A stretch of 64,000 nucleotides of DNA from Verrucomicrobiia bacterium (lineage in GTDB: Bacteria > Verrucomicrobiota > Verrucomicrobiia > Verrucomicrobiales > Akkermansiaceae), in assembly GCA_030432565.1 (NCBI GenBank), contig JAUIGV010000028.1, forward strand, positions 1 to 64,000, read 5' to 3'. Made by a program: the position numbers and the translations under genes. The notes beneath the pieces were generated by a model. The model saw nothing but the letters and a program-made list of their open reading frames with translations. It ran no database searches and was not told the DNA's origin. Shown here piece by piece: positions 1 through 64,000 of this stretch. Positions within the stretch are counted from its first letter, which is position 1. Each line of letters opens with the position of its first letter.

Positions 1-58
1 CCCTGAGTTCTTCCAGGATGCGGACCTTCTGTTCTTCGCTAAAGCGACTTCTCTTCAT
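1..58 (-). CDS. IS3-family transposase OrfA, N-terminal 19 residues (runs off window)
   Basis: The reverse complement of 1-58 starts with ATG and encodes MKRSRFSEEQKVRILEELR, the typical N-terminus of the IS3-family OrfA helix-turn-helix protein that binds the element's ends. The remainder of OrfA and the DDE transposase OrfB should lie to the left of the window. The family call rests on this short but characteristic string. The gene lies inside the IS end described for 1-124. Confidence 0.8.
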   Translation of the reverse strand, partial: MKRSRFSEEQKVRILEELR

Positions 59-124
59 TTTTTCGATTTGCTTCTACCACCAAATCTACATTTTTGAATT
101 GTCCAATTTTCCGGGGTCAGGCCA
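1..124 (-). mobile_element. Terminal part of an IS3-family insertion sequence
   Basis: The left edge holds the promoter-proximal end of an IS3-type element read leftwards. On the minus strand a candidate terminal inverted repeat begins at 124 with TGGCCTGACCCCGG and continues through TTGGACA, the style of end seen in IS3-family elements. The orfA start follows at 58. Only one end is inside the window, so the full length, the partner repeat and the target duplication cannot be seen. The outer boundary at 124 is inferred from the terminal TG/CA convention. Confidence 0.75.
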
Positions 125-873
125 AAGTCAAAGACGACAAAGATAGCGTGAAGGTTTCGAGTAATAGCTCACTGACATTCTCCGGGAATCTCCTGGCTAC
201 TGGAAAAAAGCTCGATTTAAAAATTGATGGAAATGCTGCCTTCGGAGGTTCTATTGATGGAGATGGAGAAAAGATCGAGATAGATGGTAATGGCATTACT
301 ACTTTCTCAAGCACAACTGTCTCAAATTTCGATAGTCTAACCGTAAAGAAAAACGCTGAACTAGCTCTCGACGGATCAACTATTAATGGGGCGGTGAAAG
401 TTAAAGGAGGTGTTTTGAGTGGAAGTGGAGATCTCGTAGGAGATCTAGACGTTGACAACGACAAGCAAGAAATCGGCATTCTCTCCCCTGGCAATACGGG
501 TGCCGGCACGATTACTGTAACAGGTGACGTAAGCGGCGAGGGAACTTGGATCTTCGACGTCGTCGACTCATCGACAAGGGACTTGATTACGGTGGGTAAT
601 GATTTGGACATTTCAGGATTCACTCTCGACCTCTCTGGCAGCCCGACCACAAGCGGGACAGCCGTTATTGCAACATACGGGGGAAATCTGACAGAAGCAT
701 CGGGAGGGGGGTTCAACAGCGTGATCGGCCTCAATGGCAGACAGATCAGCTATAATGGAGGCCAAATCACGATCACGGGGGCGGCAATCATTCCCGAGGT
801 CACTAACATCATTCCTCTCTCACTGGCCTTCGTCCCGCTCTTGGGAATGCGGAAGCGTCGGTTGAGAAAGTAG
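94..873 (+). pseudogene. IS-truncated secreted beta-repeat protein with PEP-CTERM-like C-terminus
   Basis: The open frame continues to 873, but its first possible start (TTG at 94) and about ten codons belong to the IS end. Native sequence begins near 125, so this is the 3' part of a larger gene cut by the insertion. The protein is rich in Gly, Asp, Ser and Thr with repeated short beta-strand units (for example TVKKNAELALDG, GGVLSGSGDL). A segment with SPGNTGAGTITVTGDV resembles autotransporter-associated beta-strand repeats. The C-terminus has an IPE motif, a hydrophobic stretch and an RKRRLRK tail, as in PEP-CTERM-type sorting signals. It was probably a cell-surface or exported protein. Any present product would lack its signal peptide, so I treat it as broken. 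Confidence 0.7.
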
Positions 874-947
874 AACCTCAAATCGGTCCCCTGAGGACAG
901 CCGCCATGATCAGGGCTAAACCTGAATCTATCAAATTTAACAAAGTC

Positions 948-975
948 CGGCGTAGCGAAAGCTACGCCGCTTTCC
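948..975. terminator. Hairpin terminator with GAAA tetraloop
   Basis: CGGCGTAGC (948-956) and GCTACGCCG (961-969) form a perfect 9-bp stem closed by a GAAA tetraloop, followed by CTTTCCTTTT. It lies 75 bases after the truncated surface-protein gene and just before the next gene on the same strand, so it probably ends the former's transcript. Confidence 0.75.
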
Positions 976-1005
976 TTTTCCAGCGAACCAGCTATCATCA
1001 TTGGC

Positions 1006-1971
1006 ATGTTCGGATTTCTTGGTAGCCCGTGCCGCTCATGCTCCCCGGCTGACACCCACTCGACGTATCGGAGTTTCTTTTGCGGCCTCTCCGGAGCGCT
1101 TCGCGACGACTACTCACCGGCAGCCCGTTTTTTGGTAAACCGCGATTCCACCTTCCTCTCGATTCTGGGCGCCTCGGTCTCACCCGCCCATCCGGAAACC
1201 ACCCTTCGGACCTGCTGCAATCCCATCTCCGTTCCCAAGCCGCTCTTTAGCGATGGAATTCATTCTCGATTTGCCGCCGCAGTCACGGTTTGCGGACTGG
1301 CCACGAAACTCGAGGACGATCGCGACGACGAAACCGGCCTCCGCCGAACAGCCGCCCGGCTTCTTGGCCGATCCATCAGTCCGATGACCGACAAGGCCGT
1401 TTCCTTTCTCAATTCCATCCGCTTCCCAACATCGGAAATCTCCGACCTGATGACCGGCCAGTCTGCCCTCGAGGCACGGCGACCCGATCTGGTGACAGCG
1501 GCATCCCCGACCGCCGAAGCTTACGGTACGATCTTTGGCGAAGCCGCACGGATTGGAGGCGCGGGAAAAGAACAGAGCCGATTTCAATCGATAGGAAGGA
1601 GCCTGGGACGCCTCATTTACTGGCGGGATGCCTGGGATGACCGGGCAGCGGACAAAGAGAGAGGCCGATTCAACCCGCTCGAAAAAGCTGATCCAGAGGA
1701 ACTCCCGCAACGCTTTGGAGAAGCGATGATCGTGCTTGATGGAGGCGCGTCGCTGCCGGGTCGCTTTCAAGGGACCATCGGCGAGATTCTTGCCAGCACA
1801 TCAAGTCGACACCGCGAACTGATTCCTGACGCGATGATGAGGCGGACTAAAGAAAAGCGCTCGAAGAAGAAAATTGAGCACGAGAAAGACAACTGGTGTT
1901 CAAGCTGTTGTCACAATTTTGATTGCTGTATCACTGAGTCGTGCTGTGTCGGCATTTCATGCTGCGATTAA
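1006..1971 (+). CDS. DUF5685-family protein with cysteine-rich tail
   Basis: The 321-aa protein matches the pattern I associate with DUF5685, best known from Actinobacteria. It begins MFGFLGSPCRSC, followed by FFCGLSGALRDDYSPAARF and a central SLGRLIYWRDAWDD with RGRFNPL. No biochemical function is established to my knowledge. Residues from about 85 to 260 look all-alpha with repeated Asp pairs (LEDDRDDE, YWRDAWDD) reminiscent of metal- or prenyl-binding helical bundles. The last 25 residues contain nine cysteines arranged mainly as CC pairs, preceded by a very basic linker (RRTKEKRSKKK). No signal peptide is visible, so it is likely cytoplasmic. It is followed by a terminator at 2033 and stands alone on its strand. 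Confidence 0.75.
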   Translation: MFGFLGSPCRSCSPADTHSTYRSFFCGLSGALRDDYSPAARFLVNRDSTFLSILGASVSPAHPETTLRTCCNPISVPKPLFSDGIHSRFAAAVTVCGLATKLEDDRDDETGLRRTAARLLGRSISPMTDKAVSFLNSIRFPTSEISDLMTGQSALEARRPDLVTAASPTAEAYGTIFGEAARIGGAGKEQSRFQSIGRSLGRLIYWRDAWDDRAADKERGRFNPLEKADPEELPQRFGEAMIVLDGGASLPGRFQGTIGEILASTSSRHRELIPDAMMRRTKEKRSKKKIEHEKDNWCSSCCHNFDCCITESCCVGISCCD

Positions 1972-2032
1972 CCCGTGAGCGATCAGGCTCAAGTAAAGGT
2001 GAGCAACAACCGCAGGATCAACTCACAAAAAA

Positions 2033-2062
2033 ACCCGGAACCTTTCGGAGCCGGGTCTTTTT
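2033..2062. terminator. Bidirectional terminator between convergent genes
   Basis: ACCCGG (2033-2038) pairs with CCGGGT (2051-2056). An A-run lies before the stem and a T-run after it, so the hairpin can work on both strands. It separates the DUF5685 gene (ends 1971) from the leftward helical-repeat gene (ends 2088). Confidence 0.7.
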
Positions 2063-2087
2063 ATGGTCTGGAATTAAATTTGAGTTT

Positions 2088-3458
2088 TTATCTTCCCCGG
2101 CCGCCGCGACCAAAATCCCGGCGAGTGGTAATCGACTCCACCGCCTTCTCGGGAAGACCGCTGGAAGCAATCCACTCTTCGGCCGCAGCCTTGTCACTCC
2201 GATACCAGTCGCGGGCCACATCAACCATGGTCTCCTCACGGATCCCGGCGTCGTTGATCGTTTTGGCCCACTCCATGGCGCTGCTTGGATCCTCGCGGGA
2301 AACACGGGTGGCATATCCTCCCACCGCAGCATCGCGTTCGGGTGATTCCTGCAGACTCGATAAATACTCACCCGCAGCAGCCGGATCCTGACCTGCCCAA
2401 CTTTGCATCGCCTCCTCGTAAGCTTCCGCTTTCGATTTGCCAGAGAGATTCCCAGCCCAGTCCATCACTGCCTTGGGATCTTCGTCTGCCCAGGAATCGG
2501 CAAGGCGGCTTACCGCCGGAGCTGCCGCATCTTCATCACCAAATTGCGCAATCCACTCCGCCGCCTCCGCTCGGTCTTCATTCATAATCTCCATCGTCAC
2601 CCGGGCAAGAGCACCGGTCCTGAGCTCGGGCTCCTTCACGGTATCCACCCAGCTTTTCGCCTGATCCAAACCTTGCTCGAGCATCTCGTCGGTCACCATT
2701 GCCATGTAAAAGCCCTTGGTCCGATCGCCATCTTCACTGTCGGGAAGATTGCGAACAAATCCCATCGCCTCATCCACGCCGTTCACCAGCATTCCCTGAA
2801 GCACACCGAAAGCCGCTCCGCGCTGCTCGCGCTCGTCCTCGATCCCGCTGACGTAAGCCGAAGCCGCCGCGCCATCCACGGTCGCCCAGCCGGCCAGCAC
2901 TCCGGAAAGCGCACCGGGACCACGGTCTCTACCTCCCCAACGGCCACGATCCCTGCCTTCTTCCCCTTCCTCGGCCGCGATCTCCTTCAGCGCCGCAACC
3001 GCCCCCGCACCGTCAATCCGACCCCAGGCATTCGCCAAAAGTCTGATCTGATCATCACCACCACGGCCAAACGGCCCTCCACGACGGCCCTCTCGAAGAG
3101 CCAAATAAGCGCTCCGCGCATTGTCAGGCGTCAGATTCTCCAGCAAGGCTGCAAACATCTTCTGGCGCAAAAGTGGGTCATTGGTATCCGAAATCTCTTT
3201 AATCGCGCTCTTCATATCCTCGCCGGAGATGGAACCGTTGACGAGATACCTCGCAATAAACCCGGACTCCAGACCACTCGAACGAGATCCGCTGTCAGAT
3301 GATCTCGATCCGCCGATCGAGCGACCTTTGCGATCCGGGGAATCACTTTTGGAAACTTGCTTTTGATCGTCTCCCGAATCGGGGCGGGCAACCCAACCAA
3401 GCCCAAAAGCCACTGCCGCGGTCAGGGAAAAAAGGGGGACTAATGTCGAATTTTTCAT
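2088..3458 (-). CDS. Exported alpha-helical repeat protein (unknown function)
   Basis: The 456-aa protein starts with a hydrophobic segment (residues 5-25, VPLFSLTAAVAFGLGWVA) that is a signal peptide or membrane anchor. A Ser/Arg/Asp-rich linker follows to about residue 62. The rest is built of degenerate helical units of about 35-40 residues with the theme W-x(2-4)-DP-x-A-A-x(2)-W, seen in LADSWADEDPKAVMDWA, MQSWAGQDPAAAGEYL and ARDWYRSDKAAAEEWI. A Gly/Arg/Asp-rich insert (about 130-170) interrupts them. Such secreted repeat proteins are common in Verrucomicrobiota, but I know no assigned role; a HEAT/TPR-like scaffold is an inference. It is a single gene transcribed divergently from the sugar-acid kinase. 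Confidence 0.7.
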   Translation of the reverse strand: MKNSTLVPLFSLTAAVAFGLGWVARPDSGDDQKQVSKSDSPDRKGRSIGGSRSSDSGSRSSGLESGFIARYLVNGSISGEDMKSAIKEISDTNDPLLRQKMFAALLENLTPDNARSAYLALREGRRGGPFGRGGDDQIRLLANAWGRIDGAGAVAALKEIAAEEGEEGRDRGRWGGRDRGPGALSGVLAGWATVDGAAASAYVSGIEDEREQRGAAFGVLQGMLVNGVDEAMGFVRNLPDSEDGDRTKGFYMAMVTDEMLEQGLDQAKSWVDTVKEPELRTGALARVTMEIMNEDRAEAAEWIAQFGDEDAAAPAVSRLADSWADEDPKAVMDWAGNLSGKSKAEAYEEAMQSWAGQDPAAAGEYLSSLQESPERDAAVGGYATRVSREDPSSAMEWAKTINDAGIREETMVDVARDWYRSDKAAAEEWIASSGLPEKAVESITTRRDFGRGGRGR

Positions 3459-3530
3459 AAATTATCTGTGGTTTATGACGGTTCTAACCGCCTGCACGCA
3501 GAAAAGTTGCGCAGAATCTTAGCTTTTTGA

Positions 3531-3656
3531 AATGGACTGACCATAATCCCACCCGAAACCGACCCTGGAGATAAACAATTCATCGACCAGCTCACCCGAT
3601 CCATCTCTGCCAAGCTCGAAGAAGTCCCTCACATCCATAAACTTCACTTCTCATGA
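3531..3656 (+). pseudogene. Short coding remnant coupled to the sugar-acid kinase gene
   Basis: A frame open from 3531 to the TGA at 3654-3656 encodes about 40 residues ending EEVPHIHKLHFS, with protein-like composition (PPETDPGDKQFIDQLTRSI). It has no in-frame ATG. An out-of-frame ATG at 3532 would join it if one base were inserted near 3537. The stop overlaps the following start as ATGA (3653-3656), an arrangement typical of translationally coupled genes. It could be the end of a decayed upstream gene, a small gene with an unusual start, or chance. Confidence 0.3.
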
Positions 3657-4870
3657 CCAAAGACGAACTGCTCTCCGGACTTCCCGCTAAATTCCACGAT
3701 GACCTCACTCCGGAAATTCACACCCTTCTCATTGAATCAAAAAAAACCATTGTCGTTCTCGATGATGATCCAAGCGGAACAAATACCGTCTTCGATGTTC
3801 CCGTCCTCACTGATCTGAGCCCCGATACGATTAAAGACGCGATCGATGAAGCTCCTCCCGTTCTTTTTCTTCTCACCCATTCAAAATCGCTTGGCACGGA
3901 ACAAACAACCGCGCTTCACAAAAATCTCGGAGAAACTCTCAAAGAATTTGAAGACGACATCATCGTCATCTCGCGTTCGGACTCCTCTCTCCCGGGCAAG
4001 TTCCCACTCGAAACCAACACCCTGCGCGAAGCTCTCGACATCCCAAAGGCTCCCACCCTCTTCATTCCCTGCCTCGAAGCCGATGAGCCACTCACCAAAA
4101 GCGATTTCCAATCCCTCTCCCTCGTCGACATTCGCTCCGGAGACATCACCACCAAACTCGCCGACCTGCCGGATGGTTCGACCTGCTTCGTCGACGCAAG
4201 TTCACTCAGCGACCTCAACGTCCTTTCACTTGCCCTTCTCAAAAGCGAACGTCGCTTCATCATCCGCTCGGCTGCTTCCTTCGTTCAATCGCTCGCCGGA
4301 ATCCCCTCCCGCCCGCCTCTCGAGCCGTGGCAACTTCAGGACCTCGACCCCAACCCAAACGGTGGGCTTATTATCGTCGGCTCCCACGTCCCCAAGACGA
4401 CCGACCAACTGAACCATCTCCTCAAAAACTCGCCCAATCTCACCGGGATCAAGCTCAGCGTCCCGGACATCATCAATTCCACCTTCAATCTCAAAAGTAC
4501 GATCACCGACGCTCAAACCGCCCTGACTTCCGGCCAAAATGTCGTCCTCTTCACCTCGCGCAAACGGATCGATGGTGATGACGATCCCGCCACCTCCAAA
4601 GCGGTTTCCAAAACCCTGGTCGAAATTGTTCGTGGGATCAAAGACCGCCCCTCGTTCCTCGTTACCAAAGGCGGCAGCACCTCATCCGACATTGCAACCG
4701 AAGCCCTCGGGGTCAGGCAGGCCCAGGTCCTTGGCCAGATTCTCCCAGGAGTTCCCGTCTGGACCATTGGCAATGAAACCCTCCACCCCGGCCTCGCTTA
4801 CGTCATCTTCCCCGGCAATGTTGGCGACGAAGACGCCCTCACCCTCGCAGTAGAAAAACTCACGCCGTGA
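3653..4870 (+). CDS. Four-carbon acid sugar kinase family protein (DUF1537 / OtnK-type)
   Basis: The 405-aa protein belongs to the family that phosphorylates four-carbon sugar acids such as threonate and erythronate with ATP. The N-terminal substrate domain shows VVLDDDPSGTNTVFDVPVLT near residue 35 and SRSDSSLPGKFPLETN near 105, matching the family's DDPTGTQT and RSDSTLRGHFP signatures. The C-terminal nucleotide-binding domain has VTKGGSTSSDIA near 340 and PGNVGDEDAL at the end. Length is typical. Usual partners (a PdxA-type dehydrogenase, aldolase or transporter) are absent, so the exact substrate is open. The start overlaps the stop of an upstream remnant. Confidence 0.88.
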   Translation: MTKDELLSGLPAKFHDDLTPEIHTLLIESKKTIVVLDDDPSGTNTVFDVPVLTDLSPDTIKDAIDEAPPVLFLLTHSKSLGTEQTTALHKNLGETLKEFEDDIIVISRSDSSLPGKFPLETNTLREALDIPKAPTLFIPCLEADEPLTKSDFQSLSLVDIRSGDITTKLADLPDGSTCFVDASSLSDLNVLSLALLKSERRFIIRSAASFVQSLAGIPSRPPLEPWQLQDLDPNPNGGLIIVGSHVPKTTDQLNHLLKNSPNLTGIKLSVPDIINSTFNLKSTITDAQTALTSGQNVVLFTSRKRIDGDDDPATSKAVSKTLVEIVRGIKDRPSFLVTKGGSTSSDIATEALGVRQAQVLGQILPGVPVWTIGNETLHPGLAYVIFPGNVGDEDALTLAVEKLTP

Positions 4871-4992
4871 CGAAAATCACCTCCTGCTTGCAATCGAAAT
4901 TCTCAAACGTGTCGTCATTCGGTAACCCTTCAAAGAGCCCTCCAAACCACAAAACACGTTGAAGCCCCATGCCAGTCTGCTAAGAAGCCAGG

Positions 4993-5760
4993 ATGAATCA
5001 TCACCTACGATTCTTTAGACCGTCCGCGCGCCTTGGTGCCGCCGGAATCGCCCTTCTGCTTTCATCCTGCAGCACTCCCAAACCCGAGCCCCCTCTTGCC
5101 GCCGTGCAAAAGGGATTAACCTACGAGATTCGCATCTTCGATGTTCCTGCCAAACATCCGTTTGGATCGCAAGGAATCGAATCGATGTCGCCACAACAGG
5201 CCTCCGACCTGCTCAAAAAACTGGATCGCCAGCCCAGCTTCTCCGGCGTCATCAGCGCCGCACCGGGTCAGACCAAAACACTCGGCAACAAAAAGGACTT
5301 TGTCTACCCAACCGAGTGGACCCCTCCCCAACTCCCGCGCGCCGACCGGAAAATTGTTGGTAGCGGATTTCCAGTCACGCCCGCCACACCCAAGTCATTT
5401 CAGACCACACAGATCGGGACAACCGTGTCTTTCACAGGCCAAAAATCAGCTGATGGCTTCGTCGACCTGGACTTAACCCTTGATCGCAAAACCCTCCTCG
5501 GCTTCGTCAATTACGGTAAGCCAATCACCACCGATGCCACTGATTGGCTTGGCCGCAAGGTCCCCGTCGTGATTACCGAAAACAGAATTGAAAAACCTAT
5601 ATTCCGGAGTGACCGGATCAAATCATCAATTCTTTTGACTGAAGGGGACTACCTCGTTCTTCGCAATCCTGACGCCAGACCCGCTTACACCGGTGATTGG
5701 CCGTTTCAGGAGAAACGTAAACCCGGATTCATTGCCCTGATTCGCGTCGCTTCGCACTAA
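4993..5760 (+). CDS. Lipoprotein consisting of a secretin-type C-terminal module
   Basis: The 255-aa protein has a lipoprotein signal peptide with lipobox LLSSC (Cys26). The mature part resembles the C-terminal core of verrucomicrobial secretins of the GspD/PilQ type (relatives of Akkermansia Amuc_1098). Shared strings are FVYPTEWTPPQLP, GSGFPVTPATPKSFQ, GFVNYGKPIT and VITENRIEKPIFRSDRI, in the same order as I know them from full-length secretins. The N-domains that form the periplasmic vestibule are missing, so it probably cannot form a normal secretin channel alone. It may be a degenerate paralogue or an accessory outer-membrane lipoprotein. It is convergent with the next gene, overlapping it by four bases. 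Confidence 0.72.
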   Translation: MNHHLRFFRPSARLGAAGIALLLSSCSTPKPEPPLAAVQKGLTYEIRIFDVPAKHPFGSQGIESMSPQQASDLLKKLDRQPSFSGVISAAPGQTKTLGNKKDFVYPTEWTPPQLPRADRKIVGSGFPVTPATPKSFQTTQIGTTVSFTGQKSADGFVDLDLTLDRKTLLGFVNYGKPITTDATDWLGRKVPVVITENRIEKPIFRSDRIKSSILLTEGDYLVLRNPDARPAYTGDWPFQEKRKPGFIALIRVASH

Positions 5761-6176
5761 CGGTCGGCAATCGATCCCTTTTTAGTCGAAGCAAAGAGCA
5801 TTTCAAACAAGCCCTGAACCACCTTCCAGATTCCAAAACCGAATAAGATGGCCGCGAAAAATCCGAGAAACCATGGAAGGAATGGAAGGGCAATGAAGCC
5901 CTCGCCAAAACGGCTGACCTCAAGCTCATCCAGTCTAAATCCAAAGTAACAGGCCACGGCTGCGGTTAAACAGGCCAAGCCCGCTCCGAGGGCTTTGAAC
6001 CCATCACCGCGGAGAATCTTAACCCTCTCGGCACGGGCCGCACGATAAATGGCCTCGGCCCTCTCTCCCGTCACTTTGTTAACCTGAAGACGATGAAAAA
6101 TCGCCTCCCGATCTTCGTCCCAGAGAACCATCTTGAGGACAACTTCAAATTGAGGTTCTTCTTCAACCATGGCCAA
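5757..6176 (-). CDS. Small two-helix membrane protein (unknown function)
   Basis: The 139-aa protein has a charged N-terminal half (residues 1-60, with RAARAERVKILRGDG) and two hydrophobic segments at about 62-80 and 93-122. It therefore looks like an inner-membrane protein with a cytoplasmic N-terminal helical domain. The tail STKKGSIADR is basic. I do not recognise a named family. The gene follows the large ThuA/cytochrome gene on the opposite side of a 71-bp gap, on the same strand, and might be read from the same transcript. Start at the first of two Met codons (MAM); either is possible. Confidence 0.6.
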   Translation of the reverse strand: MAMVEEEPQFEVVLKMVLWDEDREAIFHRLQVNKVTGERAEAIYRAARAERVKILRGDGFKALGAGLACLTAAVACYFGFRLDELEVSRFGEGFIALPFLPWFLGFFAAILFGFGIWKVVQGLFEMLFASTKKGSIADR

Positions 6177-6247
6177 AAGTTAGAGCAAAAATCCATGCCC
6201 GTCACTTTAAGGCTTCCAATATTAACCTTTCACCAATTCGTGATGCT

Positions 6248-9200
6248 TCATTTCTGTGGAAGTCCGATCATCCCTTTTTCCCGGCGCAATTTTTCTTTCA
6301 GCTCCTCATCTGTCCACGGCGTGGTGCGTTCCTTGAGCCTCCGCCTCCATTCTTTGACCTCATCCGGCTTGATCAAGGTGGGATTCCCGCCCCAGGCATA
6401 GCGCAAGTAGGACAGCAATTCGGCGAGGCGGTCATCTCGGGTGATCCCCAGGGCGTGGGCGGGGGCCATATAGTTGGCCTGGTAAGTCACCCCGTCGATA
6501 GGGCCAATGAGGCCGTTTGCCATCACCGGCATGAGACCTGCAAGGGGTCCGTGAACCCGCTTCGAATCCGCCAGCGAAGGGGCCAGGGCAGTCTTCATTC
6601 CCGGGATTTTTGTTCCCTTCCCGTCCGGCCCGTGACAGCTGACGCAGTTCTGAAAGTAGAGAACCTCCCCACCTTGAATCTTGCGGGTGTCATCCTTCGG
6701 CATCTCCTCCGGAAAGGTCAGCCCCCGGTTCCACTGCGCCAAGGCCTGTTTCCAACGGGTGGCGGCGGTGGCGGAATCTTTGAGCGTCTTAAACGCTTCA
6801 CCAGACCGGAGTCTCTTCACGGAGGAAGTCTCTTGTTTCCAAAGAGCGACCGTTCCCGCCAGGGTCACGCCGAGGTGGGCGGGATGGTTTTCAATCGCAC
6901 GACCGATCAGGTCAAAAACAGCAGGATCCTTCGACCAACCCAGTGAGAGAATGAGCTGCTTCGCGACCTCGGGGTGCTTGTCATCGACCAAGGGAAGGAG
7001 AGCGGAGTGATTCCCTTCCTTGATCATAGGCTCATGCATGCGAACTGCAGCGGCGCGAACCCGCCAATCACGATCCTTAAGAGCCACGGGGAGGATTTCC
7101 TTCTCAGCGCCCATTCCATGCAAAGTCCAAAGAGCATGCAGACGACCGAGAGCGTTCTGGGTGTATTGGATTTGATCCTTCAAGAGAGGAATCACCAAAT
7201 CCCGGTCTTTCCGCAAAATGATCAGCTTCTGGGCGGTCATTCGCCACCACGAATTAGGGTGGTCCAGATGTCGTACCAGCGAAGCCGTCCTTTCTTCAAG
7301 CATGCGGGGCTTCTCGAAAGTGAGAGGATGGTCCTGATGGCTGACGCGCCAGATGCGGCCCCGTCGAATCACTTTGTCCAATCCCGCTCCCCGGATAAAT
7401 TCACGCGGTCCCGGACTGAGCCAGGGTGCATCTTGAATAATCCCCCGTGCCATATCAACCACGTAGATCGCTCCGTCGGGGCCGATGTGGGTATTGACGG
7501 GACGAAAGTAGATATCAGGTGAGATCAAAAATTCCTCCTGCCCATGAGGATGGATCAGAAAGCGTTGGCCATTGCGATCAGTCACCAATCCCTGCCTCAC
7601 CACGTGGGCAGTGGGATCGGTGATGAAGAAGCTTTTAAGGTAACCGACCGGAAGCTTGTTTGCCTTATAAACGCTTTGTCCGCCAGCCGAGGTCATTCCT
7701 CGGCGAGCGGTATTCGCACCCCCCCGGTCCTTCGTCGGACAGAGGTTTTTCATTTCCAAAAAGGACAGATCGTAAGCAGCCCCAAAGGCCACCGGTTCGG
7801 AGTCCCGGGGACGCGGGCCACCACGATGATCAATCAGGCCCCAGTACTCACGGGGCATCTGGCTCGAGAAAAAGGGATCGGAATTGGAGGAGTAAAAAAT
7901 TTGCCCGGTCTCGTCATGATCCAGCCCCCACTGGGCCCAGATGTTTTGCGCCTTGAGACCGCGCCACGTGCCATCGGTGAAACGATACTTGGTGTGATTA
8001 TAAGAAACGTAAATGGTATTATCGAGGTTCCAGATCAAGCCCGAGTCCTGATGTTCAACCGACTTGGTCGGTGGGATTTCCTTTCCCTTCCAAAGCAATT
8101 CCTTCTCGTCTGAAACACCATCGCCGTCGGTGTCCCGAAACGAATAGACCGAAGTCGTATCCGTTTCCACAATGGCAATGCGGTCATCGAGCGGGAGAAT
8201 CATGCGGGGAAGATTCAATCCATCGGCAAACACCGTCACCCGGTCGTAGCGACCGTCGCCATTGGTGTCTTCAAGACGTTTGACCCGCCCGTTCTTCGAC
8301 GTCTTGGTTCCATTTCCTTCCACATCCTGCATGTAACTCCGCATCTCCGCGACATACATCGCCCCGTTGCCATCCCAAACTGCGAGAACCGGCTCTTCGA
8401 CATCGGGCTCAGCCGCGACATTTTCAATTTGGAAACCCGGCGCAAGTTCGAAGGCATCGAGCGCCTGCAACACCGTCAGCGGATGAAATTCATTCTCCTC
8501 CTTCACCTTTTTCCAATCGGTCGCCGGGATGGCCTGCGAAGATCCCAATTGATGAGGTGGCACAATTTTCTCCTCGTCCTCCGCCGGGAATCCTTCAGGC
8601 ACTGGCAAAGTGACTTTTCCAGTCGCCAGATACTCCGCAGCCCTCGCCACGATCGTTTGGAATCCGAGACAATGGAGGGACTCCCGATCCACATCTCCAG
8701 GCCAAAAATGCCCCATCGTGGTCACGATAACCCGGCCCTTCCCAAAGGTCTGCTCGTGGGTGATCGGTTCATGATTTCCAGAGCCCCCGGTCTTGGGATC
8801 CGAATAGGCCGACGAAAGCACGGTGAGATTTTGAGCTGATCCCCGCAGACGATGGTAAAGTTCGTCCTTCGCATGCAGCCAGACCTTGGGCAGTCCTTTC
8901 ATGACGGGATGCTCGGGTGCCCTGACGGTTACTTTGAATGGATGCTTCGCCCCATGACCGGTTCCCTGATCCGACCCACTCTCCACCGCTTTTCCGGTTT
9001 CAGGGTCAACGGTCACCATTTTTCCAAAGCCCGGCTTTCTCCAGCCGAGTCCGATCATCTCGTTATACTCCGGCCAATCGCTGAAGCAATTGTTCGCGGC
9101 ATGAATGGCCAGAACTCCCCCGCCCTCTCGCACGAATTTGGTAAATCCTTCCTCCATCGCCTTGGGCCAGCGCGGCCCATTGTAGTTGAGAATGACGGTG

Positions 9201-9550
9201 TCGTATTGAGAGAAATCAATCTGCCACTGACTCCAGGCGCTTTCATTTTTGGGAAGAGCCTTGTATCGCTTTTGCGCTTCCTCAAAAGCTGCGAGCACCT
9301 TCGGATCATCATCCCTTGGCCTGCGGGGCGCTTTGGGTAGTCCCGAATCCGGCGCAGTAGACACGCTCACCTCGAATCGCCCGGTGGCATGCAAGGTCGC
9401 CCGCAATGACTCGGTCGTGGAAATCCAATCATGATTATTCCGGCCATCGATGATAAGAACACGAACCGGATCGGGAGCCTCGGCGCCACCCTCACTTGAC
9501 CACAAAAGTGCCATCAAGACAGAAGTCGCTGCGAGCAGGAGGGATCTCAT
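6248..9550 (-). CDS. Secreted ThuA / PVC beta-propeller dehydrogenase / HEAT / cytochrome c fusion
   Basis: From the preferred start (9550, giving MRSLLLAATSVLMALL, a signal peptide) the protein has 1100 residues. Domain order: ThuA-like domain (about 30-315, with ILNYNGPRWP, GGGVLAIHAANNCFSDWPEY and a final TTMGHFWPGD); a PVC-type beta-propeller resembling glucose/sorbosone dehydrogenases (about 365-745, NGAMYVAEMRSYMQDVEG, DTNGDGRYDRVTVFADGL, GAIYVVDMARG); HEAT-like helices (about 770-910); and a C-terminal class I cytochrome c with CVSCH heme-attachment motif. The architecture is common in Planctomycetes and Verrucomicrobia and suggests periplasmic oxidation of a carbohydrate with electron transfer to heme. 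The substrate is unknown. An upstream GTG at 9601 is possible but would hide the signal peptide. Confidence 0.85.
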   Translation of the reverse strand: MRSLLLAATSVLMALLWSSEGGAEAPDPVRVLIIDGRNNHDWISTTESLRATLHATGRFEVSVSTAPDSGLPKAPRRPRDDDPKVLAAFEEAQKRYKALPKNESAWSQWQIDFSQYDTVILNYNGPRWPKAMEEGFTKFVREGGGVLAIHAANNCFSDWPEYNEMIGLGWRKPGFGKMVTVDPETGKAVESGSDQGTGHGAKHPFKVTVRAPEHPVMKGLPKVWLHAKDELYHRLRGSAQNLTVLSSAYSDPKTGGSGNHEPITHEQTFGKGRVIVTTMGHFWPGDVDRESLHCLGFQTIVARAAEYLATGKVTLPVPEGFPAEDEEKIVPPHQLGSSQAIPATDWKKVKEENEFHPLTVLQALDAFELAPGFQIENVAAEPDVEEPVLAVWDGNGAMYVAEMRSYMQDVEGNGTKTSKNGRVKRLEDTNGDGRYDRVTVFADGLNLPRMILPLDDRIAIVETDTTSVYSFRDTDGDGVSDEKELLWKGKEIPPTKSVEHQDSGLIWNLDNTIYVSYNHTKYRFTDGTWRGLKAQNIWAQWGLDHDETGQIFYSSNSDPFFSSQMPREYWGLIDHRGGPRPRDSEPVAFGAAYDLSFLEMKNLCPTKDRGGANTARRGMTSAGGQSVYKANKLPVGYLKSFFITDPTAHVVRQGLVTDRNGQRFLIHPHGQEEFLISPDIYFRPVNTHIGPDGAIYVVDMARGIIQDAPWLSPGPREFIRGAGLDKVIRRGRIWRVSHQDHPLTFEKPRMLEERTASLVRHLDHPNSWWRMTAQKLIILRKDRDLVIPLLKDQIQYTQNALGRLHALWTLHGMGAEKEILPVALKDRDWRVRAAAVRMHEPMIKEGNHSALLPLVDDKHPEVAKQLILSLGWSKDPAVFDLIGRAIENHPAHLGVTLAGTVALWKQETSSVKRLRSGEAFKTLKDSATAATRWKQALAQWNRGLTFPEEMPKDDTRKIQGGEVLYFQNCVSCHGPDGKGTKIPGMKTALAPSLADSKRVHGPLAGLMPVMANGLIGPIDGVTYQANYMAPAHALGITRDDRLAELLSYLRYAWGGNPTLIKPDEVKEWRRRLKERTTPWTDEELKEKLRREKGMIGLPQK

Positions 9551-9673
9551 GAAGTTATCATACAGGTTTATCCCGCCCCATTCTTTCGAAAGGACCTTCA
9601 CGCGAAAAATTCAAAGCGACTTGGCGTTTTGCGGTTGCCATGTGAATCTCCCAAAAGAAACCAATATCACACC

Positions 9674-11206
9674 ATGAAACTGCTCCCCTTCCTGGCTCTT
9701 GCCTGTGTCTCTCTGGCCACAGCCAAACAACCCAACATCCTCTTCCTCTTCTCGGACGATCACGCCCTTCGCTCCATTTCGGCGTATGGTGGAGATCTCG
9801 CCAAGGTCGCTCCCACGCCCAACATTGATCGCCTCGCGGCGAGCGGAGCCATCTTCGAAAACTCCTTTTGCGGCAATTCCATCTGCGGCCCTTCCCGGGC
9901 CACCATCATGACCGGAAAACACAGCCACAAAAACGGCTTCCTTCGCAACTCAGGAAAGGGCCTCGATCAATCGCAGTGGACTCTCTCGAAAGCTCTTCAC
10001 GGAGCCGGCTACAACACCGCCGTCATTGGTAAGTGGCACCTTGTTTCAGATCCCGTCGGGTTCGACTACTGGGAAATTCTTCCCGGCCAGGGCAACTACT
10101 ACAATCCCGTCTTCAAACAAATGGACGGCACCACCAAGAAGTTCAACGGATACTGCACCGACATCACCACGGAGAAAGCAATCAAGTGGCTCGACAAACG
10201 GGACAAGGAAAAGCCCTTCTTCCTGATGTGCCAACATAAGGCGCCGCACCGCACTTTTGCGCCAGCACTGCGTCACCTCAAAGCCTTCGAGGGCGTCACC
10301 ATTCCGGAGCCTCCCACCCTCTTCGACGACTACAAAAACCGCAGCGGCACACTCGCGAAGAACGAAATGGAAATCGACCGCCACTTCGACTGGGCTTACG
10401 ACGCAAAAGTCCGCAAAGACGAGCGCAACGGAATCAAACTCCCCGGCTTGGATCGCTACCCAACCGTGGAATACCGACGCATGACCGAAGCCCAGAAGAA
10501 GCAATGGGACGCTCACTTTGGGCCGGAGAACAGAGCTTTCATCGAAAAGGTTCCCAATATGAGCCACAAGGACATCGTGCGCTGGAAATACCAACGCTAC
10601 ATGAAAAACTACCTCGCCACCGTGAAGGCAGTCGATGAAAGCGTGGGCCGCATGCTCGACTACCTCGACGAGAACGGTCTCGCTGAAAACACCATCGTCG
10701 TTTACGCCTCTGACCAGGGCTTCTACCTCGGCGAACATGGTTGGTACGATAAACGCTGGATGTTCGAGGAGTCCTTCAAGATGCCCTTCACCATCCGCTG
10801 GCCCGGAGTCACCAAGCCCGGATCCCGCCCGAAAGAGATGATTCAAAACATCGATTACGCCCCCACCTTTCTTGAAGCGGCCGGGGTCGAAATTCCCAAC
10901 GAGATCCAGGGAAAATCCATCGCCCCTGTTCTCAAAGGCGATTCAAAGGAATGGCGTAAATCCCTCTACTATTCCTACTACGAAAAAGGTGAGCACAACG
11001 TCCCGCAGCACTTCGGTGTCCGCACCGAGACGCATAAATTGTTCTACCTCCCCGAGACCGGCGAATGGCAACTCTTCGACCTCGTCAAAGACCCGCAGGA
11101 ATTGAAAAGCGTCCATGACAGCCCTGCCTACGCCAAGGTGAAGGAAAAACTCACCCAGGAGTTCAATCGTCTGCGTGAGCACTACGAAGCTCCCCCGATG
11201 AAGTAA
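9674..11206 (+). CDS. Secreted type I sulfatase (CGPSR formylglycine motif)
   Basis: The 510-aa product starts with a clear signal peptide (MKLLPFLALACVSLATAK), which fixes the start at 9674 rather than an upstream in-frame codon. The formylglycine-generating motif CGPSR lies near residue 71. The metal-binding FLFSDDH near 25, GKWHL near 120 and DQGFYLGEHGWYDKRWMFEES near 360 are all present. The overall pattern matches N-sulfoglucosamine-sulfohydrolase- and mucin-desulfating-like members of family S1. The enzyme would remove sulfate esters from glycans outside the cytoplasm. It needs maturation by a formylglycine-generating or anSME-type enzyme not found in this window. It is divergent from the ThuA/cytochrome gene. 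Confidence 0.9.
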   Translation: MKLLPFLALACVSLATAKQPNILFLFSDDHALRSISAYGGDLAKVAPTPNIDRLAASGAIFENSFCGNSICGPSRATIMTGKHSHKNGFLRNSGKGLDQSQWTLSKALHGAGYNTAVIGKWHLVSDPVGFDYWEILPGQGNYYNPVFKQMDGTTKKFNGYCTDITTEKAIKWLDKRDKEKPFFLMCQHKAPHRTFAPALRHLKAFEGVTIPEPPTLFDDYKNRSGTLAKNEMEIDRHFDWAYDAKVRKDERNGIKLPGLDRYPTVEYRRMTEAQKKQWDAHFGPENRAFIEKVPNMSHKDIVRWKYQRYMKNYLATVKAVDESVGRMLDYLDENGLAENTIVVYASDQGFYLGEHGWYDKRWMFEESFKMPFTIRWPGVTKPGSRPKEMIQNIDYAPTFLEAAGVEIPNEIQGKSIAPVLKGDSKEWRKSLYYSYYEKGEHNVPQHFGVRTETHKLFYLPETGEWQLFDLVKDPQELKSVHDSPAYAKVKEKLTQEFNRLREHYEAPPMK

Positions 11207-11226
11207 GCCTCCTCCGTATTCAAGCA

Positions 11227-11499
11227 ATGAAATACAAATCAGTCTTCGTTCATGCTCCATCCGGGACTTACGAAAAAGAAGGCTTTCTAGGTGGCAGCGA
11301 GACCAAAACCTCGCCGCACTGGATCGACGCCACAAGTCTCGCCGAGCAGACCACCATCGCTTGCAACCAGCTCGCCGATGAGGGTTACGAGGTGGTCACC
11401 GTCACTGAAATCACCAGGGGAACTAATACTATTTACACGGCCGGCGGTGCGGGCTGGTCGGTCACCCACGGCGTTCTGGTGACCGCGAAGCAAAATTAA
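11227..11499 (+). CDS. Small conserved-type protein (DUF4177-like)
   Basis: A 90-aa protein without signal peptide or membrane segment. The C-terminal part, LADEGYEVVTVTEITRG followed by a beta-hairpin-like GVLVTAKQN, resembles small DUF4177-type proteins in which an LNxxGxEGWEVV-like string leads into a strand. This similarity is weak. It lies 20 bases after the sulfatase on the same strand, so it could be co-transcribed, and its end overlaps the convergent M50 gene by four bases. Function unknown. Confidence 0.55.
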   Translation: MKYKSVFVHAPSGTYEKEGFLGGSETKTSPHWIDATSLAEQTTIACNQLADEGYEVVTVTEITRGTNTIYTAGGAGWSVTHGVLVTAKQN

Positions 11500-12113
11500 C
11501 CACGCCTTCCGAAAAGCGATAAAAGGATCCCAAGCCCGTCATTCGGGGTTTCTCCTTCATCGGTGATGGCACTCATCGGAATCAAATTAATCACTGCGCT
11601 TGTCAACGCACTGAGAGCAATTCCTTGCATGAGAATCTCAAAGAGGTCGTCACTCGAGTTGAGGAAAGTGTCGAAACCAATGATGGAATAGATTGCGAAA
11701 AACACGAGAAGCTCGATCCCGGGTCCGCCAAAATAAACGAGGGCACTTTTCAAACGCCCCCAGCTCTCCCGGGTGTATCCCGGAAGCATGTATCCGGAAA
11801 TGGGCACCATCCTGAACTCGACCTTCGTGCCACGGAAATGGAACTCCTTGACGATGCGGCCAAAGCCGACCACGAATTCCTTCACCTCCCAACCGACCAG
11901 ACGGGCAAGGACAGCATGGCCAAACTCGTGCAGGAAAGTGAGCGGCATCCATGCCAGGAGGAAGGCCACCGCGCCCAGCTTTTTGGGTTCGTAGTCATCA
12001 ACGATTTCGAGAAGAAAAAAGAAGGAGATCAGCAGGCAGAAGAGAACGTAGCCCGTCCTCTCGCCACGAGTTGCAGGGCCGCTCTCCTTCTTGGTGTAAT
12101 CGATTCCGAACAT
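11496..12113 (-). CDS. M50-family (site-2-protease-like) membrane metalloprotease
   Basis: The 205-aa protein has four or five hydrophobic segments. The second carries the zinc-binding HEFGH motif (residues 62-66). A C-terminal helix has NLIPMSAITDEGETPNDG, a variant of the NPxxPLDG-type motif supplying the third zinc ligand (Asp of NDG). There is no PDZ domain, so this is a minimal S2P/FtsH-independent type. Such proteases cleave within membrane helices in stress signalling or pheromone processing; the substrate here is unknown. The upstream secretin remnant on the same strand ends only six bases before the start codon. Confidence 0.8.
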   Translation of the reverse strand: MFGIDYTKKESGPATRGERTGYVLFCLLISFFFLLEIVDDYEPKKLGAVAFLLAWMPLTFLHEFGHAVLARLVGWEVKEFVVGFGRIVKEFHFRGTKVEFRMVPISGYMLPGYTRESWGRLKSALVYFGGPGIELLVFFAIYSIIGFDTFLNSSDDLFEILMQGIALSALTSAVINLIPMSAITDEGETPNDGLGILLSLFGRRG

Positions 12114-12119
12114 GGCACA

Positions 12120-12437
12120 CTAGCAAGTATGAAAATCCTCCACATCAAACTCAAACGTTGCATCGACCCAGTCAAAGCCAAGCTCTTCGGTGGTGTTCGA
12201 CTTCACCTCGACAAACTTTGTGGTAACCCGGATCGACCGAGGGAACGCCTTCCTCACGGAAATCTTCCGAACCTGATGGGATCGAGCAACCTGATTTCCT
12301 CGATCCAACCTACTTAGCCTGCCGGCCAAATGAAACGAATCGCGATCGCCCGCCTCAATGACCCGCCGCCCCTCAGAATCAGCGGCTGCCATCAGAAGAA
12401 CGACTGCACCTGCAGGTCTGTAGATTCCATTCAACAA
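12120..12437 (-). pseudogene. Secretin-like fragment
   Basis: The last 45 residues of this frame contain RSIRVTTKFVEVKSNTTEEL followed by GFDWV. This is the hallmark of verrucomicrobial secretins (TKFVEV...NTEELGFDW), where it opens the secretin core after the last N-domain. The frame stops shortly afterwards (FDVEDFHTC), and the preceding 55 residues look like no known domain and may be read-through of non-coding DNA. I see no signal peptide and only TTG starts at the 5' end. It is most likely a leftover of a larger secretin gene. It could also be a very short gene coupled to the M50 protease downstream. Confidence 0.5.
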
Positions 12438-12518
12438 TCATGAATCTACGGACGGTCACATGAATGGTCAAGGGCTGGAGTCTCGAGATCCCTCCAGCCC
12501 ATCGATCGACCTCGAAGG

Positions 12519-15431
12519 CTAGTTCGTCTTCCGGATCTGCAAGCGAAGAAACTCCCTCGAGACGCTCCCGCGCGGAACCATCGAACGCCTGATCTGTTCA
12601 AAATCGTTCCCACCCGCGACTGAAAATATCACCCCGTCTGAAGACCACGGATCGTTTTGGCCCAAGTCCTCGGACCGCAACACATTCACCTCGAGTGTTC
12701 CGCGGGCCATGGGATTCTCGCGATAGACGATGCCCTGATAAAGCTCTCCGTCCTCTTCGACCGTCACCAACCTCCAACCCTCTGTGACACCATTGGGCTT
12801 CAGCGGGTGCAACCCGTGCATGTATTCCGCCAGAGTCGTGATGCCGTCGCCATCCGAATCATCCGCCGGACCTTCTCCCAGGCCACCGAAGTGTCTCCAT
12901 TCCCAAGGATCGGCAATCCCGTCCTGGTCTTCATCCAAAGGAGCCAAGATCACTTCATGAGCACCCAAATCAATCTCCCCACGATCAACTCTTGGTCGCC
13001 CCTCGATATCCAGGTCTTCCGGGTTGTCCGCACTCAGGCCTGCATCCCTTACGAGAGGACTCGTTGGCACCAGATCACGATTTCGGATGGTGAGATCAGG
13101 CGCAAGAGCAGGATCCAAGTACTCCCCGAAGCCCGGATCACTCAGAGCATCGCGGCCATTGAAATTCCCGTCACCAAGCTCACGCAAATCAATCCCCTCG
13201 ATCACGCAGTGTGAGTAATTCACCACGCCTCCGGGAAAGACCGACACGTTGCCTGTATTGCCCCAGACCAAGACATTGGTGAGATCCGCCGAGCATCCTG
13301 ACCGGACCTCCACCAGATCATCGCTGTTTCCCGCGGCACTCGCATTGATCAGAGAGGCATGTCCCTGCCCGGTCACGAGCACCGAGCCCGTGTTGCCGGC
13401 ATACACCAGGTTCACGGCCTGCATCATGGCATCCTGCAAATAGAATTGCCCATCACACGACGAAACCCGCACGTTGCGAAGGTCCACCGAAGCGTCAACA
13501 ACGAAGGCAAATCGCCCCCCGTCTCCGCAACCCGATATCTCGCCCTCACTCAGGAAGACCTCGGCACCATCTCCCGCGCTCACCGCCCTCCCGCACCCCA
13601 GAAAGAAACAGTTGGTCACCCGATGTGTCCCCCCATTCACTTTCAAGCCACCAAGATGAACAACCCCATCTTCCGGGTCAGTGGCAGTGAAAGCCACCCC
13701 GTCCACCTCCAGATGATTCCCGGAACCTTCTTCCCAGTCGGCGACCAGAAGCGCACTTGAGTTCTCTCCTCGAATATTTGAGGTCCGCGACGTCACTCCC
13801 ACGGGAGCGAGATCATCATCGCCCAGATCACCCGATAAAATCGTGCGATGAAAGTCGGGATCCCGTTCTCCGCCACCTGCCGGGAAACCACCGAGAATCG
13901 TCAAAGAATGTGGCACCTCAAAAACCTCTGCGACGTTTCCTTCCACATGCCCCTCCCCCTCATCGGGATGGTAGAGACCGCCGGCAAGGTGCAAAAAATC
14001 ACCCGGTTGTGAAGCCGCGAGCGCATCATTCAGGTGCTTGAAAGCCGTGCCCCAAGTGAGCCCGTCCGCACCCTCGACAGGCGCACTCTGATCAACGTGC
14101 AGGATGACCTTTTGCTGCTCAAAGGCACCCAAATCGACCGCCAGACCTCGCATCCTCAGCTGATCCGCAAGATCAAGCGCTCCCGCTCCGAAGAACCCGG
14201 TCCCCGCATCAACCACAGGCGACTCATAATCCGGAGTCAAATCGACCATGGTGAAAGGAGCCAACTGTGAATCCACCTCCGGCCCAAAACCCGGACTGTT
14301 TGAGACGTCCGTCCCGTCAAGATTCCCCTGCCCCTCGACTGTGAGATTACGATGCTCGACCAGCGTGTGGTCCACCGTCAGCGCTCCCGTTCCAGCCACC
14401 CGCAGGTTCATTGCGGACGATGGCCCATTCTCCCAGATCAGGACATTCTCCAAAATGACATCCACGTCAAAGGCAGAAAGCCCCCCTCTCGCATTCCCGG
14501 CAAGAGTGCAGTTCCGAAGCACCAAAGGCTCGCCACCCTGTGCCAGCATCGCGGCACCCGTTCCTCCAAAGATCGCCGTCCCGTAAAAGAAGCCATCGGT
14601 ATGGGCCAGCGAAATCGCCGCTCCAGGCTTTGGCTGGCCTGGGGGAGCCACGCTTCCCGCAAAAGAACAGGAGAGCGCTGTGACCTGACCGCCATCGACC
14701 GCCAAAGCCATCCCATTGCCATCAGCAACATTCCCTGCAAAGGTCGATCGCGATATCGAAACCTGTGAATCCTTGGAAAAAAGTGCGCCCCCACTCGCAA
14801 CGGTATTGAAGGGAGCAGTCGACACATTCCCTTCAAACCGGCATCGTTCCACACTGCAAAACGCTCCTTCAACCACCGCCACCGCCCCACCCAGCTCGGC
14901 CTGATTTCCCTCAAAAGTGCAGCCTTCCATCTCAAGTGATCTCACTCGATGATAGATCGCTCCTCCTCGCTGGCTGGCGGAACTTTGCTCAAATCGACAC
15001 CACTCGAGGAAGAGATCTCCTTCGGAATAGATCGCCCCGCCAAGGTCGGCCGCTCCTCCCTGAAGAACCAAATGACGCATCATCACGAGCTGACCCTCTG
15101 CCACCGAGAACAAGCGACCGGGGTTCGCCTTGGCAGGCAGGATGCGCGGCTTTGCCAACAAGTTTCCTTCCACGGTGATCGATCGATTCAGGGTGATCTC
15201 TCCATTAATCAGTCGAATGGTCTGGCTTGAAACCGCCGGTGAAAAGTTGATCACATCTCCGTCATCGGCATTTGCAATCGCCTCCCGGAGGGTCAAAACG
15301 CCATCAAGCGGATCAATGGTATCACCGCTTCCCGTCACGGTGTGAGTCGTCGGCGAAGCCAAAACCACACCGGCCGAAATAAACTTTCCAATGGCCAGTC
15401 CTCCCAAAAAACGACGGATATTTCTTCTCAT
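12519..15431 (-). CDS. Secreted right-handed beta-helix protein with choice-of-anchor Q-type region
   Basis: From ATG at 15431 (MRRNIRRFLGGLAIGKFISA, a signal peptide) the protein has 970 residues. It contains two consecutive parallel beta-helix regions (about 20-430 and 440-830), each ending in a DxGAFE/DLGAHE string (DLGAFEQQ, DLGAHEVI). This is typical of polymorphic outer membrane protein-like and choice-of-anchor Q proteins. Repeats such as GGAIYSEGDLFLEWC, GGAVAVVEGAF and GGALFSKDSQVSIS give the ladder. Near 835-875 lies a calcium-binding-like DEDQDGIADPWEW ... DSDGDGITTLAEYMHG segment, as in thrombospondin-3-type spacers, before a beta-rich C-terminal domain. The role is probably surface adhesion or polysaccharide interaction; no catalytic residues are evident. 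Confidence 0.8.
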   Translation of the reverse strand: MRRNIRRFLGGLAIGKFISAGVVLASPTTHTVTGSGDTIDPLDGVLTLREAIANADDGDVINFSPAVSSQTIRLINGEITLNRSITVEGNLLAKPRILPAKANPGRLFSVAEGQLVMMRHLVLQGGAADLGGAIYSEGDLFLEWCRFEQSSASQRGGAIYHRVRSLEMEGCTFEGNQAELGGAVAVVEGAFCSVERCRFEGNVSTAPFNTVASGGALFSKDSQVSISRSTFAGNVADGNGMALAVDGGQVTALSCSFAGSVAPPGQPKPGAAISLAHTDGFFYGTAIFGGTGAAMLAQGGEPLVLRNCTLAGNARGGLSAFDVDVILENVLIWENGPSSAMNLRVAGTGALTVDHTLVEHRNLTVEGQGNLDGTDVSNSPGFGPEVDSQLAPFTMVDLTPDYESPVVDAGTGFFGAGALDLADQLRMRGLAVDLGAFEQQKVILHVDQSAPVEGADGLTWGTAFKHLNDALAASQPGDFLHLAGGLYHPDEGEGHVEGNVAEVFEVPHSLTILGGFPAGGGERDPDFHRTILSGDLGDDDLAPVGVTSRTSNIRGENSSALLVADWEEGSGNHLEVDGVAFTATDPEDGVVHLGGLKVNGGTHRVTNCFFLGCGRAVSAGDGAEVFLSEGEISGCGDGGRFAFVVDASVDLRNVRVSSCDGQFYLQDAMMQAVNLVYAGNTGSVLVTGQGHASLINASAAGNSDDLVEVRSGCSADLTNVLVWGNTGNVSVFPGGVVNYSHCVIEGIDLRELGDGNFNGRDALSDPGFGEYLDPALAPDLTIRNRDLVPTSPLVRDAGLSADNPEDLDIEGRPRVDRGEIDLGAHEVILAPLDEDQDGIADPWEWRHFGGLGEGPADDSDGDGITTLAEYMHGLHPLKPNGVTEGWRLVTVEEDGELYQGIVYRENPMARGTLEVNVLRSEDLGQNDPWSSDGVIFSVAGGNDFEQIRRSMVPRGSVSREFLRLQIRKTN

Positions 15432-15478
15432 GTCACCCCCCTCAAACGGAAAGTCCACCGTCCGTTACAAGCAGCCTG

Positions 15479-18400
15479 CTATTTTTTTTCGCGGGCCAGC
15501 TTCTCATAGAGATCCGCTTCAATCTGATGACGGGGCCACGAACTCGTGCGGAGGGCATCGGCCAGTCTGACCATGATCTCCCGGTCCATCGGAGAATCCA
15601 CCAAAGCCTTGCGGAGAGCCCCGAAATTGCGGGCTGGCTCCGGGAGTTTCACCATCCTCGAGAACCCCGGAGCAATCGCCCTTTCTCCCGGAGACTCCTG
15701 AAACCAACGCAACCAGGTCCGCCCGGATTCAGCGGGTTGACTCCCCGGAAGCTGAAAGGAACCGGTCTCGTCCAGGCGACGACTCACCAGCCACTCGGCC
15801 AGAGCCGGAAGATCATCCAAACGGCCTCCAGGAGCCTGCGCAGAAACAAGCACAGTCCCGTCACCGGAGGTCGAAGCCAGAAAGCGATCGTCCTGGGAAA
15901 ATTGAAGCCAAAGAATCGCTTCCGGGTGGACCAGAGGTGGATTGAGTTTCACTCCGGTGGCCACATCCCAAACCGTCACGTCGGCCTGACCATCGTGCCT
16001 CGGAGTTCCCGTGGCAATCCGCAAGCCATCATGACTAAAGGCAAAGGCTGTCAAAAAATCATCGTGGATAAGGGGACGAAGATGCGGTCTGCCATCGCTC
16101 GTCCGCCACAAGCGGAGCGTGGCATCGTGAGAACCTCCGGTGGCCAGGAGAGCCCCATCCGGACTGAATCGGCAGGTTGTCCCAAACAGAGAGGCCTTGT
16201 CGGAATGCTCCAGCCAGGGGGATTTTGCGACTCCGTCTTCGAGCTTCCAGAGGCGCGCGGCATTGTCCATGGCCCCGGTTGCGAACTGCGAACGCTCCAC
16301 ATCCAAAACGACCGAGGTCACCTTGCTCTTGTGTTTGACCTGACACCGGATCTCACCGGATTCCGGATCAAAGAGATTCACCACTCCATCGGCATGTCCG
16401 GAAAGTGCATGATCTTCTTCCAAGTCCAAACAGGTGATCCCTCCTTCCGCGAGCCGCGTCTGGTGAATCGCCCTCGCCTTTTCAAGATCCCACAAAATGA
16501 CCAAGCCATCGCTGTGACCAATCAGCATTCTCGAGAAGGACGGGTCGAGAGCAAAGGCCGCAGCCTTTGATCGGTCGATGGCCGCCATCAACGGGAGAAC
16601 GTTCTTTGCCAAAAGACTCCTGACCCGCCGAGCGGAAAATGAATCGGCAAAGCGAGGGTTGATCCGCGGCCCGGCCAAAACCAGTTTTCCGGGAGTGGGG
16701 ATGGCAATGCCTTCCTGAACCCCATCCTCCAAATCAAACAAACGCGCCCGACCCTCCCCTGACAAGGTCAGCAGCAACGGCTCGTTCCTATCAAAAACCG
16801 CCAACGGGACGGAATCCCGATGCTGCAATCGAAGCGGCATCGACTTTGTCGGAGTCACCCGACGGCAGTTGACATCACCATCTCTCGAACCACTCACCAG
16901 ATGATGCCCGTCCGGAGTGAACAAGACCCGGGTGAGAGCCTCCGGATGATGAATCGGTGCCATCATTGAGATCCCACGATAAGGATCCCAAACCCGAACC
17001 GTCCGATCCCGCGAAGCAGTCGCAATTCGCGATCCATCAGGACTGAATGACGAATGGTAAACATGATCGGCATGCTCCAGCGGCTGTCCATGCAAGGCCC
17101 CGGTGAAACTGTCCCAAACCTTCGTCGTCCGATCATAGGAAGACGTGGCGATTCGTCCTCCGGCGGCACTCACCGCCAGATGATAGATGGACTCCTTGTG
17201 CCTCAACTCCGGGGTCTGGGGCCTTCCGTCCTCCACCCGCCAAACCCGCGCCCCGCCATCAAAAGCCGCAGTGGCAAAACGGTCACGCCCCGCTAGGAAG
17301 GCTACTTGAACCACCGGCGCGGAATGACATTTCTTTTTCAGGATCACCTCCCCATCACTGGCCCGAAGCACCGACACCGCCCCATCCCCGTAACCGCAAA
17401 GCAGACGAGACTCATCCGGCGAAAAGTCGAGGCAAATCACCCGCTCCTCATGAGCGAACTTCCACCGGACTTTTTGTGATTCCGCATCAAAGGCTCTCAC
17501 GACTCCATCGTGGCCACCCGCGATAATAGTTCCCCCGTCTTCAGTCAGAAGGAGGCTCCGCAGAAGCCTCGAATTGGGGACTTGCAGCTTCGCAAGTTCC
17601 TCTCCCTCCGGCAGCCGGTAAAGCTTCAACAAACCCTGCTGACTTCCCACCACAACCCGGCTGAGATCACGATTCGCGGACGCCAGGGTAAAGCCGTCAT
17701 TCCTAAATCGAAAGCTCCCCAGCGTCTTGCCGGAAAAAGTCTCGTGGAGATTCACGTGCCCGCGCGCGCTCACCGCCAGAGTCCATGTTCCGTCCGGGTT
17801 CAAAAACAGATGACTCGGGCGCTCGTCCAGCAGAACCGGATCCCGCACCTCTCTCGCAAATGAATACCCCGCCATTGTGTGCATCAATTTGAGCGAGGCC
17901 GTTTGGTTTCCGGGATCGGTTCGAAGGGCCCGTGCCAGATAGGCCACCGCGTTTCCGGGTTGGCCCCGGTCGAGATAACCATCGGCAATCAGGAGATCCG
18001 AATGACTGAAAGTACGCTTTACTTCGTACGTTGCCTGATCGGCTCGTTCCCTTTCCCGCGCCTCGGTCTTCCGGGCCTCTTCCGCCCGGATCGCCATCAC
18101 CGTCCCGACCACTGCCGCCGAAACAACCGAAAGAAGCACCACGATGGCGGCCAAGGTCCCCGCCCGGTGTTTGCTCACAAATTTGGAAAGCCGGTAAACG
18201 AAGCTGGGAGGGCGCGCGCTGACCGGCTCACGATTGAGGAAGTTACGAATGTCCTTCGCGAAACCTGAGACGGTATCATACCGCCTCTCTCGATCCTTGT
18301 TTAAAGCCTGCATCACAATCCAATCGAGATCGTTGCGAACCTCACTGGTCACTTTGAGCAAAGGGCCCGGTGATTCGTCCTCCCGCGAAACCTTTGTCAT

Positions 18401-19255
18401 GCGCGTTGAGGGGCGGGGTGGCTCGTCCTCCCGGATGACCCGAAGGATCTCCGCCAAGCCACGGGCCCGTAGTTCATGCCCGGTAAACGGCGGCGATCCA
18501 GCCACCAGCTCATAAAGCACAGCTCCCAGCGAATAGACATCGGTCCTGGTATCAAGACCGAGCGAACCACCATCGGCCTGCTCCGGGCTCATGTATTCCG
18601 GTGTTCCTAGCATCTGGGCCTCACCAGTGATGAGGGTCGCTTCCGAAAGGACATTCTCGGTCGCCTTGGCAATGCCAAAGTCGATCACCTTCAACCGGTC
18701 TCCCACCAGGATATTGGAAGGTTTGAGGTCCCGGTGAATCAAACCCTTTTGGTGGGCGTGCGTCACCGCTTCACAAGCGTCCAAAAACAACTTTAACCGG
18801 CTTTCCAGGTCAGGCAGCTTCTCCACACAGTATCGGTTCAAGGGAAGCCCCTCCACCAACTCCATGGTAAAAAACGGTTGCCCGTCGGCCGTCTCTCCGG
18901 CGTCATAGATCCGGGCAATGTTGGGGTGATTCATCATGGCCAGGGCTTGCCGCTCGGCCTCAAACCGCGCGAGAACCTGTCCGCCATCCAGTCCTTTTTT
19001 AAGGACCTTGATCGCAACTTCACGCTGGACCGGTTTCACCTGGGTTCCCCGATAAACCATCCCAAAACCACCTTCGCCAATCAGGCCATGCACGCGAACA
19101 TTCTCGATGCGAGGAAGGGCCTCATCCTGGTCGTCCCCGCCTGCGGGAATCGCAGGTTTCCTGAACAAACAACGCGGACAATTCCCCCCCGGAGCAAAGG
19201 ATGGAATGGCTTGTTCGCAGGTCGGGCAATAGTTCTGGGAAGAGGACATCATCAA
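15479..19255 (-). CDS. Membrane Ser/Thr protein kinase with C-terminal WD40 repeats
   Basis: The 1258-aa protein begins with a zinc-ribbon-like CPTC...CPRC (Cys10, 13, 26, 29). A complete Hanks-type kinase domain follows (about 55-340): GEGGFGMVYRG loop, VAIKVLKK lysine, HRDLKPSNIL catalytic loop, DFGIAKA and GTPEYMSPEQ activation segment. A single membrane helix (about 375-397, TLAAIVVLLSVVSAAVVGTV) separates it from an exported region with many WD40-like blades (RVWRVEDGRPQTP, TKVWDSFTGAL, VRVWDPYRG, ARLWKLEDG, LRLWRTSDGR). This layout is common in PVC bacteria, usually beside an ECF sigma factor, as here (19289). It probably couples an extracytoplasmic signal to phosphorylation. Target unknown. 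Confidence 0.9.
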   Translation of the reverse strand: MMMSSSQNYCPTCEQAIPSFAPGGNCPRCLFRKPAIPAGGDDQDEALPRIENVRVHGLIGEGGFGMVYRGTQVKPVQREVAIKVLKKGLDGGQVLARFEAERQALAMMNHPNIARIYDAGETADGQPFFTMELVEGLPLNRYCVEKLPDLESRLKLFLDACEAVTHAHQKGLIHRDLKPSNILVGDRLKVIDFGIAKATENVLSEATLITGEAQMLGTPEYMSPEQADGGSLGLDTRTDVYSLGAVLYELVAGSPPFTGHELRARGLAEILRVIREDEPPRPSTRMTKVSREDESPGPLLKVTSEVRNDLDWIVMQALNKDRERRYDTVSGFAKDIRNFLNREPVSARPPSFVYRLSKFVSKHRAGTLAAIVVLLSVVSAAVVGTVMAIRAEEARKTEARERERADQATYEVKRTFSHSDLLIADGYLDRGQPGNAVAYLARALRTDPGNQTASLKLMHTMAGYSFAREVRDPVLLDERPSHLFLNPDGTWTLAVSARGHVNLHETFSGKTLGSFRFRNDGFTLASANRDLSRVVVGSQQGLLKLYRLPEGEELAKLQVPNSRLLRSLLLTEDGGTIIAGGHDGVVRAFDAESQKVRWKFAHEERVICLDFSPDESRLLCGYGDGAVSVLRASDGEVILKKKCHSAPVVQVAFLAGRDRFATAAFDGGARVWRVEDGRPQTPELRHKESIYHLAVSAAGGRIATSSYDRTTKVWDSFTGALHGQPLEHADHVYHSSFSPDGSRIATASRDRTVRVWDPYRGISMMAPIHHPEALTRVLFTPDGHHLVSGSRDGDVNCRRVTPTKSMPLRLQHRDSVPLAVFDRNEPLLLTLSGEGRARLFDLEDGVQEGIAIPTPGKLVLAGPRINPRFADSFSARRVRSLLAKNVLPLMAAIDRSKAAAFALDPSFSRMLIGHSDGLVILWDLEKARAIHQTRLAEGGITCLDLEEDHALSGHADGVVNLFDPESGEIRCQVKHKSKVTSVVLDVERSQFATGAMDNAARLWKLEDGVAKSPWLEHSDKASLFGTTCRFSPDGALLATGGSHDATLRLWRTSDGRPHLRPLIHDDFLTAFAFSHDGLRIATGTPRHDGQADVTVWDVATGVKLNPPLVHPEAILWLQFSQDDRFLASTSGDGTVLVSAQAPGGRLDDLPALAEWLVSRRLDETGSFQLPGSQPAESGRTWLRWFQESPGERAIAPGFSRMVKLPEPARNFGALRKALVDSPMDREIMVRLADALRTSSWPRHQIEADLYEKLAREKK

Positions 19256-19288
19256 TTTACCCCTAGAAAACGGATTTTTCCGAAAACG

Positions 19289-20029
19289 CTACAACTCAGA
19301 AAAAACACGGTGGAGATCATCGATCTCGTCCTCGATTTCCGCCGGGTCGGATACGGTATCGGCAATCAATTCCTCCAGAACACGACGGTAACGTTTTCGG
19401 ATTCGATAAAGCGAAACCCTGGCGTTACCTTCGGTGATGCCAAGCCGCTCCGCAAGTTCCCCGTGAGTGACGCCCGGCTGGTCTCCGCTGATCAGCGGCT
19501 TGAGTTCTTCGAAAAGCCCGCCCTTTCCGGCAGCGCGATATTCCTGTTCCAAGACCCCAAAAGCCCGCTCCAAAAGATCGAGCGCCCAGCGCAGCTTGAA
19601 CAAACCATCCGGCGACTCCGGCAAACTGGGTTCCTGCAAGTACCGCGATTCCGCCAACTCGGCATCGAAGGCCACCTGGGGGCGACCGCCACCACGCTTC
19701 TGGGCCATTGCCTTTGACCTCTCGTGCGATATGTAATTCTTGATCGCTCCCAACAAGTAGGCCCGCAGCCTTCCTTTCTCGGCCGAAAATAGCTGAATGC
19801 GATCCTTTTCCAGCAAGGTCGTAAAAAATCCCTGCGTGAGATCCTCCGCATCCGCTTTTACAAATCCTTTGCGGCGCACAAAGGCATAAAGTGGATACCA
19901 ATATTGCTCGCAAAGCTCGGCCATCGCTTTGGCCGAATTCCCACCCTCCTTCGCTCGAGCGACCAGACTCCAGCGCGTGTGGGGAAAGTCACCCTTCAGC
20001 GCCTCCGATTGGGATGATGATTCAGACAT
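19289..20029 (-). CDS. ECF-type RNA polymerase sigma factor paired with kinase
   Basis: The preferred ATG at 20029 (MSESSSQSEALKGDFPHTRW) gives 246 aa. Sigma region 2 is visible (LCEQYWYPLYAFVRRKGF, AEDLTQGFFTTLLEKD, RAYLLGAIKNYISHERSKAM). Region 4 shows LAERLGITEGNARVSLYRIRKRYR as the DNA-recognition helix-turn-helix. The DFPHTRWSLV start and long linker match the PVC-type ECF group that is regularly encoded next to WD40- or repeat-bearing Ser/Thr kinases. The kinase gene starts 34 bases downstream on the same strand, so the two are probably one operon, with sigma-factor activity perhaps controlled by the kinase. That control is an inference from gene pairing. Confidence 0.88.
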   Translation of the reverse strand: MSESSSQSEALKGDFPHTRWSLVARAKEGGNSAKAMAELCEQYWYPLYAFVRRKGFVKADAEDLTQGFFTTLLEKDRIQLFSAEKGRLRAYLLGAIKNYISHERSKAMAQKRGGGRPQVAFDAELAESRYLQEPSLPESPDGLFKLRWALDLLERAFGVLEQEYRAAGKGGLFEELKPLISGDQPGVTHGELAERLGITEGNARVSLYRIRKRYRRVLEELIADTVSDPAEIEDEIDDLHRVFSEL

Positions 20030-20126
20030 GAACTGAATCTCTAGCAACTGGCGCTTCTTCCGGCCATAAAAATGAACCGGTTACCCTGACACCGATTCGC
20101 CGGTTGGGTGATTCCGATCAAATCTC

Positions 20127-21269
20127 CTAGTCCACCGTCGCAAACTTGCGGGCGACCACTTCCAAAGCCAGAGCCTCGAGTTGTTCGTCTTCCAGGCGTT
20201 CGATCGCTTCGACTGAGAACCCCCGGGCCACCAAAGAACGGGCATCCTTTGATGGGATCCCGCGAGCCATGAGGTAAAAGATCTCTTCGTCACTCACCCG
20301 TGAGCAGGTGCTTCCGTGGGAACATTTCACATCGTCGGCATTGATCTCAAGTCCGGGCATGGAATGCGCCTCGCACTCATCGGTCATCATGAGGTTTCGA
20401 CACGTCTGGTAGGCATCCGTTCCGTGCGCTCCCTCATCAACGAAGATCAATCCGGAGAAAATGGTCCTTGCTTTCCCAAACAAAGTGTTCTTGAAGAGAA
20501 GATTTGAGTAGGTGTTGCGGGCTCCATGATGCTGGAAGGTCCGTTGGTCATACTCCTGGCCGGTGCCCGGCAGGGCGACAGACAAAATCTCCGATTTGGC
20601 ATCGGATCCATCAACGGTCGAGTAGGTCTCTTCGCGGACCCACTTGGCGCCGGTGTGAACAACGGCGAGCTTGGCGTGCGAAGCAGCCTGCAAGGTCGAG
20701 TCCGCAAAGCGAATCAGTTTGCTGTTCTCATTCAATTCCTGGGTTACGAGACAAGTGACTTTGGAGTTCCCGGCGGCACGTACGTCGGTCGCGGTGAGCA
20801 CCGTGGCCGCGGAATCATCCACTGAGATGAAACGCTTCACGACCCGAATATTAGCGCCGGCTTCGGCTTCAATCACAACACCGGGAAGGAACAAACCTTC
20901 TCCGGAAACAAAGTAGATCAATTCAAGCGAGACATCGGTGGCACTCCGGATGTGGAGGGTGTGCTTGGACTTGGCGGTATGGAGAGCAGCAAGCTTCGGA
21001 GAACCAAGACGGGAGGTTGGACCAAAGGATCCGTCGACCAGCCCGGCAGAAGCGGACGAACCCGAGACAAGATCACGATTGGCAAAAACAATTCGCTCAA
21101 AACCTTCCAGGGGCTCGGGAAGTTCGCCGGTCGTTCCAGCTCCGACGGTCTCAAGTCCGGAAAGATTTGCCTCTTTCCAGGAGCCGAAGCGCCAGTTTTC
21201 CTCGGTGCGAACCGGCCAATCGAGCTCCTCAAATTCCTTGAGAGCGGGAGATGCAAAAGTAGCAGACAT
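20127..21269 (-). CDS. sufD: SufD, Fe-S cluster assembly scaffold subunit
   Basis: The 380-aa protein is the SufD partner of the SufBCD complex, which builds Fe-S clusters and passes them to targets in the cytoplasm. The N-terminus has the EELDWPVRTEENWRFGSWKEA start. The beta-helix core contains HHGARNTYSNLLFKNTLFGKARTIFSGLIFVDEGAHGTDAYQ. The C-terminus has CSHGSTCSRVSDEEIFYLMARGIPSKDAR, the SufB/SufD family signature. It is the last gene of a leftward suf operon, 47 bases after sufB. No sufS or sufU is seen nearby, so the sulfur donor must be encoded elsewhere. Confidence 0.93.
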   Translation of the reverse strand: MSATFASPALKEFEELDWPVRTEENWRFGSWKEANLSGLETVGAGTTGELPEPLEGFERIVFANRDLVSGSSASAGLVDGSFGPTSRLGSPKLAALHTAKSKHTLHIRSATDVSLELIYFVSGEGLFLPGVVIEAEAGANIRVVKRFISVDDSAATVLTATDVRAAGNSKVTCLVTQELNENSKLIRFADSTLQAASHAKLAVVHTGAKWVREETYSTVDGSDAKSEILSVALPGTGQEYDQRTFQHHGARNTYSNLLFKNTLFGKARTIFSGLIFVDEGAHGTDAYQTCRNLMMTDECEAHSMPGLEINADDVKCSHGSTCSRVSDEEIFYLMARGIPSKDARSLVARGFSVEAIERLEDEQLEALALEVVARKFATVD

Positions 21270-21316
21270 TTAGGTAATTGTGAACGTGTGGTGGCTCGGG
21301 AGGAGCCTAATTAGAA

Positions 21317-22738
21317 TTAGCCGACGGATCCTTCCATCTCGAGGTCGATCAAGCGCTTGAGCTCCACCGAGTACTCCATCGGGAATTCTTCGACGAGATC
21401 GTTGATGAATCCATTGACGGCGAGCGACATGGCTTGCGTTTCAGAGAGGCCTCGCTGCTGCATATAAAAGAGCATCTCTTCGGAAACCTGACTGACACTC
21501 GCTTCGTGCTGGGTGACGTGCTGGTTCCCCTTCACCGAAATGGCAGGGTAGGTGTCGGTCCGGCTGTTGGTATTAATGAGCAGGGCATCGCATTCAGTGT
21601 TGTTCTTGCAGCCCTTCAGATGCTTGGGAATGTGAACCTGTCCACGATAAGTGGAACGACCTTCGCCAACCGAGATCGACTTGGAGATGACGTTTGAAGT
21701 CGTATTGTTGGCAGCGTGAATCATCTTGGCTCCTGTGTCCTGGTGCTGTCCATCGTTTGCAAGAGCAATCGAGATCACTTCGCCACGGGCGCGCTCGCCT
21801 TTCATGACCACCCCGGGATACTTCATGGTGAGGCGTGAGCCGATGTTGCAGTCGATCCACCGGATTTCGGCATCTTCGTGAGCGAGGCCACGCTTGGTGA
21901 CGAGGTTGAAGACGTTTGATGACCAGTTTTGAACCGTGATGTATTGGATCTTGGCTCCTTTCATCGCGACCAACTCAACGACGGCCGAGTGCAGGGTCGC
22001 GGTCTCAAACTTCGGGGCGGTGCAGCCTTCCATGTACATCACTTCTGCGCCCTCGTCGGCAATAATGAGCGTGCGCTCAAACTGACCAAAGTTTTCAGAG
22101 TTGATGCGGAAATAGGCCTGGAGGGGGTGCTTCACCTTCACGCCCGGAGGGATGTAAATGAAGGAACCACCGGACATTACCGCGGAGTTCAGAGCGGAAA
22201 ATTTATTGTCACCGGTAGGAATCACTTTGCCAAACCAAGGGCGGAAAATTTCCTCGTGCTCCTTCAGTCCTTCCGAGCAAGTCACGAAAATCACCCCTTC
22301 ATCGGCAAGTGCTTCTTTGACATTCGAGTAGGCCGCTTCGGAATCGTACTGTGCCTCCACCCCGGCAAGGAACGCCCGCTCCTGCTCAGGGACACCGAGG
22401 CGATCAAAGGTCTCAAGCACTTCGGGAGGAACATCATCCCAAGAGCGCTTTGGCGTGGCTCCATCGGAGAGATAGTAGCGGATGGCATCGAAATCGATGT
22501 TTTCCAGATCCTTGGTCGCCCAGTTGGTGGGCATCGGTTTGGAAAGAAAAGTCTCAAGTGCCTTGTGACGAAACTCGTTCACCCATGCGGGCTCATCCTT
22601 TACTTTTGAGATGTAGTCGATGGTATCTTTGGAGAGACCATATCCGGCATCGAACTTGTGACTCTCCGGGTAGGAGAAATTGCCGACATCGTCTTTCTCG
22701 AGAGCGACTTGTCGGACGGTGGCAGTTTCGGAATTCAT
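21317..22738 (-). CDS. sufB: SufB, Fe-S cluster assembly scaffold
   Basis: The 473-aa protein matches SufB in length and motifs: [20 protein letters not shown] near the N-terminus, [45 protein letters not shown], and the C-terminal [20 protein letters not shown] with [20 protein letters not shown]. SufB is the scaffold on which the nascent cluster assembles with SufC and SufD. The gene lies 20 bases after sufC and is read with it. Nothing unusual is seen in the sequence. Confidence 0.96.
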
Positions 22739-22758
22739 GGTTCTATGCAGGGGTTGAA

Positions 22759-23499
22759 TTAGGCGGTTTTGAGGAAGTCGTATCCGCTTTCCTCGAGTTC
22801 AAGAGCGAGCTCGGCGCCGCCGGACTTCACGATTTGGCCGTCGGCCATGACGTGAACGTGGTCTGGCTTGATGTAGTCGAGCAATCGCTGGTAGTGGGTG
22901 ATGACGAGGAAGCCTCGATTCGCGGAGCGCATCGAGTTCACTCCTTTCGCAACCACCTTGAGAGCATCGATATCGAGGCCGGAGTCGGTCTCATCGAGCA
23001 GACAGTAGCGAGGATCGAGCATCATCATCTGCAGAATTTCGTTGCGCTTTTTTTCGCCGCCGGAGAAGCCTTCGTTGACCGCGCGGCTGGTGAACTTGCG
23101 GTTCATTTCGAGTTCATCCATCTTGGCATACATGTCCTTATAGAATGCAACGGCGTCGATTTCCTCACCGTCGGGAAGACGGGCCTGAAGAGCGGCGCGA
23201 AGGAAGTTGGCATTGGACACACCAGGAACCTCGGCGGGATACTGGAAGGCCAGAAAAATCCCGGCGCGGGAGCGCTCGTCCACCTCGAGCCCGGAAATAT
23301 CGACCCCGTCCAGAAGAACGCGGCCATCGGTAACCTCGTAGTCGTCGTGACCGGCAATGATTTTGGAGAGAGTTGATTTTCCGGATCCATTTGGACCCAT
23401 AATGGCGTGCACTTCCCCGGCCGGGATCTCAAGGTTGAGGCCCTTCAGGATTGGGGTTCCTTCGACAGAAGCATGCAGGTTTTCGATGGTTAGGCTCAT
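22759..23499 (-). CDS. sufC: SufC, ATPase of the SufBCD complex
   Basis: The 246-aa ABC-type ATPase shows Walker [10 protein letters not shown] (residues about 36-44), the family-specific signature [17 protein letters not shown] near 145, and Walker B with [14 protein letters not shown]. SufC is a soluble ABC ATPase that drives conformational change of SufB-SufD and is not a transporter. The gene begins 18 bases downstream of the Fur-family regulator and 20 bases upstream of sufB, all on the minus strand, so the four genes form one operon. Confidence 0.96.
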
Positions 23500-23517
23500 G
23501 GTGTTGGGTGAGTTTTA

Positions 23518-23946
23518 TTATTTGCCGAAGATTCCCTTCAGGCTGATTTCAAGGTGGCTGACTTCGGTTCCCTTCGGGAGCTCGAGGATATCCTCAAGTT
23601 TCACTCCTTCTTTAAAAACAACGTCGTGAATTTTACCGGACTTCTCGTCCTGAAAGTGGCAGTGATCGCTAAGATTCGGACAGTAGCGGGAAGACTCCCG
23701 CTCGAGATTGACCTGACGGACGATATTGTGGGTCACCAGCGCCTCCAGGCAGTTGTAAACAGTGGCGAGCGAGATTGTTGGCATTCGCTTCTGGGCACGG
23801 AGGAAAACATCGTTCGCAGTGGGGTGGTCGCGATCCCGCAAGATAACGGCGAGCACCTCGCGACGCTGCCTGGTCATCCGCAAACCTTCGATTTCCGGGG
23901 GGAAATCCTCAGGCTTCAGGTTTTTCTTGTTGGCGAGCGAAATCAT
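23518..23946 (-). CDS. Fur-family regulator heading the suf operon, lacking structural-zinc cysteines
   Basis: The 142-aa protein has the winged-helix N-terminus of the Fur family (LRMTRQRREVLAVILRDRDHPTANDVF, SLATVYNCLEALV). In the dimerisation domain the usual HxHxxCxxCGK motif reads HCHFQDEKSGK, so both cysteines are replaced by Asp and Ser, and the second C-terminal CxxC is also missing. It therefore likely lacks the structural Zn site and may sense through another ligand; Cys of HCH and ERESSRYCPN are candidates. Its place as first gene of fur-sufCBD and the box at 23993 suggest autoregulated, iron- or redox-responsive control of Fe-S assembly. Exact effector unknown. Confidence 0.88.
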   Translation of the reverse strand: MISLANKKNLKPEDFPPEIEGLRMTRQRREVLAVILRDRDHPTANDVFLRAQKRMPTISLATVYNCLEALVTHNIVRQVNLERESSRYCPNLSDHCHFQDEKSGKIHDVVFKEGVKLEDILELPKGTEVSHLEISLKGIFGK

Positions 23947-23992
23947 CGACGGCGGGAAGCTATGCGCAATTTCTAACAGAGCAAGCGGAAAT

Positions 23993-24007
23993 TTGGAATT
24001 ATTCTAA
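23993..24007. promoter_or_regulatory. Candidate Fur/PerR-type operator (7-1-7)
   Basis: TTGGAATTATTCTAA is a 7-1-7 inverted repeat with one mismatch, close to the Fur/PerR box TTAGAATnATTCTAA. It overlaps a second perfect palindrome, GAATTATTCTAATTC (23996-24010). It lies 47 bases upstream of the fur-like gene and 41 bases upstream of the divergent serine hydrolase gene, so it could control both. The match is by eye only. Confidence 0.6.
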
Positions 24008-24047
24008 TTCGTAATACTTAAGGAAATCTGATACGTGATGATGCCAG

Positions 24048-25061
24048 ATGAGATGGGCAATTTACACGCTGGCACTCCTCGCAAGTGCCGCAACTGCTGG
24101 GAAAACAGCAAAGGTTATCGAGGAAGCGCGCACCGCCGCCAAGATTCCGGCAGTCGGTGTGGTGGCTTTCAACACCAGGAAAATCACCAACTTCCACACC
24201 GCCGGCACGACCCGAGTCGACAACTTGGTCGAGGTCAAAAAGGACTCCGCATGGCACATTGGCTCCGATGCCAAGGCCATGACCGCGACCTTGATGGCAG
24301 TTCTCGTGGAGAAAAAACTCCTGAAATGGGAGACGACAATGGCGGACGTTTTCCCTGAACTGGCCGGAAATTTCCATCCCGAGGCCCGGAAAACAACGAT
24401 CATCCAGTTGCTCTCCCATACCGCCGGCCTGCCTGCTAATCCAGAGGGTCCACAGAGGGTGCTATCCCGACGAAACGTCACCAAGGTTGGGCTGGCTCAA
24501 AAACCTACCCAAGGGTTTTTATATTCCAACTTTGGCTACATCATCGCCGGAGCGGTCATCGAGGAAATCCTCGACACCACGTGGGAGAAGGCCATTCAAG
24601 ATCATCTCTTCAAGCCACTCGGCATCACCAGCGTGGGCTTTGGACCGCCAAAAGGCGCAAACGCAATCCATGGCCATTGGAAAGGCAAGCCGATGAACCA
24701 CGACAATCCACCCATGTATGGCCCCGCCGGAGGACTCCATCTTTCACTCTCCGACTGGGTCCTCTTCTGCCAGGACCAGATCAAAGGCCACCACGGAAAC
24801 GGCCAGCTTCTGACGCAAACCAGTTACCGAAAACTCCACACTCCCATCCAAAACGACTACGCCCTCGGCTGGGCGGTGAAGGTCGAAGATGGCAAGGTCG
24901 TTGGCTTGCAACATGATGGCTCAAACACCATGTGGTATGCCCGGGCGAAGCTCGATCTCACGAAGCAACAGGGCTACCTTATCTCCGTCAACACGGCCGA
25001 TCAAGAAGCCGTCCAATGGTTCCCTAAAATCGCAGCTGCCCTGTTAGCGGACTCAAAATAA
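24048..25061 (+). CDS. Secreted serine hydrolase, beta-lactamase class C / penicillin-binding type
   Basis: The 337-aa protein has a signal peptide (MRWAIYTLALLASAATA) and the three active-site elements of the class C beta-lactamase-like fold: SDAK (Ser73, Lys76), YSN (near residue 160) in GFLYSNFGYIIAG, and HDG near 285 in QHDGSNTMWYA. Members are esterases, D-amino-peptidases or PBP-like enzymes more often than true beta-lactamases, so no antibiotic resistance should be assumed. It is divergent from the fur-suf operon and shares its intergenic operator. The next gene follows after 38 bases. Confidence 0.85.
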   Translation: MRWAIYTLALLASAATAGKTAKVIEEARTAAKIPAVGVVAFNTRKITNFHTAGTTRVDNLVEVKKDSAWHIGSDAKAMTATLMAVLVEKKLLKWETTMADVFPELAGNFHPEARKTTIIQLLSHTAGLPANPEGPQRVLSRRNVTKVGLAQKPTQGFLYSNFGYIIAGAVIEEILDTTWEKAIQDHLFKPLGITSVGFGPPKGANAIHGHWKGKPMNHDNPPMYGPAGGLHLSLSDWVLFCQDQIKGHHGNGQLLTQTSYRKLHTPIQNDYALGWAVKVEDGKVVGLQHDGSNTMWYARAKLDLTKQQGYLISVNTADQEAVQWFPKIAAALLADSK

Positions 25062-25099
25062 CAATGGCACATTCCCAAACCTTCGCTTAAATCAAGTCC

Positions 25100-25615
25100 A
25101 TGAAACTTATCGCACTTCTCTGGGCCCTCTCTCTCAGCCTTCTCTCCGCGCAAGATCCCTTCAAAGTCGGGAACTTCACCTTCAAGCCCGAAAAATCCTG
25201 GATTGTGTCCGAACCGACAAGCCACATGGTCAAGGCAGTTCTCAACCACGGTAAGAAGGACGGACCACTCCTCAAATTCTACCACTTCGGCGAAGGGCAG
25301 GGAGGCGGGGTCGAGGCCAATCTCCAGCGCTGGAAAAAACAGTTTGAGAACGGCGAGGCCAAAGTCACTCCCGAGGAAAAAACCTTTGGCGACCAAAAGC
25401 TCACCATCGTTACCATGACCGGCACCTACATGGTCGGCCCCATGATGGCCCGCAACAAAACCGCCACTCCCGGCTACATGCTCCTCGGTGCGGTCATTCC
25501 GCATCCATCCGGAGACGTCTTCCTCAAAATGCTCGGTAAGGAAGCCGACGTCAAAAAGACCAAGGCTGATTTCGAGAAGCTCATCGCGAGTGCCTTCGAA
25601 AAGGCGGCCAAGTAG
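25100..25615 (+). CDS. Small secreted protein of unknown function
   Basis: The 171-aa protein has a signal peptide (MKLIALLWALSLSLLSAQ) and a compact mixed alpha/beta domain of about 150 residues containing FTFKPEKSWIVSEPTSHMVKA and a Met-rich TMTGTYMVGPMMARN. It resembles the many small verrucomicrobial and planctomycetal exported proteins that carry a PsbP/DUF1795-like fold, but I cannot assign a family. It follows the serine hydrolase on the same strand and is convergent with the next gene. Confidence 0.6.
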   Translation: MKLIALLWALSLSLLSAQDPFKVGNFTFKPEKSWIVSEPTSHMVKAVLNHGKKDGPLLKFYHFGEGQGGGVEANLQRWKKQFENGEAKVTPEEKTFGDQKLTIVTMTGTYMVGPMMARNKTATPGYMLLGAVIPHPSGDVFLKMLGKEADVKKTKADFEKLIASAFEKAAK

Positions 25616-25618
25616 GAT

Positions 25619-26491
25619 TTATTCCTCAACGATCACCTTGAGCCGGTAGAATTTTCGACCAGCCAAGGGTGCGGTCAGGACGATCCTCTCGTCAGTTCGC
25701 TCGACGAATTCAGCCGGAACGGCCTGCCATTCACCTTCCAGACTGGTCGACTCTTCGAAGCCAATCGTGGTTTCACTGGCGAGCGCATTGACAGGAATCT
25801 CGTAGCGAAGCATTTGCGGATCGTTGGGATCGACACCAATCATGCCCGGCATCGAATCCGGGGAGGACGGATCCAGATCCAGCACGAATTCCATCTGATT
25901 ATCGATTCCGTCGGCATCGGGGTCCGCATTGGGACCAACGATCAGAGGGTCCAACAGATCATCGCCAGAATAGAAACCAGCTAAAAACTCCTCGAACGGG
26001 GAAGCCGAACCTTCAACCGCGAGAGTGAGAGTATAAGGAGCAGTCGTTCCCGCTTGGCGGCTTATTCTTCGATAAGCAAAAAGAACAATCTCATATTCGC
26101 CAGGTTCGGTGGGAGTGCCGGCAATGGTCATGACACCACTCTGAGGTCCAAAAAAATCGAGACCCTCGGGCAGAGTTTCTGGAACACCGTTGGTATTCGC
26201 GCTCGCAGCCTGCAAGACATGACGACTCACATTGAAGGACCAAACGAATTGCTCGCCCACACCCACCGTCTCTGTATCGGTTGCCCCGTTTAGCGGAACG
26301 ATTGTGACCGACTGACCAGACAAGGCGTGCGTCCCCAGAAATGACACGGTCATTGGTGCCGCAAAATTGATGCCGCCCGTTGTCCCCAGAAACGGGGTCA
26401 GGTTCTTTAAAAACGGCAAGCGCTGGGCCACCATGGCGAGGCTGCTCGCGGTGACATTGACCGCTCGTTCGTATGCGATTCGATAGTTCAT
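25619..26491 (-). CDS. Putative-Ig and calcium-spacer containing protein (unknown function)
   Basis: The 290-aa protein has no clear signal peptide. The N-terminal 60 residues are moderately hydrophobic. A region at about 100-155 (LPEGLDFFGPQSGVMTIAGTPTEPGEYEIVLFAY) is a cadherin/putative-Ig (He_PIG-type) strand pattern. Near 190 the string DPDADGIDNQMEFVLDLDPSSPDS is a calcium-binding spacer often placed before C-terminal modules of verrucomicrobial surface proteins, and the last 70 residues form such a beta-rich module (FYRLKVIVEE). It lies 12 bases downstream of the DUF4266 gene and may be the last member of that operon. Confidence 0.6.
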   Translation of the reverse strand: MNYRIAYERAVNVTASSLAMVAQRLPFLKNLTPFLGTTGGINFAAPMTVSFLGTHALSGQSVTIVPLNGATDTETVGVGEQFVWSFNVSRHVLQAASANTNGVPETLPEGLDFFGPQSGVMTIAGTPTEPGEYEIVLFAYRRISRQAGTTAPYTLTLAVEGSASPFEEFLAGFYSGDDLLDPLIVGPNADPDADGIDNQMEFVLDLDPSSPDSMPGMIGVDPNDPQMLRYEIPVNALASETTIGFEESTSLEGEWQAVPAEFVERTDERIVLTAPLAGRKFYRLKVIVEE

Positions 26492-26503
26492 TGTTCTTAA
26501 ATC

Positions 26504-26725
26504 CTAATTACATCCACAACCACCTCCGCCAATTCCATTGCCTCCCTGGGATGCCTCACGGGAAAAATACATGTGGTCGGCCATCGCCTCGCCCAGCGGA
26601 TCGCGCTCCGGCGACATCACCTTCGAGGCGAGATTTCTCCGCTCCGCCGGTGTGGAAACCACGGTGCAGGAAGGGAGTAAAACGAGGAGCGCAATTGCCG
26701 CGGATAATTTAAGAGCCAAGGACAT
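26504..26725 (-). CDS. DUF4266 lipoprotein
   Basis: Starting at ATG 26725, the 73-aa product begins MSLALKLSAAIALLVLLPSC, a lipoprotein signal with Cys20. The mature peptide has ERRNLASKVMSPERDPLGEAMADHM and ends SREASQGGNGIGGGGCGCN. The SREAS...GGGCGCN ending is the DUF4266 signature. Its start overlaps the end of apbE by 17 bases, so the two are translated together. In my knowledge of gene neighbourhoods, DUF4266 is regularly found with DUF3570 and ApbE, as here. The paired terminal cysteines suggest metal or disulfide chemistry, but this is not established. Confidence 0.8.
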   Translation of the reverse strand: MSLALKLSAAIALLVLLPSCTVVSTPAERRNLASKVMSPERDPLGEAMADHMYFSREASQGGNGIGGGGCGCN

Positions 26726-27653
26726 GTCGATGAATGTTTGAGCTGTAAACGTGATCGCTGGTGGTTTGAAGAAGGCCTTCGACACCGAAGCTCCGCTCGA
26801 TGGCTTCCATTCCTTTCTCCTTTCCGACAATGCAAGCATTCGTTGATAACAACCCTGCTGTCAAACAGTCATCTGCCAGACAAGACGCCGTCAGGAGGTC
26901 ATTCCTGGCCGGCCAGCCAGTCCTCGGATCAATGATGTGGCCAAACTTCTCGCCCTTGATCATCCGGAATCTCCGCCCGTTCCCCGAGGTCGCCAATCCT
27001 TTCCCGCTCACCGCAAGTCGAAACGCCGCCGCATCCTCCTCCTGTGCATCCTCAATGCCAATGACCCAGACCGGCCCGTTTGGCGGTTGCCCGATCGCGG
27101 CGACATCGCGCCCCAGATCAACCAGACAATCTGCAATTCCCAAACGCTTCGCAAACCCAATGAGCCGGTCCACCGCGTATTCCTTTCCAAACCCTCCGAT
27201 CTCCAGGGCCATTCCCTTCTCAGGAAGAAAAACCCGACCATCCCCCCACTCCACCGCCGGCCACGAAATCAAATTTTTCGCTTCCTCAATTTCATCACTC
27301 GAGGGCATCTCGTCCACCTTGCCGGCCCGGTCCCAAAGGCTCGTCAACGGCAGCGAAGTCGGATCACTCAAACCTTTGGATATTTGAAAAGTGTACTCGC
27401 AAAGATTCAAAATCTCCTCGTCCGACTCCGGGATTTCCACCGCCGAACGACCCGCCTCCGAATTGATCCGGCAAAGCAAACTGGTCGGCTTGAACCGCGA
27501 CCACCTCTCTTCAAACTCCCGCAACCACCCCAGTGCCGACTTGCGAAATTCCTTCGCAGTCTCAACTGAAGCCGCACGAAACTGAACCTCACACACCGTT
27601 CCCAGTGCCTTGAATTTCAGCTTAAAAAGCCCGCCGGTTAGATTTGCATTCAT
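26709..27653 (-). CDS. apbE: ApbE, FAD:protein FMN transferase
   Basis: The 314-aa protein is an ApbE-type flavin transferase, which attaches FMN covalently to Ser/Thr of target proteins outside the cytoplasm. Visible motifs are EIGGFGKEYAVDRLI (family GGxxKGYAxD), DCLVDLGRDVAAIG, and HIIDPRTGWPARN near 240, with Mg-binding Asp. No signal peptide or lipobox is evident at the annotated N-terminus (MNANLTGGLFKLKFKALGT), which is unusual for a periplasmic ApbE. It might act inside the cell, or the start may be misplaced. It sits between DUF3570 and DUF4266 genes. No obvious flavinylation target is present in the window. Confidence 0.88.
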   Translation of the reverse strand: MNANLTGGLFKLKFKALGTVCEVQFRAASVETAKEFRKSALGWLREFEERWSRFKPTSLLCRINSEAGRSAVEIPESDEEILNLCEYTFQISKGLSDPTSLPLTSLWDRAGKVDEMPSSDEIEEAKNLISWPAVEWGDGRVFLPEKGMALEIGGFGKEYAVDRLIGFAKRLGIADCLVDLGRDVAAIGQPPNGPVWVIGIEDAQEEDAAAFRLAVSGKGLATSGNGRRFRMIKGEKFGHIIDPRTGWPARNDLLTASCLADDCLTAGLLSTNACIVGKEKGMEAIERSFGVEGLLQTTSDHVYSSNIHRHVLGS

Positions 27654-27660
27654 CGCATTA

Positions 27661-28841
27661 TCAGAAGCGAAACTGTGCTCCTACCGAGAGAACGTTTGCC
27701 GAGGGGAAAAAGGATGCAGGAGTTTCCGAATTTAATCCGTCCATCTCATAGCGCTCCCACTGCACATCGAGTGTCATATTATCAATCGGCTCCCAGGCCA
27801 CCCGCAGCCCGTAGGTGAGCGCTTCAAATTTGGAGAGACGATAATCCGAAGAGTAATTCGGCCCACCGCCGTCAATACGATCGGTGGCCTCGATCCCCGT
27901 TCCCGTGAGAGAGGGGTAGTAAAAGTCCGCTTCGCTCTGCGTATAATAACGAAGGTAAGGCGTGACGCTTAATCGTCGATTGATCTCCTGAATCCACTTC
28001 ACTTCGAAGGTGTGGCCCTCGATACTGTTGGTATTTGCGAAAAAACGATAGGAACAACTGAGCGCGGCATTGGCTTGCTGGAAGTAATGCCGGACGCTCG
28101 CCTTTGCCACGAACCGATCGAGTTCATCGGGCCGATTCTCGGCAAAGTTAAACGTGCCATCCACCGGGATGGGCCCGAAAGGCCCGTCCACGATCACCGT
28201 CTTCTGCTGGGAAATTCGACGATAAGGATCGCCCAAATATCCACGGTTGTGACCATAGCCCAGATTGAGATCCAAAATCGTGTTGCGACTCAAAATCTGG
28301 GATACCCCAAAGTTGAAATCAAAGGTATCCTTATCCTCATCGTTCAAGTTGTTGGTGAAGGGTGTGGCCAGGACTTCGTCAAAAGCAAAAGCCATTCCCG
28401 CAGTCACGGTGGTATTCTTCTGGTTAAACTGACGGCTCACTTTTCCTGTGACGGCATTCGAGCGATAATCGATTTCCTTGCTGTGGGCATATTCAAACGA
28501 CAAGGTGTAATCATTCACCTCGTGCTCAATGGTCGCCACTCCGACCCTGCGCTCGTCCGTAATCGTCTGGAAAAGCCAATCGTCGGGATCACCCGGAGCA
28601 TGCGTTCCGGTTGGCGTCATCCCCGTCAAACTATCGACCGCCACCCGCAAACTCGCCGAGGTCTTCCCCCATGCGATTTCATAATCGAGATAGTGCGACT
28701 CAACGTCGATCCGCCCGTCGTCCTCGTCGTAAAATTGGTAACGATAACGAAGAGCCTCCTGCGAGGACCCGGTCCCTACCGAGAAGACCGGAAGGGCGGG
28801 ATAAAGAACACGGCGAAAAACCATGTCATACTATTCATCAT
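27661..28841 (-). CDS. DUF3570 outer-membrane beta-barrel protein, frameshifted signal peptide
   Basis: The main frame (28824 to 27661, 387 aa) is a DUF3570 protein. It has alternating beta strands such as RYRYQFYDEDDGRIDVESHY, LSFEYAHSKEIDYRSNAVTG and FEVKWIQEINRRLSVTPYLR, and ends in the terminal FRF expected of an outer-membrane barrel. In that frame the N-terminus (MVFRRVLYPALPVFS) is a poor signal peptide. In the +1 frame an ATG at 28841 overlaps the upstream stop as ATGA and encodes MMNSMTWFFAVFFIP, a good signal start that then hits a stop. Adding one C to the CCC run near 28798-28800 would join the frames into one signal peptide plus barrel. I therefore annotate a probable one-base deletion or sequencing error. 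Confidence 0.75.
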
Positions 28842-29704
28842 TCTTCACCCGTTGTGTCGATCTTTTCTATCACGGCATCCTTGCGAAGCTCCACCGCGAG
28901 GGCCTGAAGGGCATTCCGTCGTTTCAGCGCCAGTGCCCGATTTTCAAGCTCCTCCTTCACTTCCTCAAAAGGAACCACCTGCTCGGGCTTGAGCTCGACC
29001 ACTTTCACCAGATGCATCGCGTGTTCGTAAACAATGACAGGCGAAACCTCACCATCCCGCATCGAAAACAAGGTGGCTTCAAAAGGGTTCGTGGGCCGAT
29101 CCAGCGAGATCCACCCGAGGTCCAACTCACCCGTCGACTTTTCGGTCTCGCGCCTGGCAATCTCCTCAAAATCACCGCCTTCTAAAACCTCCTCACGCAC
29201 CGAACACAGCTTCGAGAAAACCTCATCCGCCGTCGTGTCTTCGTTCAGTGTTTTCATCAGGTGTAAACTCCGCGCTTCGGCAGGGGTCCGGTAGTCTTTC
29301 CGGTGCTCCTCGTAAAAAGCCCTCACCTCCTCCTCGCTGACTTCGTTGTCATCGCCCAACAAATCAGCGATCAACTTATCCATTCTCAGCGACGCCGAAA
29401 TCTCGTGCCGCATCATGTCGCGCTGCGCCTCCAACATATCCCATGACGCGCCGTGTTCACGGTAGACGTCGATCATTTCCTTCAGCTTTGGCGTCACTTC
29501 TTCTTCCGGAATTTCGGGAAATCGCTTCTCCGCCTCCTGCGCAATCAAGATTGAATCCGCCACCTCCTGCTCGGCCTGCTCGTAGAATTCAGGATCACGC
29601 TCGCAGCACGACACCTGGACCTTTTGCTCTTCAGCCGTTTTGACACGATGAAAGGTTTCTTCCACTAATTCCTGATCAACCAATTCTCCATTCACTCGAA
29701 GCAT
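28838..29704 (-). CDS. PpiC-type (parvulin-like) peptidyl-prolyl isomerase
   Basis: The 288-aa protein has an N-terminal SurA/NifM-like helical region (residues 1-125, with YEQAEQEVADSILIAQEAEKR). A rotamase domain at about 135-235 follows (ARSLHLMKTLNEDTTADEVFSKL, GDFEEIARRETEKSTGELDLGWIS, FSMRDGEVSPVIVYEHAMHLVKVVE). No signal peptide is present, so it resembles NifM-like or cytosolic members rather than SurA. It is first in the leftward PpiC-DUF3570-ApbE-DUF4266 gene set and its TGA overlaps the DUF3570 ATG. A role in folding a redox or barrel partner from this operon is an inference from position. Confidence 0.8.
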   Translation of the reverse strand: MLRVNGELVDQELVEETFHRVKTAEEQKVQVSCCERDPEFYEQAEQEVADSILIAQEAEKRFPEIPEEEVTPKLKEMIDVYREHGASWDMLEAQRDMMRHEISASLRMDKLIADLLGDDNEVSEEEVRAFYEEHRKDYRTPAEARSLHLMKTLNEDTTADEVFSKLCSVREEVLEGGDFEEIARRETEKSTGELDLGWISLDRPTNPFEATLFSMRDGEVSPVIVYEHAMHLVKVVELKPEQVVPFEEVKEELENRALALKRRNALQALAVELRKDAVIEKIDTTGEE

Positions 29705-29817
29705 GCCGAACCCTTGCCCACCCTCCTCAAAAACGCCACCCGTTTTTCACCCCCGGCTTTGCAATTCAAAATTTGCCCTTCCCCACCCACTGCACACCGG
29801 ACATCTTCCTCCCGCCC

Positions 29818-30621
29818 ATGACGGAAAACCCTTACCAAACGCCACCCGATTCCGGCGCCACCCCGCCCCCTTTACCGCCCCCCCTGCCGGAAGCGGCGAA
29901 AACTCCCTGGAATGGTTGGTGGACCCTGCTCTGGGCGGTCGTCATTTTCTTCGCATGGCAATTCGTGGTCAGCATCGGTCTCGTTATCGCGGCTTTTCAA
30001 AGAGACTTTTTCAAGAACCTGGGCACTCCCGAGGCCGCCGAAAATGATTTGCTTGCTCTCGCATTCGATGGCGATATCGCCGGCAGCGTTACCTTTATCT
30101 CAATATTTTTCGTGTGCCCGCTTTGCTGGTTCGTCGGCAAAATCTGCACCGGTTACACCGGTTGGGAATACCTCGGCAACGACCGGGTGAAGTGGTGGCA
30201 CTGGCCACTTTGGGCAGCCCTCACCGTGGCCTGCTCCCTCATTTTTGGACTGATTGCCCCCTTTCTGGGCGTCGATGGCCCGGACGACTCAATGGTCACC
30301 ATGGCAAGAACGACTCAATTCCCGGTCCTTCTCTTCCTCGGCGTTGCCATCGGAGCTCCACTCGTCGAGGAATTCATGTTTCGCGGCGCGGTCTGGAGGG
30401 GGTGGCGTGCCTCCAAACTCGGCCTCTGGGGGACCCTCTGCCTCACTTCCTTCTTCTGGGCCATCCTCCACGTTCAATACCCTTTCGTCATCATCGGCTA
30501 CATTTTTTGCCTCGGCCTGCTCCTCGGATTCGCCCGCGAAAAAACCGGCAACCTCTGGATCCCCGTCTCAATGCACGCCGTTAATAATGGCATCGCCACC
30601 ATTGAAATGCTCCACCTCTAA
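29818..30621 (+). CDS. CPBP-family intramembrane glutamic protease
   Basis: From ATG 29818 (MTENPYQTPPDSGATPPPLP) the product has 267 aa. A Pro-rich cytoplasmic N-terminus precedes about seven hydrophobic segments. The CPBP/Abi motifs are present: EEFMFRGAVWRG near residue 185, the His motif SFFWAILHVQ, and the final HAVNNGIATI. These are membrane proteases related to Rce1, acting on prenylated or signal-like peptides; the bacterial substrate is unknown. The MTENPYQTP start is typical of planctomycetal and verrucomicrobial members. It is divergent from the PpiC gene. Confidence 0.85.
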   Translation: MTENPYQTPPDSGATPPPLPPPLPEAAKTPWNGWWTLLWAVVIFFAWQFVVSIGLVIAAFQRDFFKNLGTPEAAENDLLALAFDGDIAGSVTFISIFFVCPLCWFVGKICTGYTGWEYLGNDRVKWWHWPLWAALTVACSLIFGLIAPFLGVDGPDDSMVTMARTTQFPVLLFLGVAIGAPLVEEFMFRGAVWRGWRASKLGLWGTLCLTSFFWAILHVQYPFVIIGYIFCLGLLLGFAREKTGNLWIPVSMHAVNNGIATIEMLHL

Positions 30622-30719
30622 GAGAACGCAGGGAGGGGCTTTCGCCATAGTGCACGCCAGCACCAGATCCCCGAATTCCTCATCGTCAATCCGGCCCGTA
30701 TCATGCTCAATGACCTGCG

Positions 30720-32654
30720 ATGACCGAGACTTGCCGCCCCACCCTTAGCCTTCTCGCCCGACAGTTTCCATCGGCCTCCTCCGTCATGGCGGAGATCGCC
30801 TTGCTGCAAGCCAAGCTCACTCTTCCCAAACGGCGCATTCACATCATCAGCGACATTCATGGTGACGATCGCAAGCTACGCCACGTTGTTAACAACGCTT
30901 CCGGCGGACTCAGTAATCTCGTCAACCAAGTCTTCGGCGACGAGTTATCCGAGAATGAAAAACACACCTTCCTCGCCTTCCTTTATTATCCGGTCGAAAA
31001 ACTCCGACGCCATCGCAACGAGCTTCGCGACTGCGTCTGGCGGCTCACCACCATCAAGACCCTCCTCAGGCGACAATTTCGCCTCATCCGATCTCTCGCC
31101 TCCACCATCGCAAAAGACGAAGTCCTGGGCCTCATGAAAGAGGAATTCAAAACCCTCTACATCGCCCTCCTCGATGAAGTCTCTTTCGACCGCGATCCCG
31201 CCTACGTCGACTCCATGATCGAAGCCCTCGCCGACTATGATCAGGACATCACCGCGGTTCACGAAGCCTCCCGCCTTGTCCGTAATCTCGTCGTCTCCGA
31301 AGTTGTCGTTGCCGGAGATCTCTTCGATCGTGGCGAGCGGGGAGACCGCGTCATTCACTTCCTTAAGAACCAACCCAAGGTCAGCTTCACCTGGGGCAAT
31401 CACGACGTCACCTGGATGGGCGCCACCCTTGGATCCGAAGTCCTCATCGCCACCGTCCTGCGCATTTCGCTCCGCTACCTCCGCCTCTGGCAGCTCGAAG
31501 AAGGCTACGGCATCCTTTTGTCCCCTCTCGCCAAGCTCGCCAACACCGTTTACCGCAACGACCCCGCAACCTGCTTCTACCCCAAACGTGAATCCGACTT
31601 CCTCGACGAAGACCTCCTCGCACGCATGCACAAGGCCGCCGCTATTCTCGAATTCAAGCTCTCGGGCCCGGTCATCGCCCGCCACCCTGAATGGCAAATG
31701 GAAGATCGACGCCTCCTTCACCTCATCGACCATGCCAACGGCACCATCACCCTGGAGGGAAAAGTCCACCCCCTCAACGATACCCACTTCCCCACCATCG
31801 ATCCGGTTGATCCATACCGCCTCACCGACGAAGAACAAACCTGCCTCGACCGCCTCCGCAAATCCTTTGTTTCCAGCGATCGCCTCTGGCAGCACATGCG
31901 CTTCATCGTCGGCCAGGGCGGCATGTCCCTCACCCGCGATGACGCCCTCATTTTCCACGCCTGCGTCCCTACCAACGAGGACGGCAGCTTTCGCGAAACC
32001 AACATTGGCGACAAGAAACTCTCCGGCGGCAACCTCTTTCGCGAGATGGAAGAGGTGATTCGCAAAACCTACCGCCAGGGCGCACACGCCGTCACCAGTG
32101 AGCTCGACTACTACTACTGGCTCTGGGCCCACCCCGACTCTCCGCTCTTCGGCAAATCCCGCATGACCACCTTCGAACGTTACTTTTTGGAAGATCCCGA
32201 AACCCACCGCGAAGTCAAAGATCCCTATTTCCAAAAAATCCACGATCCCGCATTCGTCCGTAGAATCGGCCACGCTTTTGGCATGGGCGAAGACGTCCTT
32301 GTCATCAACGGACACGTCCCCGTCAAAGTTGAGAAAGGCGAAGATCCGGTCAAACAAGGCGGCAACGCTGTTACCATTGATGGCGCGTTTTCAGAGTCCT
32401 ATGGCGACCACGGCTACACCCTCGTCATGGGCCCCAATGCCATCCGCCTGGCCGAGCATTCCCACTTCGAATCCATCACCCACTTTCTCGACAAGGATGA
32501 CGACATGATCCCAAAACTCCGGACCTTGCGTTCCTTCGATACCCCCCGCACCCTCGGCGAAACGCACGAAGCCGAAGACATCCACGCCCAGCTCTGCTCC
32601 CTCAACAATCTCCTTCAGGCCTACCGCTCCGGAATTGTCACCCAATCCCCGTAG
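30720..32654 (+). CDS. fbp: Fructose-1,6-bisphosphatase, class III
   Basis: The 644-aa protein is a Firmicutes-type (class III) fructose-1,6-bisphosphatase, a calcineurin-fold enzyme that hydrolyses the C1 phosphate in gluconeogenesis. Metal-binding motifs are visible: HIISDIHGDDRKL near residue 45, VVAGDLFDRGERGDR near 195, and SFTWGNHDVTWMG near 222. Later family blocks include LIFHACVPTNEDGS and VINGHVPVKVEKGEDPVK. Length matches the family. The gene stands alone. Confidence 0.93.
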   Translation: MTETCRPTLSLLARQFPSASSVMAEIALLQAKLTLPKRRIHIISDIHGDDRKLRHVVNNASGGLSNLVNQVFGDELSENEKHTFLAFLYYPVEKLRRHRNELRDCVWRLTTIKTLLRRQFRLIRSLASTIAKDEVLGLMKEEFKTLYIALLDEVSFDRDPAYVDSMIEALADYDQDITAVHEASRLVRNLVVSEVVVAGDLFDRGERGDRVIHFLKNQPKVSFTWGNHDVTWMGATLGSEVLIATVLRISLRYLRLWQLEEGYGILLSPLAKLANTVYRNDPATCFYPKRESDFLDEDLLARMHKAAAILEFKLSGPVIARHPEWQMEDRRLLHLIDHANGTITLEGKVHPLNDTHFPTIDPVDPYRLTDEEQTCLDRLRKSFVSSDRLWQHMRFIVGQGGMSLTRDDALIFHACVPTNEDGSFRETNIGDKKLSGGNLFREMEEVIRKTYRQGAHAVTSELDYYYWLWAHPDSPLFGKSRMTTFERYFLEDPETHREVKDPYFQKIHDPAFVRRIGHAFGMGEDVLVINGHVPVKVEKGEDPVKQGGNAVTIDGAFSESYGDHGYTLVMGPNAIRLAEHSHFESITHFLDKDDDMIPKLRTLRSFDTPRTLGETHEAEDIHAQLCSLNNLLQAYRSGIVTQSP

Positions 32655-32690
32655 CACAGGCATCCCGCAGCCAAAAACTCCCGCTTTCGG

Positions 32691-32972
32691 CTACCTCCCC
32701 TCCTCGACCTTCTCCGCATACTCAAAATCCAACGCCGTCAATCCACCCGCCGAATGGGTCGAAATTGACACGGTCACCTTCCTCCATTGAATCAACAAAT
32801 CAGGATGATGGTTCATCGCTTCCGCGATCTCCCCGCATTGCTTCGCAAACTCCACCCCCTCCAAGTAGTCACCAAACTTAAAAACTTTCCTTAACTCTCC
32901 CTCCACGATCTCCCAACCATCCAGCCCATCCAACTTCCTCACCAAATCCTCCGAATTCAAAAGTTCAGTCAT
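32691..32972 (-). CDS. Pterin-4a-carbinolamine dehydratase family protein
   Basis: The 93-aa protein contains the full PCD/DCoH signature: FAKQCGEIAEAMNHHPDLLIQW with the adjacent catalytic histidines, then VTVSISTHSAGGLTALDF. PCD enzymes dehydrate 4a-hydroxytetrahydropterin, recycling the cofactor of aromatic amino-acid hydroxylases. In bacteria without such hydroxylases they may serve in Moco or other pterin chemistry. No hydroxylase is encoded nearby. It is convergent with fbp. Confidence 0.9.
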   Translation of the reverse strand: MTELLNSEDLVRKLDGLDGWEIVEGELRKVFKFGDYLEGVEFAKQCGEIAEAMNHHPDLLIQWRKVTVSISTHSAGGLTALDFEYAEKVEEGR

Positions 32973-33035
32973 GGGGGCAGCCTAGCCCACAGCGCAAGAT
33001 TGAACAAGCTCCCCCCATCATTGTCTCACCCAACA

Positions 33036-33773
33036 ATGAAACGCATCATCCTCGGTTTCGCCTCACTTCTCATCGCTGGAATCGCCGTTGCATACTACCT
33101 CGACGCCCGGATCCCCCGCGCCACTGCCATCCTGCAAGTTCACCCCTCACCCATCATTTCCTCAACCTCTGGTATGATGATGCAGGGCTACATGGAGAGC
33201 GAATTTGAGACCATCACTTCTCCGGAAACCCTCGCCAACGCAGCAGAAACTCTAAACCTCACCAGCGACGAGACAGCCTCGCTCAGAGAAAAAGTCACCA
33301 CCGAACCGATGCGTGGAACAGACTTCATCAAGATCACCGTAAAGCACGAGGACGCGGACCGGGCTATCAAGATCGCAAACGCCGTCGCCGAAGCCTATGT
33401 CCAAAGAAGGGCCAAAACCGAAGAATCCCGCGCCGTAAGAGCCCTCGAAAGCCTCGACAATGAACTCGTCGCACAAGATGACCTGGTTCAAAAGTATCTC
33501 CAGGAATTCAGAACGGCCGCCGAAACAAACAATGTCAAGGTAAGCTCCAGCTCGTTCGGCCCAGCGACATTTGAACTTCAGACCGAAGAACCGAACGACC
33601 CTGTCGAAGCACCACTCAGGATGTCGAGAGTCACCCAAGCCAAAGAAGACTACGAGCAAGCCGGCTCCCTGCTCCGCGAGATGAAAATCAAACAACAGGA
33701 AGCCCGCGTCCTCCTCAAGATGCCCCGGGAACCTGTCACCATTCACGAACGCGCAAAGCTCTTGATCAAATGA
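33036..33773 (+). CDS. Wzz-like membrane-anchored protein, copy 1
   Basis: Starting at ATG 33036 (MKRIILGFASLLIAGIAVAYYL) the 245-aa product has one membrane helix followed by ATAILQVHPSP, the typical entry into the periplasmic domain of Wzz/chain-length determinant proteins. The family-like TDFIKITVKHEDADRAIKIANAVAEAYVQRR follows, then a coiled-coil region. It ends LLREMKIKQQEARVLLKMPREPVTIHERA without a second membrane helix or tyrosine-kinase domain. It is therefore a truncated relative of polysaccharide co-polymerases. The next gene is a clear paralogue, and no polymerase or flippase gene is nearby, so a role in polysaccharide export is only suggested. Confidence 0.65.
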   Translation: MKRIILGFASLLIAGIAVAYYLDARIPRATAILQVHPSPIISSTSGMMMQGYMESEFETITSPETLANAAETLNLTSDETASLREKVTTEPMRGTDFIKITVKHEDADRAIKIANAVAEAYVQRRAKTEESRAVRALESLDNELVAQDDLVQKYLQEFRTAAETNNVKVSSSSFGPATFELQTEEPNDPVEAPLRMSRVTQAKEDYEQAGSLLREMKIKQQEARVLLKMPREPVTIHERAKLLIK

Positions 33774-33818
33774 GCTGATCTTGTATTTCCGGACAATTTC
33801 TCCACAATTCCAGGCACG

Positions 33819-34784
33819 ATGAAATCGCTTCTCCTCCTCTTCCTCCTTCCCCTCACCACTTTTGCCCAGCACAGGGCCACCACTGTCGTGCAAATCCATC
33901 CTGCCAGAATCGGCATTAACGGGCCCTCGACCCCAAACTACATGGCCGACGAACACAAGACCATCGTCGCCACCGACACCTTAAAAATTGCGGCAGTCAA
34001 ACTCTATTCCGGACAAAAAGTTGACCTGAAACACGCCATCTCCGACCTCAAAAAACGAATCTCTACCAAGGGCCGGCGTGGAACCGATTTGATCGAGATC
34101 ACCGCAGATGCAAAGACCAGAGAATCGGCCGTCAAGATGTCCAACGCCGTGGCAGACGCCTTCGTCAAACGCCGAAATTCTTCCGAGAAATCACGCGCCG
34201 AAAAAGCGATCAAAGCCCTCGATGCCGAACTTATTGCACAAAGCAAATTAGTCGCAAAAAACCGTGAAAAGCTCACGAAGCTCATCGAAAAGCACGATAT
34301 TCCTCACTTTGAACAGCATCAAAAAATCGAAGGACTCAAAGCCTCTCTGGCGCAACTTGAAAAAGCCCAGCCCCATCAAAAAGCATCCATTCTCGCATCA
34401 ATCAAACTCCCCGGAAATCCGGTTACAAAGCCCTATGCTCGCTACCTTGAGACCCTCCAGAAATTTGACCACCTCAGTCAGACCAAACCTAGTAGAAACC
34501 GGGAATTGGTCGCAACCCGCAAGGAACTGGACAAGGCGCGCACCGAACTCCGAAAAATCTCCGAATCGTTTTCCCTTGTTCTGAAAACACAGGCAGCCAA
34601 ACCGAAATCCAAAAAAGGAGATGCCGTCGATCGTTCCCTCCATCAAGAGAGCTATTTTCAGGCCAAGGAGGAGTATGAACAATCCCGCGCCATGCTTCGC
34701 GAGATGCAGATCAAACAGCAGGAAGCCCGCATCCTCCTCAAAATGCCTCGAAGTCCCGTTACGATCCACGAGCGCGCAAAATAG
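33819..34784 (+). CDS. Wzz-like periplasmic protein, copy 2
   Basis: This 321-aa paralogue of the preceding gene has a cleavable signal peptide (MKSLLLLFLLPLTTFAQ) instead of a membrane anchor. It shares the TDLIEITADAKTRESAVKMSNAVADAFVKRR block and the C-terminal LREMQIKQQEARILLKMPRSPVTIHERAK. A longer, Lys-rich coiled-coil middle (about 130-255) accounts for the extra length. With no anchor it should be soluble in the periplasm. The two genes lie 45 bases apart and look like a tandem duplication followed by divergence of the N-terminus. Confidence 0.65.
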   Translation: MKSLLLLFLLPLTTFAQHRATTVVQIHPARIGINGPSTPNYMADEHKTIVATDTLKIAAVKLYSGQKVDLKHAISDLKKRISTKGRRGTDLIEITADAKTRESAVKMSNAVADAFVKRRNSSEKSRAEKAIKALDAELIAQSKLVAKNREKLTKLIEKHDIPHFEQHQKIEGLKASLAQLEKAQPHQKASILASIKLPGNPVTKPYARYLETLQKFDHLSQTKPSRNRELVATRKELDKARTELRKISESFSLVLKTQAAKPKSKKGDAVDRSLHQESYFQAKEEYEQSRAMLREMQIKQQEARILLKMPRSPVTIHERAK

Positions 34785-34826
34785 ATTTTGATTGAACAAA
34801 TTTCGTACTTCAGGGTCCCACCCGGT

Positions 34827-35747
34827 ATGAGAGCCTTCTTTCTCCTCGCTCTATTTCTCCCCGCCACGGCATTCGCCGCTCCCCCTCGCGTTCGCCTTCT
34901 TTCAGTCGCAGATGGCACCGCTCGCATTCGCGTGGGCGACGGATCAGCGGAGACCCGCATCTCCAGCTTGGTGCACTCCCTCCACTCCGCGGGCATCACC
35001 TCATTCATCTTTGAAGCCAACAGCGACATCCTTCTTACCAAACTCAGATCCCGCTGGCTCGATACCGGCATCCGGAACGTCACCATCCTTCCACCAGCCC
35101 CCCCTTCCGCGGCCAACTATCCAAAACTCGATCCCATCGAGGCCGGAGTCGCTCTAAAGCAAATTGACCGGGAGATCACATCGGAGGCCAAAATCTTCAG
35201 CCGGAGTCGCGAAGACCTCATCAATTTTGTCTCTGAAAACGGCTTCCCCGAAAACGATGACTCGGTCACTCCGGAAAATCTCATTTCTAAAAAAGAGCGA
35301 GCTGAGGCACAGCTAAGACAGTTCATGTCGTCAACTCCAGACGACCAACTCAAGTTGTCCACCGGTATCGATCTCCCCGGAAACCCCGTCGCCAAACATT
35401 TGGCCTCATATCAGGAAGCCCTCAAAAAATCACGACAGCTCAAGGCTTCGGGATTTGGATCCAAGCATCCCGACCGCGTTGCCGCCATTGAAGTAACCGA
35501 AGCCACACACCAAATGGCCCTCGATGAACTTGGTAGCGTAGAGGAAGGAATGCGGGTCAAGATCTACCAGCTTGAAAAGCGAATTGAGCACTTACCCATC
35601 TGGCGACGGCTCTCCGAAACCGAAAGAGAATCGATGACCCAAGCCTTTCAAAAGAAGAGAGCCGCTTACGAGGCTTCACTCCATCGCATTTTGGGAATGA
35701 AGGCCGCCAGAAAGGCCGCCGAACGTTCGCTGGAGGCGGTCGAGTAA
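34827..35747 (+). CDS. Exported coiled-coil protein next to the Wzz-like pair
   Basis: From ATG 34827 (MRAFFLLALFLPATAFA, a signal peptide) the product has 306 residues. An N-terminal alpha/beta portion (about 20-85, RVRLLSVADGTARIRVGDG, FIFEANSDILLTKLRSRWLDTGI) looks like an ExbD/TolR-type periplasmic fold. The remainder is helical with heptad-like segments (EQLEKRIEHLPIWRRLSETERESM). The middle string TGIDLPGNPVAKHLASYQEALKK parallels SIKLPGNPVTKPYARYLETLQK in the previous gene, so the three genes share a helical module. Function unknown; probably part of the same periplasmic assembly. Confidence 0.55.
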   Translation: MRAFFLLALFLPATAFAAPPRVRLLSVADGTARIRVGDGSAETRISSLVHSLHSAGITSFIFEANSDILLTKLRSRWLDTGIRNVTILPPAPPSAANYPKLDPIEAGVALKQIDREITSEAKIFSRSREDLINFVSENGFPENDDSVTPENLISKKERAEAQLRQFMSSTPDDQLKLSTGIDLPGNPVAKHLASYQEALKKSRQLKASGFGSKHPDRVAAIEVTEATHQMALDELGSVEEGMRVKIYQLEKRIEHLPIWRRLSETERESMTQAFQKKRAAYEASLHRILGMKAARKAAERSLEAVE

Positions 35748-35807
35748 ATTTTACAATACCGCGATCTCGTTTCCGTGTATCGTTCCTCACGGACACCCGG
35801 TCGCACC

Positions 35808-38054
35808 ATGCCTCACTTTCGAATTCTCCTCCTCGTCCTCGGAACGCTTTTGACGAACGCGCAAACCGTCAGCGAACACACCTTCGACGATGGTAACGGC
35901 CTGAAGACCTGGACGGTTGAGACCCCGGCACCCCGGGACTATTCCCACACCAAAAATCAAGAATTCGCTCTCCACCCAAAAGGCGAATTTCCCACCCCCA
36001 AAAACCGCCGCATTTTGACATCCCGCCTTCATGTTGTCATGGACGGGACCGTCACCCCCGAAGTCATCGCAAAAACCCTGGGCGCCTCCTCCTTCAAGGT
36101 CCCCCGTTATTCCCAAAAAGACCTCATCCTCACCTTCCCCCTCGCCAGCGACGCACTTGACCGGCTTCCTTCCGCCCAAGCACTTTCGGGCACACTCTCA
36201 GCCCGGCCACTGCTCGCCCGACGCCGCTTTCCCAAACTTGTTCCCAACGATCCCCGCTTTGCCTGGAGCAATACCAACACCACCTATCAATGGCACCTCA
36301 ACAACACAGGACAGAACGCAAGTGTTGCCGGAATTGACGCCAACCTCACCGACGTTTGGGACGAATTCCTCGGCACCGGCATCACCATCTCGATAGTCGA
36401 TGACGGAGTTCAAATCAGCCACGAAGACCTCGCGCCCAACATCAACCCTGAGATCGATTATGACTGGAATGACAGCACTCCCGACGACCCCACTCCGCCT
36501 CTTGAACTGCAGGGCGACGGGACCTATTTCAATCACGGAACCAACATCGCCGGCGTCATTGCCGCCAAAGGAAACAACGGGATTGGCGTGACCGGAGCCG
36601 CCCCGGAAGCCAGTCTCGTAGGACTGAAAATTCTTACCGAAGATATCGCCGCCGATGTCGAAGCTGAAGCCCTCTCCTGGCGAACCGATATTATCGATAT
36701 CAGCAACAACAGCTGGGGCGAACCGGACGACGGCGAGACCAGCTTTAAAGCCGACCCGCTTGTCGTCTCTGCGCTCCAAGACAGCGCCCAAAATGGACGC
36801 GACGGAAAGGGCTCCATCTTTGTCTGGAGCGCCGGCAATGGCCGGGATGTTTTCGACTACGCCAACTTCGACGGCTACGTTAATCAGCCCGAGACGATTG
36901 GGGTGGGCGCCATCAACTACTTTGGTCTCCAATCCTACTACTCCGAATCAGGATCCAACGTCGTCATCTCGGCTCCCTCGAACAACTTCGACGGCGAGCC
37001 CGCCATCACCACCACCACCCTCACCACCGACGGCACCTACACCGACCTTTTTGGCGGCACCTCCTCTGCAGCCCCCCTTGTCTCCGGTGTCATCGCCCTC
37101 GTCCTCGAAGCAAACCCAAATCTCGGTTGGCGCGATGTCCAGGAGATCCTCATCCGCTCCGCTCGCAAGGTAAACTCTGTCAGTCCGGATTGGGAAGACA
37201 ATGGAGCAGGCCTTCACTTTCACCACGGATTCGGAGCCGGCATGGTTGACGCCGCTGCCGCTGTCGCCCTCGCCAAAACCTGGACCAATCTGGGAACACG
37301 CCAGACCCAACAATTCAATTCACCTTCCATCGATCTCGCCATTCCCGACAACAATAGCACCGGAATTACCCACACTTTCGAAGTCACCGGTGAGGAACTA
37401 CGGGTGGAACACGTCATTCTCACCATCGACATCGATCACACCCACCGGGGCGATCTCGAAATCATCCTCGTCTCCCCCGCCGGGACTCAAAGCATCCTCT
37501 CCACAACCAACAACAGTAGCGAAGACGGCTTTGACACCTATCCCTTCCTCTCCGTCCGCCACTGGGGAGAAAAATCAACCGGTAGCTGGAGACTGATCAC
37601 AATCGACAGATTCGGCACTGACACCGGCACTCTCCGCAGCGCAACTCTCACCCTCCACGGAGCGCCCCCAAGCGGGTATCAAACCTGGGTTGAAGAAAAC
37701 TTCATTCCGACAGAGTGGAATAACGAAACTATCGCCGGAGAACTCGCCGACCCCGACCTCGACGGTCGTAGCAACCTCCTTGAATACGCTTTCGATGGAG
37801 ACCCAAAGTTGCCCGAATCCACTCTTCCAGGCGAACCCCGGATTGTTGACTCCAACGGTCAAAGCAAACTTCTCTTCACGCAAGACCTCACAAAGTCCGA
37901 TATCCAATACACTCTCACCGGTTCCAACAGTCTTTTCGGTCGCTGGCTTACCATGCCAACAACCGTTGCTTCCACAAACGGTAATCTCGAGGTTCATGAA
38001 CTCATGCTGGACTCCTCCCGAAAACAGTTTTTCAGAATCGAGATTTCCAGGTGA
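35808..38054 (+). CDS. Secreted kexin-like subtilase (S8) with P/Homo B domain
   Basis: From ATG 35808 (MPHFRILLLVLGTLLTNAQT, signal peptide) the protein has 748 aa. After an N-terminal propeptide-like region the catalytic triad is seen in ISIVDDGVQISHEDL (Asp), FNHGTNIAGVIAA (His) and LFGGTSSAAPLVSGV (Ser), with the oxyanion region VWSAGNG. A P/Homo B domain follows at about 510-625 (HVILTIDIDHTHRGDLEIILVSPAG, GSWRLITIDR), as in proprotein convertases. The ADPDLDGRSNLLEYAFDGDP spacer then leads into a final beta-rich C-terminal domain ending FFRIEISR. It is an exported endoprotease, perhaps for surface-protein processing or protein feeding. Confidence 0.88.
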   Translation: MPHFRILLLVLGTLLTNAQTVSEHTFDDGNGLKTWTVETPAPRDYSHTKNQEFALHPKGEFPTPKNRRILTSRLHVVMDGTVTPEVIAKTLGASSFKVPRYSQKDLILTFPLASDALDRLPSAQALSGTLSARPLLARRRFPKLVPNDPRFAWSNTNTTYQWHLNNTGQNASVAGIDANLTDVWDEFLGTGITISIVDDGVQISHEDLAPNINPEIDYDWNDSTPDDPTPPLELQGDGTYFNHGTNIAGVIAAKGNNGIGVTGAAPEASLVGLKILTEDIAADVEAEALSWRTDIIDISNNSWGEPDDGETSFKADPLVVSALQDSAQNGRDGKGSIFVWSAGNGRDVFDYANFDGYVNQPETIGVGAINYFGLQSYYSESGSNVVISAPSNNFDGEPAITTTTLTTDGTYTDLFGGTSSAAPLVSGVIALVLEANPNLGWRDVQEILIRSARKVNSVSPDWEDNGAGLHFHHGFGAGMVDAAAAVALAKTWTNLGTRQTQQFNSPSIDLAIPDNNSTGITHTFEVTGEELRVEHVILTIDIDHTHRGDLEIILVSPAGTQSILSTTNNSSEDGFDTYPFLSVRHWGEKSTGSWRLITIDRFGTDTGTLRSATLTLHGAPPSGYQTWVEENFIPTEWNNETIAGELADPDLDGRSNLLEYAFDGDPKLPESTLPGEPRIVDSNGQSKLLFTQDLTKSDIQYTLTGSNSLFGRWLTMPTTVASTNGNLEVHELMLDSSRKQFFRIEISR

Positions 38055-38087
38055 CGTCCCGCGATTGCTTTCATAAGGTCTCGCCTT

Positions 38088-39449
38088 ATGAGAATCCTCC
38101 TCGTCCTTTTCGCATTTCTCGGCCCCAGCTTCGCCAAGAAGAACGTCCTTCTTATTTGCATCGATGACCTCCGCCCCGAACTCAAGAGCTTCGGAGCCGA
38201 CTACATTCACTCGCCGCATATCGATGCCCTCGCCGCCCGCGGCCGCGCCTTCACCCGGCACTACGTCCAGGCCCCCACCTGCGGTGCCTCACGCTACGCC
38301 CTTCTCACCGGAACTTATGGCCCTTCGGGTAACGGAGCCCTCTTCGCCCGCGCCAACAAAATCAAAAACCCCTCCCTCCCCGGCTACTTCCGCAAAAACG
38401 GTTATACCACCGTCTCTGTCGGCAAGGTAAGCCACCACCCCGGAGGACGCGGTGGCTCGGATTGGAACGATGACTCCAAACCCGAAATGCCCGAATCCTG
38501 GGACCGCCACCTACTTCCCGCAGGAAAATGGCAGCACCCGCGCGGCTGGATGCACGGCCTTGCCAACGGTGAGATTCGCAAGAATGCCAAAGACATGGAC
38601 CTCTTCCAATCCACCGAAGGCCCCGATGAAATCTACCCCGATGGTCCCGCCGTCAACGAGACCCTCAATCAGCTGGACAAACTCGCTACGGACAAGAAAC
38701 CCTTCTTCCTCGCCACCGGCATCCTCCGTCCCCACCTCCCCTTCGGCGCTCCCGCCAAATACATGACGCATTACCAAGACGCCAAACTCCCTCCCATCGC
38801 CCACCCTAAAAAACCCGAAGGCAAAACCACTTGGCACGGCTCGGGTGAATTTATGAAATACAATCGGTGGGGAAAGAACCCCAACACCGATCCTGATTTC
38901 GCGATCGAAGTCCGCAAGCACTACGCCGCCTGCGTCAGCTACGCCGATGCCCAGGTCGGAAAGATCATCGCCCGACTCAACAAGCTCGGCCTTGCCGAAA
39001 ACACAATCATCATTGTCTGGGGCGACCACGGCTGGCACCTCGGCGAACACGCCATCTGGGGCAAACATTCCCTCTTCGAGGAATCCCTCCGCTCACCCCT
39101 CATCATCGTCGATCCCGCCGTTCAAAACCCCGGCACAAGTACGAGTTCCATCGTAGAGACCATTGACCTTTTCCCAACCCTCTGTGATCTCGTTGAACTC
39201 AGGAAACCCGACTTCCTCGACGGCACTACTCTCCTTCCCATCCTCAAAGACCCAGCCGCCATCTCCGACGGCACCGCCATTTCTTACCACGGCGGAGCCC
39301 GCACCATCCGCACCTCCACGCATCGCCTCGTCAAACACAAGAACGGCCACCACGAGCTCTACGACCATACCAGCCCGGAAGGCGAAACAAAAAACATTGC
39401 CGAAGAAAATCTGGGGCTCACCAAGGCGCTTGCCTCCAAAATCAAGTAA
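38088..39449 (+). CDS. Secreted sulfatase, iduronate-2-sulfatase-like (CGASR motif)
   Basis: The 453-aa protein has a signal peptide ([16 protein letters not shown]) and the metal-binding [19 protein letters not shown] start. The formylglycine site is CGASR (Cys near 65), the Cys-type variant with Ala in place of Pro that is common in iduronate-2-sulfatase-like S1 enzymes of PVC bacteria. Other family blocks are [29 protein letters not shown] and [24 protein letters not shown]. It likely desulfates uronate-containing or algal polysaccharides in the periplasm. It follows the protease by 33 bases but has no partner glycosidase here. Confidence 0.9.
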
Positions 39450-39582
39450 GCTCCAACCACTTTGATGCACGGATTTGGTATCTTAATCCGCGCAGTTCCA
39501 ATGAGGGGAAACTTGGACGAATTTCCTTCCCTCTTCGTATCGGGCATGCCATGCTGCTCGACAATCTATCAAAAATTTTATT

Positions 39583-42500
39583 ATGAAGAATTCCCTCTCC
39601 CCTCATTGCAACCGAATCCCGTCTTGGATTCTCCGCCTCCTGATCGCTTCGGTCGCTCTGGCCCAGGCCGCGCCTCCTGCCAGCTGGCAGGGACCCGGAA
39701 TCGCGCCCTATGGAGCCAATGCCGGCAATCTCAACCTGTTGCCCGGTCAGCTCGTTGGAACCTGCTTTTCCCGAATCAGCAACAACGATCCCTCAAGCGA
39801 TCCGGATGGTTTCGTCCTCGCGGTTTTCGACACGCGGGACCCCGTCGCCGAGGGGGCCATACCCGGTAACCTATGGCGAACCGACTCCCTCAATCCTGCG
39901 GCGGGCCCCTTTTATCGATACCACGGCGACAACATGCGTGCCAAGGTTCTTGGCGAAGTCTTTGGGGTCTGCGTGAGCCGGGAAGATGCGCCCGACATCT
40001 GGGTTGCCGGTACCAGCGCCTATGCGGCCGATGCCAGCGGCTGGGACAATACCATTCCCCCAAACAATACCCTGCCAGCCGGAACCCAACTCGGTCGAGT
40101 CTACCGGATCGACAATGTCACCGGCAACCCTGTCGATGTCGTGTCACTCAACAATGCTCCGATTGCGGGAGGCTCACGCCCGGCCGAACTGGGTAACATT
40201 TGTTGGAACGAGAGTGGCGACGGAAGTGAGTGGGTTTACGTCAGCAACCTCAATGATGGCCTGATCTACCGCCTTGAAGCCCAAAACCTGCAGGGCAGTC
40301 AGTTAACCTTTGACCACGGAGTCGATGCCCGGCCCAACGAGGCCCTTGCACCCGTAGTGGACAATCCGGCAACCGAGATCACCGACAACCGGCGGGTGGT
40401 CTGGGGACTTCAAGTATGCCCTCTCGACGGCCGCCTTTACTATGCCGTCTACAACGGCAATTCAGCCCCTTGCGAAATCTGGTCGGTCGGACTCGACCCA
40501 ACAACCGGGGTTTTCCTTCCTGCCACCGCACAACTCGATATCACCGTTCCCACGACCCCGCAGTATCGCGCGCCCGTCGCCTCCCTGCAATTCAGCTCAG
40601 ACGGGACCCAGCTCTTCGCCGCCGAGCGCGGCCACAGTCGACTTGGCAACAACGGAGCTCACCGTCACCGCGTTCTCGAATGGACCTACGATTCCTCCGG
40701 TCCCACATGGAACCTCGTTCCTGAAATCACGCCAACTCCGACCTTCAAGTATCATCTCGGATCATCCTTCGGAGGCCAAAACGCGGCCGGCGGGGTCCAA
40801 CCCGATTGCGACGGTAACGTCTGGGTCACCGGTAATTTCTACACCGGCACCACTGCGGGAGCGGCCATTTATGGTGCCCAGCGAATCCCGGCTGGTGGGA
40901 ACTTTGCAACCCCTCCCGAACAAAGCGGCAGCACCTCACTTTGGATCGACTACAACGACTCCGCCACGGAAGTGACAAAATACGCCCTCGGCGCCCTCGC
41001 GATGTGGGAGCCATGTGGTTGCCTGGAAATTGAAGTCGATGAAATCGAATGTCCGAAGAGCCCCGATGATCCTTTTGTGATCACCCTCAATGTCACCAAT
41101 CTCTCCGGACAAACCGCGAGCATTGGGTGGATCCGCCCATGTCCCGAGGAAGATCTACCGTCCGGGGCCACCTCGGTTTCTCCGAATCCGGCCACGCTCT
41201 TTCCTCTCAACAATCCGGTTGCCCATGGAGATCAAACGACGATTTCCTTCGAGGTTCCTTTCGATCAACGGGGGCATACCATTTGCTTTAGCCTCACATT
41301 GTTTGACGAGAGTCTCAACGAATGCTGCACCGAGAAATTTTGCTTTGATCTACCGGATTGCGAGTGCGCCGAGATTACCGAGCAGAACGTGCAATCCGAG
41401 ACACTGGCCAATGGTGACATCAAACACACCATCACCATCACAGTGGAAAATCTGACCCACCTCTCCGCCAACCCCTACCCGTTCTCCTACGCCACCGTGC
41501 CACCGCAACCAGGCTTTGTGGCCTTTGATGCCACCCCAACTCCCGACCCCATTCTTCCGGGGCAAACAGGCACCTTTACCTTTTGCTACCTCTGCCCGTT
41601 GCTCCAGCAACCCTGCCCCGATAAATTGATCACGCTCATTGCCTTCCACGACGGCTCCGTCGAGAACTGCTGCTCGATCGAAGCCTGCATCGAACTTCCG
41701 CCCGGTGATAAAGTGGCTGAACCGGACAGATGCCAAATCGTGAACCAGAACGTCGTGGCCTGTCCGGACCCAACCGGTCAAGGCTGGTTCGCCGACATCC
41801 GCGTGATCATCTGCAATAACTTCTGTGAGCCCCGGATTTACGAGTGGGAAGTGACGCCCGACAGCGGGAACATCACAAACATCGTCCCAAATTCGGGGGT
41901 CACCTCATCCATTCCGCCAGGGGAATGTGAAACGATCAGCTTCCGAATCTCTGCAGATCTGCAACCCGGACAGAATGGCACCTACACCATCACTTTCCAG
42001 CCGACTGACGGAGGACCCGCCATCACTTGCAGCGGGAATTTCACCCGACCCGAGGACCCGGTCAAAGTCATCGGAATTGGCGATGAACCTCAGCCAGGAG
42101 ATCTGCAAAAAGGCCAGGTGGCAAGCCTCGTCTATCAAGTTGTCAATGACGGTAATCAGGAGGTCACCATTCCGCTTCTTTTCTCCAGTCAATTTGGAGC
42201 GTTCCTGATCGGACCTGCGGGAGAACAGCCGGATCGCTTCCAATACAGAACCTCGGCGACGGTGCCACCCGGAGGCAAAGTCGACGTCCCTTTGTCAATT
42301 CGCCTTCAGGATCCCAACCGTCTTGATCTCCCCCCTTTCGTGGAAGTCGATGTGTTCCGGCTCGACGACTCCGGCCCCTTTGGACACCTCCCGCAAGCGC
42401 GGGCCATTCAAATTCCACGGAGCACCGCCGCAAACGATCCGGCACCCGTTATTTGTGTGAATTGCTCAAATCTCGTTCCGGTTGAAGTCGGCGCGAACGC

Positions 42501-42708
42501 GCTCTTCCAGCTGGAAATTGAAATCAACGTCCCATCACTCAACCTTCAGGTTGAGAAAAGCGACGCTATCCCGAACTGGCAAACTGCCCAAATCAGGCTT
42601 ACTCCAACCGGGGCCCCGGCTGACGCAGTGACACTCCCCCGAGGAAAGCATATTCTCTATATCGATCACCAGGGACTCAATCGTTGCTTCTTCCGGTTAC
42701 GCTTCTGA
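39583..42708 (+). CDS. Large secreted protein: beta-propeller-like N-terminus and Cys-rich Ig-like domains
   Basis: The 1041-aa protein has a signal peptide (WILRLLIASVALAQA). The first 480 residues show repeated YRIDNVTGNPVDVVSLN, VYVSNLNDGLIYRLEAQ and LYYAVYNGNSAPCEIWSVG strings typical of a beta-propeller. From about 480 to 830 are three or more domains of about 110 residues with paired cysteines (CGCLEIEVDEIECP, CCTEKFCFDLPDCECAE, CCSIEACIELPPGD, CNNFCEPRIYEWEV), a pattern of Ig-like repeats probably stabilised by disulfides. The remainder is a beta-sandwich-rich region ending in GLNRCFFRLRF. I do not recognise a named family. It stands alone between the sulfatase and rtcR. Confidence 0.6.
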   Translation: MKNSLSPHCNRIPSWILRLLIASVALAQAAPPASWQGPGIAPYGANAGNLNLLPGQLVGTCFSRISNNDPSSDPDGFVLAVFDTRDPVAEGAIPGNLWRTDSLNPAAGPFYRYHGDNMRAKVLGEVFGVCVSREDAPDIWVAGTSAYAADASGWDNTIPPNNTLPAGTQLGRVYRIDNVTGNPVDVVSLNNAPIAGGSRPAELGNICWNESGDGSEWVYVSNLNDGLIYRLEAQNLQGSQLTFDHGVDARPNEALAPVVDNPATEITDNRRVVWGLQVCPLDGRLYYAVYNGNSAPCEIWSVGLDPTTGVFLPATAQLDITVPTTPQYRAPVASLQFSSDGTQLFAAERGHSRLGNNGAHRHRVLEWTYDSSGPTWNLVPEITPTPTFKYHLGSSFGGQNAAGGVQPDCDGNVWVTGNFYTGTTAGAAIYGAQRIPAGGNFATPPEQSGSTSLWIDYNDSATEVTKYALGALAMWEPCGCLEIEVDEIECPKSPDDPFVITLNVTNLSGQTASIGWIRPCPEEDLPSGATSVSPNPATLFPLNNPVAHGDQTTISFEVPFDQRGHTICFSLTLFDESLNECCTEKFCFDLPDCECAEITEQNVQSETLANGDIKHTITITVENLTHLSANPYPFSYATVPPQPGFVAFDATPTPDPILPGQTGTFTFCYLCPLLQQPCPDKLITLIAFHDGSVENCCSIEACIELPPGDKVAEPDRCQIVNQNVVACPDPTGQGWFADIRVIICNNFCEPRIYEWEVTPDSGNITNIVPNSGVTSSIPPGECETISFRISADLQPGQNGTYTITFQPTDGGPAITCSGNFTRPEDPVKVIGIGDEPQPGDLQKGQVASLVYQVVNDGNQEVTIPLLFSSQFGAFLIGPAGEQPDRFQYRTSATVPPGGKVDVPLSIRLQDPNRLDLPPFVEVDVFRLDDSGPFGHLPQARAIQIPRSTAANDPAPVICVNCSNLVPVEVGANALFQLEIEINVPSLNLQVEKSDAIPNWQTAQIRLTPTGAPADAVTLPRGKHILYIDHQGLNRCFFRLRF

Positions 42709-42780
42709 TCCGGCCGCATCCAAGATCACGCCATTTTTTGACCGCCTGGGTTACGTGTCTTTCCACGTTTCCCACGGTCT

Positions 42781-44361
42781 TCAAAGATCGCCAAAGCTCA
42801 ACCCAAACTTTGCCAGGAACTTCCGCACGCGATCAGAGTCATTCGGATTTGCCTTCTTCTTGCGCGACTCTGAGAACAACTTACGCCCGGCCTCGCTAAG
42901 CGTCTTAGATTCCCTGCACACTTTCACCACGTGCGCCAACTGCACCCGATCAAAGGAATCGATTTCTCCCTCAATCAAATCACCCACCCCATCGTCTTGC
43001 CGTCCCCGATCCCAGGATTTCTCAAGTCGTACAACTTCCGCCTCCACCTGCGCCACCTGAATCCTCCCCCTCGGAGCCAGCGTCCCCATCCGCACCATGG
43101 CGGCATTCAAATCACGAAAGTTTCCCCGCCATTCGGTCGCCGGATCCTCCGCAAATTTCAGAAACCTCTCGCGAGCCTCCTTGTTAAAGCTCACCGCCTC
43201 TCCCTCTTTCTCCGCAAACCTTTCGAGTTCATAGTCGAGATTCGGCTCCAGATCTTCCCGCCTGTCCTTCAACCCCGGAAGTTCAAATGTCCAAAGATTG
43301 ATTCGCGCCAGGAGATCCTCCCGAAAGCCTCCCTCCGCTGCCTCCATTCTCAGATCCCGGTTTGTTCCCGCGATCAATTGAAACTTGCTCTTTACCGGCG
43401 TGTCGCTTCCAACCGGAAGAAAAGTCCCTTCCTCCAAAGCCCGCAGCAGCATCGCCTGCTCGTCCATCCCCAGCTCACCAATTTCATCAAGAAATAAGAT
43501 TCCTTTGTGGGCCTGACGCAACACCCCGGGTCGATCACTCGCCGCTCCGGTGAAAGCCCCCTTCTTATGCCCGAACAAGGTGCTCATTGCGGTATCCCCC
43601 CGCAAGGTCGCACAGTTGATCTCCACAAAATCCCCCTCCATCGAAGTACGAGAGTCTCTTAACTCATAGATTCTTCGTGCCAAATGTGACTTTCCCGCCC
43701 CCGTTGGTCCGGTCAGCAAGACCGGAGCAGTCGACCGCAAAGCGACAACCTCCAGCTCTTCGATCAGTCGATTGAACGCCGCGTTCTTCGTCGCAATCCC
43801 CGACCTTAGAAAATCCCGCGCTTCCACCTGCTCCTTCGCAAATCTCGTCGCAAGCCGGTCATACTTCGAAAGATCCAAATCGATGACCTCAACCACGCCC
43901 GCCCCCGGATGCTTCATTGCCTTCCGGCCTCGTGGCGGTCCCGTTTGGATCAACTTCCCTGGCAGGAACCGGGCCTCCACCATCAAGAAGAGACAAATCT
44001 GAGCCACGTGTGTTCCCGTGGTCATGTGAGCGAAATAATTTTCCCGCTCAGGATCAAAGGGGTACTCCCGGCACAAATCCGCCAACAGCTCATAAATCTC
44101 CTGAAAGTCCCATGGATCCCTCATCGTCACCACCCGGTCAACCACCTCGGTCTCAGGAGAAACCTGCCCGATATCCTCCTTCACCCGCTTCACCAGCGTC
44201 TTAAAATTCTTCTGCTGAATCAGCTCGATCCGATCCACCACGAAATCCTCCTGCTGACACAATGAAATAGTCGGTCGCCACTTTTCCCAGCGCCGATGAT
44301 CAAAGCCCCGGTCCAAATTCGTGCCTAGAAAGCTAAAAATCACATTCCTTTTCTGATTCAT
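42781..44361 (-). CDS. rtcR: RtcR, sigma-54-dependent activator of RNA repair
   Basis: The 526-aa protein starts with an RtcR-type CARF domain (about 1-180; NVIFSFLGTNLDRGFDHRRW, YFAHMTTGTHVAQICLFLMVEARFLPGKLIQTGP). It continues with a AAA+ activator domain: Walker A GPTGAGKS, the sigma-54-contacting GAFTGA, LFLDEIGELG and NWRGNFRDLNAAM-like sensor region. A C-terminal helix-turn-helix region follows (KTLSEAGRKLFSESRKKKANPNDSDRVRKFL). In enteric bacteria RtcR activates the rsr/rtcBA operon, and its CARF domain responds to 5'-hydroxyl/2',3'-cyclic-phosphate tRNA fragments. It is transcribed divergently from rsr across a 161-bp gap that holds a sigma-54 promoter, so the same control is expected here. 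Confidence 0.94.
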   Translation of the reverse strand: MNQKRNVIFSFLGTNLDRGFDHRRWEKWRPTISLCQQEDFVVDRIELIQQKNFKTLVKRVKEDIGQVSPETEVVDRVVTMRDPWDFQEIYELLADLCREYPFDPERENYFAHMTTGTHVAQICLFLMVEARFLPGKLIQTGPPRGRKAMKHPGAGVVEVIDLDLSKYDRLATRFAKEQVEARDFLRSGIATKNAAFNRLIEELEVVALRSTAPVLLTGPTGAGKSHLARRIYELRDSRTSMEGDFVEINCATLRGDTAMSTLFGHKKGAFTGAASDRPGVLRQAHKGILFLDEIGELGMDEQAMLLRALEEGTFLPVGSDTPVKSKFQLIAGTNRDLRMEAAEGGFREDLLARINLWTFELPGLKDRREDLEPNLDYELERFAEKEGEAVSFNKEARERFLKFAEDPATEWRGNFRDLNAAMVRMGTLAPRGRIQVAQVEAEVVRLEKSWDRGRQDDGVGDLIEGEIDSFDRVQLAHVVKVCRESKTLSEAGRKLFSESRKKKANPNDSDRVRKFLAKFGLSFGDL

Positions 44362-44475
44362 TTGGATATTTTCTTATTTATTTGGATCTTATTATTTCTA
44401 TTTAGACAATGCCACAGAATAAGGAGAAACTCTTAACACACTGATTTTCAGTATCTATTGCATTCGTTTGGACAC

Positions 44476-44492
44476 TTGGCACATCCGATGCA
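44476..44492 (+). promoter_or_regulatory. Sigma-54 (-24/-12) promoter of the RNA-repair operon, with candidate upstream sites
   Basis: TTGGCACATCCGATGCA contains the invariant GG and GC with 12-bp spacing and fits TGGCAC-N5-TTGCA with one mismatch. Transcription would begin near 44503, about 20 bases before the rsr start. Two direct repeats TTTGGATATT (44361-44370) and TTTGGATCTT (44381-44390), spaced 20 bp and about 90-115 bases upstream, are candidate RtcR-binding sites; their role is an inference from position. The pairing of a sigma-54 element with a divergent sigma-54 activator gene strongly supports the promoter. Confidence 0.85.
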
Positions 44493-44522
44493 ACTAGATC
44501 TTCCAACAACTCAAACCAACTT

Positions 44523-46118
44523 ATGGCAAATCGTTCTCTCTTCACCTCCTTCCTCGGAAAAAACGTCCCAAAGGCCAACACCGTGAACAACGCCGGAGGC
44601 CTCGCCTACGCTCTCTCCGCAGAGGCCGCTCTTGCCCAGTATGCCGCCACCGGTTGCATGAATGGAACCTACTACGCCTCGGCCGAAAATCAGCTTGATG
44701 ACCTTCTTAAGCTCACTGCCCGGGTCAACGACCGTTTCATTGCGCGGACCGCGGTCTACTGCCGCGAGAAAGGATTCATGAAAGACGTTCCCGCGTTCCT
44801 TTGCGCCGTCCTCGCCAACCGTGACGTCGAATTACTCGCTGAAATCTTCCCCCGCGTCATCGACAACGGCAAGATGCTCCGAAACTTCGTTCAGATCCTC
44901 CGCTCCGGACTGACCGGGCGCAAGTCCCTCGGATCGGCTCCCAAGCGCCTCGTCCGACAGTGGCTCGACCGCGCGAGCGATCGACAACTCCTCTCCGCCT
45001 CGGTGGGTCAGTCCCCTTCGCTCGCCGACGTCGTCAAGATGGTTCACCCCAAGCCTGACAACGCGAAGCGCGAGGCCTTTTACGCCTGGTTGATCGGCAA
45101 GTCGTTTGATCTCGAAACCCTCCCCTCTCCCTTGCAAGAGTATGAAGCCTGGAAACTCACCAAGATTGGCCCCGTGCCCGACGTGCCTTTCCAAATGCTC
45201 ACTGCTCTTGATCTTGGACGAAAGGAATGGACCGCGATCGCCCGCAATGCCCCCTGGCAGATGACCCGGATGAATCTCAATACCTTCGCCCGCCACGGCG
45301 TGTTCAGGGAAAAGGGACTCGACGAAATCATCGCGAAGCGGCTCACCGACCGCGCCCCCATCAAGCGCTCACGGGTGTTTCCCTACCAGCTCCTCGCCGC
45401 TTATCTCAACGCCGGTGCCGACGTCCCAAAACGGGTGACCAACGCCCTGCAGACTGCGCTCGAGATTGCCACGGAAAACATCCCCAAAGTGCCTGGTCGT
45501 GTCGTGATCTGCCCTGACGTTTCCGGCTCCATGCATCAGGCCGTCACCGGAAACCGAAAAGGGTCCACCAGTAAGGTTCGTTGTCTCGATGTCGCCGCCC
45601 TTATTGCGGCTGCCATCCTGCGAAAGAACCCCGAGGCCCTTGTCCTGCCCTTCATGAATGATGTCGTCAAAGTGAATCTCAACCCACACGACTCCATCAT
45701 GACGAATGCGCAGAAACTCGCCAGCCTCCCCGCCGGTGGAACCAACTGCAGCGCTCCTCTCACCTGGTTGAACAAGCATCGTAGCAAGGCCGACTTCGTA
45801 TTCTTTGTCTCCGACAACGAATCATGGATCGACTCCCCCAACTACGGTTGGTGCGGCGGCGGAAAGACTCAAACCATGAAAGAGTGGCAGCAGATCAAGC
45901 GACGTTCGCCCAAAGCCAAAATGGCGTGTTTGGACATCCAGCCCAACGCCTCATCCCAAGCCATCGAACGCGAGGACATCATGAATATCGGAGGCTTCTC
46001 CGACCAGGTGTTTGAGATCGTCTCACGCTTCACCAAAGGGGAACTCGATGACGACCACCTCGTCGGAGAAATCAAAAAGATCGAGCTCCGGACTCCTTCA
46101 ACATCTCTAACCGCATAA
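44523..46118 (+). CDS. rsr: Ro60 / TROVE-domain RNA-binding protein (Rsr)
   Basis: The 531-aa protein is a bacterial Ro orthologue. The N-terminal HEAT-like TROVE ring (about 1-340) includes LDDLLKLTARVNDRFIARTAVYCREKGFMKD and GLTGRKSLGSAPKRLVRQWL. The C-terminal von Willebrand factor A domain has the MIDAS motif CPDVSGSMHQ near 340 and LPAGGTNCSAPLTWL. Ro proteins bind misfolded RNAs through the central hole and Y RNAs on the outer surface, and with PNPase help degrade or quality-control structured RNA. It is the first gene after the sigma-54 promoter and directly precedes four Y RNA genes and rtcB, as in the Salmonella rsr-yrlBA-rtcBA operon. Confidence 0.95.
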   Translation: MANRSLFTSFLGKNVPKANTVNNAGGLAYALSAEAALAQYAATGCMNGTYYASAENQLDDLLKLTARVNDRFIARTAVYCREKGFMKDVPAFLCAVLANRDVELLAEIFPRVIDNGKMLRNFVQILRSGLTGRKSLGSAPKRLVRQWLDRASDRQLLSASVGQSPSLADVVKMVHPKPDNAKREAFYAWLIGKSFDLETLPSPLQEYEAWKLTKIGPVPDVPFQMLTALDLGRKEWTAIARNAPWQMTRMNLNTFARHGVFREKGLDEIIAKRLTDRAPIKRSRVFPYQLLAAYLNAGADVPKRVTNALQTALEIATENIPKVPGRVVICPDVSGSMHQAVTGNRKGSTSKVRCLDVAALIAAAILRKNPEALVLPFMNDVVKVNLNPHDSIMTNAQKLASLPAGGTNCSAPLTWLNKHRSKADFVFFVSDNESWIDSPNYGWCGGGKTQTMKEWQQIKRRSPKAKMACLDIQPNASSQAIEREDIMNIGGFSDQVFEIVSRFTKGELDDDHLVGEIKKIELRTPSTSLTA

Positions 46119-46126
46119 CCAAAACC

Positions 46127-46147
46127 GGGGCAGCGCCGGGCTGCCCC
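46127..46147 (+). promoter_or_regulatory. GC-rich hairpin after rsr
   Basis: GGGGCAGC (46127-46134) pairs perfectly with GCTGCCCC (46140-46147) around a five-base loop, starting nine bases after the rsr stop. No T-run follows, so it is not a standard terminator. It may protect the rsr mRNA 3' end or be a processing point that releases the Y RNAs from a longer transcript. Confidence 0.5.
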
Positions 46148-46169
46148 CACTCCAACATTAACCCATCTC

Positions 46170-46290
46170 TGGCGAATGCCCGGAAGACTACATTGATAAG
46201 CTATTGGTCGCTGGTTCGAATCCAGCCCCGCCCCGCGGGTAGCTCAGCCTGGTAGAGCAGTAGAAAACGTCTTCCAAATCCTTGTCGCCA
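46170..46290 (+). ncRNA. Y RNA 1 with circularly permuted tRNA-like module
   Basis: The ends pair as TGGCGA (46170-46175) with TCGCCA (46285-46290). An inner stem pairs GGAAGAC (46182-46188) with GTCTTCC (46269-46275). The internal loop holds AATGCCC on one side and AAATCCTTG on the other, the expected Ro-binding region. The apical part is a permuted tRNA: T arm GCTGG-TTCGAAT-CCAGC (46210-46226), acceptor strands CCCGC (46227-46231) and GCGGG (46235-46239) joined by a CCC loop, and D arm GCTC-AGCCTGGTA-GAGC (46242-46258). This matches the known tRNA mimicry of YrlA-type bacterial Y RNAs. There is no anticodon arm, so it is not a tRNA. Confidence 0.85.
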
Positions 46291-46316
46291 ACTCTTCATT
46301 CCAACTCCAACCACTC

Positions 46317-46388
46317 AACGACGAATGCCGTCTGAAACTACATTCCTAACAATGAACACCAACGTTTCAAACACCCCTTGTCGTCGTT
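46317..46388 (+). ncRNA. Y RNA 2, minimal form without tRNA-like module
   Basis: An 8-bp terminal stem pairs AACGACGA (46317-46324) with TCGTCGTT (46381-46388). A second stem pairs TGAAAC (46333-46338) with GTTTCA (46364-46369). The array-wide conserved strings CGAATGCC, ACTACAT and CCTTGTC are present at the same relative places as in the other three copies. The apical loop is only about 25 bases, A/C-rich, with no T-arm or D-arm sequence. At 72 bases it would be a stem-loop Y RNA carrying only the Ro-binding part. Confidence 0.72.
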
Positions 46389-46415
46389 CTCCAACCCAAT
46401 CTTAATAACCTAAAT

Positions 46416-46549
46416 CGGCGAATGCCGGAAAGACTACATGACACGCCAGAGGTCGCGGGTTCAAATCCCGCCTCTGCCATCCCGGATGAGCAAAGTGGAG
46501 CAGCCAGGCAGCTCGTTGGCCCCAATGTCTTTTCAAACCCTTGTCGCCG
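46416..46549 (+). ncRNA. Y RNA 3 with initiator-like permuted tRNA module
   Basis: Terminal stem CGGCGA (46416-46421) with TCGCCG (46544-46549). Inner stem GGAAAGAC (46427-46434) with GTCTTTTC (46527-46534), including one G-U pair. The module has a T arm GCGGG-TTCAAAT-CCCGC (46455-46471) and D arm GAGC-AGCCAGGCA-GCTC (46498-46514). The two are joined by an acceptor-like hairpin (46472-46495) with C-A mismatches and a CAT/ATG tip. The D-arm half resembles that of bacterial initiator tRNA (GTGGAGCAGCC...GCTCG). Conserved CGAATGCC, GACTACAT and CCCTTGTC are shared with the other copies. Confidence 0.82.
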
Positions 46550-46577
46550 TCCTCTTCGAAAAACGAATCCTTTAAAA

Positions 46578-46717
46578 AGTGGCGAATGCCGCCTGAAACT
46601 ACATTTACGATATGCGAGGTCGTCGGTTCGAGTCCGACCCGGGCAACCAAATATGGCCCGGTAGCTCAGTAGGTAGAGCACGAAACGTTTCAGCACTCCT
46701 TGTCACCACTTTTTTCC
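46578..46717 (+). ncRNA. Y RNA 4 with permuted tRNA module retaining CCA; T-run at 3' end
   Basis: Terminal stem AGTGGCGA (46578-46585) with TCACCACT (46703-46710), one mismatch, followed by a T-run (46710-46715) so the stem can also end transcription. Inner stem CTGAAAC (46593-46599) with GTTTCAG (46687-46693). The module is the most tRNA-like of the set: T arm GTCGG-TTCGAGT-CCGAC (46622-46638), 3' acceptor strand CCGGGC (46639-46644) followed by AA and CCA (46647-46649), a short AAATATG linker, 5' acceptor strand GCCCGG (46656-46661), and D arm GCTC-AGTAGGTA-GAGC (46664-46679). The T-half thus precedes the D-half, with a CCA end between them. Confidence 0.87.
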
Positions 46718-46736
46718 TTCGAAAAACAACCCGGAA

Positions 46737-46756
46737 CCGAAAGCAAAAGCTTTCGG
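46737..46756 (+). promoter_or_regulatory. Hairpin in the rtcB leader
   Basis: CCGAAAGC (46737-46744) and GCTTTCGG (46749-46756) form an 8-bp stem with an AAAA loop, 14 bases before the rtcB start codon. No T-run follows on the plus strand. The 14 bases GCTTTCGGCTACCT (46749-46762) recur at 32683-32696 after fbp, so part of this may be a dispersed repeat. A role in rtcB translation or Y RNA processing is possible but unproven. Confidence 0.45.
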
Positions 46757-46770
46757 CTACCTAAAAAATC

Positions 46771-48258
46771 ATGAACTCGAACATCCACATCACCGGTCCT
46801 TCCACCGCCTTCATCCCTGCTCACGACTCCAGGGGAAAGCCCATCACGGTGATCGGTAACGAAGCCATCCGGAAGACTTTTTGCGACACTACAGTGTCTC
46901 AGATTCAAAACTGCAAGTCCGCACCCGGTGTGACCGAGGTTGTCCTCAACCCCGATGCCCACCTCGGATACGGCGCTCCCATCGGATGCGTGATGGCTTC
47001 GCCCACCCACATCTACCCCGGCCCTGTCGGAGTCGACATCAAATGCTCGATGTCTCTCCTCCAGCTCGATGTCGATGATGACGACATCGCCGATCCCCGG
47101 ATTCGACGTGAACTCATCAAGGCCATCTGTGACCGAACTCCCACCGGAGCCGGAAAGGGAACCCGTTCCGTGAAAAAAGGCCGCGAGATCGATGCCGAAC
47201 TCGGCAAGAAGGCCGTGACCCAGGGCGCTTCAAAAGAAGTTTGTGAAGCCCTCGGAATCCCCGTCCACTGGGCGGAACGATGCGAGGACTCCGCGCACTT
47301 CGGACACGACGGATGCGTTTCTACTCTCGAAGAGCGTCTCGCCAAGATGCTCCGCGAGGGCTACGCTGATCGTTTCCTTTCGAAAGCCCAGCAGCTCGGA
47401 TCTTATGGTGGCGGAAACCACTTCGGGGAGGCTGAAAAAGTCACCGTGAAGAAGAACCCCGCCGCCAAGCGCGCTGCCGAAGCCTTCGGTCTCAAGAACG
47501 GTAAGATCGCGTTCCTGTCGCACTGCGGATCGCGTGGACTCGGAAACGACCTGGCCCAGCGTCAGTTCAAATCCCTCGAGGCTCATTTCGAAAAGTGGGG
47601 AATCCCGTATCCCGCCGGAGACAAGAAGCTCGTTTACGCGCCTCTCGGAACTCCCCAGGGAAACGCCTACCTTGATGACATGGCCCTCGGTGCGAACTTC
47701 GCGACGGTGAATCACCTCCTCATCAACCAACTCGTTCTCGAGGCCTTTCAGGAGGTCCTCCCCGGGTGCAAAGGTGAGTTCGTGTATTTCATCAGCCACA
47801 ACATCGCGCGAGAAGAGATTGTCGACGGCATCCCCCAGTGGGTGCACCGAAAAGGCGCAACCCGTGCCTTCCCCGGTGGACATCACGCCCTCAAGGAAAC
47901 GCCGTTTTACAAAACCGGACACCCCATCCTCCTGCCCGGAAATCCCCGTGACGGTTCGGTCGTGATGGCGGCTCTACCCGGAGCAGAAAAATCCTGCTAC
48001 TCCGTGAACCACGGCGCGGGACGAAGCCTCGGCCGAAAAGCCGCGGCCCGAACCCTCGACCAATCGTCCATCGACAAGGAATTCGATCACCACGACATCC
48101 TCTTCAACGGACGAAAGTATCCCATCGACGAAGCCCCCGACGCCTACAAGGATTTCGGACAGGTTCTCGCCAGCGTCGAAGAAGCCGAACTCGCCCATCA
48201 GGTTGCCCACCTTGCCGCCCGATTCGTGATCAAAGACTCTTCGGCACCCAATGATTAA
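46771..48258 (+). CDS. rtcB: RtcB, tRNA-splicing / RNA-repair ligase
   Basis: The 495-aa protein is an RtcB ligase, which joins 2',3'-cyclic-phosphate (3'-phosphate) and 5'-hydroxyl RNA ends with GTP and Mn2+. Metal and guanylate motifs are visible: NPDAHLGYGAPIGCV, GPVGVDIKCSM with the essential Cys, GSYGGGNHFGE, FLSHCGSRGLG, WVHRKGATRAFPG, and the guanylated-His region SVNHGAGRSLGRK near residue 415. The C-terminal block HHDILFNGRKYPIDEAPDAYKD is typical. It is placed immediately after the Y RNA array, as in enteric rsr-Y RNA-rtcB operons, and is likely read from the same sigma-54 transcript when that passes the Y RNAs. Confidence 0.97.
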   Translation: MNSNIHITGPSTAFIPAHDSRGKPITVIGNEAIRKTFCDTTVSQIQNCKSAPGVTEVVLNPDAHLGYGAPIGCVMASPTHIYPGPVGVDIKCSMSLLQLDVDDDDIADPRIRRELIKAICDRTPTGAGKGTRSVKKGREIDAELGKKAVTQGASKEVCEALGIPVHWAERCEDSAHFGHDGCVSTLEERLAKMLREGYADRFLSKAQQLGSYGGGNHFGEAEKVTVKKNPAAKRAAEAFGLKNGKIAFLSHCGSRGLGNDLAQRQFKSLEAHFEKWGIPYPAGDKKLVYAPLGTPQGNAYLDDMALGANFATVNHLLINQLVLEAFQEVLPGCKGEFVYFISHNIAREEIVDGIPQWVHRKGATRAFPGGHHALKETPFYKTGHPILLPGNPRDGSVVMAALPGAEKSCYSVNHGAGRSLGRKAAARTLDQSSIDKEFDHHDILFNGRKYPIDEAPDAYKDFGQVLASVEEAELAHQVAHLAARFVIKDSSAPND

Positions 48259-48303
48259 CCCCACGGACCAACGCTCTTTGAAGCGTGACTCCTTTTCAAC
48301 CAA

Positions 48304-48732
48304 CTATTCCAAATCCGGCAACACCCCGAATCCTGATCCCTTTCTTCGATCAGGATCCCGGGTTCTACTCCAAAACTTAGCTTCGATATTTCCCTCGGCA
48401 CCTGCAATATACTCACCTTTTTGTTTAGGGTCATATCCCTGCCTCTCAAGAAGCACAGCCCAAAAATAGGAGCGCTCATAGTCACGCTCTGCAAAGGTGT
48501 AACGATTATACATTTTCCATGTGGATTCAACGTCACCTTCCAAGGCCTTCCGGGCAATCTCATCGTAATCCCTAAGATACTCAACTTCCTGCTTCTCCAA
48601 AAAATCAATGATCTCAGATTCTCTAGGCTCTCGCACAACGATCACCTCTTCGTTGGAATCATTTCTGAAAGCTAAAAGCCCAACTAACATCCCAGTCAGA
48701 AGCAAGGCTCCTGCACACAAAAAATATCTCAT
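48304..48732 (-). CDS. Small membrane-anchored protein opposite to the repair genes
   Basis: The 142-aa protein has an N-terminal membrane segment (MRYFLCAGALLLTGMLVGLLAF) and an acidic helical domain (PRESEIIDFLEKQEVEYLRDYDEIARKALEGD). A Sel1/TPR-like string TWKMYNRYTFAERDYERSYFWAVLLERQGYD follows; this suggests one helical-repeat unit. I do not recognise a family. It is the only gene in the island on the minus strand besides rtcR, with lower GC than its neighbours, and it separates rtcB from hen1. It may be a later insertion or belong to the module; nothing decides this. Confidence 0.6.
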   Translation of the reverse strand: MRYFLCAGALLLTGMLVGLLAFRNDSNEEVIVVREPRESEIIDFLEKQEVEYLRDYDEIARKALEGDVESTWKMYNRYTFAERDYERSYFWAVLLERQGYDPKQKGEYIAGAEGNIEAKFWSRTRDPDRRKGSGFGVLPDLE

Positions 48733-48836
48733 ACTCCAATATCCTGATTGTTTTCAGATGAGTAATCAAGCTGACAACCCCTCTCTCTCCTCCCTAAATA
48801 GAACCCATCAGCAGGGTCAAAAACCCGCGCTCCATA

Positions 48837-50210
48837 ATGCTCCTCTCCCTCACCAACCACGGCCCCAACGCCTCCGATCTCGGCTACCTTCTCCACAAAC
48901 ACCCCGCCAACGTGCACACCTCGACGCTGGCTTTCGGAGAAGCCACCGTCTTCTACCCGGACTCACCGGAAGAAGAATGCACCGCCGTCCTTCTCGTCGA
49001 AATCAACCCCATCGATCTCGTTCGCTCCAAAGGCGCGCGCCAGGCCAACTGGGCGCTCGGACAATACGTCAACGACCGCCCCTTCGTCGCCTCCTCTTTC
49101 CTCTCCACCGCGATCTCCCGTGTCTTTGGCACCGCCCTCAATGGCACCTGCCAAAAGCACCCGGAACTCGTTGACCAGGAGCTCGACCTCACCGCCCACC
49201 TTCCGGCCTTTCCCGCACCAGGCGGCCAGGCCCAGCTCGAACGCCTTTTCGCACCCCTCGGTTACAAAATCACCTGCCAAGCCACTCCGCTCGATCCCAA
49301 CTTCCCCGACTGGGGTGAGAGCCACTATCACGATCTCACCCTTCGCAAAACCTGCACTCTCCAATCTCTCCTGCAGCACCTCTTTGTCCTCATCCCCGTC
49401 TTCGACCGACAAAAGCACTACTGGGTCGGCCAGGAGGAAATCGAAAAGCTTCTCAGCAAGGGCGAGGACTGGCTTCAAGATCACCCCGAACGCGATTGGA
49501 TCGTGACCCGCTATCTCAAGTTCCAGCGCGGTCTCACCCGTCAAGCCCTCGCCCAACTCGCCCCGGAGACCGACGATTCCGAAGCCGAAGAAGAACCCGA
49601 AGTTGAAAAGAAAATATCCCTCCACTCCCTTCGCCTCGATCGCGTCACCGACATCGTCAAATCCCTCACTCCCGCTTCCGTCCTCGATCTCGGTTGCGGC
49701 GAGGGCAAGCTCCTTTACCGCCTTCTCAAAAATACCTCCATCCCCAAAATCACCGGAATGGACGTCGACTCCCGCTCTCTCGAAATCGCGCAGGAACGCC
49801 TCATCACCCGACCGCGCGGAAAGTACGACAAAAGACTTACTTTAATCCAAGGCTCCCTCATCTATCGTGACGCCCGCCTTGCCGGGCACGACATCGCCAC
49901 GCTCGTCGAAGTCATCGAGCACCTCGACCCACCCCGGCTTGAGGCCCTCTCGCGGGTCGTTTTCGAATGCGCCCGCCCTTCCCACATCATCGTCACCACG
50001 CCCAATATCGAATACAACGTCCTCTTCGAAGGCATGAATCCCGGCCAGCTGCGCCACCGCGACCATCGCTTCGAATGGACCCGCGCCGAATTCGAAACCT
50101 GGGCTCACAAGGTCGCCAAGACCCACAACTACCAAGTCACCTTCGAACCCCTGGGCGAAGAACATCCCGATCACGGAGCTCCCAGTCAAATTGCCCACTT
50201 TTCGCGATGA
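48837..50210 (+). CDS. hen1: Hen1, 3'-terminal RNA ribose 2'-O-methyltransferase
   Basis: The 457-aa protein is bacterial Hen1, which methylates the 2'-OH of the 3' end before Pnkp seals the break, making the repaired site resistant to re-cleavage. The N-terminal domain (about 1-240, MLLSLTNHGPNASDLGYLLHKHP, NDRPFVASSFLSTAISRVFGTA) activates the Pnkp ligase in characterised systems. The C-terminal methyltransferase has the SAM motif SVLDLGCGEGKLLYRL, the metal-binding ExxEH in VEVIEHLDPPRL, and HRDHRFEWTRAEFETW. Length matches clostridial Hen1. Its stop overlaps the pnkp start as ATGA, so production is coupled one to one, as expected for the Pnkp/Hen1 complex. Confidence 0.95.
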   Translation: MLLSLTNHGPNASDLGYLLHKHPANVHTSTLAFGEATVFYPDSPEEECTAVLLVEINPIDLVRSKGARQANWALGQYVNDRPFVASSFLSTAISRVFGTALNGTCQKHPELVDQELDLTAHLPAFPAPGGQAQLERLFAPLGYKITCQATPLDPNFPDWGESHYHDLTLRKTCTLQSLLQHLFVLIPVFDRQKHYWVGQEEIEKLLSKGEDWLQDHPERDWIVTRYLKFQRGLTRQALAQLAPETDDSEAEEEPEVEKKISLHSLRLDRVTDIVKSLTPASVLDLGCGEGKLLYRLLKNTSIPKITGMDVDSRSLEIAQERLITRPRGKYDKRLTLIQGSLIYRDARLAGHDIATLVEVIEHLDPPRLEALSRVVFECARPSHIIVTTPNIEYNVLFEGMNPGQLRHRDHRFEWTRAEFETWAHKVAKTHNYQVTFEPLGEEHPDHGAPSQIAHFSR

Positions 50211-52735
50211 AACTCTCCTTTCCCGAACTCTCGCTCATCCTTCTCATCGGCCCCTCCGGGTCCGGCAAGTCGACCTTTGCCCGGAAGCATTTCCTTCCCA
50301 CCGAAATCGTCTCGTCCGATGTCTGCCGGGGCATTGTCTCGAACGACGAAAACGACCAAAGCGTTTCCGCCGAGGCCTTCGCTCTTCTCGATCACATCAT
50401 CGAGACCCGACTCAAACTCGGGAAACTCACCGTGGTTGACGCCACCAACGTCGATCCCGCCCTCCGAAGAAACCTCATCCAAATCGCCCGCAAGCACCAC
50501 TGCCTGCCGGCCGCCATCGTTTTCAAGATTTCCGCCGGAGTCTGTCACACTCACAACCAAGAGAGAAAAGACCGTGACTTCGGACCACACGTCGTACGAC
50601 GCCAGCTCTCCATCATGAAGCGCGGCCTCAAGGGACTGAAGCGAGAAGGCTTTCGCAAAATCCACACCCTCAATTCGGTGGAAGAAATCGATGCCATCGA
50701 GGGAATCACCCGCGAGCCCCTCTGGAACAACAAGAAGCACATCGAAGGCCCCTTCGACATCATCGGTGATGTTCACGGCTGCTATCCCGAGCTTCTCACC
50801 CTCCTCGATCAGCTCGGCTACGAAGTCAAAGACAACGTGGCCCGCCATCCCGATCGCACTCTCGTTTTCGTCGGCGACCTCATCGACCGTGGACCCGATT
50901 CCCCAAGCGTCCTCCGTCTCGCCATGAAGTCCTGTGCCGCCGGAACCGCCTATTGCGTGCCGGGCAATCATGACGCGAAACTCCTCCGTCATCTCAATGG
51001 CAAGAAAGTAGGACTCACTCACGGACTCGACCTCACCGTTGAGCAGCTTGAAAAAGACCCCATCGACCACCGCGACCTTTGCGACTTCCTCCATGGACTC
51101 GTCTCCCACCTCGTCTTCGATGGTGGCAACCTCGTTGTGGCCCACGCCGGCATCAAAGAGGAAATGATCGGGCGTGGCTCAGGCGCGATTCGCGAAATGT
51201 GCCTCTATGGTGACACCACCGGCGAGAAGGACGAATACGGATTCCCCGTGCGTCTTGATTGGTCGGCTGATTACCGGGGCCGGGCTCTGGTTGTTTACGG
51301 TCACACCCCCGTCGGCGTTCCCCGCTGGCTCAACCGCACCGTCAACATCGATACTGGTTGCGTCTTCGGCGGAGAACTCACCGCACTCCGCTACCCGGAG
51401 AACGAAACCGTTTCAACCCCGGCACTCGAAACTTACCGCGAGTCTCCCAAACCTTTCAAAGCCGATCCCGACGGACTCTCACCCCAGCAACAACTCGACA
51501 CCCTCCTCGAACTCTCAGATGTCACCGGCAGCAGAATCGTTGATACGCGCTACCTTCACAACCTGACCATTCGTGAGGAAAACGCCATCGCCGCACTTGA
51601 GGTCATGAGCCGCTTTGCCGTCGACCCACGATGGCTCATTTACCTTCCTCCCACCATGTCGCCTTGCGCCACCAGTCCGGAAGAAGGTTGGCTTGAGCGT
51701 CCGGAAGAAGCCTTCGCCTACTACCGTGACATCGGACAGTTCCGCCTCATCTGCGAAGAAAAGCACATGGGCTCGCGCGCCAACATCGTCATTGTCAAAG
51801 ATCCGGAGACCGCCCGCACCCGCTTTGGAATCAACGACGGAACCACCGGTGTGATCTACTCGCGAACTGGTCGGCCTTTCTTCAAAGACCAAGCAATCTG
51901 CGACGCCATCCTTACCCGTCTTCGCAACGCACTTGATGACATCAACTTCTGGGAAGATCACCAAACCAAATGGGCCTGCCTGGATTGCGAAATCATGCCC
52001 TGGTCCGCGAAAGCCCGGGATCTCCTCACCGGGCAATATGCTCCTGTCGGAGCTGCCGGAGAACTTTACACTTCGGCTGCCATGGATCTTCTCGGGAAGA
52101 GCAGGCATCCCGAACTGACCGATCTCTCGAGCCGCATTGAGTCCCAACAGGAAAACGTCCGGCGCTTTCGAAAAGCCTATCGTCCTTACTGCTGGGACAC
52201 CCCGGGACTTGATGACTATAAGATCGCACCTTTCCACCTCCTGGCCACCGAGAGTGCCGTCCACACGGATCAAGCCCACACCTGGCACATGGATTTCAAT
52301 GACGCACTCACCAAGGTCGACCCGGCTCTTTTTCAATCCACCAAATCCAAGACGGTTGATCTCAACGATCCAACCACTGTGAATGACGCCATTCATTGGT
52401 GGAAAGAGCTCACCGCAAACGGCGGCGAAGGCATGGTTGTCAAACCGGAACACTTTCTCGTCAAAGCCGAACGCGGCCTCATTCAACCTGCCGTGAAGTG
52501 CCGTGGGAAAGAATACCTCCGCATCATTTATGGCCCCGATTACCTTGAAGCACATCACCTAAAGCGACTTAAACAACGCGGGCTCAGAAAAAAGCAGTCG
52601 CTTGCCATTCGCGAATTTGCGCTTGGACTGGAAGGGCTGCACCGCTTTGTGGAACGAGCCCCGCTCCGCAAAGTTCACGAATGCGTCTTCTCCGTCCTGG
52701 CCCTCGAATCAGAACCCATCGATCCACGCCTCTAA
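50207..52735 (+). CDS. pnkp: Pnkp, polynucleotide kinase-phosphatase-ligase
   Basis: From ATG 50207 the product has 842 residues with the three catalytic modules of bacterial Pnkp. The 5'-kinase has the P-loop GPSGSGKST at residues 15-23. The metallophosphatase shows DIIGDVHGCYPEL near 186, FVGDLIDRGPDS near 222 and VPGNHDAKLL. The C-terminal adenylyltransferase/ligase domain has the lysine motif EEKHMGSRANIV near 518 and later GGEGMVVKP. Together with Hen1 it repairs RNA cut by ribotoxins: it heals 2',3'-cyclic phosphate and 5'-OH ends, then ligates. The coupled start chosen here also aligns with the P-loop position of the clostridial enzyme; longer upstream reading is overlap with hen1. Confidence 0.96.
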   Translation: MKLSFPELSLILLIGPSGSGKSTFARKHFLPTEIVSSDVCRGIVSNDENDQSVSAEAFALLDHIIETRLKLGKLTVVDATNVDPALRRNLIQIARKHHCLPAAIVFKISAGVCHTHNQERKDRDFGPHVVRRQLSIMKRGLKGLKREGFRKIHTLNSVEEIDAIEGITREPLWNNKKHIEGPFDIIGDVHGCYPELLTLLDQLGYEVKDNVARHPDRTLVFVGDLIDRGPDSPSVLRLAMKSCAAGTAYCVPGNHDAKLLRHLNGKKVGLTHGLDLTVEQLEKDPIDHRDLCDFLHGLVSHLVFDGGNLVVAHAGIKEEMIGRGSGAIREMCLYGDTTGEKDEYGFPVRLDWSADYRGRALVVYGHTPVGVPRWLNRTVNIDTGCVFGGELTALRYPENETVSTPALETYRESPKPFKADPDGLSPQQQLDTLLELSDVTGSRIVDTRYLHNLTIREENAIAALEVMSRFAVDPRWLIYLPPTMSPCATSPEEGWLERPEEAFAYYRDIGQFRLICEEKHMGSRANIVIVKDPETARTRFGINDGTTGVIYSRTGRPFFKDQAICDAILTRLRNALDDINFWEDHQTKWACLDCEIMPWSAKARDLLTGQYAPVGAAGELYTSAAMDLLGKSRHPELTDLSSRIESQQENVRRFRKAYRPYCWDTPGLDDYKIAPFHLLATESAVHTDQAHTWHMDFNDALTKVDPALFQSTKSKTVDLNDPTTVNDAIHWWKELTANGGEGMVVKPEHFLVKAERGLIQPAVKCRGKEYLRIIYGPDYLEAHHLKRLKQRGLRKKQSLAIREFALGLEGLHRFVERAPLRKVHECVFSVLALESEPIDPRL

Positions 52736-52746
52736 ACTCAACCGTC

Positions 52747-54129
52747 ATGCCACCAAACGATACCGACCCAAACGACTTTCTTGAGTTCGCAAGGAAGCTA
52801 AGCGAGCTGGATCCGGATAGCCCGGAATTCGACAAGCTCATGGAAGAAATGCCAGACCCGGAATCGTTCCAACTCCCGCCTGCTCCTCCAAAGATTTTTG
52901 ACATCGCTGCAAATCCAAACATCTCATTCGATGATTTTGTTGCAACTGTCGAGGGCCAATTGGATCTTGAATTCGATGGCATCAACCTCACCCACCCTGC
53001 CGCCGCATCTGGTCATCGCGACCGGGTCCAATGGTTGGTTGAGCAAGGTCTGAGCCTCCACCTCGTCGACTCGAACGGTTACGGCACTGTCCTCAAGGCA
53101 GTTTATGCCCGGCAGAGGAACGGTGATGACCTTCTTGACTATCTCATAAGCCGGAATTGTGACCTGAATCAGACTTCCAGCTACAGTGAGTCTCCGCTAA
53201 GCGTCTTGATCTCTCGCGGTCGATACTCAATGGCACTCAAGTTAATCCGCAGCGGTGCGGACTCCGGCCTGGTCGGATTCACCCCACTTCACCAAGCCTC
53301 CGCTGCCGGGGACCTGAAACAAATTGAAGCGCTCACCAATCCCGAAAATTTGGAACTGCCCGATCGCTTCGGGCGCACTCCATGGCTCACCGCAATCGCC
53401 GCCGATCAGGTCGAGGCCGCGATTACCCTCTCCAAGATTGGAGCCAAGACTAACGTTTGCGGCAAGGGAGAGAGCAGTCCCCTTGAAGTTTGTGCGGTCA
53501 CCGATGCCGACCGAACGGCGCGCCACCTCATCGAAAATCACATGACCAAAAGTGAGTTTCATCAACTCCTGGCGGACCAAAACAGCTACGGTAAAACCTT
53601 GCTGCACGGGGCAGTTGGGTGGAACTCACTGAAGATTGCCCGGCTTTTTCTTGAGAACGGAGCCTCTGTCGACACCAAATGCTTCGTCGGAATGAAGCCC
53701 GTCAACGAGGCCATCTCACTCCCCATGCTCCAGCTTCTCCACAGTTTCGGGTCAGACCTGGGCCATGTTGACGGTTGCGGAGAATGGCCTCTCAAATCAG
53801 CCGCCGAAGACGATGATCTTGGAGCAGTCGAATGGCTCCTCAAGCAAGGAGTTGAGGTCGATCAAACATCGACTGGTGAAACAGCCCTGCACACCGCTGT
53901 TCGCTGGGGCTCGATTCAACTTATCAGAACTTTGATCGACGCTGGAGCCGATGTGAATGCCCGGGATGTCGATTCGGATTCCGTTCTTTTCAATTGCAAA
54001 ACCGTCGACTCCGCCAAACTCCTCATCGCGGCCGGAGCCGACCCAGCTCTCCGAAATCAAATTGGTGAAACTGCCGCCCAGTCATCCTATGTCGAACAAG
54101 AGGTGAGAGAATTTCTCAAAGGGGTCTGA
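52747..54129 (+). CDS. Ankyrin-repeat protein inside the RNA-repair island
   Basis: From ATG 52747 (MPPNDTDPNDFLEFARKLSE) the product has 460 aa, without signal peptide or membrane segment. An acidic N-terminal stretch of about 60 residues precedes eight or so ankyrin units from about residue 80: GFTPLHQASAAGDLKQIEAL, FGRTPWLTAIAADQVEAAI, YGKTLLHGAVGWNSLKIARL, TGETALHTAVRWGSIQLIRT and LIDAGADVNARDVDSDS are clear examples. It lies 11 bases after pnkp and 32 before rtcA, so it is probably co-transcribed. Ankyrin repeats bind other proteins, hence a scaffold or substrate adaptor for repair enzymes is an inference only. Confidence 0.8.
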   Translation: MPPNDTDPNDFLEFARKLSELDPDSPEFDKLMEEMPDPESFQLPPAPPKIFDIAANPNISFDDFVATVEGQLDLEFDGINLTHPAAASGHRDRVQWLVEQGLSLHLVDSNGYGTVLKAVYARQRNGDDLLDYLISRNCDLNQTSSYSESPLSVLISRGRYSMALKLIRSGADSGLVGFTPLHQASAAGDLKQIEALTNPENLELPDRFGRTPWLTAIAADQVEAAITLSKIGAKTNVCGKGESSPLEVCAVTDADRTARHLIENHMTKSEFHQLLADQNSYGKTLLHGAVGWNSLKIARLFLENGASVDTKCFVGMKPVNEAISLPMLQLLHSFGSDLGHVDGCGEWPLKSAAEDDDLGAVEWLLKQGVEVDQTSTGETALHTAVRWGSIQLIRTLIDAGADVNARDVDSDSVLFNCKTVDSAKLLIAAGADPALRNQIGETAAQSSYVEQEVREFLKGV

Positions 54130-54161
54130 CCTCGATCTTCGGCCCAAACCAAAGACCAAGA

Positions 54162-55178
54162 ATGCTCACACTCTCAGGACAAAACGGCGGAGGCCAAATC
54201 CTCCGTTCCTCGCTGACTCTCTCGATGATCACCGGCCAGCCATTCCGGCTAACAAAGATCCGGGGAGGCCGCTCCAAACCCGGGCTGGCCCGACAACATC
54301 TCACCTGCGTGAAAGCAGCCGCGGAAATTTCAAACGGGTCGGTCGACGGAGCTGAATTGGGATCGACTGAAATCATTTTCAATCCGGGAAAAGTGACCGG
54401 AGGAAACTATCACTTCGCCATTGGAACCGCTGGAAGTACGACACTTCTCGCACAAACCGTCCTGCCCGCCCTCTGGCAGGCCGGAAATGCGAGCTCCCTG
54501 ACACTGGAAGGAGGGACGCACAACACCATGGCTCCTCCCCTTGATTTTATCACCCGGACATTTTTCCCGGTGCTAGAAAAGATGGGGGTGCAAATCGAAA
54601 CCGAACTCCGGCGCTATGGCTTCGTGCCTGCCGGAGGCGGGGAGGTTTTTTTCCGGCTTTTTGGAGGACAAACACTCCAGCCTATTGAGCTTTTGGAGAG
54701 AGGAGAACTACTCGAGCAACGCATTCACTGTATCTGTGCCCACCTTCAGGGACCAGTCGCCGGAAAGGAAACCTCGGCCCTGCTAAGAGAGCTGGACTGG
54801 CCCGAAAACACTGTCTTCATCGACCACACCACGGATGCCGACTGCCAGGGCAACACGCTTTCGGCAGAGCTTGTTTTTGAGCACATCTCCGAACGGGTTA
54901 CCTCATTTGGCGAACGGGGCAAAACCTCGCAGCGGGTTGCTCAAGAAACCGCCAAAATGATGCAAAATTATCTTGGTAGCGAAGCGGTAGTTGGCCGCCA
55001 CCTTTCAGATCAACTTCTTCTCCCCATGGCACTCGCCGGCGGCGGAAAGATGCTCACCTCCGTGCCTTCAAACCACGTCAAAACCAACACCGAAGTCATC
55101 GAGAAATTTCTCCCGGTGAAGTTCGAAATCGAAGCCCAACAACGAGGGTGCCATTTCATCAGCGTCAAAAGCCGGTAG
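54162..55178 (+). CDS. rtcA: RtcA, RNA 3'-terminal phosphate cyclase
   Basis: The 338-aa protein matches RtcA, which converts RNA 3'-phosphates to 2',3'-cyclic phosphates with ATP. Motifs: SGQNGGGQILRSSLTLSMITG at the N-terminus, RGGRSKPGLARQHLTCVKAAAEI, ALWQAGNASSLTLEGGTHN, GFVPAGGGEV, and GRHLSDQLLLPMALAGGG with the His nucleophile near residue 280. In enteric bacteria rtcA follows rtcB directly; here they are separated by hen1, pnkp and the ankyrin gene. It is the last gene of the rightward repair series; the next gene follows after 79 bases and is an unrelated peptidase. Confidence 0.95.
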   Translation: MLTLSGQNGGGQILRSSLTLSMITGQPFRLTKIRGGRSKPGLARQHLTCVKAAAEISNGSVDGAELGSTEIIFNPGKVTGGNYHFAIGTAGSTTLLAQTVLPALWQAGNASSLTLEGGTHNTMAPPLDFITRTFFPVLEKMGVQIETELRRYGFVPAGGGEVFFRLFGGQTLQPIELLERGELLEQRIHCICAHLQGPVAGKETSALLRELDWPENTVFIDHTTDADCQGNTLSAELVFEHISERVTSFGERGKTSQRVAQETAKMMQNYLGSEAVVGRHLSDQLLLPMALAGGGKMLTSVPSNHVKTNTEVIEKFLPVKFEIEAQQRGCHFISVKSR

Positions 55179-55257
55179 CGAAAAGCCGTCGTGTCATCGT
55201 GGTCAACCTACCGGAAATCCTCTTCGCCTTTTTCCAGCCTTCCGTTAGCGTTCCGAC

Positions 55258-56697
55258 ATGGCTGACATCCAAAACCTTCTCCAGGAAATCTCTCTCCTCT
55301 CCTCAACCTCCGCCACCTTGGGCTGGGATCAGGAAACCTACGCTCCCGCAAAGTCCGTGGCCCATCGAGCCAAGCAACTTGCCTACCTTCACGGTCGAAT
55401 TCACAAGCTGCAAACATCCAATGCCTTCCGCGACGGACTCGCTTCGCTCGCTGGCCCCAACCAACGCGAACTCACCCACCGCTACGAACGCGCCACCAAA
55501 ATCCCGCAAGAACTCGTCGAGCGCGACTCCGAAACCTCCTCCCTCGCCAAAGCGGCCTGGTCCGAAGCCCGCAAGAAAAACCAATTCCAAACCTTCGCCC
55601 CCCACCTCGCCAAGCTCCTCGAAATCGCCCGTGAAAAAGCCGATCACTGGGGCTACGAAGACGAACCCTACGACGCCCTTCTCTCCGAATACGAACGCGG
55701 CGCCAAGACCCGCGAAGTGGCCGCTCTCTTCGACTCCATTGATACCGAACTCGCCCAAATCGCCGCCGCTGCAGTCGAAAAATCCTCTTCCATCCCCGCC
55801 GACTTCCTCCACGGTCCCGCTCCCATCGAGGCCCAACAAACTCTCAATCGCGAAGTCGCAGAATCGCTTGGCTTCGACTTTACCCAAGGCCGTATCGATA
55901 CCACCGCCCATCCCTTTTGCACCACCCTCGGGCCCGCCGATGTCCGTCTCACCACCCGCTACGAAGAGCACGACTTCGCTTCTTCCCTCTTCGGCGTGAT
56001 GCACGAGACCGGCCACGGACTTTACGAACAAGGCCTCCCCGCGTCGGACTTTCATCTCCCCTCCGGCCACGCCGTCTCGCTCGGCATTCACGAATCACAA
56101 TCCCGACTCTGGGAGAATCACGTCGGTCGCTCCCGCCCCTTCTGGGAAAAGTGGTATCCCCGCGCCCAGAGCCTTTTCCCCCACCTTCGCGAAATTTCGC
56201 TCGATGACTTCCTCCCAGCCGTCAACCGCTGCGCCTACTCCCCCATCCGTGTCGAGGCCGATGAAGCCACCTACGACCTCCACATTCTCCTTCGCTTTAA
56301 AATCGAGCGAGCCCTCCTCACCGGCGAACTCGAAGTCGCCGGGGTTCCTGCCACCTGGAATGACGAGTTCGAAAAGCTCTTTGGCTTCCGCCCTAAAACC
56401 GACTCGGAAGGCTGCCTCCAGGATATCCATTGGTCCATGGGCGGTCTCGGCTACTTCGCCACCTACTCGCTCGGAAACATCAACTCAGCCCAACTCTTCG
56501 AAGCCGCCATGAAAGATGACGCCGTCTCCTCCGCCTTCGCCAAAGGCGACTTCCTTCCCCTCCTCGGCTGGATGCAAAAAAACATCCATCAACACGGCTC
56601 CACCCTCTTCCCTCAGGATCTCATGGCACAAGCTACCGGGTCCAAAACCGATCCCCAGCCCTACCTCAAACACCTCCGCAGCCGCTTCACCCAATAG
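55258..56697 (+). CDS. M32 carboxypeptidase (Taq-type)
   Basis: The 479-aa protein is an M32 metallocarboxypeptidase, a cytoplasmic enzyme that removes C-terminal residues from peptides. Zinc-binding HExxH is visible in GVMHETGHGLYEQGL near residue 250, followed by GIHESQSRLWENHVGRS with the third ligand, and IRVEADEATYDLHILLRF and DIHWSMGGLGYFATYSLGN. The N-terminal SATLGWDQETYAPAKSVAHRAKQLAYL matches the family start. Length is typical. The gene is on the same strand as the repair genes but has no evident functional link with them. Confidence 0.92.
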   Translation: MADIQNLLQEISLLSSTSATLGWDQETYAPAKSVAHRAKQLAYLHGRIHKLQTSNAFRDGLASLAGPNQRELTHRYERATKIPQELVERDSETSSLAKAAWSEARKKNQFQTFAPHLAKLLEIAREKADHWGYEDEPYDALLSEYERGAKTREVAALFDSIDTELAQIAAAAVEKSSSIPADFLHGPAPIEAQQTLNREVAESLGFDFTQGRIDTTAHPFCTTLGPADVRLTTRYEEHDFASSLFGVMHETGHGLYEQGLPASDFHLPSGHAVSLGIHESQSRLWENHVGRSRPFWEKWYPRAQSLFPHLREISLDDFLPAVNRCAYSPIRVEADEATYDLHILLRFKIERALLTGELEVAGVPATWNDEFEKLFGFRPKTDSEGCLQDIHWSMGGLGYFATYSLGNINSAQLFEAAMKDDAVSSAFAKGDFLPLLGWMQKNIHQHGSTLFPQDLMAQATGSKTDPQPYLKHLRSRFTQ

Positions 56698-57312
56698 CTA
56701 CGAAACTTGGACTTTCGTCCGAATCGTCCAACATTCGGAGTAAGGTTTCGATCAGGGCTTGTTTCAAAAACGATCGGAAAGATGGAGCGACTGCATTCAC
56801 AAAACGCGGCAGCGGGTCTTTTGAAAAAAACCACAGTCATCATTGGATTGCGCCCCGAAAAGTCGGCGGTTTCCAAAACATCGAAATAGAAAACCAAGCA
56901 AGGCCTTCCAGAAAAACCACCTACTCGTATGGTCGCCACCGAAACGCAATGTGAATATGACAACGCCATTGGGATGGGTCTAAATCAATTCATGGAAACG
57001 GGGAACCACTCCCGATAAATTGAGTGAATCCTGGAATCGGGCGCAACCAGCCATCAATGGCATTGGGGGAAGTCGCCCTGAAACCATACCATGACGCCCT
57101 CTGGTGTGGATGACCACTAGACCATTTGCCAGAAGTGATTGCGGGTAAAGGCCGAGACTGTGGGAATTGACGAGCAACGCCGCAATCGGCTCCCACAGGC
57201 CGGAAGTCTCTGAGCCCTCCCGCGCAGCGGCTGATCCTCTCGACACAACGATCCCCGTTTTCACGTAAGGACTTTTGGCAGATGGTCTAGGGCTGAGCTC
57301 TCAAGGATCCCG
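56698..57312. other. Gene-poor stretch of about 600 bases
   Basis: No convincing gene is seen. Open frames of 60-103 codons exist on both strands but have no domain signature, start signal or neighbour support. The strings GCCATTGGGATGGG (about 56965) and GGCATTGGGGGAAG (about 57059) are similar, and an inverted-repeat element lies at 57117-57290, so this may be decayed mobile or repeat DNA. It separates the M32 gene from the terminator of the DUF1080 operon. Confidence 0.5.
57117..57290. repeat. 174-bp element bounded by 20-bp inverted repeats
   Basis: CTAGACCATTTGCCAGAAGT (57117-57136) and ACTTTTGGCAGATGGTCTAG (57271-57290) are inverted copies that agree at 18 of 20 positions, both ending outward in CTAG. 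A third copy in direct orientation with one change (AGACCATTTACCAGAAGTG) lies at 63982-64000. No gene is contained. A MITE-like or other small dispersed element is possible; no clear target duplication is seen. Confidence 0.55.
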
Positions 57313-57368
57313 GAAAATAAAAGCCCCTGGACTGCGCACTCAAAAAGAGAAACGCAGGGTCCAAGGGC
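57313..57368 (-). terminator. Intrinsic terminator of the nagB-DUF1080 operon
   Basis: On the minus strand GCCCTTGGACCCTGCG (57368-57353) pairs with CGCAGTCCAGGGGC (57336-57323), with a two-base bulge and a G-U pair. TTTTATTTT follows. It lies 25 bases after the DUF1080 stop codon. Confidence 0.85.
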
Positions 57369-57392
57369 GTATGAACGGGCAAAGTGACCAAT

Positions 57393-58025
57393 CTACTCGG
57401 CCTTCTTGGCTGGCAGTTCCTTTATCTTGATGTTCTTGAAGCTGACAATGTCGCCATGTCCGCAGAAGGCGATGTGACCTTCACGACGCTTGGCTCCCTG
57501 GTGCTTCGGCTTGCTCTTGTTAATCTCATCAAGATTGGCCTCCATAATGACGGTGCCGTTGAGTTCCACTTTCACCTTGGGACCATCAATTGTCACGATC
57601 TCCTTGTTCCACTCACCCACAGGCTTGAGATGGCCCTTCTTGGCGGCAACCAGAGTATACAGTCCGCCGTGGAATTGGTAGTCCTTGAGATTGGCATACT
57701 TGGGGTGGGTGTTATCGAGGATCTGGATTTCCATGCCGCTGTAGGCGGCATCACCCTGGCCGGGATAATGGACGCCCAATCCATTGTTCGCTCCGGGAGT
57801 GAGCTTGAACTCAAACTGAAGAACATAGTTTGAGTACTGCTTGTCGGTTTTCAAAACACGGCACTTCTTCGTGGAAGTGATCGTGCCGTCCTTGACCTCA
57901 TAGCCGGCTTGCTCGGTCTTGCCGGCCGCACCCCAGTTGGTGAAGTCCTTGCCGTTGAAAAGGTCGACGAATTCCCCCGCACAGGCGGAGCTAATGGTGG
58001 CGATTGCCAGTAGGATTGATTTCAT
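57393..58025 (-). CDS. Secreted DUF1080 protein (3-keto-disaccharide hydrolase family)
   Basis: The 210-aa protein has a signal peptide (MKSILLAIATISSACA) and one DUF1080 concanavalin-like domain: FVDLFNGKDFTNWGAAG, YSNYVLQFEFKLTPGANNGLGVHYP, GMEIQILDN, FHGGLYTLVAAKKGHLKPVGEWN. Characterised relatives in Bacteroidota cleave 3-keto-glycosides made by Gfo/Idh/MocA dehydrogenases, and such a dehydrogenase gene lies 21 bases upstream. It is the last gene of the leftward nagB-araC-MFS operon and is followed by a good terminator. Substrate not determined. Confidence 0.88.
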   Translation of the reverse strand: MKSILLAIATISSACAGEFVDLFNGKDFTNWGAAGKTEQAGYEVKDGTITSTKKCRVLKTDKQYSNYVLQFEFKLTPGANNGLGVHYPGQGDAAYSGMEIQILDNTHPKYANLKDYQFHGGLYTLVAAKKGHLKPVGEWNKEIVTIDGPKVKVELNGTVIMEANLDEINKSKPKHQGAKRREGHIAFCGHGDIVSFKNIKIKELPAKKAE

Positions 58026-58046
58026 GGTTTTTTCGAGTTTTGGGGT

Positions 58047-59123
58047 TTAGAGTTCTACGGTTTTACCAGTGCGGAAGCTTTCATCGGCCGCCGCGACAAT
58101 CCGCATCGAGTTGATGGCATCATCCATGTGGTCGGTAAGATCCATGTCCTCCTGGATCGCTTTCAGGAAATACTCCTGCTCGCGGTGACAAAGACCATCA
58201 TGGTCCGGTTCGTCCGCGGTGGTGATCCAATCGTCTTCCTTCACAAATTTGCCATTCTCATCCAGCTGACTGTGATGCAGCCGCAAAGCCTCGGTCTTAC
58301 TGTGGGAATCAACATCCGCCGAAGCGCCCTCGCTTCCGGCATCCTTCGCACTGATCGTGACACAGCCCTTTGGTCCGACGACATCCTTCACGAAGAAGGC
58401 GGTCTCGCTCATCATGGGACCCCAGCCGGCCTCATACCAACCAACGCTGCCATCCTCAAAAGTCACCTGCAAGTGGCCGTAGTTGATCTTTCCTTCCGGA
58501 AGTTCGTCTGTCAGGCGGGCTCCGATTCCGCTGACACGGATGGGCTTGCTCCGCGTCATCTGGCACATCACATCCACGTAGTGCACACCGCAATCAACGA
58601 TGGGAGAAATGGACGACATGAGGTTCTTGTGAGTCTTCCAATTGTCGCCACTGGACTGTTGGTTGAGGTTCATCCGCATCACAAGCGGCTTGCCGAGGGT
58701 GTGGGAAACCTCGATGAATTTAATCCAACTCGGGTGGTGACGGAGAATGTAACCGATGACCAACTTGCGTCCGGTCTCCCGGGCTTTGGCCACGATTTCC
58801 TCGGCCTCCGCGACCGTTTCGGCGAGAGGTTTCTCGATAAAGACATCAGCGCCAGCGTCCATGGCAGCCTTGGCATAATCGGCGTGGGTGTCCGGGTAGG
58901 TCGAGATGGACACAGCATCCGGTTTGGTGGCCTCGAGGGCTTCGTAATAGTCGCCGAACTCGGGATAGCTTGCGCCGAGATCTTCATTGAGCGCCCTGCG
59001 ACTGCCCTCCGAACGGGTGACAATCCCGCAGATCTCGAATCCCTCGATCGCGTGATAGGCCCGCGCATGGGAAGTCCCCATGTGGCCGGCTCCGACACAT
59101 AATACTTTAATCGTCTTGCTCAT
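58047..59123 (-). CDS. Cytoplasmic Gfo/Idh/MocA-family oxidoreductase
   Basis: From ATG 59123 ([23 protein letters not shown]) the product has 358 aa. The Rossmann fold GxGxxG-type VGAGHMGTSHA and the EKPLAETVAEAEEIV motif near 95, with the usual catalytic Lys, are visible. The second domain carries DCGVHYVDVM with the family His. Such enzymes use NAD(P) to oxidise or reduce sugar hydroxyls. It partly overlaps the small membrane-protein gene upstream (17 bases), so the two are translated together. With DUF1080 downstream, a 3-keto sugar route is likely; the exact sugar is open. Confidence 0.87.
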   Translation of the reverse strand: MSKTIKVLCVGAGHMGTSHARAYHAIEGFEICGIVTRSEGSRRALNEDLGASYPEFGDYYEALEATKPDAVSISTYPDTHADYAKAAMDAGADVFIEKPLAETVAEAEEIVAKARETGRKLVIGYILRHHPSWIKFIEVSHTLGKPLVMRMNLNQQSSGDNWKTHKNLMSSISPIVDCGVHYVDVMCQMTRSKPIRVSGIGARLTDELPEGKINYGHLQVTFEDGSVGWYEAGWGPMMSETAFFVKDVVGPKGCVTISAKDAGSEGASADVDSHSKTEALRLHHSQLDENGKFVKEDDWITTADEPDHDGLCHREQEYFLKAIQEDMDLTDHMDDAINSMRIVAAADESFRTGKTVEL

Positions 59124-59298
59124 GATTTTGAAATTCTTGCTCTTGTTTCTTTGCGAGTTCCGGGTCAACCGCAGGTGGCCCCTTCTTTAAGACCACAATG
59201 CACTGAATAAACTTCACCATTCCGGCAATGGCACCCACCACGATGATAATCATGATGGTGACTGCGGCCCAATCGCCGGCGTGAAAGGCGGGGATCAT
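59107..59298 (-). CDS. 63-aa single-helix membrane protein
   Basis: This small gene overlaps the MFS stop as ATGA (59298-59295) and extends 17 bases into the next gene, the pattern of a real coupled gene. The product has a strongly hydrophobic segment (residues 12-37, [25 protein letters not shown]) and a charged tail ([16 protein letters not shown]). A small accessory subunit for the transporter is the simplest idea but not shown. Confidence 0.68.
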
Positions 59299-60659
59299 CC
59301 CTCGGCAGGCTCGGTTACCGTGTTATCCTTGAAGAACAGCAGGAAGATTCCAAGCACCCCGGCAGCGAAGACAGCAGGGAACATCCACAGCTTCCTCCAC
59401 TCCATCGCCTTCAACTGGGACATGCGGGCTTCACCCTTTTCCTTTTCCAGCAATTCGGCCTGCGCCACAAGCTCGTCGGTCTTGCTCTCTTCAATCTTTT
59501 CCTTCACCGCAGTGAGTTCCTTTTCTTTTGCGGCCACAACCTCCCCGTATTCAGCAACCGCCGCAGGCGAGGCACTTTTTTCGACAAAACCTGCCACTTG
59601 AGCACCGATCAACATACCAATTCCAAGCGTGAAAAGCACCAACAAGCCTTGGGCTTGCGCCCGGATATTGCCCGGAGCTTTTTTATCGGTGTAAATCTGG
59701 CCGGTTACGAAAAAGAAGTCGTAGCAAATTCCATGAATGACGACCCCGATGAGAATCATCCACACGATTTGATCGGGAGCTCCCAGGGCGAAGAGGAAGT
59801 AGCGACCCACCCACGCCAGCATGCCGATGGCAAGCATCCACTTGACCCCAAGTCGTGTGAAGAAAAACGGCATCACCAGCATGAAGAAAATCTCGGACAT
59901 TTGCCCGTAGCTCATGGTCTGGCCAATTGGAAGTTCGGCCATCTCCACCACCCGGCTGGTAATTTGGTAGTAGAAAGCCAGCGGGATACAAATCAACATC
60001 GAGCTGAGCAGGAATACCAGATAGGACCGGTCCTTAAGCATGACCAGGGCATCGAGTCCAAGGACATCCTTGATGCCAGCCTTTCCGGTCGCCGTTGGAG
60101 GAGTTGAGGGCAGAGCAAAACTGAACAGACCGAGAATTACGGCAGCCCCCGCAGCGAGATAGAACATGTCCACCTGCTTGTCCCAAACGAGGAAGGAGAG
60201 ACTCAGACCGGCAATAATCCACCCGATAGTTCCGAACACACGAATCAGCGGAAACTGTTTCTCGGCACTCTGGATATTCTTCATCGCGATCGTATTGGTC
60301 AAAGCGAGGGTCGGGTAGTAACAGAGCATATGGCCAAAAAAGGCCCAGTTGATGACAGCCGGACTCACTCCGGGCTTCATCATTCCCGCAGCTGAAAACA
60401 TGATGACTCCTCCAAGAATGTGAAGGACGGCCAACACTTTCTGGGCCGAAAAGTAGCGATCAGCAATCATGCCGACGAAAAAGGGCGAGAGAATACCGGC
60501 GATCGGCCCCACCGAGTAGGTCCAGCTAAAATCCCCAGCGGTGAACCCTATTGTACCCAGGTAGTTGGGTGCCGTGACATACCATGCCCCCCAAATGAAA
60601 AACTGAAGGAACATCATGATCGACAGCTTGACTGTCGTGCTGGAAGTGGAATTGCTCAT
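59295..60659 (-). CDS. MFS transporter, nucleoside/sugar-symporter-like, with coiled-coil loop
   Basis: From ATG 60659 ([20 protein letters not shown]) the protein has 454 aa and about 12 membrane helices. [35 protein letters not shown], and [19 protein letters not shown] match the NupG/XapB nucleoside:H+ symporter branch that PVC and Bacteroidota genomes use in sugar clusters. A hydrophilic insert of about 45 residues ([19 protein letters not shown] to [13 protein letters not shown]) before the last helix is predicted coiled coil, an unusual addition. Within the operon it probably imports the sugar or disaccharide later acted on by the dehydrogenase. Confidence 0.85.
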
Positions 60660-60688
60660 CGTCTTTTTAGTATGTTTCAATTGGTTGT

Positions 60689-61567
60689 TTAAGCCTCAAC
60701 CCGCGATCGCTTGCGGTAGGAACTCGGAGTCATCTCGTACATGCGCCGGAAGGCACGGGTAAAACTGGTCAGGGAACCAAAGCCGGTCCGCTCGGCAATG
60801 ACACCAAGATCAAGCTCGCCCTGCTCCAAAAGATAGGTGGCCCGCACGAGACGAACCGAACGCACGAAGTTGCCCAGCGACACTCCGGCTCCGTCGCGGA
60901 AGACCGCACGCAGGTAGCTCTCGGAAACCCCCATGGCTGTGGAAAGCGCCGGCATGGCGAGATCACCTTCCAGATTTTCCATGACGTGTTTCTTGATCTG
61001 CGCCACAAGGTCGGCATCCGGTTCGGCTTTATTCCGTGCGGGCTCGGCGGTTTCCATCGCTTCGAACACCTTGCCCAGCGCAATACTGGCCTTGAGGCCG
61101 TCTTCCTTTTGAAACTCGGCAAGAAATTCCACCAACAATCCCTTGGCCTGTTCACTCATCTTGCGTCCACCCGAACGCCACAGCTCGAGGATTTGCCGCG
61201 CCGGCCCCTCAAGATCAAAAGTGACATACAGCCAGGTGAACTTCTCGGGCAGGTCGATGTAGTAATGAATCTGGTGAGGAAAAAGCAGGTGAGCCTCACC
61301 CTCGTGAATTTGGCGGGTGTTGGTTTCCACCCCCATGCTTCCGTCACCTTCCAAAGATATGAGAAGAACGTAGCGCGAATGCTGGTCATAACGGCCTGCC
61401 TTGGCAGAAATCCCATCCCACCCGCTGGTCCGATGATCCTGCGCCATCCGACAAAATGAGACAATCTCACGCGGAAGAATCTCGCCGCCCCAATCCAAGC
61501 CGCTGAAGTAATCATCCGGTTGGGGAAGATTCCTGGCTGTTTCGATGAGCTGTGTTTTGTCGGACAT
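60689..61567 (-). CDS. AraC-family transcriptional regulator
   Basis: From ATG 61567 ([19 protein letters not shown]) the product has 292 aa. The N-terminal cupin-like ligand domain is seen in [21 protein letters not shown] and [25 protein letters not shown]. Two C-terminal helix-turn-helix motifs are in [21 protein letters not shown] and [22 protein letters not shown], ending MTPSSYRKR. It likely activates this sugar operon in response to its substrate. It starts four bases after nagB and precedes the transporter by 29 bases. Confidence 0.9.
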
Positions 61568-61571
61568 CTTT

Positions 61572-62327
61572 CTATGATCCTGCCGCATCGTCATCGAGAA
61601 ACCAGCCGACATTTCCATGTTTTTGCAAAAAACTCGCCGGCACGTCCGGTCCCACCTCACCAGAAATGGCGCGATGGACGATTTCTTTCTTCGATGCACC
61701 ACGAGCCATCAAAACCACCCGCTTCGCCTCTAGAATCGTCGCGACTCCCATCGTAATGGCATGGGTCGGGACGTTTTCCTCGCCTCCAAAGCCCGGCGCG
61801 GCATCCACAATCGTCTTGCGCGCCAAGGTCACCCGGCGCGTCCGGCTCTCCGCCGAACTGCCTTTCTCGTTAAACCCAATGTGTCCTTCACCTCCAATGC
61901 CAAGAAGCTGCCAGTCAATCCCACCGGCCGCCTGAATCGCCGCCTCGTATTCAGCAGCTGCTTGATCAGGATTCTCCGCCACCGAAGGCGGCACGTTCAC
62001 GTTTTCCGGCTTCACATCGACATGATCGAAAAGATTTTTCCACATCTCGCACCAGTAGCTTCGCTCATGGTCGCGACCCAACCCCTCATATTCATCCAAG
62101 TTAAAGCTGATCACATTTGCGAACGAAAGTCCCTCTTCCCGATGTCGACGGATCAATTCCGCGTAGAAAGGAAGCGGCGTGCTACCCGTTGCGAGCCCCA
62201 GAACTGCAGGCTTTCCTTCCCCGGCACGGCTTTTCAGCAGAGCCTCAACTTCATCAGCGAGAGCGCGACAAAGTTCATCAACTTCCCCCACCAGCGCCTC
62301 TTGCGAACCAATCTGAACTTTTTTCAC
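61572..62327 (-). CDS. nagB: Glucosamine-6-phosphate deaminase (NagB)
   Basis: The 251-aa product converts glucosamine-6-phosphate to fructose-6-phosphate and ammonia. Motifs: VLGLATGSTPLPFYAELIRR, VISFNLDEYEGLG with the catalytic Asp, and LLGIGGEGHIGFNEKGS, where Glu replaces the more usual Asp in GxDGHIGFNE. The GTG at 62327 (MKKVQIGSQEALV) is preferred; a TTG 27 bases upstream would add an atypical nine residues. As first gene of the operon it indicates amino-sugar catabolism. NagA and a kinase are not in the window. Confidence 0.87.
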   Translation of the reverse strand: MKKVQIGSQEALVGEVDELCRALADEVEALLKSRAGEGKPAVLGLATGSTPLPFYAELIRRHREEGLSFANVISFNLDEYEGLGRDHERSYWCEMWKNLFDHVDVKPENVNVPPSVAENPDQAAAEYEAAIQAAGGIDWQLLGIGGEGHIGFNEKGSSAESRTRRVTLARKTIVDAAPGFGGEENVPTHAITMGVATILEAKRVVLMARGASKKEIVHRAISGEVGPDVPASFLQKHGNVGWFLDDDAAGS

Positions 62328-62460
62328 GTAAATCGAAATAGCTTGTTGGAGCAATACGTAACCAGTTTCGACTATTGATCAAGCTTCTCTTTTTTCATAG
62401 CAAGATCAGCCGAAAGCAACGAGCTTCTTTCCGGAACCAAGAAAAACCTCTTTAACAACC

Positions 62461-63759
62461 ATGGACAATAATCGACGAACCATCCTGAAAACCGGCACCG
62501 CGGCCTCACTTGCCGCCGCCGTCCCCAACATCCTGAAGGCACAAAACACGCCTGATCAGATCAAAATCGGCGTCATCGGCTGCGGTGGTCGCGGAAGCGG
62601 CGCCCTCGCCCAGGCCATGAATGCCGACCCAAATGTCATTCTTTGGGCCATCGGTGATGCTTTCGAAGGCGGAGTCCAAAACGCCGTTCGGGTCGGCACC
62701 CGCTACAACGAACGTATGCAGGCTCCCAAGGAACGCCAATTCATCGGCCTCGATGCTTACAAAGGAGTCATTGCTTCCGGTGTTGACGTCGTTCTTCTCT
62801 GCACCCCTCCGCACTTCCGTCCGCAGCACCTCCGTGCTGCTGTCGAAGCTGGCAAACACGCTTTCGTCGAGAAACCCATGGCCATCGACATGCCGGGCGT
62901 CAAATCCGTCATCGAATCCGCTCAAATGGCCAAGAAGAAGGGCACCGCGATCCAACACGGCTTCTGCTGGCGCTTCCACCCCGGCACCAAACAGGCTTAC
63001 GAAAAAGTCCTCGCCGGTGAACTGGGTCGCGTCGTTTCCGTTTACGGAACCTACATGCTTAACCCGGTGGCCCCTCTCGCCAATGGCGTCAAGAAGCCTG
63101 ATGGCATGGGCGACGTGGAATTCCAGATGCGCTACTGGCAGAACTTCGAGTGGCTCTGCGGAACTGCTCTGGTCGAGCAGTGCATCCACACCGTCGATAA
63201 AGTCGGCTGGGCCATGAACGACGTCGCTCCCATCGCGGCTGTCGCAAACGGCGGACGCTCCCATCGTCAGGACCAATCCAACCTCTTCGACCACTACGAC
63301 GTCACTTATGAGTATCCAAATGGAGTCATGGCACACGTTGGCCAGCGCCAGATGAATAACACACACAGTGAGGTCAAGGACCGCGTCTTCTGCGAAAACG
63401 GGACCATGTATTCTCCCGGCCGCTGCTCCATCAAAGACGTCTCCGGCAAGACCACTTGGCGCGTTCGCCCCGAGAAGGGAGTCGAGGACAACATGTATCA
63501 GGTTTGCCACAACGAGTTCTTCGCCGCCCTCCGCGCCGGCAAGATCATCAACACCGGCGAATACATGGCCAAGTCAACTGCTCTCGGACTTCTCGGCCGC
63601 GAAGCCGCTCACACCGGCAAGCGCATCACCTGGGAAGATTACTGGAAGAGCGAGGAAGACCAGGCGCCGGACGACATCAAGTTCAGCGACTCCTTCCCCG
63701 TCGCCCCCGTCCCGCAGCCAGGCCGCGAACGCCCAAAGACCAAGCCTTCACGGGCTTAG
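62461..63759 (+). CDS. Tat-exported Gfo/Idh/MocA-family oxidoreductase
   Basis: The 432-aa protein begins MDNNRRTILKTGTAASLAAA, a twin-arginine signal of the kind frequent in Planctomycetes and Verrucomicrobia. The Rossmann motif is IGVIGCGGRGSGALA. EKPMAIDMPGVKSVIESAQ and QHGFCWRFHPGTKQA carry family catalytic residues, and EQCIHTVDKVGWAM holds the conserved His. The C-terminal VCHNEFFAALRAGKIINTGEYMAKST matches the family. Tat-dependent members carry a tightly bound NAD and act on glycans in the periplasm (as for alpha-N-acetylgalactosaminidase-like enzymes). It is divergent from nagB and followed by a strong terminator. Confidence 0.9.
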   Translation: MDNNRRTILKTGTAASLAAAVPNILKAQNTPDQIKIGVIGCGGRGSGALAQAMNADPNVILWAIGDAFEGGVQNAVRVGTRYNERMQAPKERQFIGLDAYKGVIASGVDVVLLCTPPHFRPQHLRAAVEAGKHAFVEKPMAIDMPGVKSVIESAQMAKKKGTAIQHGFCWRFHPGTKQAYEKVLAGELGRVVSVYGTYMLNPVAPLANGVKKPDGMGDVEFQMRYWQNFEWLCGTALVEQCIHTVDKVGWAMNDVAPIAAVANGGRSHRQDQSNLFDHYDVTYEYPNGVMAHVGQRQMNNTHSEVKDRVFCENGTMYSPGRCSIKDVSGKTTWRVRPEKGVEDNMYQVCHNEFFAALRAGKIINTGEYMAKSTALGLLGREAAHTGKRITWEDYWKSEEDQAPDDIKFSDSFPVAPVPQPGRERPKTKPSRA

Positions 63760-63801
63760 GTCCCGCGCATTATCAAGTCTGACCTATTTCTCGGGTCTCA
63801 G

Positions 63802-63835
63802 AGAGGCGGTCGTTTTTACGGCCGCCTCTTTCTTT
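63802..63835 (+). terminator. Intrinsic terminator after the Tat oxidoreductase
   Basis: AGAGGCGGTCGT (63802-63813) pairs with ACGGCCGCCTCT (63818-63829), 12 bp with one G-U and a TTTT loop, followed by TTCTTT. It lies 42 bases after the stop codon. Confidence 0.9.
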
Positions 63836-63981
63836 GCTGAAATCTCAACGACCTCTATTCAAACCCTTCGCCGACTACCCCGCCCCAAACAAACGAAAAC
63901 ACTGAAAACCAATTGCCGTTCCTTCACTTGGCCAACCTACTTTTGGAGCAGGCTTGGTAGATAAAACTGCAACAGTGGCCG

Positions 63982-64000
63982 AGACCATTTACCAGAAGTG
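63982..64000 (+). repeat. Third copy of the CTAGACC-type repeat at the window edge
   Basis: AGACCATTTACCAGAAGTG differs at one position from 57119-57137. It runs to the end of the window, so whether a partner inverted copy lies beyond is unknown. It follows an operon terminator, as does the first element. Confidence 0.55.

What the first reader, a model, noticed from the sequence alone, without database searches (positions are those of the whole stretch)
46170..46717. Array of four Y RNAs, three with circularly permuted tRNA-like modules
Four units share CGAATGCC, ACTACAT and CCTTGTC at equivalent places, each enclosed by compensatory terminal and inner stems whose sequences differ but still pair (GGAAGAC/GTCTTCC, TGAAAC/GTTTCA, GGAAAGAC/GTCTTTTC, CTGAAAC/GTTTCAG). 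Three contain a T arm, closed acceptor stem and D arm in permuted order. YrlA-type tRNA mimicry is known, but a tandem set with three distinct tRNA identities plus a bare form is, as far as I know, unusual. Different modules could let Ro present different substrates or recruit different tRNA-modifying enzymes.
Basis: partly seen in the sequence, partly recalled or inferred. Interest (0 to 1): 0.95.

Follow-up and report, generated by a model that had tools for sequence, protein, structure and literature searches.

The report
Y RNA array mimicking several tRNAs
Between two genes of a bacterial RNA-repair operon lie four small Y RNA genes that share one predicted protein-binding stem but carry different heads: two shaped like ordinary tRNAs, one with the D arm of the translation-starting tRNA, and one bare, which points to a stress-induced set of tRNA look-alikes.

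Summary
Four Y RNA units lie at 46169-46712, between Ro60/Rsr and RtcB, beside RtcR, Hen1 and Pnkp. They share the Y core motifs, and the stems covary. U1, U3 and U4 carry permuted T arm, capped acceptor, D arm modules; U2 is bare. Rfam YrlA calls U1 above its cut-off, U4 and U3 below it, U2 not at all.

Two corrections. Tandem Y RNAs are the rule here: 37 of 37 close Ro loci in the order sample have 2-9 units. And 'three distinct tRNA identities' is too strong: U1 and U4 are generic elongator-like. U3 is special: its D arm is that of the genome's own initiator tRNA (19 of 20 bases, A11:U24), although its T arm is closest to tRNA-Thr. A model from relatives finds U3 at 102 bits; its 14 best genomes (7 of them the model's own sources) all keep R11:Y24 while 23 of 34 pairs covary.

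Relatives add D-less and leucine-type units in a recurring order. Best reading: an RtcR/sigma54-induced set of Ro-bound tRNA mimics that engage tRNA-handling enzymes or tRNA-cleaving toxins. Anatomy is well supported; function is inferred. New variant of a known kind (YrlA).

The parts
42781..44361 (-). RtcR: CARF-type sensor domain plus sigma54 activator domain, divergent from the operon
   Evidence: Pfam RtcR 261.2 bits, Sigma54_activat 167 bits
44477..44491 (+). sigma54-type -24/-12 site, 1 mismatch, first base 46 nt before the Ro start codon
   Evidence: Pattern search (64 matches with up to 2 mismatches in the window, 53.7 expected, so the match alone is weak); best site falls in the same distance range in 30 of 37 loci
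44523..46118 (+). Ro60/Rsr (TROVE plus vWA)
   Evidence: Pfam vWA_Ro60 70.8 bits, TROVE 28 bits
46127..46147 (+). GC-rich hairpin between Ro and the array, also present in sibling L151 with changed loop
   Evidence: (listed there on the minus strand) and L151 sequence; role unknown
46169..46294 (+). U1, YrlA-type Y RNA, elongator-like head: T arm 46210-46226, acceptor hairpin 46227-46239, D arm 46242-46258
   Evidence: RF02553 80.3 bits; arms parsed
46315..46391 (+). U2, bare Y RNA: both core stems, 25-nt insert, no tRNA-like head
   Evidence: Stem scan; fold z -2.19; no Rfam match
46415..46553 (+). U3, initiator-type Y RNA: T arm 46455-46471, acceptor hairpin 46472-46495, D arm 46498-46514 with A11:U24
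   Evidence: RF02553 45.6 bits; model R1 102.4 bits, E 1.9e-25; D arm 19 of 20 as own fMet
46579..46712 (+). U4, YrlA-type Y RNA, elongator-like head: T arm 46622-46638, acceptor hairpin 46639-46661 with ACCA in its cap, D arm 46664-46679
   Evidence: RF02553 63.8 bits; arms parsed; cap
46771..48258 (+). RtcB RNA ligase
   Evidence: Pfam RtcB 335 bits
48837..50210 (+). Hen1 (RNA-repair 3'-end methyltransferase type)
   Evidence: Pfam Hen1_L 345.8 bits plus methyltransferase domain
50207..52735 (+). Pnkp (kinase, phosphatase and ligase domains); start codon inferred from the reading frame
   Evidence: Pfam AAA_33 95.7, Metallophos 57.3, PNKP_ligase 563.9 bits, scanned from 50231

Best explanation
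The four units are Y RNA genes in a damage-inducible RNA-repair operon. RtcR, activated by broken tRNA ends, would drive a sigma54 promoter before Ro (inferred from the site and from the Salmonella system). The transcript would carry Ro, the Y RNAs and RtcB, perhaps also Hen1 and Pnkp, and the Y RNAs would be cut out and held by Ro through their common stem (inferred). Each has a different head. U1 and U4 present the elbow and acceptor of elongator-type tRNAs, U3 a head with the initiator D arm, U2 nothing. The heads keep the bases for T loop-D loop contact but have no anticodon loop, because the Ro stem takes its place, and no free CCA end. Proteins that grip the tRNA body could bind them, but they could not be cut at the anticodon or used in translation. 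The most likely role is a set of non-cleavable tRNA mimics that sequester or recruit tRNA-handling enzymes or tRNA-cleaving toxins while RtcB, Hen1 and Pnkp mend real tRNAs; the initiator-type unit would cover the one tRNA class whose D stem differs, and the bare unit would occupy Ro without a head. Shown: anatomy, conservation, covariation, origin of the U3 D arm, operon context. Inferred: expression, processing, Ro binding, decoy or adaptor action.
For: Shared covarying core in 37 of 37 close Ro loci of the order. Heads keep T loop TTCRA and D loop GG in U1, U3, U4. U3 D arm equals own fMet in 19 of 20 positions, next tRNA scores 8 against 18; 1 of 37 parsed own tRNAs, fMet, has R11:Y24. Model R1 from seven relatives gives U3 102.4, U1 75.2, U4 63.3 bits. 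Its 14 best genomes of 260 all have R11:Y24; 23 of 34 pairs have changes on both sides while 11:24 is A:U in 14 of 14. Class order recurs in genus g3. Operon genes by Pfam, sigma54-type sites. PMC7790460 passages: RtcR senses tRNA fragments, YrlA not cut by the nuclease, competitive inhibition suggested.
Against: The T arm of U3 is closest to tRNA-Thr(ggt) (score 19 of 21), fMet only 14, so U3 is a mosaic, not a whole initiator copy. Its acceptor has no conserved 1:72 mismatch in relatives, and relatives in g3/g4 have a shorter D loop than fMet. The U3 MFE is not the tRNA-like fold. Seven of the 14 best genomes are sources of the model, and the alignment was fitted to it. No expression, processing or binding data. 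No specific target known; the two PIN-domain genes of this genome are only compatible. Initiator-type units are confined to three genera of one family among what was examined.
Confidence: 0.45

Rival explanations
1. Tether only: the tRNA-like heads all serve to dock the exoribonuclease PNPase on Ro (RYPER). Several copies raise dosage, and differences between heads are drift.
For: YrlA is reported to tether Rsr to PNPase through the tRNA-like domain (PMC8394870 passages); a PNPase gene is present; heads turn over between the window and L151 at U1 and U2.
Against: Recurrent class order in g3, constant R11:Y24 with covarying stems, and bare or D-less units in many loci, which such docking would not explain.
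Confidence: 0.25
2. Substrate or sponge for tRNA modification enzymes (TruB, Dus): the heads hold or test enzymes acting on the T and D arms.
For: YrlA is reported as a substrate of DusA and TruB (PMC8394870 passages); T and D loops are kept.
Against: Does not explain bare units, or why a D stem of initiator type is kept.
Confidence: 0.12
3. Scaffold for repair: the heads recruit RtcB, Hen1 and Pnkp to Ro so that damaged tRNAs are handed over.
For: Y RNAs lie between Ro and RtcB; RtcB is found in the fetched flank in 102 of 129 other loci.
Against: Hen1 occurs beside Ro in only 1 and Pnkp in 2 of those 129 loci, so they are not general partners. No binding data.
Confidence: 0.12
4. Artefact: decayed tandem tRNA genes, whose junction reads T arm, acceptor, acceptor, D arm.
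For: Many 35-47-bit YrlA matches outside the order look like such junctions (inference, not checked one by one); U4 keeps ACCA in its cap.
Against: No tRNA gene in the window; shared covarying core; conservation in 37 of 37 loci.
Confidence: 0.03

Closest known systems
YrlA Y RNAs (Rfam RF02553), as in Salmonella rsr-yrlBA-rtcBA
   Same: Core motifs, Ro neighbour, permuted T arm-acceptor-D arm head, RtcR/RtcB context; Rfam consensus has the elongator D arm (PMC7790460 and PMC8394870 passages)
   Different: Four units of three kinds; U3 with initiator D arm; U2 without head; U3 and U4 below and U2 without the Rfam score
Deinococcus Rsr-Y RNA-PNPase complex (RYPER)
   Same: Ro-type protein with Y RNA (PMC8394870 and PMC7790460 passages)
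   Different: PNPase docking untested here; class-diverse set of heads
Initiator tRNA-fMet
   Same: D arm 19 of 20 bases, U8-G9, A11:U24, G26
   Different: Permuted, no anticodon, capped acceptor, T arm closest to tRNA-Thr
Anabaena trn tRNA array and rtcB under one repressor TrcR (PMC10272220, passages)
   Same: Stress-induced RNA ligase together with RNAs meant for the tRNA pool
   Different: Real tRNAs; the terms Ro60 and Y RNA do not occur in that main text; bears on the Acidobacteria loci more than on the window

Membership tests
YrlA (RF02553) | Score at or above the Rfam gathering score of 69 | tested here: not met
   Met by U1 (80.3); not met by U4 (63.8), U3 (45.6), U2 (no match). Only U1 is filed as YrlA by Rfam's rule
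YrlA (RF02553) | Core motifs with covarying terminal and inner stems | tested here: met
   All four units; own versus swapped arms
YrlA (RF02553) | tRNA-like head of T arm, acceptor, D arm | tested here: inconclusive
   Present in U1, U3, U4; absent in U2
Y RNA | Gene beside a Ro60 orthologue | tested here: met
   Ro at 44523-46118
Y RNA | Bound by Ro in the cell | not testable with these tools
   Needs a pull-down
Initiator tRNA | Purine 11:pyrimidine 24 in the D stem | tested here: met
   U3 A11:U24
Initiator tRNA | CAU anticodon and free CCA end | tested here: not met
   No anticodon arm, acceptor capped; U3 is initiator-like in its D arm only
Initiator tRNA | Unpaired 1:72 | tested here: inconclusive
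   A possible mismatch in U3, but closed pairs in relatives
RtcR-controlled RNA-repair operon | RtcR and RtcB | tested here: met
   Pfam
RtcR-controlled RNA-repair operon | RtcA cyclase | not tested
   No search for RtcA was made; none of the seven neighbouring proteins scanned is RtcA
RtcR-controlled RNA-repair operon | sigma54 promoter | tested here: inconclusive
   Site with 1 mismatch; distance clusters in 30 of 37 loci; not shown to be used

The most novel reading that the evidence does not exclude
Ro loci of this kind carry a modular panel of Ro-bound tRNA mimics, one per structural class of tRNA (elongator, initiator, class II leucine type, T arm-only, bare), kept in a recurring order and induced by tRNA damage, so that each class of tRNA-targeting nuclease or tRNA-handling enzyme meets its own non-cleavable mimic.
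Probability: 0.3. Interest if true: 0.85.

Novelty: new variant of a known kind. Interest (0 to 1): 0.62.

Why it matters
What the tRNA-like domain of bacterial Y RNAs is for is an open question. A natural array in which the Y core is constant and the head varies by tRNA class, including an initiator-type D arm kept in three genera, gives ready-made variants to test it: which protein binds which head, and whether single units can be deleted. It also ties Ro, RtcB, Hen1-Pnkp and, in Acidobacteria, whole tRNA gene arrays to one theme, upkeep of the tRNA pool.

Tried and rejected
Tandem tRNA remnants: rejected by the covarying shared core and by ARAGORN. Protein coding: the antisense ORFs over the array run through the tRNA-like modules and were not followed. 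Named isotypes for U1 and U4: rejected, matches are shared. A retained 1:72 mismatch as a conserved initiator feature: not supported, relatives pair there. A retained CCA in the acceptor cap as a general rule: only a weak excess (22 of 88 caps of 5 nt or more with ACC near the cap start, shuffled mean 11.0, maximum 20), sequences related. Likeness of some Acidobacteria modules to 23S rRNA: no Rfam LSU match at E<=0.5 in L189, L160, L180, left open. Two script calls of R11:Y24 without a T arm (L160, L180) and one with an odd stem (L098/G109) were set aside as not tRNA-like or doubtful. The key YrlA papers (Chen 2014, Wang 2018, Sim and Wolin 2018, Sim 2020) and Burroughs and Aravind 2016 are not held, so novelty against them rests on recall. 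Six searches of the held library listed no paper on initiator-type or class-diverse Y RNA arrays.

Full report
WHAT IS THERE. The window holds RtcR (42781-44361, minus), Ro60/Rsr (44523-46118), four Y RNA units (46169-46712), RtcB (46771-48258), Hen1 (48837-50210) and Pnkp (50207-52735). Rfam's YrlA model finds U1 (80.3 bits), U4 (63.8) and U3 (45.6), with a cut-off of 69, and nothing at U2; it reports no fourth place in the genome (150 of 263 candidates scored). The bacterium probably belongs to Verrucomicrobiales: the nearest named locus, L151, an uncultured Verrucomicrobiales MAG, has a Ro 89% identical.

NOT CHANCE. I searched the Ro protein in 189 genomes of the order; 47 match, and 37, own included, have a close Ro (E below 1e-190). 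I fetched the surroundings of the 36 others. In all 37 a scan for the core motif with both stems finds at least 2 units; 29 have 3 or more, 17 have 4 or more, maximum 9, 134 units in all. The counts are lower bounds: some D-less units found by an earlier, laxer sum of stems are missed by the scan. A search in named genomes stopped at 80 Ro loci, of which 75 have units; without 10 duplicate loci, 65 loci have 187 units. Thirteen loci with distant Ro relatives of the order have none. The other strand gives 0 hits in 1.58 Mb, dinucleotide shuffles 5 hits in 1.93 Mb. To avoid circularity I took 201 distinct hits by motif only: their own stem arms pair far better than swapped arms (0.910 versus at most 0.590 in 1000 swaps).

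INITIATOR-TYPE UNIT. I compared each module with the genome's own tRNAs. U1 and U4 match several elongator tRNAs about equally. The U3 D arm matches initiator tRNA-fMet in 19 of 20 positions (score 18; next tRNA 8). In the 64 kb window the fMet D-arm segment has one place with 1 mismatch (46496) and otherwise none below 6. Of 37 distinct own tRNAs parsed, fMet alone has purine 11:pyrimidine 24. Against a whole initiator copy: the T arm of U3 is closest to tRNA-Thr(ggt) (19 of 21), with fMet at 14. Ten family genomes searched by pattern all have the fMet D arm, whereas their Y RNA copies in genus g3 have a shorter D loop. I built a covariance model from seven initiator-type Y RNAs of other loci (sibling L151 included, window excluded). 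It gives U3 102.4 bits, U1 75.2, U4 63.3. In 260 genomes of the family 46 match, and loci of 30 of these were examined. The 14 best (93.7 bits or more) all have R11:Y24, 12 by script and G609 and G584 by eye; two of the 14 (G609, G157) have a compensatory change at 13:22. Seven of the 14 correspond to the model's own sources; seven, the window among them, do not. In the other 16 examined no clear initiator-type unit was called (one doubtful in G109); 16 matching genomes were not examined. On the 14, 93.9% of pair cells are standard, 23 of 34 pairs have changes on both sides (0 of 500 shuffles reach this), sliding the partner destroys it, and 11:24 is A:U in all. The alignment was fitted to the model and the set chosen by it, so the constancy of 11:24 is partly by selection. 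The 14 lie in three genera (g1, g3, g4). Among the 80 named loci only L151 and L203, both titled as Verrucomicrobia, have such a unit with a T arm.

OTHER CLASSES. Relatives show bare units (in 28 of 37 order loci and 35 of the 65 named loci), units with a T arm but no D arm, and units with a leucine-type D arm, some with a long variable arm as in class II tRNAs (10 genomes). In genus g3 the order bare (2), initiator, elongator, T only, elongator, elongator, Leu type is the same in G143 and G154; G117 and G583 follow it with one more bare unit and one position labelled differently. The sibling L151 keeps U3 and U4 but has a T-only and an elongator unit where the window has an elongator and a bare unit, so heads can be exchanged over short times.

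CONTROL AND CONTEXT. A sigma54-type site begins 46 nt before the Ro start. The best such site lies 43-59 nt before Ro with at most 2 mismatches in 30 of 37 loci; 3 more have 1 mismatch further off, 4 have none of note. The site was the best of about 390 positions per locus, so the clustering in distance, not the score, is the evidence. No sigma70-type promoter was found in 44300-46900, where shuffles give 1.1. Among 129 other loci, RtcB is found in the fetched flank in 102, RtcR in 93, Hen1 in 1 (L151) and Pnkp in 2 (L151, L222). In 14 of the 116 loci given to ARAGORN, 12 of them Acidobacteria by title or by recalled taxonomy, 5-31 tRNA genes lie in the fetched flank, mostly on the Ro strand (the script printed 117, one more than the loci it was given). 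A few of those calls are Y units misread as tRNA (for example L160 5094).

HOW IT MAY WORK. [quoted passage not shown] YrlA fragments were not detected, so it is not a substrate of the nuclease, and it is suggested as a competitive inhibitor. From PMC8394870 (passages): YrlA is modified by DusA and TruB and tethers Rsr to PNPase. The window adds heads of different tRNA class on one Y core. T loop TTCRA and D loop GG are kept in U1, U3 and U4, so the elbow should form, while the anticodon is replaced by the Ro stem and the acceptor is capped. I favour a set of non-cleavable mimics for enzymes or toxins that bind the tRNA body, with one head for the initiator, which VapC toxins cleave (Winther and Gerdes 2011, seen only as a reference). 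Two PIN-domain genes exist in this genome, which is compatible but says nothing on their targets. That R11:Y24 marks bacterial initiators in general is recalled; here it was tested on this genome's tRNAs only.

NOVELTY. YrlA Y RNAs with a tRNA-like domain beside Ro and RtcB are known. A class-diverse array with an initiator-type head was in none of the papers listed by six searches, but the main YrlA papers could not be read here.

Noticed in passing
L160, L168, L171, L177, L178, L180, L181, L190, L191, L199, L206, L207 (Acidobacteria), L197 (Adhaeretor mobilis), L220 (Burkholderiales): Arrays of 5-31 tRNA genes of many isotypes in the flank of Ro and its Y RNAs, mostly on the same strand: an operon-like supply of tRNAs next to Y RNA mimics.
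   Followed up: partly
L160 5379, L180 6827, L191 6851, L177 5447, L178 6839, L199 8853, L206 8909, L078 7335, L084 7622: Y RNA units with a recurrent head that does not look like tRNA (stem with GATAAC-like loop, in some CCGGTGATCCTAAGCTGTTCATGCGC); source unknown.
   Followed up: partly
L189 9302-9493: Y RNA-like unit whose insert holds a stretch that reminds me of conserved 23S rRNA (recalled); no Rfam LSU match in that locus.
   Followed up: partly
L074 7933-8143 (same as L152 9350): Y RNA whose T loop is interrupted by an insert of about 90 nt.
   Followed up: no
window 48837-52735 and L151: Hen1-Pnkp RNA repair genes directly downstream of RtcB; among 129 other Ro loci Hen1 is seen only in L151 and Pnkp in L151 and L222.
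   Followed up: partly
window 46127-46147: GC-rich hairpin between the Ro stop codon and U1, present in L151 with a changed loop.
   Followed up: no
L342, L361, L373: Y RNA-like units, some with tRNA-like heads, on contigs of the viral collection.
   Followed up: no
window 46367-46696, minus strand: ORFs antisense to the tRNA-like modules read peptides such as GFEPATS; probably spurious genes.
   Followed up: no
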